From: a virus
Length of the DNA stretch: 40,282 bases
Direction: 5' to 3' (one strand)
Virus record (IMG/VR): IMGVR_UViG_3300044732_000369
Coordinates: 1 to 40,282 of that record
In this document: positions 1-40,282 of the stretch, one piece after another
Position numbering within the stretch: the stretch's first letter is position 1
Layout of the letters: each line of letters starts with the position of its first letter
The notes under the pieces: model-generated
Databases searched by the model: none
What the model saw: the letters and a program-made list of their open reading frames with translations, nothing else
What the model was told of the DNA's origin: nothing
Position numbers and translations under genes: made by a program

Positions 1-127
1 AGGTTAAGACTATTCGCTTTGGTCAGCAAGGTGTGTCTGGCTCCCCTAAAAAATCAGGGGAGTCAGCAGCCTATGCTGCACGTAGACGGTCATTCAAGGC
101 ACGTCACGCATCTAATATTAATAAAGG
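1..127. repeat. Terminal direct repeat (left copy)
   Basis: These 127 bases are identical to the last 127 bases of the window (40156-40282). The same open frame reads through both copies, so joining the ends restores one gene. An exact repeat of 127 bases matches a k-mer size often used in short-read assembly, so it most likely marks circular closure or circular permutation rather than a biological terminal repeat. Confidence 0.95.
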
Positions 128-170
128 TAAAATGTCCGCAGCGTACTGGGCAGATAAGGTGAAATGGTAA
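1..170 (+). CDS. Small basic phage protein, 3' part (gene spans the cut)
   Basis: This is the C-terminal part of the gene that begins at 40038. Position 1 is the second base of a codon, and the frame runs to a TAA at 168-170. The tail is Arg/Lys-rich and ends KMSAAYWADKVKW, a type of ending I associate with small conserved proteins near the structural genes of environmental phages; no function is known to me. The whole protein is about 95 aa. Its stop overlaps the next start by one base (TAATG), so the two genes are probably coupled. Confidence 0.8.
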   Translation, partial: VKTIRFGQQGVSGSPKKSGESAAYAARRRSFKARHASNINKGKMSAAYWADKVKW

Positions 171-1069
171 TGGCAACATTCGGTTCTATGGCTGATGAGG
201 TTGTACGTAAACTAGCAGGGTTTACGCTACGTCAAGACCGTCAGACGCATCTCACTGCTGCAGTAAACTCAACAGCAACAAGTATTGTTGTTGCATCTGC
301 ACAGAATATTTCAAGTGGTATTATTCAGATTGATGATGAACTTATCTATGTAGATTCATATGATCGTAATACTGGCGTACTTAGTATCCCACCGTATGGT
401 CGTGGATACAATGGTACATCTGCTGCAACACATCAAAATGGTGCACGTGTAATCATCTCTCCTACCTTCCCATCTGTAGATGTTAAGGATGCAATTAACG
501 AAACCCTTCTTGCAACCTTCCCAGATCTTTTCACAACAGGTGTACACACATTCTTGTTCTCACCAGCAAGATCAACTTATGCCTTGCCGGACGAAGTAGA
601 AACTGTATTTGCAGTATCATACCAAACCACTGGTCCAACAAAAGAATGGCTACCAATCCGTAGTTATCGAATTGATCCTATGGCTAACGTTGATGAGTTC
701 AACTCAAAGAATACAATTAGTTTGTACTCTGGTGTTGAGCCTGGTCGTACAGTACAAGTTAGTTATAGTGCTGCTCCTACTGTAATGGACAGCAATGATG
801 ATGACTTTGAGATTGTTACTGGTTTACCAGCATCCTGCAAGGATGTCATTGTTCTTGGTGCATCTGCACGTCTAGCATCATTTATTGATCCAGGTCGTTT
901 GACCTTTGGTTCTGCTGAGTCAGATCAACAGTCACAAATTGCCGGTCGTTCTTATGGTGCTGGTACCAATGCATCTAAATATCTTCTTGCTCTTTACGAT
1001 AAGCGTCTCGCTGAAGAAGCACGTAAACTAAATGACCGCAACCCAATTAGAACTCGTTTCACTAGATAG
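170..1069 (+). CDS. Putative neck / head-tail connector protein
   Basis: A 299-aa protein. I chose the ATG at 170 because it overlaps the upstream TAA (TAATG); an in-frame ATG at 164 is also possible. There is no signal peptide or membrane segment. Residues about 25-100 look like an all-beta domain, with a stretch of the form IQIDDELIYVDSYDRNTG. This is followed by a mixed domain with a helical C-terminus (KYLLALYDKRLAEEARKLN). The position after the head genes (on the circle) and before the collar and tail proteins suggests an adaptor, stopper or neck role. I do not recognise a named family, so the function is an inference from order and fold impression. Confidence 0.5.
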   Translation: MATFGSMADEVVRKLAGFTLRQDRQTHLTAAVNSTATSIVVASAQNISSGIIQIDDELIYVDSYDRNTGVLSIPPYGRGYNGTSAATHQNGARVIISPTFPSVDVKDAINETLLATFPDLFTTGVHTFLFSPARSTYALPDEVETVFAVSYQTTGPTKEWLPIRSYRIDPMANVDEFNSKNTISLYSGVEPGRTVQVSYSAAPTVMDSNDDDFEIVTGLPASCKDVIVLGASARLASFIDPGRLTFGSAESDQQSQIAGRSYGAGTNASKYLLALYDKRLAEEARKLNDRNPIRTRFTR

Positions 1070-1076
1070 GTAAACC

Positions 1077-2174
1077 ATGGCACGTAACTATAAATCAATT
1101 GCTGAACCAAAAACTTTAACAGCAAATCTTCCAAGTGATCCAACTGATTTATTGTTTAACACTGTAACGTTGAACAATACTACTGGCTTACCTACCGCAC
1201 CATTTATTTTGGTTATTGATGCTGACACATCAAACGAAGAAGTTATCCTTTGTAACAGTAGTGCTGGTGGTAGCAGTTATAACGTTACCCGTGCTACTGA
1301 ATCTGGTGCTACTCCAAAGCCGCACACTGCCCTTACATCTACAGCACGTCACATGATTGTTGGCTCTGACCTACAGATCGTACACGATCATTTCAGCAAT
1401 GATAATACATCTAGTGGTACTGCACATGGTGCAACTGGTGGTGTTGTTGGTCGTACTAACAGTCAAACCTTAACTAATAAAACAATTAATCTAACTGACA
1501 ACACATTAAGTGGTACGGTTGCTCAGTTTAATACCGCTCTTTCCAATGGTGATTTTGCAACCACAGCATTACTAGAAGCAAGAGTTCCTGTTGGTGCTGT
1601 TAACATGTGGGTTACCGGTACTGCTCCAAGTGGTTGGCTATTATGTCAAGGACAAGAACTTGCTATTGCAGATTACTCTGCTCTTTCTGGTGTTCTTGGC
1701 ACTACATACGGCGCACTAACTAACGGATCCGGTGCTAGTGGTACTACTCACTTCCGTCTACCAGATCTTCGTGGTCGTACACCTATGGGTGCAGGCACTG
1801 GTTCTGGTGGTGGAGTTACTGGTACTGGTCTTCCTACTGGTGGACAAGCATTAACTGCACGTACTCTTGGTGGATTTACTGGTGATGAGCGTACTCCTAA
1901 GCATACTCATCCTAATGCTTTAACTGGTACAACGTCATTTGCAAGCACTGGTCATACGCATCTTGTTATTAATGAAACTGCATCAACTTGGCCCTACTAC
2001 ATTGGCAATGGTCTGTACTACACAGAAGGAAATACAATTGCTAACTACGGTCAGGTGCGAACAGCAGAACCATCTGCTAGTGCATCCGTAGGTCTTAGCA
2101 ATGCTGAAGCAGGTACTGGTGAAACTGCAAACGTACAACCAGCCACTGTAATTAACTTTATCATCAAATTCTAA
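1077..2174 (+). CDS. Tail fibre/tip protein with phage tail collar domain
   Basis: A 365-aa virion protein. Residues about 175-240 carry a classical phage tail-collar domain (PF07484 type): VPVGAVNMWVTGTAPSGWLL, then CQGQ, then a TTYG turn and the hallmark LPDLRGRTPMGAG. After it come Gly/Thr-rich sequence with His-rich turns (TPKHTHP, TGHTHL) and an end of the form QPATVINFIIKF, typical of short tail fibres where His residues may bind metal in a trimer. The N-terminal 150 residues are beta-rich and probably attach to the tail. A second collar protein lies at 34548-36323. It is probably involved in receptor contact. Confidence 0.8.
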   Translation: MARNYKSIAEPKTLTANLPSDPTDLLFNTVTLNNTTGLPTAPFILVIDADTSNEEVILCNSSAGGSSYNVTRATESGATPKPHTALTSTARHMIVGSDLQIVHDHFSNDNTSSGTAHGATGGVVGRTNSQTLTNKTINLTDNTLSGTVAQFNTALSNGDFATTALLEARVPVGAVNMWVTGTAPSGWLLCQGQELAIADYSALSGVLGTTYGALTNGSGASGTTHFRLPDLRGRTPMGAGTGSGGGVTGTGLPTGGQALTARTLGGFTGDERTPKHTHPNALTGTTSFASTGHTHLVINETASTWPYYIGNGLYYTEGNTIANYGQVRTAEPSASASVGLSNAEAGTGETANVQPATVINFIIKF

Positions 2175-2183
2175 GGAGCATAA

Positions 2184-4187
2184 GTGCCAACTTATGATAT
2201 TACAGAAGATGTTCCCTATGATTTATCTTTACCATCAACGGAAGCATCCTTTGAATTAACTGACATTGCTTACGACATTGTCATTGATGACTTACCTTTT
2301 ATAGCAAACGTTAGCAATCAGAATCCTTATAGACGTGAGACTGCTCAGTATCGCAAGGATCAGTTTGATAACTCTACTGAACCAGGTGAGCAATCTCTTA
2401 CTGGTTGGTGGCTACGTTCACAAACATCATGGCACAACGGTGCAGGTATTTCATTCTATGAACCAGGTACTGACTATGAGCACGTAAGTCACAGGTTCTA
2501 TGACAGTCGTGGAATTGATATATGGACCGTAGGTGAAGCAACTTTATTACCAGAGTTATTCCATGCGTACACTGGTACTGCCGGAATTAATGCTTCAACT
2601 GGAAATGATGGAACAAATGATGTTCTTGTATCTGGTGATGCTAATGGTATCTTAAAGCAAATCACTCTGAATGGTGACTCTGCTGCAAATACAGCCAACT
2701 ATACTGCTGGTGCTACATATCCAGATGGACACAATGGTTCTAATCATCCATTTTATTCTGTAGCAACTGACGGTTCAACTTACTATGCTGTGTGCGATTC
2801 AACTGTACACAAAAATTCTATTAGCACATTAACATCTGATGACATTTACTTTAGATACACCTCTGGTACTTCAACGAATGCTTTTGTTGAATACGCTAAA
2901 GGATTTATTCTATTTGGACATGACAATAAAATAGGTGTTATGTCAACAACACAGACACCAACCTCTGCATCTCACAGCAGTGGCACTGTTGATACCTTTG
3001 GCTCAGCATTCCTTTCCAACTATGCAACACATATCAATAGCAGTTGGAAATGGACAGATGTTACATCATCTCCCGGACCTATCTACATTGCAGGTAATGG
3101 TGGAAACAATAGTGAAATCTGGCGAGTAAACTTTGACGAAGGAACTAATGCTTTAGATATGGCAGGGGCAACCATGTCCCTATCATTACCAGATGGTGAA
3201 CTTGTTAATGCAGTACACTACTACCTTGGATACCTTGCCATTGGAACGAACAAGGGTGTTCGTATTTGTCCAGTAAATAGCAACGGTGATCTAGTAATGG
3301 GTCCATTGCTAATTGAAACAAGTTATCCTGTTAAAGGTTTTACTGAGCGTGGCAGTTACATGTACGCTGCAACTAAGGTTGATGATGGTGCCTATACCAA
3401 TGGTATACTAATTCGCATTGATCTGTCGCAGCAGTTTAGCGATGGAACATTTGCGTATGCTTATGATCTAGAATATCGATCATCACTTGATACTGATAGT
3501 TCAGATTGTACTGAAGTATACAATCTTAACGATCGTCTTGTTATGGTTATTCAAGAAGATGGTACTGCTGGTGAATTGCAAGTAGAACATTCAGTAAACA
3601 AGCGTGATACTGGTTGGCTACAGACAGGCAAGATTCGTTATGGAACTATTGAACCAAAGTTTTTTAGGTACATAAACGTGCAGTGCACCACTGGTCAGGG
3701 TGATAATATTACTGTTTACACTATTGACAAGAACGGTCAGGAGTTACCTCTTGCGGTACTTAGCGAAGGTCTAAGCAATCAAGATGTATTCGTAACTACT
3801 GCGTCAGCAAAGCAAGAGTTCATGTCATTTAAGTTTGAGTTCAACAATGAAACAGATGATCAAGAGTTACCTGTGCTAGAGGCTTATCAGATTAAAGCAG
3901 TACCGGCTACTCGTCGTCAGCGTATCTACCAGTATCCATTGTCATGTTACGACAGTGAGATGGATAGATTCAGTTCTATCTTTGGATACGAGGGTCGCGC
4001 AATGGAGTTCATTCAGCGCATTGAATCTATTGAAGAGACCGGTAAGTTTGTTGGCGTAACAGACTATCGTACTGGTGAACAGTATCAAGGAATTATTGAA
4101 GAGGTTCGTTTCACTAACGAATCTTCCCCGGATAAAAACAACAGTGGCTTTGGTGGCTTACTGTTGGTAACAGTTAGGAAAATGTAA
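2184..4187 (+). CDS. Large tail protein, probable minor tail/tubular-type
   Basis: A 667-aa protein that starts at GTG 2184, with AAGGAG five bases upstream. The N-terminus is acidic and beta-rich. Residues about 70-95 read SLTGWWLRSQTSWHNGAGIS followed by FYEPG, a segment I associate with actinophage minor tail proteins. The middle has repeated short beta units with GN/DG turns, consistent with a beta-propeller (inferred from pattern only). The C-terminal 200 residues form another beta domain (TGWLQTGKIRYGTIEPKFFR). Its place between collar protein and lysis cassette supports a tail role. The exact structural position is unknown. Confidence 0.55.
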   Translation: MPTYDITEDVPYDLSLPSTEASFELTDIAYDIVIDDLPFIANVSNQNPYRRETAQYRKDQFDNSTEPGEQSLTGWWLRSQTSWHNGAGISFYEPGTDYEHVSHRFYDSRGIDIWTVGEATLLPELFHAYTGTAGINASTGNDGTNDVLVSGDANGILKQITLNGDSAANTANYTAGATYPDGHNGSNHPFYSVATDGSTYYAVCDSTVHKNSISTLTSDDIYFRYTSGTSTNAFVEYAKGFILFGHDNKIGVMSTTQTPTSASHSSGTVDTFGSAFLSNYATHINSSWKWTDVTSSPGPIYIAGNGGNNSEIWRVNFDEGTNALDMAGATMSLSLPDGELVNAVHYYLGYLAIGTNKGVRICPVNSNGDLVMGPLLIETSYPVKGFTERGSYMYAATKVDDGAYTNGILIRIDLSQQFSDGTFAYAYDLEYRSSLDTDSSDCTEVYNLNDRLVMVIQEDGTAGELQVEHSVNKRDTGWLQTGKIRYGTIEPKFFRYINVQCTTGQGDNITVYTIDKNGQELPLAVLSEGLSNQDVFVTTASAKQEFMSFKFEFNNETDDQELPVLEAYQIKAVPATRRQRIYQYPLSCYDSEMDRFSSIFGYEGRAMEFIQRIESIEETGKFVGVTDYRTGEQYQGIIEEVRFTNESSPDKNNSGFGGLLLVTVRKM

Positions 4188-4436
4188 ATGAGTAAGAAGC
4201 AAGTTAAAGATATATCAGGTCGCATGGTGGCTGTAGTTATTGCATCCGTTATGGGTACTCTTGGTGCTGGTGCACTATTGGGTATTGACACTTGGAAGTC
4301 TGCTGCATTAGCAGCGATCATGGGTGTTGCAGTTGTATCTGAATCTCTAGCCCGTGGATACCTTGGTGATGGCAAACTTGATGACAAAGAAATCAATGAC
4401 TCATTTGCTAAGGCAAACGAAAAGAAATCCAAGTAG
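4188..4436 (+). CDS. Small membrane protein, holin candidate
   Basis: An 82-aa protein that starts directly after the upstream stop. Two hydrophobic stretches are visible: VAVVIASVMGTLGAGALLGI (about residues 14-33) and SAALAAIMGVAVVSESLA (about 38-55). The C-terminal tail is charged and soluble (DGKLDDKEINDSFAKANEKK). Size, two predicted membrane spans, the charged tail and the position at the head of the lysis cassette fit a holin. Holins have little sequence conservation, so this is a call by context. The 60-aa membrane protein at 5538 is the rival candidate. Confidence 0.5.
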   Translation: MSKKQVKDISGRMVAVVIASVMGTLGAGALLGIDTWKSAALAAIMGVAVVSESLARGYLGDGKLDDKEINDSFAKANEKKSK

Positions 4437-4439
4437 TAG

Positions 4440-5537
4440 TTGAAAAGAAAACTACGCTTAGGAATTATTTCTTTTATCGTAGGTTCGTTAATGCTGGTAG
4501 CACCAGCAGATGCGAACGTGGTGTGTAATACCTATACATACCGGGGTGATGATGACTCTGCATTTGCAGCCAATCTACCGTTCACTCTTTCGCTAGGTAG
4601 CACAGAGTATAGCAATGTATTTGTGTCAACCAATGGTACGTTAACCTTCGGTCAACCTGATGGAACGTACTGGGACTACCCACAAACTCCATCAGTATCT
4701 GTTGCAGGTTATGACTGGGTTAGTTTTGGTGAGGGTGCATACCTATCATTTGGTTCTACCGAGAATACGTTTTGTGCCGAGTGGTCTGTAAGACCATTCC
4801 CACAATCAACAGGTGAACTAACACAGATTAGATTAGTTATTAATCGTAGTGATGATAGTGGTTGGCACGGTGAAGTGATCACATTTGGGTGGACACCAGC
4901 CAACTTGAGGCGTGGCATTAGGTTTGAACAGGGTCAACCTGTTGTACCTATAGAAGCAGCGTTTGATGTTAATGGTGGTGTGCCTATAGAAGTACCACCT
5001 GCACCAGTACCTACTTCATTTACTGATCCGCCTGTTGTACCAACGCCAGAACCTACGCAGACTGTAGAACCTGAGCCAATCCCAAGTGTTGTACCAACTC
5101 TGAACCCAGAGCCAACGCCAATACCTGAGCCTACTCAAAGTGAATCACCATCTCCAGAACCTACACCAATAGTAACACCTAGTGTGTTACCCACTCCGGA
5201 ACCAAGTGAAACACCTGAAGTTGTTATCCCTGTTCCTTCCCCCACTCCTACGATAAGTCCAACCCCTGAAATAGTCCCAGAAGAAACCCCAGAACCAGAG
5301 CCTACAATAGCGATTGCTGCCCCTGTAAGCCCCGTAGAAGAGTTTTTAGCCCAGGTTGAAATAGAACTACCAACTTACATAGAAAACATTCCCGGTGCAG
5401 TACAGATTGCAGCCGCTGCTGAGGCAATTATGGCTATCGGAAGTGACATGACACCTGAACAGAGAGAAGAATCTCAGGGTGTCGTAGTGGCTGCAGTTAT
5501 CGTAGGTCAACTAGCCCAAGTCAGGAGACTAAAGTAA
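4440..5537 (+). CDS. Secreted protein with Pro/Glu-Pro-Thr repeat stalk
   Basis: A 365-aa protein with TTG start at 4440. Residues 1-25 form a signal peptide (KRKLR, then a hydrophobic core, then a PADA-type cleavage site). Residues about 30-175 form a beta-rich domain with a nidogen-like feel (VFVSTNGTLTFGQPDG) and two cysteines. Residues about 190-300 are a low-complexity stalk of PTPEPT/PEPEP units, with high Pro, Glu and Thr. The C-terminal 65 residues are helical and end SDMTPEQREESQGVVVAAV. It is probably exported through the host membrane and displayed in or beyond the cell wall. Sitting inside the lysis cassette it may help disrupt or mark the envelope; superinfection exclusion is an alternative. 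No function is established. Confidence 0.6.
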   Translation: MKRKLRLGIISFIVGSLMLVAPADANVVCNTYTYRGDDDSAFAANLPFTLSLGSTEYSNVFVSTNGTLTFGQPDGTYWDYPQTPSVSVAGYDWVSFGEGAYLSFGSTENTFCAEWSVRPFPQSTGELTQIRLVINRSDDSGWHGEVITFGWTPANLRRGIRFEQGQPVVPIEAAFDVNGGVPIEVPPAPVPTSFTDPPVVPTPEPTQTVEPEPIPSVVPTLNPEPTPIPEPTQSESPSPEPTPIVTPSVLPTPEPSETPEVVIPVPSPTPTISPTPEIVPEETPEPEPTIAIAAPVSPVEEFLAQVEIELPTYIENIPGAVQIAAAAEAIMAIGSDMTPEQREESQGVVVAAVIVGQLAQVRRLK

Positions 5538-5720
5538 TTGTTTAACAGGCTAAAGAAATACTTGAAAGAAATTACGGCTGAGACATACACCTTAGTCGGA
5601 CTTGGCATCGCCTACTTTACGTTAGATGGCGGAGCAAAGAAGGTTACGGGAGTACTAATCATAGTTGGTTTTATTCTGTGGCTCATAACTATACCCCTAA
5701 GAGAAGAGGATGAAGACTAA
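5538..5720 (+). CDS. Small two-span membrane protein, holin-like
   Basis: A 60-aa protein with TTG start directly after the TAA of the upstream gene. It has a basic N-terminus (FNRLKKYLKE), two hydrophobic segments (YTLVGLGIAYFTL and VTGVLIIVGFILWLITIPL) and an acidic end (REEDED). This charge layout is common for class II holins. It overlaps the endolysin start by one base (TAATG), so the two are translationally coupled, which makes it a strong holin or antiholin candidate. Confidence 0.55.
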   Translation: MFNRLKKYLKEITAETYTLVGLGIAYFTLDGGAKKVTGVLIIVGFILWLITIPLREEDED

Positions 5721-6151
5721 TGGCTTCACCAATGCAAGATCCAAAGTATAAGGTAACAACTCCCTTCGGAGTTAAGGGACGCATGTGGTCCTCAGGAAAG
5801 CACGAAGGAGTAGACTACGCTGCACCAGTAGGTGCTGTTGTTGTTGCACCTTGTGATGGTAAGGTAGTTAAGGTTGGACAGTGCTGGGGTGCTGCCTTTG
5901 GGCAATACTCAGTTCTTCTAAAGGTTGATGCCGGACATCTTCTTTTTGCTCACCTATCTTCTTACAAGGTAAAGGTTGGACAGTCACTTAAGACTGGAGA
6001 CTTTATCGGTAAGGTAGGTAAAGAAGGAAATGTTACTGGTCCACACCTACACATGGAACTACAAAAAGGACCAGGCTGGAAAAAGGGTGGCGGTCTAGAC
6101 CCTAAGGCTATCATCGGCGGAGCCGAGAAACCAGCAACACCAGGAGCCTAA
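5720..6151 (+). CDS. M23-family endopeptidase (endolysin)
   Basis: A 143-aa LytM/M23 zinc metallopeptidase, the likely endolysin. The catalytic pattern is complete: HEGVD gives the zinc ligands His28 and Asp32, FAHLS gives His78, and GPHLHME gives His109 and His111. The usual M23 beta core surrounds these (VAPCDGKVVKVG, VKVGQSLKTGDFIGKVG). There is no signal peptide and no separate cell-wall-binding domain, so release depends on a holin; two small membrane proteins lie just upstream. M23 enzymes cut peptide cross-bridges or stems in peptidoglycan. The last residues (KPATPGA) look like a disordered tail. Confidence 0.9.
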   Translation: MASPMQDPKYKVTTPFGVKGRMWSSGKHEGVDYAAPVGAVVVAPCDGKVVKVGQCWGAAFGQYSVLLKVDAGHLLFAHLSSYKVKVGQSLKTGDFIGKVGKEGNVTGPHLHMELQKGPGWKKGGGLDPKAIIGGAEKPATPGA

Positions 6152-6628
6152 TTGCTCCGCAAGATAGTAGCGATATCTCTAAGCACTGCTCTTGTTCTTA
6201 CACTGTCTTCATCACAGGCTGATGCAGGTGCAAGTAAGTTAAAGAAAGACGAGAGCACGGTATCGCTACGCACCAACAAGTGGACTGATGTTCCATTTAG
6301 TGGTGGAAATTCTTTCACATTAAATGGTGAGAGAACCCTGTGGGTTTCACAGTTACACGTACAGTGTGAGAAGAAACCACGTTACGTTAAGATGCGACTG
6401 GCTCGTCACTTACCTAATGGTAAGTTAGATACTACCGGTACCACAACCTATGCATACCCAAAAGGTATAAAGGTGTGGCAAGGTACTTTGCTCTGGGAGA
6501 CCAGAAGCAAGCATCCTATGACAGTCCAGTACAAAATCATGGGTGGCAGTGGATGTACATCATCTAATCGCCAGTTCAAATGGTGGCAACCAGGAGAACC
6601 TATCCCTGACGTACCAACAACTGAATAA
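6152..6628 (+). CDS. Secreted protein of unknown function in lysis cassette
   Basis: A 158-aa protein with TTG start directly after the endolysin stop. The N-terminal 26 residues are a signal peptide: basic LRK, a hydrophobic IVAISLSTALVLTLS core and an ADAG-type cleavage region. The mature part is basic and beta-rich with two cysteines (QCEKK and GSGCTSS), which could form a disulfide outside the cell. It is the last gene before the late terminator. A second exported protein in the same cassette (4440) suggests the phage targets the actinobacterial envelope with exported accessory factors. I do not recognise the family. Confidence 0.6.
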   Translation: MLRKIVAISLSTALVLTLSSSQADAGASKLKKDESTVSLRTNKWTDVPFSGGNSFTLNGERTLWVSQLHVQCEKKPRYVKMRLARHLPNGKLDTTGTTTYAYPKGIKVWQGTLLWETRSKHPMTVQYKIMGGSGCTSSNRQFKWWQPGEPIPDVPTTE

Positions 6629-6635
6629 AAGAATT

Positions 6636-6678
6636 CCCCCCAGAGAGATTTCCTCGTCTCTTTGGGGGGATCTTTTTT
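6636..6678. terminator. Strong intrinsic terminator, probably bidirectional
   Basis: The left arm CCCCCCAGAGAGA (6636-6648) pairs with TCTCTTTGGGGGG (6657-6669) with one mismatch and an 8-base loop. TCTTTTTT follows on the plus strand. On the minus strand the hairpin is followed by AATTCTTTTATT. It lies between convergent late (rightward) and early (leftward) genes and can stop both. Confidence 0.9.
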
Positions 6679-6793
6679 ATTTGTGCTGACAGTAACAGTC
6701 AGGATAACTACACTTAGCATGAAGCATTTGAGATATAGACTTGCTTCCTACTTTGCTTGCATCACCTGCGTTTTGACAGTTCTTACAGATCAT
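6677..6793 (-). CDS. 38-aa zinc-motif miniprotein
   Basis: The protein starts MICKNCQNAGDAS and ends CSYPDCYCQHK. It has CxxC followed by C-x4-C-x-C-x-H, a likely single zinc site. The start ATG lies inside the end of the upstream gene (overlap ATGATCTGTAA), which is typical of this operon. The stop sits in the T-tract of the shared terminator. Miniproteins of this layout are frequent in actinophages; the function is unknown. It is the last gene of the leftward operon. Confidence 0.7.
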   Translation of the reverse strand: MICKNCQNAGDASKVGSKSISQMLHAKCSYPDCYCQHK

Positions 6794-6926
6794 AGTTCTT
6801 TGTCCTGACGTTCCGGTCAAAGGAATTGATGTCACGTTCTAACTTAAGTTCTTCTTTAAGTTTACTTACCTTGCGATAAGCAGTGTTTAGTTCAGAGTTA
6901 AGAAGAGAACTCTTCCACTGCTCCAT
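6783..6926 (-). CDS. Small coiled-coil protein
   Basis: A 47-aa protein from the internal ATG at 6926 (MEQWKSSLLN); a start at 6935 is also possible. It overlaps the end of the sigma-like gene in another frame and overlaps the start of the 38-aa zinc protein by 11 bases, so it fits the coupled chain. The sequence NSELNTAYRKVSKLKEELKL has heptad character and suggests a coiled coil. The longer frame back to 7022 would overlap the sigma-like gene by over 120 bases and is less likely. No function is recognised. Confidence 0.5.
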   Translation of the reverse strand: MEQWKSSLLNSELNTAYRKVSKLKEELKLERDINSFDRNVRTKNYDL

Positions 6927-7620
6927 CGTAATCATCGCTCTTAGGTGCCGGTTCTCCTGCTTTAGTTTCCGCTTCGTTACCATCTGATTCATCCTCATCT
7001 TTGAATGGTGGAAATCCACCAAGGTGTCTTACCATTTTGTTTAGTGCTCGGTTAGCCTGCATCGCTGCTGCTTTTGATGAAGGCTTTTCTGGTAATGCTT
7101 GTTCATGTAGGTCCTGTGAGGTTACTTCCTCACCGTAGAACAAGAACACAAGGTTCTGTTCCTTTTCATCTAACATACCAAAGGCTCTACGAATGTCAGC
7201 AACGTGTGCCATCCAGTCGTCAGACTGTTCAAGAGACTTGGTTGACCTTCCGGTAGTGGACAATGCGTTCTCTACCTTCTGCCAATTGTCGGATAAGATA
7301 GCAGGGATCATAGCCTTGACAAACTCCTTGCGGTACCAGAACACATCCTCTATGCTGTAGCCTTCTTTGTGTGCCTTTTCTCTGACGCACATATCGTAGG
7401 CAGCATTACGCAATGATCTAGCAAACAGTTTATCTGAATCCTTGACATCTTCTTTTAACCACTCTTTAGTTTTTACTGGATGTTCAATGAACCATAGCCA
7501 CAGGTGTTGCTCTAGGTCTTGTCTCTCGACCATCGGATACTTGCGACAATACTCGGATGCAATTTGAACAACCATACTTCTATAAGTTTCGATAACTTCA
7601 TAGTTTAGTTTACCATTCAT
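6898..7620 (-). CDS. Sigma-factor-like DNA-binding protein
   Basis: A 240-aa protein. I chose the ATG at 7620 (MNGKLNYEVIETYRS), which overlaps the end of the upstream gene by 11 bases; the frame itself opens further upstream. The N-terminal part (YCRKYPMVERQDLEQHLWLW, then FIEHP) resembles sigma region 2 of ECF-like factors. The segment around residues 145-200 (AFGMLDEKEQNLVFLFYGEE, then a helix-turn-helix and ANRALNKMVRHLGG) resembles region 4. Proteins of this layout are common in actinophages and annotated as sigma-like. It is the best candidate for switching on the late promoter near 19.88 kb, which has a good -10 but no recognisable -35. The acidic Ser/Asp-rich tail (about 40 residues) is probably disordered. 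Confidence 0.65.
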   Translation of the reverse strand: MNGKLNYEVIETYRSMVVQIASEYCRKYPMVERQDLEQHLWLWFIEHPVKTKEWLKEDVKDSDKLFARSLRNAAYDMCVREKAHKEGYSIEDVFWYRKEFVKAMIPAILSDNWQKVENALSTTGRSTKSLEQSDDWMAHVADIRRAFGMLDEKEQNLVFLFYGEEVTSQDLHEQALPEKPSSKAAAMQANRALNKMVRHLGGFPPFKDEDESDGNEAETKAGEPAPKSDDYDGAVEEFSS

Positions 7621-8368
7621 ACAATTCACCCTCAACAACAAAGGATCTGCCGTTGATCGGGACAACTACTGGAGTAACATTGCCTCTACGAATGTAGAGC
7701 ATAGTGAATGCTTGTTGCCAGTTAGCCGAACCTGTGTTCAGGTAAGACGCTTGGCTAAGATCCATAAGGTGTCCGACTTCAACTCCGTAGAGACGGTTGT
7801 GAATCTTCCCGTTGTATCCTTGGTGTTCGTGTTGAATACCCGCTCGATGTGTATGCCCACAGACAACCGAAGCCCCAATCTTGCGAGCCAAAGATAAAGC
7901 CGTGCCACCTGCTTGACGTGAGATGTTGCCTTCATCTCCATGCGCCAGTACCCATCCTGGAGTAAACTGCCAGATACTATCGTGATAGGTAATTTCGTTC
8001 TCACGATAATTGAGTAACTTGGAGTACTCCAGGTCCCGCAAACTGGCGAGTGCTGGTGCGTACTTCTTAACATAGTGTTCGACCCGATCACCGTGGTTGC
8101 TCCTCATTGTATGGAATGGCTTGTCTCCAAGTTGTTCCTTGAATTCAAGCATAATCTTTGCAGTCTTATCAAGGTTCTTCTGAAGAGTACCTGCGTACTC
8201 ACCAGCCGTACCCTTGTTCCAACGTGATGGTTCCGGACTATCAGACTCATCACCTACACAGTACAGTTCGTCAGGTTCGTACTCACCAACAAAGTTCTGT
8301 AATGCCCGTACCGCACGTGGATCGTGGTATGGGATTTGCATATCAGGTATTACAATAACGCGTTTCAC
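7610..8368 (-). CDS. Calcineurin-like metallophosphoesterase
   Basis: A 252-aa protein starting with GTG at 8368, sharing GTGA with the upstream stop. All motifs of the two-metal phosphoesterase fold are seen: PDMQ (Asp9), VGDESD (Asp39), SNHGDR (Asn90, His91), LAHGDEG (His142) and CGHTHR (His171, His173). These enzymes cut phosphodiesters or phosphomonoesters. In phages they may trim nucleic-acid ends or remove cyclic-nucleotide signals. The setting, next to the DUF1599 protein and primase, hints at nucleic-acid or nucleotide metabolism. The substrate is not predictable from sequence. Confidence 0.88.
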   Translation of the reverse strand: MKRVIVIPDMQIPYHDPRAVRALQNFVGEYEPDELYCVGDESDSPEPSRWNKGTAGEYAGTLQKNLDKTAKIMLEFKEQLGDKPFHTMRSNHGDRVEHYVKKYAPALASLRDLEYSKLLNYRENEITYHDSIWQFTPGWVLAHGDEGNISRQAGGTALSLARKIGASVVCGHTHRAGIQHEHQGYNGKIHNRLYGVEVGHLMDLSQASYLNTGSANWQQAFTMLYIRRGNVTPVVVPINGRSFVVEGELYEW

Positions 8369-8832
8369 TTCTTTGTATCCTTACTACTCTCCCATGAACC
8401 ATCGAGAACCATAATTCCAATTAGTCCATAGTTGCTAATGTCTATGAATGTATCCCGTAACGATTCATAGTTTGCATCCCTACCAGTTTCCATAAGGTTT
8501 GCTAGTCTTGCTACCTTGTCGTGCAGACGTACAGCCAGACCATTGATTGCACCACCGGGTGCACGTGAAATGTTTTCTGAACCGTAGTCTTCGTGCTTCT
8601 TGATTAGTATCTCTACCGCCTCGTCAGAGGCAGACATAACATCTAGATAGAATGCATCTTGACTAGTGATTAGTTCTTTACTGGTGGGACGACTACCGTA
8701 AGGGTCACTTCCCCACGTATCACCCTTGCTTCGATTACTTTCATACCCAAATTGGTCACCAGCCTTACGGCTGTAGTCACCGTACTCTCCAAATCCGTAG
8801 GTGTCAAACCATTCATCCTTCATCTTACTCAT
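8365..8832 (-). CDS. DUF1599 / Nmad1-like nucleotide-modification-associated protein
   Basis: A 155-aa protein that begins with ATGA overlapping the primase stop. The first 55 residues are a Tyr/Gly-rich, low-order extension (YGFGEYGDYSRK). The core (about 60-145) has helices with KKHEDYGSENIS, AVRLHDKVARLANLM and RDTFIDISNYGLIGIMVL. This matches the DUF1599 or nucleotide-modification-associated domain 1 family as I know it. That family has a helical fold with acidic metal-binding positions and has been linked to phage DNA base modification or nucleotide pools. There is no obvious partner enzyme for base modification here. Confidence is good for the domain, low for the activity. Confidence 0.7.
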   Translation of the reverse strand: MSKMKDEWFDTYGFGEYGDYSRKAGDQFGYESNRSKGDTWGSDPYGSRPTSKELITSQDAFYLDVMSASDEAVEILIKKHEDYGSENISRAPGGAINGLAVRLHDKVARLANLMETGRDANYESLRDTFIDISNYGLIGIMVLDGSWESSKDTKK

Positions 8833-9446
8833 ACTGCTACCTTCTCCCTAAAGAATTGGTGTCCGTGTTTAATGTACATACTGTTAACATCTTCGCCATC
8901 GTTCATTGGTATTACAATTGTTCCTTGGTTTTCCTTCGCAATCTTCTTCGCAAAATCCGAACCAGGCTGATCGCCGTCAGCAAATACATAGATAGTCTGG
9001 AAGTCTTGGAGTAATAACGAGTAGTGTCTTTTCCACGAGTTAGCCCCAGGAACGCCAATTGCCGGGATACCACACTTCTGGTGTAATGTGATCGTGTCGA
9101 TCTCTCCTTCGCATACCGCAATGAAATCACCTGCCTGTTGAATTGCTTGTACGTTGTATAGTCTTGTCTCTACCCCTGGCATACCCATATACTTTGGTTC
9201 ACTACCGTCAATAGCACGGAACCGTATGTCTACTACACCGGTCTCTGTGATGTATGGTATTGCTAGTCTGCCAGCGAATTGCTCATGCCCTAGAAGAGGC
9301 TCCTCTACGTACCCTAGGCGGGCTGTATGCGCGTCTTGTAAGGTTATGCCCCTCGTTGCGAGATACGCTTCTGCTCTTTGCACCGCTTGCCCGTAGTGTA
9401 GTGCTGCTCTGTCCAGTAATTCCTTCTGCGATCTTGATTGCTTCAC
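8829..9446 (-). CDS. DnaG-like primase, Toprim half
   Basis: A 205-aa protein holding the catalytic half of a bacterial-type primase. RGITLQDAHTARLGYV (about 32-47) matches the linker before the catalytic core, CEGEID (112-117) gives the Toprim Glu, and FADGDQPG (about 155-162) the DxD metal site. The start is GTG at 9446, with AAGGAG nine bases upstream; that start lies inside the zinc-finger gene in the +1 frame. It primes DNA synthesis for the adjacent DnaB-like ATPase. The protein is shorter than host DnaG (about 600 aa) and has no C-terminal helicase-binding domain. See the finding on the split primase. Confidence 0.85.
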   Translation of the reverse strand: MKQSRSQKELLDRAALHYGQAVQRAEAYLATRGITLQDAHTARLGYVEEPLLGHEQFAGRLAIPYITETGVVDIRFRAIDGSEPKYMGMPGVETRLYNVQAIQQAGDFIAVCEGEIDTITLHQKCGIPAIGVPGANSWKRHYSLLLQDFQTIYVFADGDQPGSDFAKKIAKENQGTIVIPMNDGEDVNSMYIKHGHQFFREKVAV

Positions 9447-9657
9447 GAAATCCTACTCCTTCTTGCTCCATAATTATGCTATACGTATCACCTTTTACCC
9501 CACATCCGAAGCAGTTAAACGCATTTTCCTCAACATTTACTGTTGCTGATGCGTGACCGTCATCGTGGAATGGGCAACGTAACTTAACCCAACCGTACTG
9601 TTCTCTAACTGTCGCACCATAGTGCTCCAGTATTGGCTGTATACTGTGCTTCTCCAC
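9283..9657 (-). CDS. DnaG-like primase, CHC2 zinc-finger half
   Basis: A 124-aa protein starting GTG at 9657 (TAGTG with the upstream stop). The CHC2 zinc site is complete: RCPFHDD gives Cys28 and His31, and CFGCG gives Cys49 and Cys52, followed by GVGFREAIKIAEGI as in DnaG proteins. The last 45 residues (from about TGQSSTTLR to RRGASSRA) overlap the Toprim gene out of frame by 164 bases. They look like a by-product: basic and unlike DnaG. The protein probably works with the Toprim half to recognise template and start primers. Confidence 0.85.
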   Translation of the reverse strand: MEKHSIQPILEHYGATVREQYGWVKLRCPFHDDGHASATVNVEENAFNCFGCGVKGDTYSIIMEQEGVGFREAIKIAEGITGQSSTTLRASGAKSRSVSRNEGHNLTRRAYSPPRVRRGASSRA

Positions 9658-9995
9658 TAGTACCCTGCCTCATCAAGTAACTTATACCAAACCTCTACTG
9701 GCATAGTGGCGTACCACTTGCCAACATCTGTTGTACCCTTCTTCTTGTGGATCACAACACCGGTATCAGCCTTGTCGTTTAACATCTCAACTTCTAATTC
9801 ACTTAGCCATTGAGATAGTTCCATACGTGCGTGGTTCTTTATCTCAAGGACAACACCAGGTATTCCAGCGATGTCACCGCGATCGTTGCTTCCATTAAGT
9901 GATCGTCTTTCAACGTGCTTCCTACCTTTTCCTACTAGCCAGTTAACTACAGCGGTTTCTGCAGCAGTACCTTTCTGCTTGCTCTTACTCACCAC
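9657..9995 (-). CDS. PD-(D/E)XK nuclease, Holliday-junction-resolvase-like
   Basis: A 112-aa protein starting GTG GTG at 9995. It has the small archaeal-Hjc-like nuclease layout: KGTAAETAVVNWL (Glu13 in the first helix), SLNGSNDRGDIAG (Asp41) and VVLEIKNH (Glu51, Lys53), the E/D/ExK metal site. The family cuts branched DNA or nicks duplex DNA. With the Cas4-like nuclease and helicase nearby it probably resolves recombination or replication intermediates before packaging. Confidence 0.75.
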   Translation of the reverse strand: MVSKSKQKGTAAETAVVNWLVGKGRKHVERRSLNGSNDRGDIAGIPGVVLEIKNHARMELSQWLSELEVEMLNDKADTGVVIHKKKGTTDVGKWYATMPVEVWYKLLDEAGY

Positions 9996-10177
9996 TTACC
10001 CCCTAGTATTTTAACTGTTCGACAAGGATACATGTCGTCACATTCCTGACATAAGATTGTTTTCTCTTCCTCATCGCCATCATAATCTTCACCAAGTTCA
10101 TACTCCCAAAGATTGTAAGGCAGATGCAATCTAATTGTATCATCTATCTTACGCTGCAATACCCTTACCCTGAACAC
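9989..10177 (-). CDS. Small acidic Cys-motif protein
   Basis: A 62-aa protein with GTG start sharing one base with the upstream TAG (TAGTG), and overlapping the next gene by 7 bases. It has an acidic middle (GEDYDGDEEE) and the sequence CQECDDMYPCRTVKIL, which gives three cysteines in CxxC-x5-C spacing. Similar small proteins occur next to actinophage replication genes, but I know of no function. A metal site with another ligand is possible. Confidence 0.6.
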   Translation of the reverse strand: MFRVRVLQRKIDDTIRLHLPYNLWEYELGEDYDGDEEEKTILCQECDDMYPCRTVKILGGKW

Positions 10178-10254
10178 TAGTAGTCACCTCGGTCTATGTA
10201 AAGTATCAACGCAAGTAATGCTGTCAACACTATTCCTATTACCCAATCCATCAT
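10177..10254 (-). CDS. 25-aa single-span membrane peptide
   Basis: The sequence MMDWVIGIVLTALLALILYI is followed by DRGDY and a stop. Nearly the whole peptide is one membrane helix. The start ATG shares ATGA with the stop of the DnaB-like gene, and the stop shares TAGTG with the next GTG start. Such an exact fit on both sides argues for a real gene. It may tether or report on the replication complex, or act on the host membrane; this is open. Confidence 0.6.
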   Translation of the reverse strand: MMDWVIGIVLTALLALILYIDRGDY

Positions 10255-11033
10255 CTCGCCTCCTCAAGGTCAGCAAGATACATATACTCTGGATTGAACT
10301 GTAACCACACAGGCGTATTGCCTGATGGATCAGCCTTTCCGTACCGGTTCTTGACAGATGCTACAGCCATCAACCCTTGGTGTTGTCCGAGAGTTAAGAT
10401 GAGTGCAGGGATCTGGTTAACCATACCTTGAATAGCATCACGTGACGGACAAGGATCAGCACCATAAGATTCCTTAGTGTGGTGCAGTACAATCACAGCA
10501 GAGTTATTCTTACGTGCTATGTACTTGAGTTCCTGAATCACAGATTGCATACCCACGTGACCATCACTACCGCCATTGTAAACATCCATTAAGTTATCTA
10601 CAATGATTAACGCAGGTGGTTCACCTAACAGTTCCTCGATAGCACTAACCTCATCAGTTATGTCACCTAACCCAGGGTTAGAATCGAATGACCAGTAGAT
10701 GTGCTTAGCCCTTGTCAATGCCTGACGTGCTACGTCCGGACTCTCACCAATAACTTGCTCAGCCTCACGCTGAGATACTCCCTCGATCATTGAGTACAAA
10801 CGCATAGCCATAGTGTGAGCATTGGTATCAGCAGAGATGTATAGCGTTGGTTCACGCATACGTAGTGCTAGTGCTAGAGCAAGGGTTGACTTACCAGCCC
10901 CAGGTTGTGCAGCAATTACTGATACTTCTGAACGTCTAAAGACTACTTGATTATTTTCAAATGCACGAAAGACCGGTAGCATTGGTTCTCCACCAATGTC
11001 CTTACGTCCTACGGACCTACCTAATGTCTTCAT
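10251..11033 (-). CDS. DnaB/RecA-like ATPase, probable replicative helicase
   Basis: A 260-aa protein with ATG start and GGAGG just upstream. It has Walker A (AQPGAGKST, about 42-50), Walker B (ALIIVDNL, about 141-148) and a helicase-type switch (VIVLHHTKES, about 175). The core is that of DnaB C-terminal/RecA-fold ATPases, but the N-terminal primase-binding domain of host DnaB is absent (length 260 against about 450). It is the most likely fork helicase and may act with the split primase encoded downstream. A KaiC/RadA-like role in recombination is the alternative. No DNA polymerase is encoded nearby. Confidence 0.8.
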   Translation of the reverse strand: MKTLGRSVGRKDIGGEPMLPVFRAFENNQVVFRRSEVSVIAAQPGAGKSTLALALALRMREPTLYISADTNAHTMAMRLYSMIEGVSQREAEQVIGESPDVARQALTRAKHIYWSFDSNPGLGDITDEVSAIEELLGEPPALIIVDNLMDVYNGGSDGHVGMQSVIQELKYIARKNNSAVIVLHHTKESYGADPCPSRDAIQGMVNQIPALILTLGQHQGLMAVASVKNRYGKADPSGNTPVWLQFNPEYMYLADLEEAR

Positions 11034-11091
11034 TTTCCTCCTTCAAGAATGTGTAGGCAGTTTAATGTCTTTGCCCAGGACATCTGGTTGG

Positions 11092-11544
11092 TTAGATCGT
11101 ATTCCATTCTGGGTCTTTCTTAGTTACCCATTGTGGAGTACATTGATCTGGCGTACCCTTAGGTGTTGGACAGAAGTAACCCTTCCATTCACCCTTAGCA
11201 CCGCTACCCTTACGTGTAACCATAGTACCGTGTGAACAGGAACGAGTCCCTGCTACTAGTGATGTTGCTGCTACAGCCTGTGCCGGTGGTGGTACTGGTG
11301 CAAACGTAGTCTCTTCTACTACTGTCCCACCTAACGAAGCAACCACTGTATCGACTGCGCTGTGACTGGGTGGCACTGGCTGTGCACCAGTTAACACCTG
11401 CTCTAGCGTAGCAATAGCATCCGCAGCACCCTCTGCTACAAGAGCATTGATGTTACTGATTAGTTCCTCGGCACTATCACCACGTGCTGTGACAATCGTA
11501 CCCTTGGTAGTCTTAACATTGACTACATAGTTTTTCTCTGTCAT
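11092..11544 (-). CDS. Small protein with Pro-rich linker and C-terminal Cys/His motif
   Basis: A 150-aa protein. The start chosen is ATG 11544 because it shares TAATG with the upstream nuclease stop. Residues 1-50 form an alpha/beta domain (NYVVNVKTTKGTIVTARGDS), then comes a Pro/Val/Ala-rich linker (about 60-95), then CSHGTMVTRKGSG, GYFCPTPKG and CTPQW, a Cys-His-Cys-Cys set that could bind zinc. This layout recurs next to nuclease and helicase genes of actinophages. Single-strand DNA binding has been a tempting guess, but I see no OB fold. The following 47 bases hold only a possible 17-codon frame. Confidence 0.6.
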   Translation of the reverse strand: MTEKNYVVNVKTTKGTIVTARGDSAEELISNINALVAEGAADAIATLEQVLTGAQPVPPSHSAVDTVVASLGGTVVEETTFAPVPPPAQAVAATSLVAGTRSCSHGTMVTRKGSGAKGEWKGYFCPTPKGTPDQCTPQWVTKKDPEWNTI

Positions 11545-12191
11545 TACTTGCCTTCCTTGTTCCATTCGCAATCTTTCTTAAATCCACACATCTTGCAATG
11601 ACTGTAGTTAGGGATGAACAGTGCTTCTTTCCTTGCTCTGTCGAAGTCACCAACTATTTTCTCAACCATCTCTGTCTTGTAAAAGTCTAACTCAACCAAA
11701 GGTGAAGTTACATTCTTACGTGCCATCCAGTACGCACCGTATTGCGGTCGCACACCAAATGTTTTCTCCATTCCCACAGCATACAATGCTAACTGTAGAT
11801 CTGATGATGGTGTATACATACCCGTTTTCAGGTCAACTATAACCAACTCACCATCAGGAGTTACCATTACTCGGTCGATACCCATCTGTACCGGTACTCC
11901 ACCCATATCTACCATCATAGATATTTCAATGGCAGGCTTGCCATCAGGTGTAGTCCATACACTCCAGCCTAGTTCACCTGTCCGGAACTTGACCCAAGAG
12001 TCCAGCATATTTCTACCCTCCGAGAACCACCAGTTGGCATCTTCACCCTCTGGGTTAGCCTTGGAGGTACGTCCTGCCTTCCTCCACAATGCCTCTTCCT
12101 GCCCCGTAGAAGCACCGTGAGCAATTTTTACCCTATCCCACGTATCTTTCCACACCTCGTCCAGAAAATCTGGTTGTAGAGATTTAATCAT
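11544..12191 (-). CDS. Cas4/RecB-like exonuclease, C-terminal (catalytic) part
   Basis: A 215-aa protein. The PD-(D/E)XK core is seen as AIEIS (Glu89), MGIDRV (Asp106) and VIVDLKTG (Asp120, Lys122), followed by the DLQLALYAVG QxxxY-type helix. Cys199, Cys202 and Cys208 (HCKMCGFKKDC) are three ligands of a Cas4/AddB-type Fe-S cluster. The fourth is Cys25 of the separately encoded N-terminal part. The start ATG shares ATGA with that gene's stop and has GGAGG seven bases upstream. It probably resects DNA ends for recombination. Confidence 0.8.
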   Translation of the reverse strand: MIKSLQPDFLDEVWKDTWDRVKIAHGASTGQEEALWRKAGRTSKANPEGEDANWWFSEGRNMLDSWVKFRTGELGWSVWTTPDGKPAIEISMMVDMGGVPVQMGIDRVMVTPDGELVIVDLKTGMYTPSSDLQLALYAVGMEKTFGVRPQYGAYWMARKNVTSPLVELDFYKTEMVEKIVGDFDRARKEALFIPNYSHCKMCGFKKDCEWNKEGK

Positions 12192-12394
12192 TTGCCTACC
12201 TCCTCGTAGAATGCCTTGTCAAAGGCTTCGGTAGCCTCGTGAACAGATGATCCACCGACCAACCACCACGAACCATCCTCCGGTATCTGAACCATTCTGG
12301 ATAGGTAGTACTTCCACCCACAATCTAACCAAGTGGTTAGTTGTGAGTATGATACGTGACTAGGTAAGTCATACCCATTTATCTTTACAGACAC
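12188..12394 (-). CDS. Cas4/RecB-like exonuclease, N-terminal part
   Basis: A 68-aa protein with GTG start at 12394 and GGAAGG upstream. The sequence HVSYSQLTTWLDCGWKYYLS is the standard N-terminal helix of RecB/Cas4-like nucleases, including the first Fe-S cysteine (Cys25). WLVGGSSVHEATEAF supplies the conserved His52. In related proteins this continues directly into the catalytic part, but here the frame stops at the ATGA shared with the next gene. Alone it cannot be a nuclease, so it must associate with the C-terminal part. Confidence 0.75.
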   Translation of the reverse strand: MSVKINGYDLPSHVSYSQLTTWLDCGWKYYLSRMVQIPEDGSWWLVGGSSVHEATEAFDKAFYEEVGK

Positions 12395-12468
12395 TATGTG
12401 TCCTTCCTGTTGTTGTTTTTTCTAAAACTATAGGAGGAGGCAGGGATGTTGAAAGGAGTAAAGACCAT
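12394..12468 (-). CDS. Possible 24-aa leader peptide
   Basis: The sequence is MVFTPFNIPASSYSFRKNNN followed by RKDT. GAGGAGG lies five bases before the ATG, and the stop shares TAGTG with the GTG start of the nuclease N-part, as at 10177. It is the first frame after the AT-rich gap, so it could be a leader that controls translation of the nuclease genes. There is no recognisable domain, and translation is unproven. Confidence 0.4.
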   Translation of the reverse strand: MVFTPFNIPASSYSFRKNNNRKDT

Positions 12469-12474
12469 CCCCAC

Positions 12475-12490
12475 CTCCTCAGCGGAGGAG
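12475..12490 (-). promoter_or_regulatory. Hairpin that can hide a ribosome-binding site
   Basis: On the minus strand CTCCTC-CGCT-GAGGAG forms a perfect 6-bp stem. Its 3' arm is the Shine-Dalgarno (GAGGAGG) of the 24-codon frame, so folding would block initiation. Another hairpin, AGTAAC-N9-GTTACT (12489-12509), overlaps it and could compete, which would make a two-state leader. This is inferred from pairing only. Confidence 0.4.
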
Positions 12491-12508
12491 TAACTTGCTC
12501 AAGGTTAC

Positions 12509-12569
12509 TTATATATTTAATTATAATTATAATCATATATTATTATATATATAATTATATATATAAATA
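12509..12569. other. AT-only tract in intergenic gap, possible unwinding element
   Basis: Sixty-one bases contain only one C and no G, with many TATAAT-like and self-complementary TATATA runs. The tract fills most of the gap between 12469 and 12600, which holds no further gene. It may be a DNA-unwinding element, a promoter cluster for the replication genes to the left, or both. No iterons are seen beside it. Confidence 0.45.
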
Positions 12570-12600
12570 GTCCCATAATTTATAACTACTTATACCCAAG

Positions 12601-12930
12601 TTATCGTAAGTCAAACATATCAATTTGTTCATCCTTCGGAAAAATATCCGTGGGAACTAGAACCTTGAAGATCTTCCCTGTATCTCCCGTACCTAGCCCA
12701 CGGACATTTCCCCTACCTTCGATATCCTTACGAGCCATTGCTTCTGACTCATAAGGACCGAAGAGAAACTGACCGACACCGTTATAGTTCATACCTAAAA
12801 CGTACACGTCTCGTTCCCGGCGAGCGTTGTCGATTAGTTTCCATACGTCCTCTGCAAGATCATCAACGGACTCGGCTGGTTGTTCCAGTAATTTTATGAG
12901 TGCATCCATTTCTTTCTTGCGTTGACGCAT
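12601..12930 (-). CDS. Hypothetical protein
   Basis: A 109-aa protein with ATG start and a near-perfect ribosome site (AAGGAGGTAACA). The N-terminal half is charged and helical (MRQRKKEMDALIKLLEQP, DDLAEDVWKLIDNARRERDV). The C-terminal half is beta-rich with Gly turns (FLFGPYESEAMARKDIEGR, VRGLGTGDTGKIFKVLVP). I do not recognise a family. It lies between its own likely promoter (13003-13031) and the AT-rich gap, so it can be expressed apart from the genes around it. Confidence 0.6.
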   Translation of the reverse strand: MRQRKKEMDALIKLLEQPAESVDDLAEDVWKLIDNARRERDVYVLGMNYNGVGQFLFGPYESEAMARKDIEGRGNVRGLGTGDTGKIFKVLVPTDIFPKDEQIDMFDLR

Positions 12931-12948
12931 TGTTACCTCCTTGTTACT

Positions 12949-12985
12949 AGAGACCTTGCAGCCCTAGCAAAAGACCTTTGTCTCT
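12949..12985 (-). promoter_or_regulatory. Structured 5' leader hairpin
   Basis: AGAGAC and GTCTCT (6 bp, perfect) enclose an inner TTGC/GCAA stem in the leader between the predicted promoter and the 109-aa gene. It could stabilise the mRNA or regulate translation. No known riboswitch is recognised. Confidence 0.35.
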
Positions 12986-13002
12986 TGATAATTAAATGTT
13001 GA

Positions 13003-13031
13003 AATATATTTAAGCCGATAGAGAACATCAA
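13003..13031 (-). promoter_or_regulatory. Predicted sigma-70-type promoter
   Basis: On the minus strand -35 TTGATG (13031-13026) and -10 TATATT (13008-13003) are separated by 17 bases. It reads into the 109-aa gene at 12930 from the only sizeable gap in this stretch. Confidence 0.5.
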
Positions 13032-13038
13032 CAATAAC

Positions 13039-13248
13039 TCAGGCATCATTGACCGCCCTCTTTGCATCGCTCTCTACATTGAACACCATAGTTTCGTAGT
13101 AAGTTGCCGAGACAATAGCATCCTTAACAATCGGATTAGCCTTGGTATTCCACCAGATCCTAGCATCACGGTGAAACTCCGGTGGCAGCGATTGAATTAA
13201 TTCCCACGATTCTTTGATGTCCTCTAACTGTTCATCTGAAATTTGCAT
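13039..13248 (-). CDS. Hypothetical small acidic protein
   Basis: A 69-aa protein from the ATG at 13248, which has GGAGG five bases upstream; the ATG at 13260 would place the ribosome site inside the gene. The sequence is helical and acidic (ISDEQLEDIKESWELIQSL, then EFHRDARIWWNTKAN and VESDAKRAVNDA). No family is recognised. Confidence 0.6.
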   Translation of the reverse strand: MQISDEQLEDIKESWELIQSLPPEFHRDARIWWNTKANPIVKDAIVSATYYETMVFNVESDAKRAVNDA

Positions 13249-13275
13249 TGTGTCCTCCACACCCTGTTATACCCA

Positions 13276-13851
13276 CTAGAAGTGGAAGTCAACCACGATT
13301 AACCATTGTTGTTCTGGATAAACCCTACGTCTTACCTCAAAGTTATTAAGGCTAGCCGTTGGCATAAACCAACCGTTGTAACCGTGTACCTCTCTATGTA
13401 TTTCCTGTTCTGCTTCGGTTAACGATCTGTTAACAATGTCGAAGACACCACTGTCACAAGTCCATTGATCTCGGTAGATCTTTAATAGATCATCAAGCAT
13501 CCACAATTGATTTTGTACTGCCTTGTTTGGATTACGAACATCTAAGTTATCCAATGATATGTCCAGTTCTTTCATACCTTTTTGGTGTGTCTCGAAGTAA
13601 GTGTACCGTCTTTCTAACGATTGTATAACAATATCATCAAACCTTGCTACATTTTTTGCATAGTTCAAGCCGTCAAGTGGACACACTTGGTTGCGCCACC
13701 TGCCTGCTAGGGTAGTACCACCGAAAGCACCACCAAAATAATCCCACCAAGTGGGGTTGACCTCACCATAAATGTTAAGGAACTTACTTGTATTTTCCCT
13801 AGCCTCTTGCAAGTCCTTGCCCTCAGTCAAGAGTATCTGATAAGTATGCAC
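13276..13851 (-). CDS. Hypothetical protein with Trp/Gly-rich N-terminal motif
   Basis: A 191-aa protein starting GTG at 13851, with GGAG seven bases upstream, overlapping the WhiB gene end by 29 bases. Residues about 30-60 read NPTWWDYFGGAFGGTTLAGR followed by WRNQVCPLDG, which recalls a W-D-x-F-x-x-G-G-R-W pattern in other actinophage hypothetical proteins. The middle is helical. There is no signal peptide or membrane span. The function is unknown. Confidence 0.6.
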   Translation of the reverse strand: MHTYQILLTEGKDLQEARENTSKFLNIYGEVNPTWWDYFGGAFGGTTLAGRWRNQVCPLDGLNYAKNVARFDDIVIQSLERRYTYFETHQKGMKELDISLDNLDVRNPNKAVQNQLWMLDDLLKIYRDQWTCDSGVFDIVNRSLTEAEQEIHREVHGYNGWFMPTASLNNFEVRRRVYPEQQWLIVVDFHF

Positions 13852-14200
13852 TACGTATCTCCTGTTCTATTCTAATCATTTCTACTTGCTTGTCCAGTAA
13901 TTCGCTGAAGTTTGTTACCGGTATGTCGCGCATAATACGCTCAGACCTGCGTTCAGTAGCGGTCATACCACCCCAGAACCCATACTCCTCATTGGTAATA
14001 GCCCACTCACGACACACCTGCACCTCCGGACAGGTAAGACATACCCTACGTAGGTAAGCGTGTTGCTTTGGTGCAGTAGAGATGTAACTCTCCCACCTAG
14101 TATCTGTGTCGTGGTTCATAGATTCTGTAACGACATAATCGTCATAGAATAAATCTGAATCTAACCCCTTACAGTTTGCATTCTCAAAGTCAGGCAGCAT
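13823..14200 (-). CDS. WhiB-family Fe-S transcription regulator
   Basis: A 125-aa protein starting ATG 14200 (TGATG with the upstream stop, GGAGG before it); a TTG at 14203 is possible. The four cluster cysteines are Cys10 (NANCKG), Cys54 and Cys57 (CLTC), and Cys63 (CREW). The turn GFWGG (74-78) is followed by the basic patch TERRSERIMRD. This is the complete WhiB/Wbl signature, found only in actinobacteria and their phages. Phage WhiB proteins such as mycobacteriophage TM4 WhiBTM4 can act on host Wbl regulons and cause superinfection exclusion. Here it may redirect host sigma factor activity. A helical C-terminal extension of about 30 residues is unusual. Confidence 0.93.
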   Translation of the reverse strand: MLPDFENANCKGLDSDLFYDDYVVTESMNHDTDTRWESYISTAPKQHAYLRRVCLTCPEVQVCREWAITNEEYGFWGGMTATERRSERIMRDIPVTNFSELLDKQVEMIRIEQEIRSAYLSDTLD

Positions 14201-14454
14201 CAATCCTCCTCGCCCTTGACATAGTCAATCACAACATCAGCAACTAGGTCAAGTATCAGGCTGTAACACTTGGCTCTGATCTCCTCGACAAGTTCAACCC
14301 ATTGCTCTTCGCTAAGGGCGTAACCATTCTGCTCCATCCAAGGATCAATCAGACCCTCGGCATCTTCCTTAGTATAGATGAATGCGTAAACATCATCTGA
14401 CATATCAACTTGGCGCAGTATGTCTAGACTGTGCATCAACTCATTAACTTTCAC
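14200..14454 (-). CDS. Hypothetical acidic helical protein
   Basis: An 84-aa protein with GTG start at 14454 and GAGGAG seven bases upstream, overlapping the upstream gene by 11 bases. It is strongly acidic and mostly helical (MHSLDILRQVDMSDDVYAFI, EEQWVELVEEIRAKCYSLIL, then VADVVIDYVKGEED). It lies immediately before and coupled to WhiB, so it could be a partner. No family is recognised. Confidence 0.55.
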   Translation of the reverse strand: MKVNELMHSLDILRQVDMSDDVYAFIYTKEDAEGLIDPWMEQNGYALSEEQWVELVEEIRAKCYSLILDLVADVVIDYVKGEED

Positions 14455-14638
14455 GGCATAACTCCTCTAGTTCATCATTAATTTCTATGTCTTTTGCAAA
14501 GGCATACTCGAAATATTTATCTCCGAGTATACCCAATAGTTCATACACTTCATCAGCAGATAGGCTAAGCCTAACACCTTGAAGTGTCAGTAACCAACCG
14601 TCCTTCCGGACTTCACTCTTGACTAGGCTAGTCAACAT
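14444..14638 (-). CDS. Hypothetical small protein
   Basis: A 64-aa protein. I chose the ATG at 14638 because it shares TGATG with the GATase stop; the frame upstream lies inside the GATase gene. The sequence MLTSLVKSEVRKDGWLLTLQ, then GVRLSLSADEVYELLGILG, suggests a short beta-hairpin plus helices. The C-terminus is acidic. The function is unknown. Confidence 0.55.
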   Translation of the reverse strand: MLTSLVKSEVRKDGWLLTLQGVRLSLSADEVYELLGILGDKYFEYAFAKDIEINDELEELCRES

Positions 14639-15462
14639 CAGTACTCCATTCCATTGTAGTTGTGCTGTGCCACAGTAGGATTGTAGCACAGGCAAGCGAC
14701 AGCGTGATCGTAACACTCAAGGCAAGAGTTACATACGGTACATACACCGTCATACAATCCTTCCTCTGTAACCTTACTCATACATACATAGCAGGTATAG
14801 TCAGCCTGTTCCAACTCTGCGGTTAGTGCCTTGCGATCTGCATCTAGTAGATCCTCGCTAGACCATAGCCCACGTGAGTAGTAACCCGAACCATAGAACG
14901 TGTACGAGTGCTTGTAACTAGAGTTAGACCACCATACATCCTTGTCCCACGTACCGAGATCCTCGTTGACAATGTACACAGAGTCACGCAACTCTGGTGC
15001 AGTAGTTAGGATAGCCAACTTACTACCGGCAGCCCAACCCTCTAACCTCTTGAATGAATCCTTGTCGTCAAGGGATTCGACACCTAGGTTAGGTAAGATA
15101 TCCTCTGCAAAGATGCGCGTGTCAGAACGCCGGTCACCCTGCTTGGGGTGGATAGGTAGCATACCGTTGTGACCAAGGATAATGTCCTTGCGACCACCTA
15201 CCCTGAATGGGTGAGCGTTCTCGATAATGCTATCTCCGTGCGTTGTGATACGAGCGTGATACATAGCAACAAAGTCAGTACCTGCACCCTCGAGTGCATC
15301 AAAGAACTTGTCGATAGTTTTCTGTGCATTCATACCACGACTCGTAATGATACGGTCGCCGTAGTGAATGGCATAGCCGAACCCGTCAGGGTTATTGTTG
15401 CTTGCATTAACAATGCTGTTGTAGTCAGGAACCTGACCCATTGTTACCATTAACAGACACAC
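14638..15462 (-). CDS. Class-II glutamine amidotransferase (Ntn hydrolase) with zinc-ribbon tail
   Basis: A 274-aa protein. The start GTG is followed by Cys2 (MCLLMV), the N-terminal nucleophile exposed after Met removal. NNPDGFGYA (23-31), MYHARITTHG (about 67-76) and LGHNGML (about 97-103) match the glutamine-binding and oxyanion elements of class-II amidotransferases. The C-terminal 70 residues add CxxC pairs (CYVC, CTVCNSCLEC), probably a zinc ribbon. The gene follows the amidoligase, with one GATC palindrome between them. The known pairing suggests GATase releases ammonia, or removes or transfers glutamyl groups, in step with the amidoligase. Confidence 0.8.
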   Translation of the reverse strand: MCLLMVTMGQVPDYNSIVNASNNNPDGFGYAIHYGDRIITSRGMNAQKTIDKFFDALEGAGTDFVAMYHARITTHGDSIIENAHPFRVGGRKDIILGHNGMLPIHPKQGDRRSDTRIFAEDILPNLGVESLDDKDSFKRLEGWAAGSKLAILTTAPELRDSVYIVNEDLGTWDKDVWWSNSSYKHSYTFYGSGYYSRGLWSSEDLLDADRKALTAELEQADYTCYVCMSKVTEEGLYDGVCTVCNSCLECYDHAVACLCYNPTVAQHNYNGMEY

Positions 15463-15484
15463 TTTAGTTTCTCCTTTTCTTGGT

Positions 15485-15500
15485 GATCATAACTATGATC
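15485..15500. promoter_or_regulatory. GATC palindrome operator, copy 1
   Basis: The core GATCATA-AC-TATGATC, flanked by T on the left and ACT on the right, overlaps the amidoligase stop codon and lies 23 bases before the GATase start. It is one of seven copies. Confidence 0.75.
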
Positions 15501-16725
15501 ACTCTGTGTTTTCATCTGGTGTTATTTGAAAGTCTGGCAAGTATTGTACCAGATCCGGATACTTACCTTGCTTGCGTACCCAAGAGGCAAACTCCTCAGG
15601 TCGTAGCATTACGCTAGCATTAGCACCGCTTCGTATGTCACGTGTGTACTCAACCGAAGCGTGGCAGAATTGAATGGCACTACGGACGCGCTCTACCTTG
15701 AGCGAACCCTTGAACATTCTAACCTCTACCGTGTGTGTATTCTGCAAGTTGACAGCGTTGTACCTATCGCCACCTCTAGCAGAACTGTGACGGCGTTTGA
15801 TAGTAAGCACGTTATCTATCTTAGCACCCTCATTAACGATACCATAGTGAGAGTTTCGACCAGCAATGTGGCGACACAGATTCTCATTACGGTTGATCAG
15901 ATAGGTGAACGCGAGCAAGTGAGTACGGTCAGTAAACGCTCGCCTATCTATGTGTACGTGTAGTCCGCAAGTACCGGCATTCCACGATCTGAACCCTGCA
16001 TCACGCAACTTGTCAAGCGTACCCCAATCGACGTGATCTTGGAAATACTCAAGCGTTGCAGGGTGAGTGACTATCTCGAAACCAAAGTTAAGTGATGAGT
16101 CTTCCTTGAGATACACAAAGTCACCCCAAGAATCTTTCATAGTTTCAGCACCCGAAGAATAGTCACCGCTAGCAGCCTCAACCTCTAACTCCATACCAAA
16201 ATACAGATGCTTGTCAGATGATCCGTGAAATACTGGCGTTGGTTTGTAACTGTAGTTGTGTACAAACTCAGAGTCAGGGTGACACATCTCGTCGTGCCAC
16301 TCATACTGATCACACATTGAACACCAGTTCGCCACTCTACCGATACAGCCATCACAGTAACAACTGTCACCACCACCAACATACCTAATGTCGTCAGTAG
16401 AAAAGATGCCATCACATCTCTCACACTCACGATAGTTCTCTGTGCAATCACCACAGTATTCACCGAGAGTATAGATACCACCGATCTCATTGTCTAAATG
16501 GTAGTCACCACAGTCAGCGCACTTGGTAGTGCAGGTGTCACAGGCATAGACATCTTCGTACGTAAACTCGCGAGTCGTGTAGTTCCAATGTCCTTTCTGT
16601 GTCTTGTAATGCCGTTCGTTATCGGCATCATAATCAAACGCATCACCACAAGAGTAACACGTTATCTCAACAATAACTTTGACAGACTCGTTATCACCAA
16701 TAACAGAGTCAATGATCTCAGTCAC
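15499..16725 (-). CDS. Amidoligase (GCS/COOH-NH2 ligase-like) with N-terminal zinc ribbons
   Basis: A 408-aa protein with GTG start at 16725 and AGGAG upstream. Residues about 20-150 hold many CxxC pairs (CYSC, CDTC, CADC, CGDC, CERC, CDGC, CSMC), a string of zinc ribbons. The catalytic part has FGMELEVE (176-183, metal-binding Glu residues), EDSS-x4-FEIVTHP (about 208-222), CGLHVHID (253-260) and a late VEVRMF strand. This is the amidoligase_2 pattern of the glutamine-synthetase/GCS fold. The family forms amide or peptide bonds using ATP, often beside a GATase as here. The target may be a protein side chain or peptidoglycan. The two palindromes around the gene suggest tight control. Confidence 0.82.
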   Translation of the reverse strand: MTEIIDSVIGDNESVKVIVEITCYSCGDAFDYDADNERHYKTQKGHWNYTTREFTYEDVYACDTCTTKCADCGDYHLDNEIGGIYTLGEYCGDCTENYRECERCDGIFSTDDIRYVGGGDSCYCDGCIGRVANWCSMCDQYEWHDEMCHPDSEFVHNYSYKPTPVFHGSSDKHLYFGMELEVEAASGDYSSGAETMKDSWGDFVYLKEDSSLNFGFEIVTHPATLEYFQDHVDWGTLDKLRDAGFRSWNAGTCGLHVHIDRRAFTDRTHLLAFTYLINRNENLCRHIAGRNSHYGIVNEGAKIDNVLTIKRRHSSARGGDRYNAVNLQNTHTVEVRMFKGSLKVERVRSAIQFCHASVEYTRDIRSGANASVMLRPEEFASWVRKQGKYPDLVQYLPDFQITPDENTE

Positions 16726-16740
16726 CGTTATCTCCTAACT

Positions 16741-16756
16741 GATCATAGTTATGATC
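16741..16756. promoter_or_regulatory. GATC palindrome operator, copy 2
   Basis: The core GATCATA-GT-TATGATC followed by ACT lies 15 bases before the amidoligase start and about 33 bases downstream of the likely transcription start, so a bound protein would block elongation (stoperator-like). The leader just before it can form GTTGGT-N13-ACCAAC. Confidence 0.75.
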
Positions 16757-16796
16757 ACTCGGTAAGTTGGTAAGCACCTTGCCCACCAACAAATCT

Positions 16797-16826
16797 ATAT
16801 TACCACACAGGTACATAGTCTGTCAA
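16797..16826 (-). promoter_or_regulatory. Early promoter P-left-2
   Basis: On the minus strand -35 TTGACA (16826-16821) and -10 TAATAT (16802-16797) are separated by 18 bases. The -35 overlaps the stop codon of the 35-aa gene. Over 34 bases, 29 match the promoter at 18205-18234, including the spacer CTATGTACCT. It drives amidoligase. Confidence 0.75.
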
Positions 16827-16930
16827 ATCCTAATCTTCTTAGCCCACTCGCGTTCGAGTTGGTCATAGATAGGGGTATCGGAATGGGTTACAGTTGTACC
16901 CTTGAATAGATTTACAATGAACTTAAGCAC
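16823..16930 (-). CDS. 35-aa basic miniprotein
   Basis: The sequence MLKFIVNLFKGTTVTHSDTP is followed by IYDQLEREWAKKIRI. The GTG at 16930 has AAGGAG seven bases upstream and lies inside the end of the upstream gene; an ATG at 16936 is too close to the ribosome site. An amphipathic N-terminus and a charged helix are visible. Similar endings (YDQLEREWA) occur in my memory of actinophage miniproteins. The function is unknown. Confidence 0.55.
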   Translation of the reverse strand: MLKFIVNLFKGTTVTHSDTPIYDQLEREWAKKIRI

Positions 16931-17171
16931 GTGCATACTCCTTTGATAGTTGTGGTCTTACGGGTGGTTGCTTACTTACATAGACCCTAGCGTGGAACTC
17001 CTTGTTGTGCAAGTTAATGCCAGCACACAACTCAGACACCCACCGGTAGGGTTTACTCTGGGTATCACAGTCAGAGCAGGTGAAATACCACCTGTCCTTG
17101 CCAAAGAACTCACGCAGAATACCAATACGATCAGAGTCCTTGTTGATTCGATAGGTTACTGGATCAGACAT
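16923..17171 (-). CDS. Small CxxC protein
   Basis: An 82-aa protein with ATG start at 17171, which overlaps the upstream stop (ATGTCTGA). The sequence holds CSDCDTQSKPYRW and a later ELCAGINLHNKEFHAR, giving CxxC plus C and two His, like a C2H2-type or ribbon zinc site (the spacing C-x18-C-x5-H-x4-H is plausible for this). It may bind nucleic acid. No family is certain. Confidence 0.65.
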   Translation of the reverse strand: MSDPVTYRINKDSDRIGILREFFGKDRWYFTCSDCDTQSKPYRWVSELCAGINLHNKEFHARVYVSKQPPVRPQLSKEYARA

Positions 17172-17328
17172 CTTTCCCCCTGTCCTGAAAATACTGCATA
17201 GCGGTATCATTCATCACATCTATCAACTCTTCCCATTCTTCTTCAGTTTTAATTAGACCCAACTTGTAGAGATCAGTAGCATACCAGCCGATAGCGTGAC
17301 CTTCGTGCCACTCGCTAGACATAAGCAT
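17164..17328 (-). CDS. 54-aa hypothetical protein
   Basis: The protein starts MLMSSEWHEGHAIGWYATDL and ends FQDRGKDV. It is acidic and helical, with EEEWEELIDVMND. The start lies inside the end of the upstream zinc-motif gene and the stop overlaps the next start by 8 bases, so it fits the coupled chain. No function is recognised. Confidence 0.65.
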   Translation of the reverse strand: MLMSSEWHEGHAIGWYATDLYKLGLIKTEEEWEELIDVMNDTAMQYFQDRGKDV

Positions 17329-17485
17329 ACCTCATCTCTTCTTCACACTTCTCCGAGCATACATACACTTCGTGGTAGTGGTCAAGCATTACGGGTATGT
17401 CGTGTTGCACAGACATAGGTTCTCTACACAGGAAGCACCACGCTTCTACGAAGCGATCATACTTATGATCATCTAATACAGTCAC
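17315..17485 (-). CDS. 56-aa zinc-motif protein
   Basis: The GTG start shares GTGA with the upstream stop. WCFLCREP and VCSEKCEEE give two CxC-type pairs (CxxC and CxxxC) 22 residues apart, with a His-rich middle (HDIPVMLDHYHEV); this looks like a treble-clef or ribbon zinc site. Codons 5-10 (the segment DDHKYD) are the GATC palindrome copy 3, so operator and coding sequence coincide. Confidence 0.7.
   Translation of the reverse strand: MTVLDDHKYDRFVEAWCFLCREPMSVQHDIPVMLDHYHEVYVCSEKCEEEMRYAYV
17455..17470. promoter_or_regulatory. GATC palindrome operator, copy 3 (inside a coding start)
   Basis: The core GATCATA-CT-TATGATC lies in codons 5-10 of the 56-aa gene. The right flank is AT rather than ACT, the only copy to depart from that flank. 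Confidence 0.7.
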
Positions 17486-17712
17486 TTGATACTCCTTAGG
17501 AAAGCGAACGAGCCACCATTATTGACAGCCTTTAACTGTGTTCTGAGAGAATCCACTGCTGTACCACGCAGGATTTTCTTTTGATCCTCCTCCGGTAGCG
17601 TGTTAAAGAGATGCACAAGTGGGTGACTCTTCACTAAGACAAAGGTACACTCCACCTCGAATGTAACTTTAGTTATCTGATCATACTTATGATCACTTGT
17701 TGGCTTAGCCAT
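17482..17712 (-). CDS. Hypothetical 76-aa protein
   Basis: The ATG at 17712 (MAKPTSDHKYDQITKV) overlaps the upstream stop by 8 bases. A beta-strand-rich start (VTFEVECTFVLVKSHPLVHL) is followed by helices (EEDQKKILRGTAVDSLRTQL). Codons 7-12 contain palindrome copy 4 and give the peptide DHKYD, also found in the next gene. No family is recognised. Confidence 0.6.
   Translation of the reverse strand: MAKPTSDHKYDQITKVTFEVECTFVLVKSHPLVHLFNTLPEEDQKKILRGTAVDSLRTQLKAVNNGGSFAFLRSIK
17679..17694. promoter_or_regulatory. GATC palindrome operator, copy 4 (inside a coding start)
   Basis: The core GATCATA-CT-TATGATC followed by ACT lies within the first dozen codons of the 76-aa gene. Confidence 0.72.
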
Positions 17713-17863
17713 TGCTATTACCTTTCTCCTTTTGTAGTTCCCACGAAACTTGCAGAATCTGGCGCACATAGTCCTCGCACTCACGATTCAGGCGCACCAC
17801 ACGCCACACTAGACCCACGATTACCATTACTAATAGCAGGTCGAACCCGTTAATTGTCTGCAT
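17705..17863 (-). CDS. 52-aa single-span membrane protein
   Basis: The ATG at 17863 shares TAATG with the upstream stop, and GAGGAG lies before it. FDLLLVMVIVGLVWRVV is one membrane helix; the rest is a charged helix (LNRECEDYVRQILQVSWELQ). It overlaps the next gene by 8 bases. The topology suggests a cytosolic C-terminal helix. An early membrane protein could act in exclusion or in host takeover; the role is not known. Confidence 0.65.
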   Translation of the reverse strand: MQTINGFDLLLVMVIVGLVWRVVRLNRECEDYVRQILQVSWELQKEKGNSNG

Positions 17864-18126
17864 TACTTCTCCTCTAGTAGGTGAGCCACAGCCCGTAGTG
17901 TAGCCTGTGCCTGTGCGACAGCAGACAGTAGTCTGCCCTCGGATACAGCATCAAGGATAGCCTGAGCCTGCTTGCGCTCAAAGTCCACCCGATCCTGATA
18001 GGAACTGAAAGACTCACGATAAGCCATACGCTCATCAAAGGTCATACCAGTTTCAATGTCTAAGTGCAATGCCTTGACAGCACCGAACTTACCTGCATCT
18101 TCTTGCTCTAACCAAAAGTCAGCCAT
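17863..18126 (-). CDS. Hypothetical helical protein, first early gene
   Basis: An 87-aa protein with ATG start and AAAGG upstream. It is almost entirely helical with many Ala, Glu and Arg residues (DRVDFERKQAQAILDAVSEG, LLSAVAQAQATLRAVAHLL). It is the first gene of the leftward operon, after promoter 18205-18234 and palindrome copy 5. Immediate-early genes at this position often interfere with host functions. No family is recognised. Confidence 0.6.
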   Translation of the reverse strand: MADFWLEQEDAGKFGAVKALHLDIETGMTFDERMAYRESFSSYQDRVDFERKQAQAILDAVSEGRLLSAVAQAQATLRAVAHLLEEK

Positions 18127-18141
18127 TTAACTAACCTTTCC

Positions 18142-18157
18142 GATCATAATTATGATC
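18142..18157. promoter_or_regulatory. GATC palindrome operator, copy 5
   Basis: The core GATCATA-AT-TATGATC followed by AC lies 16 bases before the first early gene and about 40 bases after the likely start of transcription, the same layout as copy 2. Confidence 0.75.
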
Positions 18158-18204
18158 ACCTCGCGGTGACCACCAGATTGTGTCTTTCACAACCTGATGT
18201 ATCC

Positions 18205-18234
18205 ATCTTACCATATAGGTACATAGCCTGTCAA
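18205..18234 (-). promoter_or_regulatory. Early promoter P-left-1
   Basis: On the minus strand -35 TTGACA (18234-18229) and -10 TAAGAT (18210-18205) are separated by 18 bases. The spacer and -10 region are nearly identical to the promoter at 16797-16826. It is the main leftward early promoter. Confidence 0.75.
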
Positions 18235-18430
18235 GGATAAAATGCACCTATTTTTCCTGCACCTTTTACAGCACCTGCCCGTACCGTACACAGCACCTTC
18301 CCGCGCTCGCTCGCGCACCCCTGCGCCCGCACTCGCCTGTGTGTATGTGTATGTATGCGTATGCGTACGGGTGTGGGTGTGTGGGTGTGCCTATGTATGG
18401 GTGTGGGTGTACCGGTGGCTACGGGTGGGT
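18235..18430. other. GC-rich and GT-repeat gap without a gene
   Basis: The stretch has a GC-rich part (about 18290-18345, many GCGC and CTCGC units) and a purine/pyrimidine-alternating run of GTGTG/GTATG repeats (about 18343-18430). Frames on both strands give only low-complexity peptides (HTHTHTPTP, VCVCVRVWV), so I see no gene. The run could adopt unusual DNA forms or be a boundary of the control region. Confidence 0.6.
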
Positions 18431-18455
18431 GTTGCCTAAGTGCAACTAGGTTGCT

Positions 18456-18471
18456 GATCATAATTATGATC
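18456..18471. promoter_or_regulatory. GATC palindrome operator, copy 6
   Basis: With flanks, TGATCATAATTATGATCA is a perfect 18-bp palindrome, followed by CT. It sits inside the GTTGC palindrome array. Confidence 0.75.
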
Positions 18472-18673
18472 ACTTAGTGATCGTTGCTTATTGGTAACGC
18501 CTAGCCTTACGCCTAGCCCTAACCCGTAGGCGTTGCGTATTGGTAACGGGTAGCGCGTATCTAATCGGGTGATCGTGTTGCTAATGGGTAACGGTTACGC
18601 TTAGCGCGTAAGTCTGGCGCGTGTTGCGTATCTGTAACGCCTAGCCTTGTTGCGTACCTGCATCAAGTTGCCT

Positions 18674-18689
18674 GATCATAATTATGATC
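18674..18689. promoter_or_regulatory. GATC palindrome operator, copy 7
   Basis: This is the same perfect 18-bp palindrome as copy 6, again preceded by GTTGC and followed by CT. Confidence 0.75.
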
Positions 18690-18751
18690 ACTAAGAATTG
18701 TTGCGATCTTGCAACGGGTTAAGGCTCAAGAGTTGCCGATACGGTTAGTTA

Positions 18752-18765
18752 GTTGAACTTTCAAC
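18752..18765. promoter_or_regulatory. GTTGA-N4-TCAAC inverted repeat, copy A
   Basis: GTTGAACTTTCAAC is a near-perfect 14-bp palindrome, related to but distinct from the GTTGC family. A second copy lies at 18894. Confidence 0.5.
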
Positions 18766-18865
18766 AAGTTGGGCTGGCGTTGCCGGTATCTGGGGCAAAT
18801 AGGGGCAGAATCCGACACGCCCAAAAACCCTTGCAAATAAAGGGAAAAAAAAGTTTTCTCAAATG

Positions 18866-18895
18866 TTGCCCATTTTGGCTTTTCTCGTGTATGGT
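18866..18895 (+). promoter_or_regulatory. Weak candidate promoter for the HTH gene
   Basis: TTGCCC (18866-18871) and TATGGT (18890-18895) are separated by 18 bases and sit upstream of the gene at 18941. Both match the consensus only in part. The palindrome at 18894 overlaps the -10. Confidence 0.35.
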
Positions 18896-18907
18896 TGAGG
18901 TATCAAC
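18894..18907. promoter_or_regulatory. GTTGA-N4-TCAAC inverted repeat, copy B (candidate auto-operator)
   Basis: GTTGAGGTATCAAC overlaps the candidate -10 of the HTH gene, and a further GTTGA half-site follows at 18917. Binding here would repress the gene, so autoregulation is plausible. Confidence 0.5.
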
Positions 18908-18940
18908 TCAAACGGGGTTGATAGCAAAGGAAAAAACGAA

Positions 18941-19465
18941 ATGAAAAACGAAAAGGAAAAGGTAGGCGCGAAAGTTGCGCTTGTTGCTGAGGTCAAGAAA
19001 ATTGTTGCCAAAGAGCAACAGACGGTTGAATACATTGCAGGCATTCTCAAAGGGCTTGTAGATGCTGGACATTCACACCGATCCATTCAAGCAGAATGGG
19101 CAAAGCAGGCAGGGCGCAAGATCGCCATTGCCACGATCTCGCACCACGTCGCTATTGCTGACTCAAAGAGTGGCGCAAACGCTCAAGCCCTGCTCAAGGA
19201 ATTGCAGGGCAACAAGTTGAGTGTTGAGCAGGTTCGCACCTTGACACCTGCAAAGGCAAAGGAACTCGAACTAATGACCGCGCCAGTTCGCAAGGTTCGC
19301 ACACCTAAGCCAAAGGCAAAGGCAACCAGCGCACCTGCACCTGCTGAGCAGATCAACGCGATCAACAAGGCAATTCAGACAGGCAAGACATTGAGCGCAC
19401 AAGATCGCGCCAATGCGATCAAGGCAACTCAAGCCCTGCTTGAAATGCTAATCGCTACAAGTTAG
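18941..19465 (+). CDS. ParB/KorB-like HTH DNA-binding protein (monocistronic)
   Basis: A 174-aa basic protein with an ATG start. Residues 1-40 are a charged helix. Residues about 46-73 (SHRSIQAEWAKQAGRKIAIA, then TISHHVAIAD) look like a helix-turn-helix. LLKELQGNKLSVEQVRTLTP (about 84-103) resembles the ParB/KorB segment after its HTH. A KPKAKATSAPAPA linker leads to a short helical domain (130-174), perhaps for dimerisation. The ParB N-terminal CTPase motifs are absent, and no ParA is encoded. The gene points away from the early operon, has its own terminator and is flanked on both sides by 16-bp palindromes, so it probably binds them as repressor, partition or origin protein. Its codons are richer in GC than the late genes. 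Confidence 0.65.
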   Translation: MKNEKEKVGAKVALVAEVKKIVAKEQQTVEYIAGILKGLVDAGHSHRSIQAEWAKQAGRKIAIATISHHVAIADSKSGANAQALLKELQGNKLSVEQVRTLTPAKAKELELMTAPVRKVRTPKPKAKATSAPAPAEQINAINKAIQTGKTLSAQDRANAIKATQALLEMLIATS

Positions 19466-19479
19466 CAACAAATAGGAAT

Positions 19480-19506
19480 CCCCCACCTTCGGGTGGGGGT
19501 TTTCTT
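19480..19506 (+). terminator. Intrinsic terminator with UUCG loop
   Basis: CCCCCACC-TTCG-GGTGGGGG is a perfect 8-bp stem with the very stable UUCG tetraloop, followed by TTTTCTT. It ends the single-gene transcript of the HTH protein. Confidence 0.92.
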
Positions 19507-19530
19507 ATGCCCAAAAATAGTTGGCGAATA

Positions 19531-19667
19531 GTTGCGAATCGGTAACACCAGATAGTCAAGCATTAACATTCATTCGTTGTTTATTAACACCACCACCCCC
19601 CTCGGTGGGGTAGGGGGGGAGTGTTGCGTTTACGCAACGGGCAGGGCAGGTGTTGCCTTTAGGCAAC
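19531..19667. repeat. Array of GTTGC-N6-GYAAC palindromes, right arm
   Basis: Copies lie at 19531 (GTTGC-GAATCG-GTAAC), 19623 (GTTGCGT-TT-ACGCAAC, perfect) and 19652 (GTTGCCT-TT-AGGCAAC, perfect). The last two are 29 bases apart. Between them and the terminator lies a C-rich/G-rich run (about 19588-19620) that can pair with itself. No gene is seen. Confidence 0.8.
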
Positions 19668-19945
19668 GTATGACCCACCGGTTATTAAGGTCGGTGGAAT
19701 GGTATATACATTACTCTAACATATTATTTTCTGCTGTGTTTCCGTACAGTTACTGGGTTTTATTAATGTGACGTAAATTACTTTATAAATTTTTGGTAAC
19801 AAATCGTTACAGGTGCTTTATAACTGGGTTAGTATATATGTAAGGTTATTTTATGCGAACCCTGTTGGTTCGCTAGTATATAATACACCGCTTGGTGCGG
19901 TGTTGTATGTGTGTTGTATTTGAGTGTTGTTTAGGATGTGTTTCG
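19668..19945 (+). promoter_or_regulatory. Late control region with candidate late promoter
   Basis: An AT-rich gap before the terminase. It holds a CCACCG-N11-CGGTGG hairpin (about 19676), the inverse repeat GTAAC-N5-GTTAC (19796-19810), two TGGGTT direct repeats, the hairpin GCGAACC-N5-GGTTCGC, a perfect TATAAT at 19879-19884 and the hairpin ACACCGC-N5-GCGGTGT (19885-19903) just after it. No TTGACA-like -35 lies at normal spacing, so an activator or the phage sigma-like factor may be needed. Confidence 0.55.
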
Positions 19946-21838
19946 GTGGCTGCTAGGACAGGTGCATTGCACCATACGGTAATTAAGCAGAATGAGGACC
20001 AAGCGAAATTTCTGGCTTCTGTAGCGTCAGGTGTATCAGAACACGCTGCGCTGGGTATAGTAGGTCGTAAACCTGCTGCCTTAAAGACGTGGCTTCGGGA
20101 CCCTAAGTTTGCTATGAAACTTGAGGATGCGCGGGGCGAGTCTAATGCCCTTATGACCGAGACTCTGGTTAATGGCAAGAAGATTGACTTCGCCACCTTC
20201 TCCAAAGAGTTCCTGGGATCTGAGGTGTTTCCGCACCATCAGTCTTGGATCGACGTTTTAGAGGGGCGCGAACCGTCCTGGCTCCACCCGTCTATGACTT
20301 TTGAGCCAAGCAATCGCCGCCGTATGTTAATCAACGTACCGCCCGAACATGCTAAGTCTACGGTTTTAACGGTTGGCTACGCCACCTACCGTATTGCTAT
20401 GGATCCTAACATCCGCATCGTTATCGTTTCCCAAACCCAGACCCGTGCCAAGGAATTCTTGTATTCCATCAAACAACGTCTGACAGAAGACAACTGGGCT
20501 AAACTCCAAGGTGTCTATGGACCAGCCGGTGGCTGGAAGGAAACCGCAGATCAATGGACTGCCGACCGTATCTACTTGGAACGTTCATCTGGCGAGAAGG
20601 ACCCAACCGTCCAAGCCATTGGTATGGGGCAACAGATTTACGGTACTCGCGCAGACCTGATTATTTTGGACGACGTGGTCACTACTACCAACGCCCACGA
20701 ATGGGAGAAGCAACTCAACTGGTTGCAAAAGATGGTTATTACCCGTGTCGGTGCAACCGGTATGCTCATTATTGCAGGGACGCGAGTTTCCTCTGTAGAC
20801 CTCTACAAGGAGGTCCGTAACCCAGATAACTGGTCTGGTGACAAATCCCCCTTTACTTATTTGGCTATGCCAGCAGTTCTAGAGTTCGCTGATAAAAAAG
20901 AAAACTGGAAGACGCTCTGGCCCATCTCCGATCGTGTATGGGATGGCGCGGATCCAGATAACGAAGATGACTCAGAACTTTTAGTACAGGACGAAAATGG
21001 ATACTACCCTAAATGGGATGGAAAACGCCTCTTCCAACGACGCAGTGAGGTTAACCCATCTACATGGGCTCTCGTATACCAGCAGCAAGATGTCGAAGAA
21101 GACGCGATCTTTCCCCCTGCGCTTGTTAACTCCTGTGTTAACCGGATGCGCAAGCCTGGTCCTCTCAATATGGGCGCGCCTGGACATCCATCGGGAGGAC
21201 AATGGGTAACCATCCTGGGCTTTGACCCTGCTATGGCAGGTCATGCTGCTATGGTTGCTTATGCCATAGAGCGTGAGTCCGGGGAGCGTATGGTTCTAGA
21301 CGTGCATAACATGGCTGATCCAACCCCTCAAAAGATTAGAGCACTCATGGAAGACTGGGTGCTTAAGTTTAGACCTATAGAATTACGCGTTGAAATCAAC
21401 GCACACCAGAAAGCCTATTCCCTAGACGAGGATCTGCGGATGTGGATGGCTAATCGTGGTGTACAGATGAGAGAACACTTCACCGGTAAGAATAAGTGGG
21501 ATGTTAGTTTCGGTGTGGCTTCCATGTCGAATCTCTTCGGTACAATGCGCGATGGCAAATTCATTGGGGGTAATCTAATTACCCTACCGGATGCAAGTAA
21601 CGAGCATATCAAGGCTCTTATAAACCAGTTAATTACCTGGAAACCAGATACCAAGAACAAGACTGACGTAGTTATGGCTCTTTGGTTCTGTGAGATCAGG
21701 GCTAAGGAACTGGTTCAAAGCAGCATGAATCGAGTTCATCACATGAACTCAAGGTATGCAACTAGAAAAAATATGTCCCAGCGAGCAGTTATTGATTTAG
21801 ATGAACTTGCTGCAGATCAACAAGTAATTTATATTTAG
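19946..21838 (+). CDS. terL: Terminase large subunit with N-terminal HTH
   Basis: A 631-aa packaging motor. I chose GTG 19946 (MAARTGALHHTVIKQ) with AGGA upstream; the frame opens at 19892 but those 18 residues are Cys/Val-rich and unlikely. Residues about 12-65 (QAKFLASVASGVSEHAALGI, then VGRKPAALKTWLRDP) resemble the HTH of small terminase subunits. The ATPase has PPEHAKST (Walker A, about 131-138) and DLIILDDV (Walker B, about 236-243). The RNase-H-like nuclease begins near GFDPAMAG (about 425), with later acidic residues (VEINAHQ, KTDVVMAL). No separate small terminase gene is seen; the N-terminal domain may replace it. Confidence 0.93.
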   Translation: MAARTGALHHTVIKQNEDQAKFLASVASGVSEHAALGIVGRKPAALKTWLRDPKFAMKLEDARGESNALMTETLVNGKKIDFATFSKEFLGSEVFPHHQSWIDVLEGREPSWLHPSMTFEPSNRRRMLINVPPEHAKSTVLTVGYATYRIAMDPNIRIVIVSQTQTRAKEFLYSIKQRLTEDNWAKLQGVYGPAGGWKETADQWTADRIYLERSSGEKDPTVQAIGMGQQIYGTRADLIILDDVVTTTNAHEWEKQLNWLQKMVITRVGATGMLIIAGTRVSSVDLYKEVRNPDNWSGDKSPFTYLAMPAVLEFADKKENWKTLWPISDRVWDGADPDNEDDSELLVQDENGYYPKWDGKRLFQRRSEVNPSTWALVYQQQDVEEDAIFPPALVNSCVNRMRKPGPLNMGAPGHPSGGQWVTILGFDPAMAGHAAMVAYAIERESGERMVLDVHNMADPTPQKIRALMEDWVLKFRPIELRVEINAHQKAYSLDEDLRMWMANRGVQMREHFTGKNKWDVSFGVASMSNLFGTMRDGKFIGGNLITLPDASNEHIKALINQLITWKPDTKNKTDVVMALWFCEIRAKELVQSSMNRVHHMNSRYATRKNMSQRAVIDLDELAADQQVIYI

Positions 21839-21845
21839 GAATAAT

Positions 21846-23600
21846 ATGACTTTGTCAATCGACCAAATTAACGACAAGGTTAACATCCTTACACAACGCA
21901 ACGCTGCACGCGATGCACGTATGCGGGATGTTACCGAAGTACGTCGTGGTAACATGGAAGCAGTCTACCCAGACATGTTCCCTGAAGGCTTATCCAAGCC
22001 TATGATTGCAAACTTTGTGGACGTTGCAGCCCGTGATATTGCAGAAGTGCTAGCCCCACTACCTTCCGTTAACTGCTCATCCATTAATAGCAAGTCAGAG
22101 AAGTCAAAGAAAATTGCTGACAATCGTTCAATGATTGCCAACAACTACATTCAATTCTCTAAGTTGCAAACACAGATGTACACTGGTGCAGACTGGTATA
22201 ATACTTATGCCTTTTTGCCCATTGTAGTTGAGCCTGATTTCCAGGCTAGAATGCCACGCATCCGCATAGAAAACCCTATGGGTGCTTACCCTGAATATGA
22301 CCGCTATGGGCGATGCATTTCATTCACAAAGAAGTATTACAAAACGTTGGGAGAGTTAGCAAACGAGTTCCCAGAATACGAGACCCGTATTATTGGTAAA
22401 CTCGGACGTGACATGGAGAACATGAACACGTTGCTTGAATTGGTGCGATACGAAGACGCAGACCAAATCGTACTCTTCCTACCGCAGCGCGATAATCTTG
22501 TGCTGCGTAGCACGAGAAACCCACTAGGAAAAGTTTCCGTCGCAATTGCTCGCCGTCCAGGAATTGACTTGGATGATCCGAGAGGTCAGTTCGATGATGT
22601 ACTTTGGGTTCAAATCGCTCGTGCTAGATTTTCTTTGCTCGCTATGGAAGCAGCAGAAAAGTCTGTACAGGCTCCTATGGTTGTACCACAGGATCTACAA
22701 GAATTTACATTTGGTCCAGATGCCGTACTTCGTACGTCCAACCCACAGGGTGTACGTCGTGTAGGACTAGAATTACCACCAGCAGCATTCCAAGAACAAC
22801 AAGTTCTTGAGCAAGAAATGCGTATGGGTTCACGCTACCCTGAAGGTCGCTCCGGTCAGATTGATGCAAGCATCATTACTGGTTCTGGTGTTCAAGCACT
22901 TCTTGGTGGCTTTGATACTCAAATCAAGGCTGGACAAATGATTCTGGCTGAAGCCTTTGAGCATGTTATTAAACTATGCTTTGAGATGGATGAGAAACTA
23001 TTCCCAGGTGAGAAGAAGCAAAACGGTGTATTCCAAGGTGCTCCATACGAACTATCGTATGCACCAGAAAAAGACATTGCCGGACAGTACGAAGTTCAAG
23101 TACGCTACGGATTGATGGCTGGTCTTGATCCATCACGTGCACTTATCTTTTCTCTACAGGCTTTGCAAGCCAATCTAGTTTCTAAAGACTTTATCATGCA
23201 AGAACTGCCATGGAACATGAACGTTTCACGCGAGCAGGAACGCATTGATATAGAGCGGATGCGCGATTCACTATCGGCATCTCTTGCTGCTACAGCCCAA
23301 GCAATCCCGCAGATGGCATCACAGGGTCAGGATCCTTCTGCTATTATTTCAAAGATTGCTCAGACTATCAAAAAGCGTCGCGAGGGCTTATCTATCGAAG
23401 AGGCTGTTGCTCAGGCGTTCCCTGCGCCTGAACCAGTTGAGCAAACTCCAGCACCAACAATGAGTGAATCATTAGGTGCAGTACCTGCTCCACCTCAACC
23501 ACAAGTGCCACCAGCGGCTCCAGAAGCAGCAATGCAGTCACAGCCACCACAGGCTCCTCCAACTGATGTAGCATCAATCCTTGCTCAGATCGGTGGATAA
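21846..23600 (+). CDS. Portal protein
   Basis: A 584-aa protein that follows terminase directly. The start is helical. VDVAARDIAEVLAPLPSVNC and the wing region with PMGAYPEYDRYGRCISF match portal proteins of short- and long-tailed actinophages. A long helix near 280-350 (QQVLEQEMRMGSRYPEGRSG, then QIDASIITGSGVQALLGGFD) fits the stem and crown. The last 80 residues are Pro/Gln/Ala-rich and disordered. It forms the dodecameric gate on which terminase docks. Its length is in the usual range. Confidence 0.85.
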   Translation: MTLSIDQINDKVNILTQRNAARDARMRDVTEVRRGNMEAVYPDMFPEGLSKPMIANFVDVAARDIAEVLAPLPSVNCSSINSKSEKSKKIADNRSMIANNYIQFSKLQTQMYTGADWYNTYAFLPIVVEPDFQARMPRIRIENPMGAYPEYDRYGRCISFTKKYYKTLGELANEFPEYETRIIGKLGRDMENMNTLLELVRYEDADQIVLFLPQRDNLVLRSTRNPLGKVSVAIARRPGIDLDDPRGQFDDVLWVQIARARFSLLAMEAAEKSVQAPMVVPQDLQEFTFGPDAVLRTSNPQGVRRVGLELPPAAFQEQQVLEQEMRMGSRYPEGRSGQIDASIITGSGVQALLGGFDTQIKAGQMILAEAFEHVIKLCFEMDEKLFPGEKKQNGVFQGAPYELSYAPEKDIAGQYEVQVRYGLMAGLDPSRALIFSLQALQANLVSKDFIMQELPWNMNVSREQERIDIERMRDSLSASLAATAQAIPQMASQGQDPSAIISKIAQTIKKRREGLSIEEAVAQAFPAPEPVEQTPAPTMSESLGAVPAPPQPQVPPAAPEAAMQSQPPQAPPTDVASILAQIGG

Positions 23601-24118
23601 TGACTACGATCATTGCTGTACAAAACAGCAAGGGTTTTGTCTTTGCTGCTGATGCACAAGTAACTGATACTGAACGACCATACATGCATAAAAGCATGAA
23701 GAAGGTTGTTGAAGTTAATGGTTATGTTATGGCTGGTGCAGGTAACTCACGATGCTGTGATGTTATTCTATTTGGTTGGAAACCACCAGTATACGATGGA
23801 ACAGAACCTTATACCTTTATGGTATCAAAGTTTATTCCAGAGATGCGCAAGCAACATGAAGATGCTGGTATAACTCTCAAGGAAGACGAAGACTTTGTTT
23901 TCCTAGTTGGTTTTGATGGAAGAGTATTTCACATTGCTGGTAACTATGCAGTGCTAGAAACAAATACTGGTTTATATGGCATAGGAACCGGAGCAGCATA
24001 TGCACTTGGTGCTTTAGCCCAAGGTGCAACAATCCAAGAAGCAATGAAAGTTGCTAAAAAATTTGATATTAATACTGGCGGAAGAGTCCAGATAGTTGAA
24101 AGAGGTTACCATGGCTAG
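23600..24118 (+). CDS. Proteasome/HslV-like Ntn hydrolase, putative capsid maturation protease
   Basis: A 172-aa protein starting ATG then Thr-Thr; removal of Met would expose the catalytic Thr. Counting from that Thr1, Asp17 (FAADAQV) and Lys33 (KSMKK) fall exactly at the catalytic positions of proteasome beta and HslV subunits. MAGAGNSRC matches the conserved Gly turn near 45-47 and YGIGTGAAYALGAL the later G-(S/T)-G turn. The gene starts on the portal stop (TAATG) and lies where phages normally encode the prohead protease. I infer that it cuts scaffold or other head proteins; no ClpP- or U9-type protease is seen. Confidence 0.78.
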   Translation: MTTIIAVQNSKGFVFAADAQVTDTERPYMHKSMKKVVEVNGYVMAGAGNSRCCDVILFGWKPPVYDGTEPYTFMVSKFIPEMRKQHEDAGITLKEDEDFVFLVGFDGRVFHIAGNYAVLETNTGLYGIGTGAAYALGALAQGATIQEAMKVAKKFDINTGGRVQIVERGYHG

Positions 24119-24539
24119 AGGCGGAGCACGTCCATACCGGACAACAAGCCAAGAAAAGGCTGTATCAGGTCCAGGTAAACTATCAGAACGTACAGACATG
24201 GTTCCATCAGGTGGAGCATACGGTGACCGTAAGCGCATTGAAGAACAAATGGCAGGTGCACCAATGTCTAAGGGTACATCAACACCAAAGATGCAGGCAC
24301 AATCTGCCCCAGCACAAAAGATAACCTCGCTATTTGATCCAACAAATAATCCGGATCAACCAGTTACTGATGGTGTCCCTGTAGGTCCTGGCTATTCGCC
24401 ACCACCTCCTGTAAACCCACAGTATGCAATGGTCGCTAAATATATGGACCAACTAGAAACTATGGCAGCAGATCCATCTGCTCCTGATACATTCAAAACT
24501 TTTGTAACATACGTTCGTCAAGAAGCATCTAAGGCTTAA
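24111..24539 (+). CDS. Hypothetical disordered protein next to protease
   Basis: A 142-aa protein with ATG 24111 (MARGGARPYRTTSQEK), overlapping the protease stop by 8 bases; an ATG at 24096 is less likely. The first 100 residues are low in order (Gly, Pro, Ser, Lys), with DPTNNPDQPVTDGVPVGPGY. The last 40 form a helix (YAMVAKYMDQLETMAADPSA). It could be a capsid-assembly accessory or an internal head protein. The function is unknown. Confidence 0.55.
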   Translation: MARGGARPYRTTSQEKAVSGPGKLSERTDMVPSGGAYGDRKRIEEQMAGAPMSKGTSTPKMQAQSAPAQKITSLFDPTNNPDQPVTDGVPVGPGYSPPPPVNPQYAMVAKYMDQLETMAADPSAPDTFKTFVTYVRQEASKA

Positions 24540-24542
24540 TTT

Positions 24543-24710
24543 ATGATTTTGGCTCGCAACATTGCAGCATTTACCAATATGTTTGGTTTGAAGAACGCTG
24601 ATGTTGTCATGCCGTTTTCCTTGGTTAACTGGGAAACTGAAGATGACCGCGATCAGTTCCTAACAGAACTTTTAGTAATGAACAACGGCTATAAGGTTGG
24701 TGACGAGTAA
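24543..24710 (+). CDS. 55-aa hypothetical protein
   Basis: The protein starts MILARNIAAFTNMFGLKNAD and ends LVMNNGYKVGDE. The stop shares TAATG with the start of the giant gene. The sequence suggests a small compact alpha/beta fold with an acidic segment (NWETEDDRDQFLTEL). It fills the only gap in this stretch, and the coupling supports a real gene. Confidence 0.65.
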   Translation: MILARNIAAFTNMFGLKNADVVMPFSLVNWETEDDRDQFLTELLVMNNGYKVGDE

Positions 24711-27700
24711 TGGCACTAATCGGTCGAGATAGCATTTTTGAAAACATTAAGTCTAATGTTGAATCAAATACTGCTGATTTAATTACTCGTATTGCAAATA
24801 CAACTGTTGGTGAAAAAACATTTGGCGTATTAGAGCGTGCGGCTGAGCCGTACCGTGATACCGTAGCACCAAATCTAACTGCTGCAATAATGATTGCAAA
24901 CAAGAATTATCAGAATCAGAACAAAGATAAATCACTAACTGAGTTATTTGACTACGCAAAGAAAGATGCTGTAGCATCATCTCAGGAGTATTACGACAAT
25001 GATCCGTCTCAAGCATGGCGACGTAAGATTTCTCCAGGACGTGCGCTTGTTGCACTTATTGGTGATGTAAAGTCTGGAACACAGGCTACAGATAAAATTG
25101 ACTGGGCTAATGCTAGTTCAGTAGAATCTGTATTTACTTCTGGTTCTGCACAGTTTTACTCCGGTCTTGGTGACATTGGCTTTAATTTACTTGATCCTTT
25201 ATTTGCTGTAGCAAAGGCTGGTAAGGTTGCTAAGTTAGAAGCACTTAACCGACCACTTACTCCAGGTGGAGTAGTAAAGGCTAAAGTTAATACTGGTCGC
25301 ATGGATACTCTTGTTGATGACTTGAACAAAGCAGCAGCAAATAAGCCAAGTCCAATTAAACCACTCTTTGACTTAATTGATACCGGTGATGTTCTTGCTG
25401 TACAAAGTTATGGATTTGTAAGTCGCTCAAGTAATCCTAATAAACTTGCTCAGGCTCTGATTGATGCCAATCAACTTGGTGGTCGTCAACTCTCTGCTGA
25501 AGTAGCAAAGATTGCAATTGGTGACACTGCATCATTTGCTGCATTGACTCGTAAGTACCCACAGTTGACTGCACAAATGAATGCTGTTACTGGACGTATT
25601 GACTTTATTGAAAATCAAATTAAAACTATTCAAGATACAATTCAACCAGTTCCAACTAAGCGTGGAAAATTAACTGTTGAAGAGATCAAAAATATTGAGG
25701 CGTTTAATAAGCAGGCTAATGCTGACATTAAGCAACTTAAAAAAGAAAAGAAAACTTTAGAGAAAAAAGAACTTAGACCACTTGAAAAGCAAGAAGCCTT
25801 TCAAAGTAGAGTTGGTGCAGTTCCTTTAACTCCAGAAGAGTCAGCAGTTCTTGCACGTGAAGGTGGACAGCAGACTGTATTTCAATCTGCAACTACATCC
25901 ACTTGGTCTCGTTCCGAGTTTATTGAAGAACGTCGTGCTCGCGCAGCAGCACTAAACTCTCGTGGTTTCTGGAATGATTTTGGTGAAGACACTCCAGCAT
26001 ATGCAAATGAAATGTTTAACGCTACAAAGGCTGAAGCACGATTCATTCGCGTAGTGGATTGGTTTAGTCCTAGTGGTAAACTACATGAAACTCCTGCTGG
26101 TATTGCTATCATTGATGGTATACCCGGACACTTTAGTCAGCAAGAAGTAGACTCACGTATTCGTGCTGCAGTTCGCAAGGGTGACATGTCTGTTGCTGAG
26201 GCAAAAAGATTATCACAACTTTATTCAACAAAGAACTACTCTTCAGAGCGTTTTCAATTTCTTGACAAACTTGAAGAAAGAAGTTTTGTTGGAATTCTAA
26301 GAAAGCAATTCCCTCAGTTTACTGAAAAGTTTACAAAAGAACAAAATGAACTGCTTTACCAAGTTGTTCGTAGCATGTTGGAAACTACACGTGCTAAGCG
26401 TCGTGAGCAAATTGGCGATATCATTGATAAGAACTACACAATGGTTGATACGCGAACCGGTAAACTTGTAGTTAGCAGTCATATCAGGAATCTTGTTGAG
26501 CAGGGCGCAAAGCGCATAGCAGAAAAAGAAGGTGCACCTGAAGTAACAAAGACTCACATTAAACTTGCAGAAAAAGCATTACGTGAGAACCCATCTTTAA
26601 CTTCACAGATTCCTAATACTCACTTTTCTACAGATTTGAATGAAGTTGCTTCAATTGTAAAAGAAAATCCTTTCTTGTTCCAGGACATCATGCGCCGTGT
26701 TGCAGATGGTGACGTAGAAGTTCTTGCTCAGGTACGTAAGTACAATGAAGGAGCAATACAAAGCACACCTTCTGGTATTACACTTCCTTTTGAGGCTGCT
26801 GGTGCAGTAGGAAAGCAAGGATACGATAAGGTAGTTAACGCATTAGATACATTCTACACGTTTGTATGGAAACCAACTACACTGCTTAGCCTTAAGTACA
26901 CAACACGTAACGTATTTGAAGGATATCTTCGCGTTGCTGCGTCTATGGTTGACATGAATTCCGCATACGGCTTTGGCTGGAGCGAAATGATTCGTGGATT
27001 CAATGCAGGTAAACTGACTGGCGCAATGAGCGCAGTAGAAAACATCATAGAACGTAGTCAAGCAAGGTCTGCTAGTGGTAAGTTTAATGATCTAAACAAT
27101 GAACTAGTTATTTCAGACGCAAAGATCTACACTTCTGTTGGTCCTTTAACTAAAGATGGTAAGAAGATTGCAGGAAAAGCAATCACAGATACCCGTAAGG
27201 CTGCAGACAAGGGTGTATTTAAGGCAAACGATGGTTTGTCTATGACTATTGCTGTTGTTGAAGGTAGATTCAGAGCGGTAAATAAGATTGCTGAAGGCAA
27301 TGCCCCATCACCTGCAGCCCTAGAGATTAACTCCATCTACAATGGACTACGTGATAAGATTGTTAGTGGTCAGCCTGGTGGAGATTTCCTTCCGGTACTA
27401 TTTGATCAAGATTTTAGATCAGCAACCGCAAGATTAATTCAGTTAGATCCAGAAGATGGTTATGCAGCACTAAAGTATCTAGATGATATTATTGAGGAAG
27501 CATTTCAGAAGATTAACAAAGTTAATACTTCAAAATCTGGACCAATAATGAAGACTCACAAAGAAGAACTATCATTCTTCCTAGATAGAGTAAAGATTCA
27601 TACTGCTCACCTTCGTACTTTCCTTGATGAAAGAAACGCTATTGGTGGAAAAATTGCTGAAGCATCTGGTAAAATAAAGCCAAGCATTAAGCGTAGTTTT

Positions 27701-30253
27701 GAAGAAGATCTTACACTACCTGGTGGTGCAAAAATTGGTGGTGCTCTTTCCGGTAAGTCCGGTGAGGCTATGCGTGGATCAACTAGTGCTAATAACTCTA
27801 GCATCCGTCTACTTGATAGAGACATTCGTTTAACTGGTGCTCACATTCTAAAGAGCGGTAATCGCAGTGCACCTATCGATATTGATAGTTCTATGTGGGC
27901 TTCTGCTCATGCTGAGTACATTAACAGTGTAGTTATGAATGATGTCGTTGCTAGAAAAGCAGTTGATATGTTTGCCAATGGATCAAGCATCCAGGCAGTT
28001 CAAGCAGAACTGCATCGCTTCGTAAAGAGTAACGATAAAGATGCTCTTATCTGGAAAAAAGAACGCAAGGTTGACTACGAAAATCGCAATGAAAGAGTTC
28101 CAACAAGTTGGAATGATGAAGTTGATGCTATCATCGAAGGTCAGGTTCTTTTATACCTACGTCCGGTAGATGCATTTGGCGATGAGTTAATGATCAAGGC
28201 ATCACGAGGCGAACTTACTGCTGCGGATTCATCTAACATTCCGATGTCATTACGTGAACGAGTTCAAGGTGATACCGCAATTACTGCATTAAATGCAGCA
28301 TCAATGGGTAAGAACATTGTTCGTACAATCTTCCACTTTATTGGAACCTTGCCAGAAGATCACTTGATTCGTCATCCATTCTACAACATGGTATACACTA
28401 GCGAAGCAAATCGTCTAGCAAAGATGCTTGATGTTCAAGGTAAAGATCCTGGTGAATATGTAGCACAGATTCGCTACAATGCTAGTTCTCGCGCATACAA
28501 AGAACTTATGCAGCGCATGTACAGCGTTGAGCGATACACTGATCTTGCAACTTTGATGCGTTTCGTAGCACCATTCTACATGGCTCATCAGAACTCTAGT
28601 CGTTTCTGGTTAGGTACATCTATCCGTAACCCTGAAGTTGCTATTGCTCTTGCTAAGTTATACAATGCACCATTCCGTGGTGGATTCGTAGAGGATGAGA
28701 ACGGTAATAGTGTATCATGGAGCAATCCTTGGACATCATCACGTAACCTTGCTATTGTAAAGATTGATTCATTGCCTATCAGCAAGAATCTAAAGAACAA
28801 GATTAAAGAATCTACCGGTCAAGACTTTATTGGTTTACCTCCAGGTCAAATGGATGTTATCACACAGGGTCAAGTTCCAATTGTACAAACTCTTGGTGGT
28901 CCAGTAGGTCAAGTTGGTGGCACATTATTCCTTGGTTGGTTGTCTGATAAGACTTATGAACCTGACAGCATACTTGGTAAAATGGGTATGAACGTAGATG
29001 ACTTCCAAAAGTACATGATGCCATACTACGAAAAGACTTATGGCGGTAGCGTAGCCAGTCAAGTAGGTTCTGCTATTAACCCACTAACAACAAACTCATG
29101 GATTCTATCTGGTCTATCTGCTGTATCAGAAGGCAAGATACCATTCCCAGAAGTAGAAGCACGTTTCCGTACGCGTAAAGAAGCAGCATACGATGCATTA
29201 GTTATTGAAAGTACGCTTAACGGTCAAAGCATTAGTCATGATAAACTATCTGAAATGGCTGACGAGCGCGCAAGAAACTCACTATACGTAGAAGCAGCGT
29301 TCTCATTCGGTGGTCCGGTTGTTGCTGGTAAACTAGGTAACGAGCAGTTCCGTCAATTGAATCAAGAATACACAATGCTACAAAAGCAGTATGGTGATCC
29401 TGATTCTGCGTCAATTGCATTTACAAAGATTATTGAAGAACGATACAATAACCCACGATATGTAGATTCTATTACTCGTGTAGTAACTACTCGTTCTGCA
29501 AGTAATAAGTTTGGTCTATGGGCTAACCCATTAACAAGCAATGCGTTAATGAAGAACAAAGCATTGGTAGAATCTATTGATGCTTCTTATCCAGACAACT
29601 CAATCATTGGGGTAATGTTTAATCAGGGCAATACTGCAACCGATTACAGCCCAATCGTTGATGACAACTACTTCTCTACAACAATTAATGGTAAGCCAAT
29701 TCGTCAGAAACTTACTAACGACGTAGAGCGTAGACGTACTCAGCAATACTCGCAGGCATGGGAAGCGTACATGAATGCAGTTGAGTTCATCGAAGATGAT
29801 GCTAAGACCCGTGGTATTCAAAAGGGAACAGATGTTTACAATGAATACTATGGTGCATGGAAGAAGCGTGCTGAAGATACTGTAGCAAAACAGTTCCCAT
29901 TGTGGGGGGATCGCAACAAGGGATTCACTCAAAATGAGTCTGATAATAATGTTAAGGTAATTGAACGTTTCTTAGCAGATGAAAAATACATGAGTACCGT
30001 TGGTAAAGATCTCGGTAGTGCACAAGCATTGAAACAATATGTTGAAGGCAGAGAAGTTATCATTGCTGAACTTGAAGCATGGAGAGCAGCAACCGGTACC
30101 AAGAGTATAGATGCAAAAACAAACGTATGGTTTGCTGACTGGAGAGATCGAATGGTTGATGAAATCATTAGACAACATCCAGAGTTCAAGCCAGTCTATA
30201 CTCGCTACTTACAAGATGATACATTCAATCAACTAGTGGATTACTCCTCGTAA
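24710..30253 (+). CDS. Giant virion protein, probable DNA-ejection/internal virion protein
   Basis: An 1847-aa protein, 14% of the genome. There is no signal peptide. It alternates helical, charged stretches (coiled coil about 290-370, KQLKKEKKTLEKKELRPLEK) with short hydrophobic segments (FVWKPTTLLSLKYTTRNVFE, about 715-735; TLMRFVAPFYMAHQNSSRFW, about 1285-1305; VGQVGGTLFLGWLSD). The FVAPFYxAxxN motif recurs in very large phage proteins of unknown role. No lysozyme or RNA-polymerase motif was recognised. Lying between portal and scaffold/capsid, with two smaller partners after it, it resembles internal virion/ejection modules of short-tailed phages. A tape measure is unlikely because no tail-tube genes accompany it. 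Confidence 0.6.
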   Translation: MALIGRDSIFENIKSNVESNTADLITRIANTTVGEKTFGVLERAAEPYRDTVAPNLTAAIMIANKNYQNQNKDKSLTELFDYAKKDAVASSQEYYDNDPSQAWRRKISPGRALVALIGDVKSGTQATDKIDWANASSVESVFTSGSAQFYSGLGDIGFNLLDPLFAVAKAGKVAKLEALNRPLTPGGVVKAKVNTGRMDTLVDDLNKAAANKPSPIKPLFDLIDTGDVLAVQSYGFVSRSSNPNKLAQALIDANQLGGRQLSAEVAKIAIGDTASFAALTRKYPQLTAQMNAVTGRIDFIENQIKTIQDTIQPVPTKRGKLTVEEIKNIEAFNKQANADIKQLKKEKKTLEKKELRPLEKQEAFQSRVGAVPLTPEESAVLAREGGQQTVFQSATTSTWSRSEFIEERRARAAALNSRGFWNDFGEDTPAYANEMFNATKAEARFIRVVDWFSPSGKLHETPAGIAIIDGIPGHFSQQEVDSRIRAAVRKGDMSVAEAKRLSQLYSTKNYSSERFQFLDKLEERSFVGILRKQFPQFTEKFTKEQNELLYQVVRSMLETTRAKRREQIGDIIDKNYTMVDTRTGKLVVSSHIRNLVEQGAKRIAEKEGAPEVTKTHIKLAEKALRENPSLTSQIPNTHFSTDLNEVASIVKENPFLFQDIMRRVADGDVEVLAQVRKYNEGAIQSTPSGITLPFEAAGAVGKQGYDKVVNALDTFYTFVWKPTTLLSLKYTTRNVFEGYLRVAASMVDMNSAYGFGWSEMIRGFNAGKLTGAMSAVENIIERSQARSASGKFNDLNNELVISDAKIYTSVGPLTKDGKKIAGKAITDTRKAADKGVFKANDGLSMTIAVVEGRFRAVNKIAEGNAPSPAALEINSIYNGLRDKIVSGQPGGDFLPVLFDQDFRSATARLIQLDPEDGYAALKYLDDIIEEAFQKINKVNTSKSGPIMKTHKEELSFFLDRVKIHTAHLRTFLDERNAIGGKIAEASGKIKPSIKRSFEEDLTLPGGAKIGGALSGKSGEAMRGSTSANNSSIRLLDRDIRLTGAHILKSGNRSAPIDIDSSMWASAHAEYINSVVMNDVVARKAVDMFANGSSIQAVQAELHRFVKSNDKDALIWKKERKVDYENRNERVPTSWNDEVDAIIEGQVLLYLRPVDAFGDELMIKASRGELTAADSSNIPMSLRERVQGDTAITALNAASMGKNIVRTIFHFIGTLPEDHLIRHPFYNMVYTSEANRLAKMLDVQGKDPGEYVAQIRYNASSRAYKELMQRMYSVERYTDLATLMRFVAPFYMAHQNSSRFWLGTSIRNPEVAIALAKLYNAPFRGGFVEDENGNSVSWSNPWTSSRNLAIVKIDSLPISKNLKNKIKESTGQDFIGLPPGQMDVITQGQVPIVQTLGGPVGQVGGTLFLGWLSDKTYEPDSILGKMGMNVDDFQKYMMPYYEKTYGGSVASQVGSAINPLTTNSWILSGLSAVSEGKIPFPEVEARFRTRKEAAYDALVIESTLNGQSISHDKLSEMADERARNSLYVEAAFSFGGPVVAGKLGNEQFRQLNQEYTMLQKQYGDPDSASIAFTKIIEERYNNPRYVDSITRVVTTRSASNKFGLWANPLTSNALMKNKALVESIDASYPDNSIIGVMFNQGNTATDYSPIVDDNYFSTTINGKPIRQKLTNDVERRRTQQYSQAWEAYMNAVEFIEDDAKTRGIQKGTDVYNEYYGAWKKRAEDTVAKQFPLWGDRNKGFTQNESDNNVKVIERFLADEKYMSTVGKDLGSAQALKQYVEGREVIIAELEAWRAATGTKSIDAKTNVWFADWRDRMVDEIIRQHPEFKPVYTRYLQDDTFNQLVDYSS

Positions 30254-30271
30254 ATTTAATAAGGAAAATTA

Positions 30272-31123
30272 ATGTCTGAAATGTCAGGACCGGGTAACAG
30301 CGGTAGTTACGGCAGCACCACGTTAAATAGCAGCAACGTCGCTATTGCTACGCGTGAAGGCGATCCAACTGTTAAAACAAAAGATGATAGTGGCTTTAGT
30401 CAAACATCTACAAGTTACAACTTTACCACAAAACAGCAGGCTAATTTTTCTCTTGAACAAGCATGGCTAGATATGTTTGGTGTTGCACCAAGTGCAAAGA
30501 TCAAGAAAGAATTCTATTCTTTATTAAATAAAACAGAACGTCAAACTGCAACCAAGTCAAGAACTTCAGGTGCTGGTGGATCTAGTACACAAACAAACAA
30601 AGCCTATACTTTTAGTACGGCAGATCTGTTATCTGAATTTGTACAGAAGTATACACCATCTATGTTCAAGCAGGGTAATCTTGGTGAAAACGCTGCAAAG
30701 ATATTTGATGAGACTGTTACCTATGCTAACAATATGGGTGTTGCAATATCTCCAAATGGAATTCTTTCAGAAGTAACAGATAACGTACTAAAGAAAAAGA
30801 GCATTTCAGATATTAAAAAGTATTACAGAGAACAAGCAATGAAGATGTATCCAGATATTGCAAAGCGTTTGCAGGAGAATGATACTCTTACTATTCGTGA
30901 TCTTGCTACACCATACATAAATAAGTTTGCAGTTATGTTTGATAGAGATGAGAATCAAATATCACTTACTGATCCTGATGTGCAGGATGCACTATCAAAG
31001 AATAAGAGCATGGCAGACTTTACCACAAGTCTAAAGAAACGCTCAGACTATGGTATTACTAATTTTGCAAAACAAGAAGCATCAGATTTGGCTTCATCAT
31101 TCAAGAAGGTTTGGGGTTTCTAA
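30272..31123 (+). CDS. Hypothetical virion-associated protein, ejection-module candidate
   Basis: A 283-aa protein. The N-terminal 60 residues are Ser/Gly/Thr-rich and disordered. The core is helical (FSLEQAWLDMFGVAPSAKIK, FSTADLLSEFVQKYTPSMFK, DLASSFKKVWGF). AAGGAAAATTA lies before the ATG, and the next gene starts directly at the stop. A related layout in the next protein suggests they form one structural module with the giant protein. No known domain. Confidence 0.5.
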   Translation: MSEMSGPGNSGSYGSTTLNSSNVAIATREGDPTVKTKDDSGFSQTSTSYNFTTKQQANFSLEQAWLDMFGVAPSAKIKKEFYSLLNKTERQTATKSRTSGAGGSSTQTNKAYTFSTADLLSEFVQKYTPSMFKQGNLGENAAKIFDETVTYANNMGVAISPNGILSEVTDNVLKKKSISDIKKYYREQAMKMYPDIAKRLQENDTLTIRDLATPYINKFAVMFDRDENQISLTDPDVQDALSKNKSMADFTTSLKKRSDYGITNFAKQEASDLASSFKKVWGF

Positions 31124-31993
31124 ATGGCAACAACAAACTTTGATGTATTCAAGTCTGAACTTCAGAATGTCTTTGGTGTATTTGATCCAACAGATGATAC
31201 CTGGTTAAAAGAAATTTGGACTGCTGGACAAAGCAGACTAAATGAAGGTATCTCTTCTGAAGCAATTCCAGATCTTTTGTTGGATGATACTAGTTTAACA
31301 AACTATCGTTCTAGATTCTCCGGATTGTTTAAGTTACGCGAACTAGCAAAGACTCAGACAGTATCTTACGTTCCAAATATTGCTACGTACATAGCGTCAG
31401 AGCGTACATTAACTGAGAAGTTAAAGTACTATGGACTAAATGATTTAGCAACACAGAAGAACATTGCTGATATTATTGGTAACGATGTTTCTATTACCGA
31501 AGCAGAAGGCAGAATTGTTGATGGCTATCTTGCCATTAAGAATGCTGATAGTGCATTAACAGAACAACTTAAAAAGGAATTCCCAACCCTTGGTGATGCA
31601 GACTTTGTCAGCGCATTGCTATCAAAGAAGGGTGAAGGAGTAGACTTTCTTAAAACTAAGGTTGCTCGTGCCGGTATTGAAACATCTGCAGTTGCTACAG
31701 GTATTCAGTCTCAAGTTGGTGCTGAAGAATTGCGTAAGCGTGGCATTACACGCGAGACTGCACTTGAGGGCTTTAAGGCTATCAAGTCCCAGCAGGCTGG
31801 TATAGAACAAGCAGCACAAATGTTTGGTGAGACTGCAGGCAAGAAGGAACTTCAAAAGCAACTAGAAGAAGAAACTTTTGGAATTGCTGGTGAGCAGCAG
31901 AATGTCAAGAGATTAAAGTCTCAGGCTCGTGCTCAGTTTGCAGGACAAACCGGAATCACAACTGGTTCCCTATCGCGTAAGCGACAAGTATAA
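31124..31993 (+). CDS. Hypothetical helical virion-associated protein
   Basis: A 289-aa protein that is mostly helical: NFDVFKSELQNVFGVFDPTD at the start, then repeats of short amphipathic helices, then a long Gln/Glu/Lys helix (KKELQKQLEEETFGIAGEQQ). It ends in a basic tail (SLSRKRQV). It begins immediately after the upstream stop and precedes the scaffold. An internal virion or capsid-assembly role is inferred from position only. Confidence 0.5.
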   Translation: MATTNFDVFKSELQNVFGVFDPTDDTWLKEIWTAGQSRLNEGISSEAIPDLLLDDTSLTNYRSRFSGLFKLRELAKTQTVSYVPNIATYIASERTLTEKLKYYGLNDLATQKNIADIIGNDVSITEAEGRIVDGYLAIKNADSALTEQLKKEFPTLGDADFVSALLSKKGEGVDFLKTKVARAGIETSAVATGIQSQVGAEELRKRGITRETALEGFKAIKSQQAGIEQAAQMFGETAGKKELQKQLEEETFGIAGEQQNVKRLKSQARAQFAGQTGITTGSLSRKRQV

Positions 31994-32111
31994 ACTCTCA
32001 TTGGATCGACCAGCCCCAATGTAGTAATAGACTGGTAGTAGAAGCCGCATTACCCGCCCCAGGTAACTGTGTGGTCTACGTTAACTCAAATAGATATGGG
32101 AGATAGTTACG
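31994..32111 (+). other. 118-base gap before the scaffold gene, possible RNA leader
   Basis: This is the largest gap inside the late operon. It can form CATTGG-N11-CCAATG. One frame is open from the upstream stop to a TAG just before the next ATG but has no early start codon. GGGAG lies ten bases before the scaffold ATG. No promoter is obvious. Confidence 0.4.
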
Positions 32112-32621
32112 ATGAGTAACAACAATCAAGACTGGTTAGAAGAACTCGATGAAGATTTCGATCTTGAATACGAGTTTGACGAAGAACCTCAGCGCGGTCG
32201 TCGTGGTAATCCAGACGATGCTCTGAAAAAGGTTCGTCGTGCAGAACGTGCTAAAGAAAAGCGAATCAAGGAACTCGAATCTGAATTGTCTTCGTTGAGA
32301 AAGTTTCAACGGGATTCAGTTGTTCAATCCGTTTTGAACGAGAAGGGTGTAAATACTAAAGTTGCATCTTTCATTCCATCTGACCTAGAGACAACGCCTG
32401 AGGCTATTAACTCTTGGTTAGAACAGAATGCTGAAGTTTTTGGTATTCAACTTGCTCGTCAAGAATCCGTTCTTAACGAACAGGACATAGATGTACTTCG
32501 TCAAATTGACGGTGCAACATCTAATGCCCTCTCAGTGGAAGCAAGCAATGATATTATGTCAATGATTGCTAACGCATCAAGTGCTGACGAAATCATGGAA
32601 ATGATTTACGGAAGCGAATAA
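32112..32621 (+). CDS. Capsid scaffolding protein
   Basis: A 169-aa protein. The N-terminus is very acidic (WLEELDEDFDLEYEFDEEP), followed by a basic coiled coil (KKVRRAERAKEKRIKELESE) and a helical C-terminus (ASNDIMSMIANASSADEIME). This composition and the position immediately upstream of the major capsid gene are typical of scaffolds, which direct shell assembly and leave or are degraded. The Ntn hydrolase at 23600 is a candidate for that degradation. Confidence 0.8.
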   Translation: MSNNNQDWLEELDEDFDLEYEFDEEPQRGRRGNPDDALKKVRRAERAKEKRIKELESELSSLRKFQRDSVVQSVLNEKGVNTKVASFIPSDLETTPEAINSWLEQNAEVFGIQLARQESVLNEQDIDVLRQIDGATSNALSVEASNDIMSMIANASSADEIMEMIYGSE

Positions 32622-32649
32622 TCGTACAAATCAACCGTAAGGAAACAAC

Positions 32650-33663
32650 ATGCCTAATACAGGTTTATCCGGTGGCAGTGCCGGTACTAATGGCGGTCTT
32701 GGTGGTGGCGCATATGCCTCCGCTAACAACGTCGGTGCTTTCACTCCATCCAACGGTGCTGGTCTAGTTCAGAAGGCGTACGATCGCCTTGTTGAATTTG
32801 AACTACGCGCTACCCCATTGCTACGTTCAGTAGCAGACAAGAAGCCTGCTCGTCAGGCTATGCCAGGTTCTTCTGTAGCACTACAGATTTACAACGACCT
32901 AGCAAAGGTAACATCAGAACTATCTGAAGATGTAGATCCAGCAGCAGTTGCTCTTGGTACTCCAGACATCGTAACCGTAACCCTAAAAGAATACGGTAAC
33001 GCTACTCTAGTAACCAAGAAGTTGCAGTTGCTATCTCTTGCAGACGTAGATCCTGCTGTTGCAAACATCATTGCATTCAACATGGCTGACAGCATTGATG
33101 ACCTAGCACAGGAAGCACTGCTTGCAGGTACTAACGTACTATACGCAACCGGTGGAACAACCACAGCAACAACAACTTCCGGTATCACTGCAGATGACAC
33201 ACTATCTGCTGCTGACATCCGCAAGGCTGTTGCTAAGTTGCGTACCAACAAGGCTAACGGACGTAAGGGTTCACTTTACTGGTGTGGTATTCACCCAGAA
33301 GTATCCCATGACCTTCGTGCCGAAACTGGTGCTGCTTCATGGCGCAATCCACACGAGTACCAGAGCAATGATGCAATCTGGGCTGGCGAAATTGGTCAGT
33401 TTGAAGGTGCATACTTCATTGAGTCCCCACGTCTAAAGAAGGCTAATGATGGCGATAGCAGCATTCCTGTTTACCGCACATTCCTTGCAGGACAGCAGGC
33501 ACTTGCTGAAGCAGTGGCAGAAGAGCCACACGTAGTTATTGGTCCAGTTACTGACCGCTTGATGCGTCACCGTCCAATCGGATGGTACGGCGTTCTTGGT
33601 CATGCTGTATACCGTAACGAAGCACTCTTCCGTATTGAGTCCGCTTCAAGCATCTCTGCTTAA
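32650..33663 (+). CDS. Major capsid protein (HK97-fold, N4-gp56-like)
   Basis: A 337-aa protein with AAGGA upstream. AYDRLVEFELRATPLLRSVA followed by DKKPARQAMPGSSVALQIYN is the N-terminal arm and start of the P domain seen in the N4-gp56-like family. VTLKEYGNATLVTKKL and the long helix VANIIAFNMADSIDDLAQEA fit the spine helix and E-loop region. ENPHE-type acidic loops and the closing GWYGVLGHAVYRNEALFRIE match the A domain. The first 30 residues are Gly-rich. Codon use is richer in C-ending codons than in the neighbours, as expected for a highly expressed gene. Confidence 0.88.
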   Translation: MPNTGLSGGSAGTNGGLGGGAYASANNVGAFTPSNGAGLVQKAYDRLVEFELRATPLLRSVADKKPARQAMPGSSVALQIYNDLAKVTSELSEDVDPAAVALGTPDIVTVTLKEYGNATLVTKKLQLLSLADVDPAVANIIAFNMADSIDDLAQEALLAGTNVLYATGGTTTATTTSGITADDTLSAADIRKAVAKLRTNKANGRKGSLYWCGIHPEVSHDLRAETGAASWRNPHEYQSNDAIWAGEIGQFEGAYFIESPRLKKANDGDSSIPVYRTFLAGQQALAEAVAEEPHVVIGPVTDRLMRHRPIGWYGVLGHAVYRNEALFRIESASSISA

Positions 33664-33679
33664 TTAGCGACGCTAATCT

Positions 33680-33711
33680 CATCCCCAGGTCATATAATAG
33701 TCCTGGGGATG
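33680..33711 (+). terminator. Stable hairpin after the capsid gene (attenuator candidate)
   Basis: CATCCCCAGG and CCTGGGGATG form a perfect 10-bp stem with a 12-base loop. The sequence after it lacks a real T-run (GGGTTATGTTTCT), so it is a partial terminator or an mRNA-stabilising structure. A second hairpin TTATGTT-TCT-AACATAA follows just before the next ribosome site. Confidence 0.65.
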
Positions 33712-33743
33712 GGGTTATGTTTCTAACATAAAAGGAAAATATA

Positions 33744-33995
33744 ATGGCTTACTTATTTGTACCACCAACGGTGGATGAAGGACCTATGGGTGGTAACTGG
33801 CTTTTTGCTAGGTACACACGCAAGCAAGGTGTAACAGTCCTAAAGATTGATGGCGAATATTACGAAGATCGTTTTCCTATTCAAGATGATATTGCTATTG
33901 CTGAGTATGTTTATATGGGTGGTCATGAGTACTACATTACACAAGAAGAAAAAGATGACCTTGAAGCGGCTGGTTATGAGGTGTTCACAGTATGA
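33744..33995 (+). CDS. Hypothetical small acidic protein
   Basis: An 83-aa protein with AAGGAAAATATA upstream. The sequence is Tyr- and acid-rich (VLKIDGEYYEDRFPIQDDIA, IAEYVYMGGHEYYITQEEKD) and probably a small beta fold with a terminal helix. It shares ATGA with the next gene. Proteins like this after the capsid gene can be decoration or connector proteins, but the assignment is open. Confidence 0.55.
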   Translation: MAYLFVPPTVDEGPMGGNWLFARYTRKQGVTVLKIDGEYYEDRFPIQDDIAIAEYVYMGGHEYYITQEEKDDLEAAGYEVFTV

Positions 33996-34222
33996 CACTG
34001 ATAGAGTCCTTAACGGTTGTATCGTTAAGTATAGGTATCCTGACCGTACTGGGTAAATTCTTTATAGTAATCCCACTAAAGAACTTTATTAAAGAACAGA
34101 CGCATCCTATTCAGCCTACGGCTAATGGTGGTCGTAGTCTTCCGGACGTAGCCCGTGCGGTAGATAGAATTGAAAAGCGTTTAGATGAACACATTACATT
34201 ACATCTTAAGGATGAACTATGA
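33992..34222 (+). CDS. Small membrane-anchored coiled-coil protein
   Basis: A 76-aa protein with one membrane helix (LTVVSLSIGILTVLGKFFIV, about 7-26), then PLKNFIKEQTHPIQPTANGG and a helix DVARAVDRIEKRLDEHITLH. This single-span plus amphipathic helix layout resembles DUF2746-like actinophage proteins found near tail or lysis genes. A holin-accessory or virion-membrane role is possible. It overlaps both neighbours by four bases. Confidence 0.55.
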   Translation: MTLIESLTVVSLSIGILTVLGKFFIVIPLKNFIKEQTHPIQPTANGGRSLPDVARAVDRIEKRLDEHITLHLKDEL

Positions 34223-34548
34223 GCGGTAAGTACAACATTGTAGCAGAGCAAGGTGCTACATTTAACTTTAACTTTCGAGTTGAAACCGATGGCGTAGCAT
34301 GGAATCTATCTGACTACTCTTTTGCTATGCAAGTACGCCGCTCATCTTCATCTGACACAGTGCTAGTAAATCTTACCTCTGCAACTATGACAGCCTTAGG
34401 TCACGTATCAGTTGTGATACCATCAACAACAATGAACACCGTTCCTGCTGGTCGTTGGGTATATGACATTGAACTTACTTCATCTGGTGGAGAAGTTACA
34501 CGTATCTTGGAGGGTCGCTTTATTGTATCGCCACAGGTGACACAGTAA
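34219..34548 (+). CDS. Beta-sandwich adaptor protein before the collagen-like fibre
   Basis: A 109-aa protein sharing ATGA with the upstream gene. [31 protein letters not shown] and [20 protein letters not shown] match the small Ig-like fold of baseplate-upper or fibre N-terminal domains (BppU-N type). It probably attaches the fibre encoded next, with which it shares TAATG. Confidence 0.6.
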
Positions 34549-36323
34549 TGTCAGACTTTACAATTATCATTGAAGAAGACGTTGTATCAACTACCGTCTT
34601 TATTGAAGAAACATTAACTGATATTATTCTTGGAGAACAAACACAAGAAACTTTAGTTGTTGTTGATAACCTTCAAGGACCTCAAGGAATCATGGGTCCA
34701 CGTGGATTTACTGGACCAACAGGTCCACAAGGTGAACAAGGCATTCAAGGTATCCAAGGCGTACAAGGTATAACTGGACCGACTGGTCCTACAGGTGCTA
34801 CAGGTCCACAGGGCATACAAGGCAACCAGGGAATCCAGGGCGTTACTGGACCAACAGGACCGACAGGCTCAACAGGTCCTACTGGACCTACTGGAGCACA
34901 AGGCATACAGGGCATCCAAGGTGTCACAGGTTCTACAGGACCTACGGGAGCAACGGGTCCTACTGGACCTCAAGGCGACCAAGGTATACAAGGTATACAA
35001 GGTGTAACTGGTTCACAAGGTATTCAGGGAATCCAAGGTATCCAAGGTGACCAGGGAATAACAGGTCCTACAGGACCCACTGGCGCAACAGGCGCAACTG
35101 GTTCTACTGGAGCGACTGGTCCCACTGGTCCGACAGGTGCCGCTGGTAACAACGGTGACAAGTACGCTACAACTTCAACTTCAACTTTAACTATTGCTGC
35201 TAGTGGAACTTTAACTTTAACTATTGCTACTGGGCTATCTTACTCAACCAACCAAACAGTTCTAGTTTCCTATGATATTTCAAATCATATGCACGCAGAA
35301 GTGGATACTTACAATCCTAGCACTGGAGTTATGGTTGCACAAATTACTGATTCTGATGGCTCAGGTACTTACTCTGTATGGGAAGTAAATTTATCTGGTG
35401 CTGTAGGTATTGCTGGACCTATTGGTCCAACAGGTCCAACTGGTGCTGATTCTACAGTTGCAGGTCCAACAGGACCTACAGGTGCTATAGGAGCAACAGG
35501 AGCAACTGGAGATACAGGTCCGACAGGACCGCAGGGTATTCAAGGTATTCAGGGAATACAGGGAGACCAAGGTATTACTGGTCCTACTGGTGCAGTTGGT
35601 GCTACAGGACCTACTGGTCCAACAGGAGCAGACTCTACAGTTCCTGGACCAACTGGTCCTGCTGGAGCAACGGGACCTACAGGTCCTACGGGTGCCACGG
35701 GTCCTACAGGTGCTGACGCTAGTTCCCCTGCTGGAATAGTAACTCCATTTGCTGGTTCAACCGCACCTACTGGGTGGTTGCTATGTGCCGGTCAAGCCGT
35801 GTCAAGAACTACTTACGCAACATTATTTACAGCAATTAGCACCACGTATGGAACTGGTGACGGCTCTACTACATTCAACGTTCCAGATTTACGTGGTCGT
35901 GTTGTTGCTGGTATTGACAACATGAATGGTACTGATGCTGCTCGTTTGGATATTGCCAACAATGCTGGCACTGTAGTTGGATCACAATATGTAACCCTTA
36001 CTGATGCTAACCTACCGTTGCATACACATACAATGAACCATGATCATCCTGCTACACAGTCTGGTGGCATTAGTGCTAATCACACTCACTATGTTGGAAC
36101 TTTCCATGGTGAAAACAGTGCCGCTAACTGGTGCTTTGCTAACGGTGGTGGTAGATGCTTTAACGTATATGATGCCGTTAACTCTGGTACAGTAAGTAGT
36201 GATCACAGTCATAGCGTTGATATTCCAAACTTTACTGGTTCAACTGGTAATGGTGGTTTTGCTAATACTGGGCACAACAATATGCAACCAACAATGGTAA
36301 TGAACTACATAATTAAGACATAG
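34548..36323 (+). CDS. Collagen-like tail fibre with tail collar domain
   Basis: A 591-aa protein. The N-terminal 45 residues are acidic and beta-rich, probably the attachment. Residues about 48-198 are uninterrupted Gly-X-Y triplets ([16 protein letters not shown]). A non-collagen beta domain follows (about 200-283, [20 protein letters not shown]), then a second Gly-X-Y block (about 284-392). The C-terminal 200 residues are a tail-collar domain: [30 protein letters not shown], then His-rich turns ([13 protein letters not shown]) and [12 protein letters not shown] at the end. It should form a long flexible trimeric fibre with a receptor-binding tip. Confidence 0.88.
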
Positions 36324-36330
36324 GATTAAA

Positions 36331-36480
36331 ATGGAATTTAATGTAAACGTACCGAATCCAATTGATGGATCAGTTATAAAAGTAACTTTATTTATAACTA
36401 CATATCTTGTTACTGGACCTGATGGTAGCCAAGTATTAAATGTCACCGCAAATGGATGTCACGACTTTAACAATGTCTGA
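36331..36480 (+). CDS. 49-aa hypothetical protein
   Basis: The sequence is MEFNVNVPNPIDGSVIKVTL followed by FITTYLVTGPDGSQVLNVTA and NGCHDFNNV. It is a small all-beta protein. Its stop overlaps the next start by 8 bases (ATGTCTGA), as in the early operon. It could be a fibre chaperone or small tip protein; no family is recognised. Confidence 0.6.
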   Translation: MEFNVNVPNPIDGSVIKVTLFITTYLVTGPDGSQVLNVTANGCHDFNNV

Positions 36481-36676
36481 TAATTATGTTGCCAGACCTT
36501 GGCACTTACTTGATCAAGATAAGTATCCAAGGATTGATGATGCAGTAGCGGATGCAAGATATTCGATCTGTCAAGGATGCGACTCACTTCTTGCAGGAGT
36601 TTGCAAAGAATGCGGTTGCATTATGAAACAAAAAGTAAAATTAGGACTTGCTTCTTGTCCTTTAGAGAAATGGTAA
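36473..36676 (+). CDS. 67-aa zinc-motif protein
   Basis: I chose ATG 36473 (MSDNYVARPWHLLDQ), which overlaps the upstream stop; the longer frame from 36440 lies in the upstream gene. CQGC, CKECGC and a terminal ASCPLEKW give a Cys-rich ribbon (CxxC ... CxxCxC ... C). Small proteins ending in CPxxKW are frequent beside fibre and glycosyltransferase genes of environmental phages; their role is unknown. Confidence 0.7.
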   Translation: MSDNYVARPWHLLDQDKYPRIDDAVADARYSICQGCDSLLAGVCKECGCIMKQKVKLGLASCPLEKW

Positions 36677-36678
36677 TT

Positions 36679-36774
36679 ATGGCTTGTCGTACAGGTTGCC
36701 CTACGCAAGACTGCGAATCCTACGCAGACTGCTGCAAGGGTGTAGCAATCAATAGATCTAGTTTAAGACCGTAA
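36679..36774 (+). CDS. 31-aa Cys-rich peptide
   Basis: The sequence starts MACRTGCPTQDCESYADCCK and ends AINRSSLRP. It has six cysteines. It is a paralogue of the N-terminus of the protein at 37839, which begins MACRSGCPTQDHESWGDC. The two flank the glycosyltransferase gene. It may bind a metal or form disulfides. Confidence 0.65.
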   Translation: MACRTGCPTQDCESYADCCKGVAINRSSLRP

Positions 36775-36787
36775 GGGGATAACTGCA

Positions 36788-37849
36788 ATGAGGATAGCAG
36801 TTTATGCAATAGCCAAGAATGAGGCTAAACACGTAGCCCAGTGGGTGGAAGCCACCAAAGGGGCAGATGTCCGAATTGTCCTAGATACTGGGTCAGAAGA
36901 CAACACCTATGAACTACTCCAGCAATACCCCGTAGAAGCCCACAGAGCCACGCTAAGAGACTTTAGGTTCGATGTGGCTAGAAACATGGCACTAAATTTA
37001 GTACCATCTGATGTGGACGTATGTATCTCTTTAGATATGGACGAGATTCCAGACCCAGACCTGTTTGACAAGATCAGGCAGGGATGGAAACCGGATACCA
37101 CTAGAGCCTGGGTTATGTGGGATACTGGAAACATTTGGGCTAACAACAATCGTATCCATGCTAGGCATGGCTATAGATGGAAGTACCCATGTCACGAGGT
37201 AATACAATCAGATGGTCCAGAAAGTACAATTGTTCTTGAGAGTCTAGTTACTCACAAACCGGACAATGATAAGCCACGTAATAGTTACTTGTCACTATTG
37301 GAACTAGGACATCAAGAAGATCCAACGGATCACAGAATGATTGTTTACTTAGCCCGTGAATATTACTTCAAGGGTATGTGGCAAGAACTTATTAATGTAG
37401 GCAAAAAGTTAGAAGACATCCCTGGTTGGAATGTGGAGCGTGCACAAACTTGGCGTGGTATGGGTGAAGCCTACTGCAAGTTAGGTAATGAACGTGAAGG
37501 TCTGTACTGGTATCAACGTAACGTTGAGGAAGCACCAGAAGACTTAGAGGCTTGGATGCCATTAGCATTCTACTACTACGAACGTAAGATGTGGAATCAC
37601 TGTCATCAAGCAGCAATTAAAGTAACTGAACTTTCTCTTGAATCTAACAAGCATTATGTTGCAGATGCATCAATGCCTTGGAGAATGTACGACCTACTAT
37701 CTATTGCGTGTTGGAACCTAGGCAAGAAAGGTTCTGCTAAAAAGTATGCACGCAAAGCAGTTGAACTAAATCCTGAGGATGAACGTTTAGTTAATAACTA
37801 TCAATTTATTATGACTCAAACTGTTAAGGATTACAAGAATGGCTTGTAG
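36788..37849 (+). CDS. Family-2 glycosyltransferase with TPR-like C-terminus
   Basis: A 353-aa protein. The start MRIAVYAIAKNEAKHVAQWV, then IVLDTGSEDNTYELL, is the GT2/GT-A nucleotide-binding region. SLDMDEIPDP (about 80-88) holds the metal-binding DxD. HARHGYRWKYPCHEVI follows as the acceptor region. From about 190 the sequence is helical repeats (AREYYFKGMWQELINVGKKL, AEAYCKLGN-type, ARKAVELNPEDERLVNNY), TPR-like. It probably glycosylates a virion protein or a host surface glycan. It carries no signal peptide. Confidence 0.85.
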   Translation: MRIAVYAIAKNEAKHVAQWVEATKGADVRIVLDTGSEDNTYELLQQYPVEAHRATLRDFRFDVARNMALNLVPSDVDVCISLDMDEIPDPDLFDKIRQGWKPDTTRAWVMWDTGNIWANNNRIHARHGYRWKYPCHEVIQSDGPESTIVLESLVTHKPDNDKPRNSYLSLLELGHQEDPTDHRMIVYLAREYYFKGMWQELINVGKKLEDIPGWNVERAQTWRGMGEAYCKLGNEREGLYWYQRNVEEAPEDLEAWMPLAFYYYERKMWNHCHQAAIKVTELSLESNKHYVADASMPWRMYDLLSIACWNLGKKGSAKKYARKAVELNPEDERLVNNYQFIMTQTVKDYKNGL

Positions 37850-38105
37850 AAGCGGATGCCCAACCCAGGATCACGAATCATGGGGTGACTGCCTAAGAGC
37901 GTCAAACATACAGATGTCAACCGGAGATGCTAACGGAAGTTTAGTTAGCAACGGTTGGACAAATAAAAAATGGAATAGTGAGTTAAGTTTATACCGCGAG
38001 GCTAGGGCTCAAGGTATTCAACCAGATGGAACTTCCACAGCACAGATACGTAAGGCTATGGATGTCAGCGACAAAACAGGACACGCATTTGGTAGTGCGC
38101 TGTAA
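37839..38105 (+). CDS. Hypothetical protein with MACRxGCPTQD motif
   Basis: An 88-aa protein overlapping the glycosyltransferase end by 11 bases. The first 20 residues repeat the 31-aa peptide at 36679. The remainder (NGWTNKKWNSELSLYREARA, QGIQPDGTSTAQIRKAMDVS) is helical, with a pattern that recurs in environmental phages. It may be a virion component or a partner of the glycosyltransferase. No function is known. Confidence 0.6.
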   Translation: MACRSGCPTQDHESWGDCLRASNIQMSTGDANGSLVSNGWTNKKWNSELSLYREARAQGIQPDGTSTAQIRKAMDVSDKTGHAFGSAL

Positions 38106-38119
38106 CTAAGGAAAAAACA

Positions 38120-39112
38120 ATGGCAAAATCAAAGAAAGTATCTTCCGATTGGAAGAAGAAAAACTACAACAGTAGTGTTAAAGTGTCCGAGGCAGAAGTT
38201 CAAAAACTTCGTGCTGCTGGTTCTAAGTCTGCTGCTATTAAGAAGTACGGCTCCGATCCTAAGATGCGTGAAGCATTAAACCGTTTCTATGGTAAGGCTG
38301 AGGTTACTCGTCTTGCTGGCGGTTCAGCATCTTCCTCATCTTCAACCACAACTCCACGTGGTGGACCGGGTGCTAAGATGCCAAAGAAGCCAGCAGGCGG
38401 TCCAGGTGCTAAGATGACTGCACGTGATGGTCGTGGTGCTACTTCTTCAAGCAAGTCAAGTACATCAACTAAGTCAAGCACATCTAAGTCCTCAAAGTCA
38501 ATGATGATTCCAGGTCGCAACCTAAGTAAGATGACACCTGCACAACGTAAGCGTAACGATCAACTTGCTAAGTTTGGTAAAGATGTACTGCTTCCAGCAT
38601 CACTTGCTGCAATTCCAGTTGCTGGTGTAAGTGGTGGTCTTGCTGCCGCAGGTGCTAAATCTGCTGCTGTTAAACTTGGTGTTAAGCAAACTGCTGCTAA
38701 GAATGTTGCTGCTCGTGCTACTGCTAAAGCAGATGAAGCAATTAAACTTCAGAAGGCTGCTACTGCAGCCAAGAATGCTGCTAAGACCGGTAGAGGTTCT
38801 GGTGCAGGTTCTGCAGCAAGGGCTGCTAAGTTGCAGCGTGACGCTGCTGCTGCTAAGAAAGCGGCAGATGCATTGGCAAAGCAAGCACGTAATGCTAACG
38901 CTCGCGCTAAGTCACTAGGCACTCCTAAGGCTCCTACTAAGACAGGTCCTAAGTCAAAGACTGCATCTCCAAAGGCTGCTACCTCCGGTACAGCAAAGCA
39001 GGCTGATGAAATGCTAATGAGAATTGGCAAGTTACCACTTAAGTACAAGAAAACTACTGCTGGTGTTGCAGGTGCTGCATACTTATCTCGTCCACGAAAG
39101 AACGAAAAGTAA
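38120..39112 (+). CDS. Lys/Ala-rich basic protein with GGPGAK repeats
   Basis: A 330-aa protein with three zones. Residues 15-65 form a small domain (KVSEAEVQKLRAAGSKSAAI, then MREALNRFYG) shared with the protein at 39586. Residues 66-130 hold GGPGAKMP repeats and Ser/Lys runs (SSSKSSTSTKSSTSKSSKS). The remainder is a long Ala/Lys helix (AAKKAADALAKQARNANARA) like histone H1-type tails. It is highly basic. It may bind DNA or membranes inside the head; a role as internal or decoration protein is inferred. The AAGGAAAAAACA before the ATG is a normal ribosome site. Confidence 0.55.
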   Translation: MAKSKKVSSDWKKKNYNSSVKVSEAEVQKLRAAGSKSAAIKKYGSDPKMREALNRFYGKAEVTRLAGGSASSSSSTTTPRGGPGAKMPKKPAGGPGAKMTARDGRGATSSSKSSTSTKSSTSKSSKSMMIPGRNLSKMTPAQRKRNDQLAKFGKDVLLPASLAAIPVAGVSGGLAAAGAKSAAVKLGVKQTAAKNVAARATAKADEAIKLQKAATAAKNAAKTGRGSGAGSAARAAKLQRDAAAAKKAADALAKQARNANARAKSLGTPKAPTKTGPKSKTASPKAATSGTAKQADEMLMRIGKLPLKYKKTTAGVAGAAYLSRPRKNEK

Positions 39113-39432
39113 TGGCAGGTCAACGTCAAATTGGTGGCGGTAAAGGCAGTGGCGGTGGTCTGCGTAGCGGTGGTGGTTCCGGTAAGTCTAATGTTACAAA
39201 GATCAGTAACAAAAAGACTATGGGAAAAACCGAAGTTAAAGTTCGCGTTAAGACTGATCGCATAAAGAAGTCTCCTGCTGCTAAAGATATCGCTAGTATT
39301 AAAGGTGCAGTTAAGTTAAATAATAAAGCCAAGGCTGCTATTATTGCAACTGGTGCTACTGCTAATGCTGTTAGAATAAGCAAAAACAAATCAAAGTCTG
39401 TACCAGTTCCAAGAAATCCGAGGAAACAATAA
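39112..39432 (+). CDS. Hypothetical basic protein
   Basis: A 106-aa protein coupled by TAATG to both neighbours. The first 35 residues are Gly/Ser-rich (GGGKGSGGGLRSGGGSGKSN). The rest is Lys-rich (TEVKVRVKTDRIKKSPAAKD) with an Ala-rich helix (AKAAIIATGATANAV). It is one of four adjacent strongly basic proteins. The function is unknown; nucleic-acid binding is plausible. Confidence 0.5.
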   Translation: MAGQRQIGGGKGSGGGLRSGGGSGKSNVTKISNKKTMGKTEVKVRVKTDRIKKSPAAKDIASIKGAVKLNNKAKAAIIATGATANAVRISKNKSKSVPVPRNPRKQ

Positions 39433-39584
39433 TGTGTGCTAACTGTGGATGTAACCACATCAATTACAAGCATGAAATGCCTACAATGCCAGGTTCTTAC
39501 AAAGGTATTGACAAAGTAAACTACAACATGCCTAAGGTACCAGCAGTTCCTGCTCGACCTAAGTCAACCAAGAAGGGTAAGTAA
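39432..39584 (+). CDS. 50-aa Cys-motif protein
   Basis: The protein starts MCANCGCNHINYKHEMPTMP and ends KSTKKGK. CxxCxC plus His9 and His14 form a likely metal site, followed by a Pro/Lys-rich tail. It shares TAATG with the upstream gene, and the next ATG follows its stop by one base. Confidence 0.65.
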   Translation: MCANCGCNHINYKHEMPTMPGSYKGIDKVNYNMPKVPAVPARPKSTKKGK

Positions 39585-39585
39585 C

Positions 39586-40035
39586 ATGGCAACTAAAAAA
39601 ACAAAAGTCTCTGAAGCAACAGTTAACAAATTGCGCAAGGGAACAATGGCTGGCAATCTTGCCAAGGCTAAAGGTGCATCACCAGAAATGCGTGAAGCAC
39701 TTGTTCGTTTCTATGGAGCAAAGCGCGTAGCCGCTGCTATTGGAAAATCTGGACCTGGCTCTACACCAAAGCCAAAACCATTTACTCCTAGTGCTAACCA
39801 AAAAGAAGGTCGCAAGACCATGACAAGTCCAAAACCAACCGGTGGTCCAGGTGCTAAGCCAGTAAAGGTTTCACCTCCTAAGGGTGGACCAGGCTCTAAG
39901 CCACGTGCATCAAAGGGTCAGACACCTAACCAGCGTGAAGGTCGTAAGACTATGAACAGCCCTAAGCCAATGGGTGGTCCAGGATCAAAGATGCCAAAGG
40001 CACCACGTGGTGGACCTGGAGCAAAAGGTCGTTAA
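39586..40035 (+). CDS. Basic protein with GGPGAK/SK repeats (paralogue)
   Basis: A 149-aa protein. Residues 6-50 (KVSEATVNKLRKGTMAGNLA, then MREALVRFYGAKRVAA) match the N-terminal domain of the 330-aa protein at 38120. The remainder is a chain of units of the form REGRKTMxSPKPxGGPGxK, occurring twice, with GGPG five times. It is basic and disordered. The tandem units and shared domain point to local duplication. It may act as a linear linker or DNA-binding tail in the virion. Confidence 0.6.
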   Translation: MATKKTKVSEATVNKLRKGTMAGNLAKAKGASPEMREALVRFYGAKRVAAAIGKSGPGSTPKPKPFTPSANQKEGRKTMTSPKPTGGPGAKPVKVSPPKGGPGSKPRASKGQTPNQREGRKTMNSPKPMGGPGSKMPKAPRGGPGAKGR

Positions 40036-40037
40036 TT

Positions 40038-40282
40038 ATGGTAGCAAAGAAAGACCCTCGTCTAGCACGTGCCGGTGTTTCTGGCTACAATCAGCCAAAG
40101 CGTACACCTAGCCATCCAACCAAGTCACACGTAGTTGTGGCTAAGGTTGGAGATCAGGTTAAGACTATTCGCTTTGGTCAGCAAGGTGTGTCTGGCTCCC
40201 CTAAAAAATCAGGGGAGTCAGCAGCCTATGCTGCACGTAGACGGTCATTCAAGGCACGTCACGCATCTAATATTAATAAAGG
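40038..40282 (+). CDS. Small basic phage protein, 5' part (gene spans the cut)
   Basis: The start ATG at 40038 gives MVAKKDPRLARAGVSGYNQP, and the frame runs through VKTIRFGQQGVSGSPKKSG off the end of the window. Joining to position 128 gives about 95 aa in total, ending at 170. VSGYNQPKRTPSHPTKSH is a typical motif of small conserved proteins near environmental phage structural genes. The function is unknown. Confidence 0.8.
   Translation, partial: MVAKKDPRLARAGVSGYNQPKRTPSHPTKSHVVVAKVGDQVKTIRFGQQGVSGSPKKSGESAAYAARRRSFKARHASNINK
40156..40282. repeat. Terminal direct repeat (right copy)
   Basis: Identical to bases 1-127. See the left copy. Confidence 0.95.

Follow-up and report, generated by a model that had tools for sequence, protein, structure and literature searches.

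A candidate repressor-operator unit interleaved with a putative packaging region upstream of the terminase gene of a likely freshwater actinophage

We find that a cluster of GTTGC-N6-GYAAC palindromes surrounding a lone helix-turn-helix (HTH) gene in an uncultured viral genome is conserved irrespective of the protein encoded by that gene, and that a different palindrome, GATCAT-N4-ATGATC, co-varies with the protein. The region between the leftward early operon and the large terminase gene (TerL) probably contains two interleaved units, one made up of a repressor and its GATCAT operators, and the other of GTTGC sites concerned with packaging. The positions, conservation and co-variation of the sites, and the match of a sequence motif to known terminal repeat ends, can be read directly from the genomes compared.

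Packaging by way of terminal repeats and repressors with multiple operators are both established kinds of system; within the scope of our tests, novelty at the level of variants lies in the protein family, the GTTGC array and the diversified operators of freshwater actinophages. For a large group of uncultured actinophages from freshwater, the analysis predicts where the genome ends, and the prediction was checked on the known ends of cultured relatives. Moreover, what looks like a repressor/operator module, diversifying as immunity systems do, is carried by many such phages, among which no integrase was seen; whether phages of abundant freshwater actinobacteria show temperate or immune behaviour thereby becomes testable. 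A natural mistake is also corrected, in that repeats bracketing a DNA-binding gene need not be the sites of that gene's product.

Genome layout and the GTTGC sites

The window analysed here is the whole IMG/VR record of 40,282 bases, the ends of which (1-127 and 40156-40282) form an exact 127-bp repeat, giving a closed circle of 40,155 bp; this overlap is compatible with, but not proof of, a terminal repeat duplicated at the physical ends. Leftward genes span 18126 to approximately 6.9 kb and include small genes as well as those for an amidoligase, a GATase-like protein, WhiB, an exonuclease, a DnaB-like helicase, RusA, a primase, a phosphoesterase and a sigma-like protein, and rightward genes start with TerL (19892-21838, + strand; PHROG 38, E 6.5e-62). 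This TerL is 54% identical to that of the Planktophila phages F5 and E7, which were the first phages to be isolated on Ca. Nanopelagicales (PMC10202952), and approximately 45% identical to those of Streptomyces Beephvirinae (44-47% identity over 83-97%), and the host is likely to be a freshwater actinobacterium. The peptide patterns used to search genome assemblies for TerL relatives returned none. Before TerL, a promoter-like block CGTTACAGG..GGGTTAGTATAT (CGTTACnGG..GGGTTAGTATAT; 19805-19838, + strand) is strongly conserved across the family; it is probably a late promoter, perhaps read by the sigma-like phage factor. No small terminase was identified, the 40,282-base record contains no DnaA boxes and, in agreement with the original prediction, neither a ParA nor an integrase is present among the approximately 30 ORFs (a subset of all ORFs) scanned against PHROGs.

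Ten exact matches to GTTGC-N6-GYAAC exist, all of them within 18431-19667 and none elsewhere in the record, compared with a mean of 0.009 and a maximum of 2 in an order-1 Markov simulation of 18301-19700 (n=5000). The palindrome cluster is consequently real, and the earlier count of at least nine elements, six to the left and three to the right of a 174-aa gene at 18941-19465, is borne out by the exact positions, with one further site, inside the gene, having been missed. The left array (all sites + strand) comprises a first site at 18431-18446, kept in L003-L007, four asymmetric GTTGC..GTAAC sites (18483-18498, 18532-18547, 18577-18592 and 18623-18638) and a sixth site at 18700-18715, with spacings of 52, 49, 45, 46 and then 77 bases, and a degenerate copy with one mismatch stands at 18649-18664. 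The site within the gene (19004-19019, + strand) is found in four of five close relatives and lost in L007. To the right of the gene, also on the + strand, are an exact site at 19531-19546, which ends 8 nt before the predicted left end of a terminal repeat (see below), and two packaging-proximal inverted repeats, GTTGCG-TTTA-CGCAAC (19623-19638) and GTTGCC-TTTA-GGCAAC (19652-19667), 90 and 61 bp before the predicted right cut.

The left sites and the pair closest to TerL recur in L003-L007 with nearly unchanged spacings, and GTTGC sites are found upstream of TerL in L009, L043, L107, G015, L032, L038, L111 and L131, whatever regulator is encoded. The sites are independent of the protein, because they are retained in L009, where the HTH protein is only 31% and TerL 96% identical, and in L043, L107 and G015, whose regulators lack detectable similarity to the window protein (P0001) and have other operators. 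It had originally been suggested that gene and GTTGC sites pair in the manner of parB and parS, so that GTTGC and the lone protein bound to it would make a single-protein centromere or maintenance system. The clustering of palindromes around an HTH gene and a weak ParB/KorB fold match speak for this reading, but the sites stay constant while the protein diverges or is replaced, they do not bracket the regulator gene in L107 and G015 (where it lies outside the cluster), a different palindrome co-varies with the protein, and the predicted structure of P0001 consists of an HTH region and a C-terminal helical hairpin only; we therefore regard it as highly improbable. Furthermore, neither a ParB-family profile, nor a nearby ParA among the ORFs scanned, nor protein-specific sites of a ParABS system were found in the window. 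Among host genomes, 17 matches to GTTGC arrays were considered and set aside, none being homologous to window genes, and the one opened in detail (L231) proved to be a coding repeat.

The regulator gene and its candidate operators

P0001 (18941-19465, + strand, 174 aa), the proposed repressor, is modelled by AlphaFold with a confident HTH core (pLDDT ~90) and a less certain C-terminal helical hairpin, and its gene is followed by a terminator-like hairpin (19480-19499, + strand). The earlier description of the gene as ParB/KorB-like survives as a weak HTH fold match, the best Foldseek matches in the PDB being Spo0J (1vz0; prob 0.91, E 0.12) and RK2 KorB (1r71; prob 0.72), yet it finds no echo in sequence, since P0001 has no convincing match in Pfam (including ParB/KorB), PHROGs, NCBIfam, PDB sequences or phage genomes. 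KorB acts as a repressor that binds palindromes; unlike KorB/ParB, the P0001 model shows no N-terminal CTP-binding domain. A sister regulator, in L013, passes the Pfam LacI HTH cut-off, profile comparison with hhalign did not show homology between P0001 and sister regulators, and the A4 and A5 regulator groups are probably related.

The palindrome GATCATAATTATGATC (GATCAT-N4-ATGATC, 16 bp), listed in the original prediction as a first family in the same stretch, proved to be the family associated with the gene. Seven copies, which we treat as candidate operators, occur in the early region between 15485 and 18689, at 18142-18157 (16 nt before the ATG of the first leftward gene), 18456-18471, 18674-18689, 17679-17694, 17455-17470, 16741-16756 (16 nt before the amidoligase gene start) and 15485-15500 (23 nt before the GATase-like gene start), such that three of the seven stand 16-23 nt before the starts of clear early genes. 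The operator at 18142 also sits downstream of a predicted leftward early promoter, TTGACA-N18-TAAGAT (18205-18234, - strand), which is a consensus match only (10/12). The amidoligase and GATase-like genes form a pair in the early operon (14638-16725), with a GATCAT operator in front of each.

Within the window group (TerL 95-100%), genomes in which the protein is 88-100% identical carry GATCAT, two at 75-81% carry GATTAT, and L009, at 31%, carries GATTGT. Distant relatives with a regulator before TerL possess their own families of similar geometry (CTAACA, CTAACG, CTGACG, GTATCC, GTATCT, CTATAC and ACTTTA, the last with a gap of 2 bp), of which GTATCC reaches 14 copies in L107, while in G007, G009, E7 and F5 we saw neither such a regulator gene nor a comparable palindrome family. 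In a comparison of 19 genomes, operator identity is correlated with protein identity (r 0.77; partial r 0.65 given TerL), and the correlation of TerL with operator given protein is 0.04. A permutation test yielded no value as high in 10,000 trials, a result to be read with care given that the genomes are related. The contrast within groups at near-identical TerL is a stronger argument than the permutation value: in eight genomes with TerL 94-98% identical, CTAAC[AG] accompanies M[TA]VSRY helices in four and CTGACG accompanies KTIGRW helices in the other four. P0001 thus most likely pairs with GATCAT-N4-ATGATC, not with GTTGC, the assignment of these sites as cognate being by co-variation only, and it resembles a repressor of the heteroimmunity type whose operators are scattered. 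The immunity role suggested for the gene at the outset is accordingly plausible, whereas single-protein maintenance through GTTGC is at odds with the co-variation of another palindrome.

A further possibility is that P0001 is the small terminase and the GTTGC elements its recognition sites, as might be expected of an HTH protein encoded directly upstream of TerL amid repeats around a packaging site. However, P0001 is not conserved together with TerL: in the window group it falls to 31% while TerL is 95-99% conserved, and between some members of the 76% TerL group identity is below 25%, the gene there lying on the opposite strand. The protein was also not seen before TerL in the Planktophila phage E7, and the co-varying sites extend into the early operon, such that we consider this role most improbable.

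Two features of the regulator deserve mention in their own right. The place of the gene before TerL is constant while its strand is flipped between groups, and the last 40 residues of P0001 (19343-19462) are near-identical in close relatives while the HTH part is variable, which suggests domain-wise divergence or recombination.

Predicted terminal repeat upstream of TerL

A direct terminal repeat of 158 bp is predicted at 19555-19712, with a left cut at AGATA|GTCA and a right cut at ACATT|ACTC, placing the genome end of the window at 19554|19555 and 19712|19713. The left-end motif, A[CT]A|GTC[AC], is present at 19550 (AGATAGTCA), and the right-end motif, ACCC..GTTnTTAA-N22/23-nA[CG]TC, has its best match in the entire genome upstream of TerL, at 19712, where it forms part of a conserved right-end block, TGACCC..GGTTATTAA-N23-TACTC (19671-19716, + strand). 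Five Streptomyces beephviruses have terminal repeats of 253-276 bp with end sequences in common; the 253-bp repeat of FlowerPower was determined from sequencing (PMC9753666).

The right-end motif consists of three blocks with weights from 18 freshwater sequences, mainly of the 68% TerL group, and was scanned over both strands of whole genomes; its design postdates sight of the FlowerPower end, and the comparison with cultured phages is therefore blind in weights but not in design. Its best match coincides with the exact right end of the repeat in FlowerPower, Manuel, ToriToki and Stella, four of five cultured phages (these four being related to each other), with a margin of 6.7-16 bits over the next match. 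In the same proportion of cultured phages, A[CT]AGTC[AC] is unique within the repeat and the 600 bp upstream of it, and falls exactly at the left end. In Abafar (L258), the right-end motif is found at 255 as against a deposited repeat of 396 bp, and the left motif is absent; the annotated terminus may be off. The best match also lies upstream of TerL in G001-G004, G015, E7 and F5, while in G005 and G014 it lies elsewhere in the genome, the place upstream of TerL being lower-ranked in G014 and missed in G005. From left motif to right cut the distance is 158-176 bp in most of the GTTGC carriers and 76% group members that have the left motif, and approximately 198-207 bp in some others. Two other approaches were abandoned: a two-block model from five Streptomyces ends missed the freshwater site except in F5, and cohesive ends deduced from fixed contig ends were rejected, since the contig ends found upstream of TerL differed between relatives.

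In GTTGC carriers, the pair of sites closest to TerL consists mostly of perfect 6-4-6 inverted repeats, which start 89-96 bp and 61-73 bp ahead of the right cut. The 76% TerL group has a single inverted repeat in the same place (-89 to -93) with compensatory stem changes, and essentially no array copies matching the changed stems beyond it. Given that the motif finds known repeat ends and that the inverted repeats keep a fixed distance from the cut, the GTTGC sites therefore most likely mark the packaging or genome-end region. We judge it likely that the pair nearest TerL serves packaging, while for the upstream array, the weakest step in our reading, the case for the same function is evenly poised.

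Compensatory stems (GTCACC/GGTGAC, GGCATC/GATGCC and GTCGGC/GCCGAC) with A/T-rich loops would also be expected if the inverted repeats formed hairpins in a leader RNA that controls TerL expression. This is very unlikely, in that the conserved promoter-like block (19805-19838) is downstream of the repeats, which have no Rfam match and are tied in position to the predicted cut. Alternatively, the array may be a replication origin, in which oriented iterons and inverted repeats are bound by an initiator and the packaging site is merely adjacent. The asymmetric sites (GTTGCKWATNKGTAAC) are indeed mostly in one orientation, 45-57 bp apart, and share a half-site with the inverted repeats, and cumulative GC skew has its minimum close to 18 kb. 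However, GC skew also tracks divergent transcription, the predicted terminal repeat contains two of the sites, whose distance from the predicted cut is fixed, no initiator gene was recognised, no phage-encoded protein specific to GTTGC carriers was seen, and relatives without the array retain replication genes, all of which leads us to consider an origin unlikely.

Proposed mechanism and comparison with known systems

The following account of DNA binding, cleavage and repression, and of the factor that binds GTTGC, is what we infer from these patterns. P0001, probably as a dimer, would bind the 16-bp GATCAT-N4-ATGATC sites, several of which stand just before early-gene start codons and one downstream of the predicted early promoter, and would thereby block early transcription, resulting in immunity of the heteroimmune kind. 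The terminase would cut at A|GTCA (19554|19555) and ATT|ACTC (19712|19713) to generate the 158-bp terminal repeat, with the GTTGC inverted repeats 90 and 61 bp before the right cut marking the packaging or concatemer-junction region, and a small terminase or equivalent protein probably recognising the GTTGC sites. On the linear genome, the oriented GTTGC array would then occupy the right end without being part of the repeat, and the P0001 gene would fall between array and terminal repeat. A more speculative extension, which we think rather unlikely, is that integrase-less freshwater actinophages persist as non-integrated prophages, with a rapidly diversifying repressor for immunity and cis-only maintenance sites, namely the GTTGC array or, in sister phages, a bacterial parS that borrows the host ParABS.

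The closest known counterparts of the predicted end are the Streptomyces Beephvirinae (FlowerPower, Manuel, Stella and ToriToki), which resemble the window in TerL (~45%), gene layout and motifs at both repeat ends, but have repeats of 253-276 bp as opposed to the 158 bp predicted here, carry repeats of other sequence in and near the terminal repeat, and have no annotated HTH gene directly before TerL. The T7 concatemer junction has a terminal repeat of approximately 160 bp with short repeat arrays flanking it, and resembles the prediction for the window in both respects; its sequence is unrelated, and the likeness is by description only.

The repressors of cluster A mycobacteriophages have many genome-specific sites, with site and repressor diverging together and giving rise to heteroimmunity, and these sites are asymmetric and bound by a monomer (PMC6550527, PMC9283540). 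The window is similar in having an HTH regulator with many early-region sites that diverge together with it, but differs in its 16-bp palindromes, in the lack of a match between P0001 and those repressors, and in that no integrase or parABS was seen. The parABS systems of RedRock-type extrachromosomal mycobacteriophages consist of 8-bp direct repeats and a ParA (PMC7157519); the window likewise has repeat clusters near the gene for a DNA-binding protein, but no ParA came to light and its repeats do not go with the protein.

A separate observation concerns four sister phages. The exact 14-bp core of the bacterial parS (GTTTCACGTGAAAC), found nowhere else in the loci searched, occurs in L011 (7406), L016 (9), L019 (5667) and L034 (3267), in each case upstream of TerL and just outside the predicted terminal repeat.

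Follow-up and report, generated by a model that had tools for sequence, protein, structure and literature searches.

The window is the whole stretch of DNA analysed here, 40,282 nucleotides of the IMG/VR virus record IMGVR_UViG_3300044732_000369. An ORF with an ATG start at 18941-19465 on its plus strand, already described in an earlier note, encodes a protein of 174 aa, the HTH protein. Its gene is flanked by leftward early genes (first start codon at 18126) and by the rightward TerL ORF (19892-21838; phrog_38 match, E 6.5e-62). The early genes diverge from the HTH gene, whose orientation opposite to the early operon had been recognised before, as had the UUCG terminator, a TTCG-loop hairpin at 19480-19499. 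The N-terminal stretch of the TerL ORF (19892-20230, GVSEHAALGIVGRKPAALKTWLRD) resembles by eye the HTH of small terminases, and no separate small terminase gene was recognised. TerL probably starts at a GTG near 19940.

The function of the HTH gene is pointed to by an array of the 18-bp palindrome TGATCATAATTATGATCA. Seven copies with at most two mismatches are found between 15484 and 18690, where 0.02 would be expected by chance; an eighth match at 12518, with three mismatches in an AT-rich stretch, is left out of this count. The palindromes, considered as putative operators, and the other features of the locus are:

15484-15501, unstranded: operator 1, TGATCATAACTATGATCA, 21 bp upstream of start codon 15462 (minus strand)
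16740-16757, unstranded: operator 2, 14 bp before the amidoligase start codon (16725, minus strand), downstream of the promoter match 16826-16797
16797-16826, minus strand: second leftward promoter match, TTGACA-18-TAATAT
17454-17471, unstranded: operator 3, within the first codons of the small gene 17315-17485 (minus strand)
17678-17695, unstranded: operator 4, within the first codons of the gene ending at 17482 (minus strand)
18141-18158, unstranded: operator 5, 14 bp upstream of start codon 18126 (minus strand) of the first early gene, downstream of the promoter match 18234-18205
18205-18234, minus strand: leftward early promoter match, TTGACA-18-TAAGAT; a stretch of 34 nt recurs almost unchanged at 16793-16826
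18455-18472, unstranded: operator 6, perfect palindrome in the non-coding divergent region
18673-18690, unstranded: operator 7, perfect palindrome in the same non-coding divergent region; the HTH gene follows 250 bp further on
18941-19465, plus strand: HTH protein gene, encoding a proposed early-operon/immunity repressor (ORF; covaries with the palindrome type)
18941-19270, plus strand: putative DNA-binding half, residues 1-110, the part apparently exchanged between types (pLDDT; dS between window and L004)
19127-19162, plus strand: predicted recognition helix, residues 63-74 (model helix; alignments)
19283-19336, plus strand: predicted disordered Lys/Pro/Ala linker, residues 115-132 (pLDDT below 50)
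19340-19459, plus strand: predicted helical hairpin at the C-terminus (residues 134-173), conserved between types A and B (model; DNA identity)
19480-19499, plus strand: terminator hairpin with TTCG loop, 3' of the HTH gene

Most palindromes sit at early gene starts (five of seven at gene starts of the leftward operon). The promoter matches 18234-18205 and 16826-16797 are the best two of the region, and the operators at 18141 and 16740 lie just downstream of them. Assuming a transcription start 7 bp after the -10 box, these operators would occupy about +41 to +58 and +34 to +51, respectively. This predicted position past the promoters suggests that elongation would be blocked and not promoter binding. 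The amidoligase gene (15499-16725; PF12224, E 1.9e-12) adjoins a glutamine amidotransferase-like gene (14638-15462; PF13230, below the cut-off). Both are located behind operators and are possibly involved in modification of the host envelope.

A second motif, GTTGC-N6-GYAAC, forms an array of about 12 copies in 1.2 kb at 18431-19667 (at most one mismatch, matches on both strands merged), and only four single matches are scattered outside it. The number of exact copies near the HTH gene (10, 9, 9, 10, 8 and 8 in six phages) is similar whatever the operator type. This constancy indicates that the motif belongs to another factor. It is possible that the array represents origin iterons or perhaps the sites of another regulator.

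Close relatives of the window were taken from viral_contigs, and six independent phages could be compared. They fall into three operator types: type A with GATCATA half-sites (window, L002 and L003), type B with GATTATA half-sites (L004 and L005; palindrome TGATTATAATTATAATCA in L004) and type C with GATTGTA half-sites (L020). L020 carries TGATTGTATTTACAATCA in five corresponding places, and its protein is 31% identical. Own-type half-sites account for 63 of 68 (window 14/14, L002 10/12, L003 6/8, L004 12/12, L005 11/12, L020 10/10); these 68 leave out a degenerate L020 site, a remnant half-site of L004 and the broken sites of L002 and L020, none of which fitted the pattern. The five half-sites of another type (two each in L002 and L003, one in L005) derive from one B site in L002 (2706), one B site in L003 (58) and one hybrid site in L005 (3157). 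The B site of L002 does not differ from L004 in any of the 30 bases shown, a finding suggestive of recent recombination. Such foreign-type or hybrid operators are possible traces of recombination or of an ongoing switch. An exact scan of all viral_contigs detected the type A palindrome in four stretches, three of them in phages with the HTH gene. At 12518-12569, the window contains AT-rich overlapping palindromes, one of which differs from the type B operator by at most one base even though the window itself belongs to type A. A role of the palindromes as restriction sites (GATC) was ruled out because types B and C have no GATC.

The window and L004 allow the closest view of a type change. At the six sites intact in both, all 12 type-defining positions are changed, compared to only four of 96 other positions (P 6.5e-13), and all six sites retained in L004 have changed symmetrically to TGATTATAATTATAATCA. 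The site at 17454 has kept its unusual centre while both halves are changed, which argues that the sites were altered in place, in both halves together, and not imported with long flanks. This site is coding: The encoded DDHKYDR became DDYKYNR in L004, i.e., the palindrome was preserved at the price of two residues. In the ungapped flanks of the six sites (±15 bp), 44 of 180 positions differ, a count probably inflated by two non-coding sites and by shifts, so that the within-site and backbone comparisons are preferred. L004 matches the window in most of its backbone (97.9% in the TerL region, 99.6% in gene 17863-18126) better than it matches L005 (90.8% and 90.4%). Despite this window-like backbone, L004 groups with L005 in its sites and in the HTH core (78.4% identity with L005 vs. 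64.0% with the window). Residues 81-110 run the other way (57.8% and 68.6%, respectively).

Along the 12 kb shared by the window and L004, identity drops over contiguous bins only at 18500-19250 (75, 66 and 68%), a range that corresponds to the leader and the DNA-binding half of the HTH gene; the L004 contig spans only about 12 kb, and a second covarying gene could sit elsewhere. The low values of bins 13000 and 14000 result from an unaligned head and an insertion. This insertion of about 160 bp in L004 near 14200 was considered as a covarying gene and rejected, as an insertion is found at this position in L002, too, a phage of type A. Between the window and L004, dS amounts to 0.45-1.24 in residues 1-110, whereas residues 111-174 display a dN of 0.02 and a dS of 0.14. 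Furthermore, DNA identity in the C-terminal hairpin is 91-95% among A and B types. This pattern would fit an exchange of the DNA-binding half with its junction in the linker. Rapid positive selection on the HTH was rejected in favour of the exchange of an old allele, as dN is not above dS and residues 1-110 have a high dS. In the recognition helix, type A has I/V63 together with H68 and H69 (I/V-ATxxHH), while type B has Q63 together with Q68 and Y69 (Q-xTxSQY). At the type-defining position, His may correspond to C:G and Gln to T:A. Types B and C have much of the recognition helix in common (QxTxSQY) although their palindromes differ.

An AlphaFold2 model of the HTH protein was built with six sequences (mean pLDDT 78; 10-residue means of 84-95 over residues 11-110). 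It comprises helices at 29-41, 46-57, 63-74, 81-89, 95-99 and 103-108 as well as a helical hairpin, 134-147/153-173, with low to middling confidence (pLDDT blocks of 59-73 in residues 131-170). The predicted model recovers the order proposed in the earlier note: The HTH is followed by LLKELQGNKLSVEQVRTL (residues 84-101), by a Lys/Pro/Ala linker and finally by a short C-terminal domain. The hairpin is the probable dimerisation part, a guess because of its low pLDDT. In a Foldseek search against PDB, the nine best matches of the model are all Spo0J/ParB or KorB, albeit weak (E 0.24-1.8, probability 0.38-0.82); a small terminase, which the earlier note had considered as a contrary outcome, is not the best match. 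In VIA-align, Spo0J 1vz0_C (Z 7.2, 93 residues, rmsd 4.1) is tied with the unrelated Raf1 6kkm_G (Z 7.3, 86 residues, rmsd 2.8), followed by ParB 6t1f_D (Z 6.9, 93 residues, rmsd 6.0), Spo0J 4umk_C (Z 6.5, 97 residues, rmsd 4.2) and KorB 1r71_A (Z 5.4, 82 residues, rmsd 4.3). For the predicted core of residues 1-110, the best likeness is to the ParB/KorB DNA-binding domain; it is weak and suggestive only. The Foldseek search against viral models yielded nothing significant, and a PDB sequence search with the alignment gave no credible match (best E 0.21).

The suggestion of a ParB/KorB-like HTH protein lacking its CTPase part is still tenable. The N-terminal CTP-binding domain is absent: ParB_N (PF02195) was found in none of the 11 records (window and 10 relatives) in a search that was positive in 10 of 14 control genomes, and only about 28 residues precede the HTH bundle. 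The likeness in fold, with the E-values and the Raf1 tie given above, is no more than suggestive. Because neither a CTPase domain nor a ParA was found, the protein is not filed as ParB; by its proposed function, it is classed as a variant of multi-operator immunity repressors. Scans of Pfam (best E 0.12) and PHROG (best E 0.042) revealed no convincing match, and tblastn gave none against phages or 72,556 plasmids. The L020 and L022 counterparts did not match phages either. A literature search yielded no paper on a repressor of these phages, and none is mentioned in the examined part of PMC10202952.

Ungapped 16-mer palindromes were examined at 53 of 80 TerL loci, with L020 treated separately. 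A family of at least three copies is present at 16 of these 53 loci, which are not all independent: L017 is a contig almost identical to the window, and L035 and L056 share their sites. Where TerL is at least 75% identical and at least 1.3 kb upstream are available, 15 of 16 loci have a family, the exception being L023 with two copies. Below 75%, with the same upstream length, this applies to one of 27 loci (L054). Ten loci have too little upstream sequence. The palindromes of other loci differ (CTAACAGTACTGTTAG, CTGACGGTACCGTCAG, CACTTTACTTAAAGTG, GTATCC-N4-GGATAC). At about the same place, relatives have an HTH-type gene of 180-218 aa in reverse orientation. HTH-type genes with their own palindrome families upstream of TerL were observed in L022, L024, L025, L028, L030, L034, L035, L045, L054 and L056; the one of L024 has a LacI HTH match above the Pfam cut-off (29.3 vs. 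27 bits). Profile comparisons of the HTH protein revealed no homology over the core with the L022 group, none with L054 and a borderline match with L035 (99 columns, probability 42%). Therefore, these genes are not claimed to be one family. The L022 model has a similar helix order, but in structure searches it matches generic helical bundles.

The window maps as a complete circle: It begins with the same 127 bases with which it ends, and a 39.5-kb relative spans the join. Five of the 11 records searched, including the window, are 39.5-40.3 kb long. Neither integrase (PF00589) nor resolvase (PF00239) nor ParA-type proteins (PF13614, PF01656) were detected in any of the 11 records, and two scans of genome_contigs found no TerL relatives. 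A phage sigma factor (6901-7665, phrog_354) and a WhiB-like regulator (13826-14203, minus strand, PF02467) are encoded as in Planktophila phages. WhiB gene, sigma factor and the Planktophila phages point to an actinobacterial host. The only isolates of the group seen here are the Planktophila phages LanE43AprE7 and F5 (TerL 54%).

Taken together, it is likely from these comparisons that the HTH protein is a dimeric, sequence-specific repressor of the leftward early operon that acts at the palindromes and defines the immunity type. In such a system, the ParB/KorB-like HTH of each subunit would recognise one half of the 18-bp palindrome (TGATCATA), and the dimer would be held together by the conserved C-terminal hairpin, connected via the flexible linker. 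The repressor would sit in leaders and gene starts, about 35-58 bp into the predicted transcripts and away from the -35/-10 boxes, and block the transcribing polymerase like a stoperator roadblock. Looping to operators 6 and 7 of the divergent region might help repression. A cell holding one type would repress only incoming phages of its own type. That protein and operators switch together suggests that the protein would set the immunity type. Points against this reading are the five half-sites of another type, the small number of independent phages (three A, two B, one C) and the recognition helix largely shared by B and C. The earlier alternative between a reduced ParB and a new repressor is thereby shifted to the latter, as operator and DNA-binding half switch together in relatives. 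The remark that the gene stands as those of lysogeny repressors often do is borne out only in part, as neither an integrase nor a partition gene was found in the complete genome. A role in lysogeny is weakened because integrase, resolvase and ParA were not found. Hence, type switching points to immunity, yet without any recognised means of staying in the cell.

A possible, if rather less probable, explanation is a temporal switch, by which a strictly lytic phage without prophage or carried state turns off its early genes during infection. It shares binding and repression with the immunity repressor and differs in purpose; the confidences in the two overlap. The complete genome (127-bp exact terminal repeat) without integrase, resolvase and ParA, the lack of TerL relatives in both scans of genome_contigs and the isolated lytic cousins E7 and F5 are in line with it. 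By contrast, repeated type change at all sites fits selection for immunity and not a pure timing device, and the lytic isolates themselves have neither palindrome array nor HTH gene (first 25 kb only in E7). Somewhat more doubtful is a far-reaching scenario, in which freshwater actinophages without integrase and ParA would have true heteroimmunity. Here, a CTPase-stripped repressor derived from ParB/KorB would act at palindromes that are re-mutated in place whenever the DNA-binding half is exchanged, and the phage would persist in an extrachromosomal carried state with the GTTGC-N6-GYAAC array as origin.

The hints at a ParB/KorB-like fold and the GTTGC-N6-GYAAC repeats between the sites would also fit a partition or plasmid-control protein of an extrachromosomal phage, with the palindromes as centromere and operator sites by an iteron origin. 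This is improbable given that a CTPase domain and ParA are missing, that the sites are located at early gene starts and that the protein is unmatched in 72,556 plasmids. A small terminase subunit recognising a packaging site is very improbable, too. The HTH gene is located only about 0.4 kb before the TerL ORF, and two distant counterparts have weak small-terminase profile matches (phrog_57; L025, E 0.0068; L030, E 0.0023). The counterpart of L024 also matches phrog_57 weakly, and that of L025 also phrog_3218. However, the HTH protein itself has no TerS profile match, its gene is separated from TerL by its own terminator, the counterparts in many relatives are oriented the other way, and seven sites over 3.2 kb at early gene starts are unlike a packaging site. 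It is likewise very improbable that the palindromes are RNA hairpins or host-protein sites and that the change in the HTH gene is coincidental. Several sites are found in leaders just before start codons, and the palindrome also folds as RNA, but two sites are outside the predicted early transcripts and Rfam gave no match. Moreover, three operator types accompany three protein types in otherwise similar genomes, and the neighbouring GTTGC-N6-GYAAC motif does not switch.

With the proposed immunity repressor, an unnamed protein gains a concrete, testable function. Three operator specificities in nearly one genome are a natural experiment on the joint change of a repressor and its dispersed sites. 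An immunity-type system in phages without a visible integration or partition gene is a puzzle, and it bears on the question whether abundant freshwater actinobacteria have carried or lysogenic phages.

Among known phages, LanE43AprE7 and F5 (OX376640, OX376641) belong to the same wider group as the window by TerL (54%), WhiB and sigma factor. Unlike the window, they lack the palindrome array and the HTH gene before TerL (F5 whole, E7 first 25 kb), and they are reported to lyse their Planktophila host (PMC10202952). The DNA-binding domain of KorB and ParB (Spo0J, Noc) may be similar in the predicted fold of residues 5-110 and in helix order, and its sites are palindromic as well, whereas the window's protein has neither a CTP-binding domain nor a ParA partner and differs in its C-terminal part. 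A second analogue is phiC31, likened by its general features and not by sequence: The repressor of this actinophage acts at many dispersed palindromes (conserved inverted repeats) near early promoters. phiC31 has a serine integrase, and its repressor is much larger than the HTH protein. The cluster A mycobacteriophages (L5, Bxb1, TipsytheTRex) share with the window many short sites in early-region gaps and at gene starts as well as a leftward early arm with a Cas4-like gene. Their repressor and stoperator motif vary together between heteroimmune relatives (PMC6550527). Their sites are asymmetric and 13-14 bp long (PMC5721134, PMC13313380) and are bound by a monomer with two domains (PMC9283540). 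The window differs in its 18-bp near-perfect palindromes, the number of sites (about seven), a different protein and the lack of a detectable integrase or ParA. By analogy, cluster A mycobacteriophage immunity appears to be the closest system in kind.
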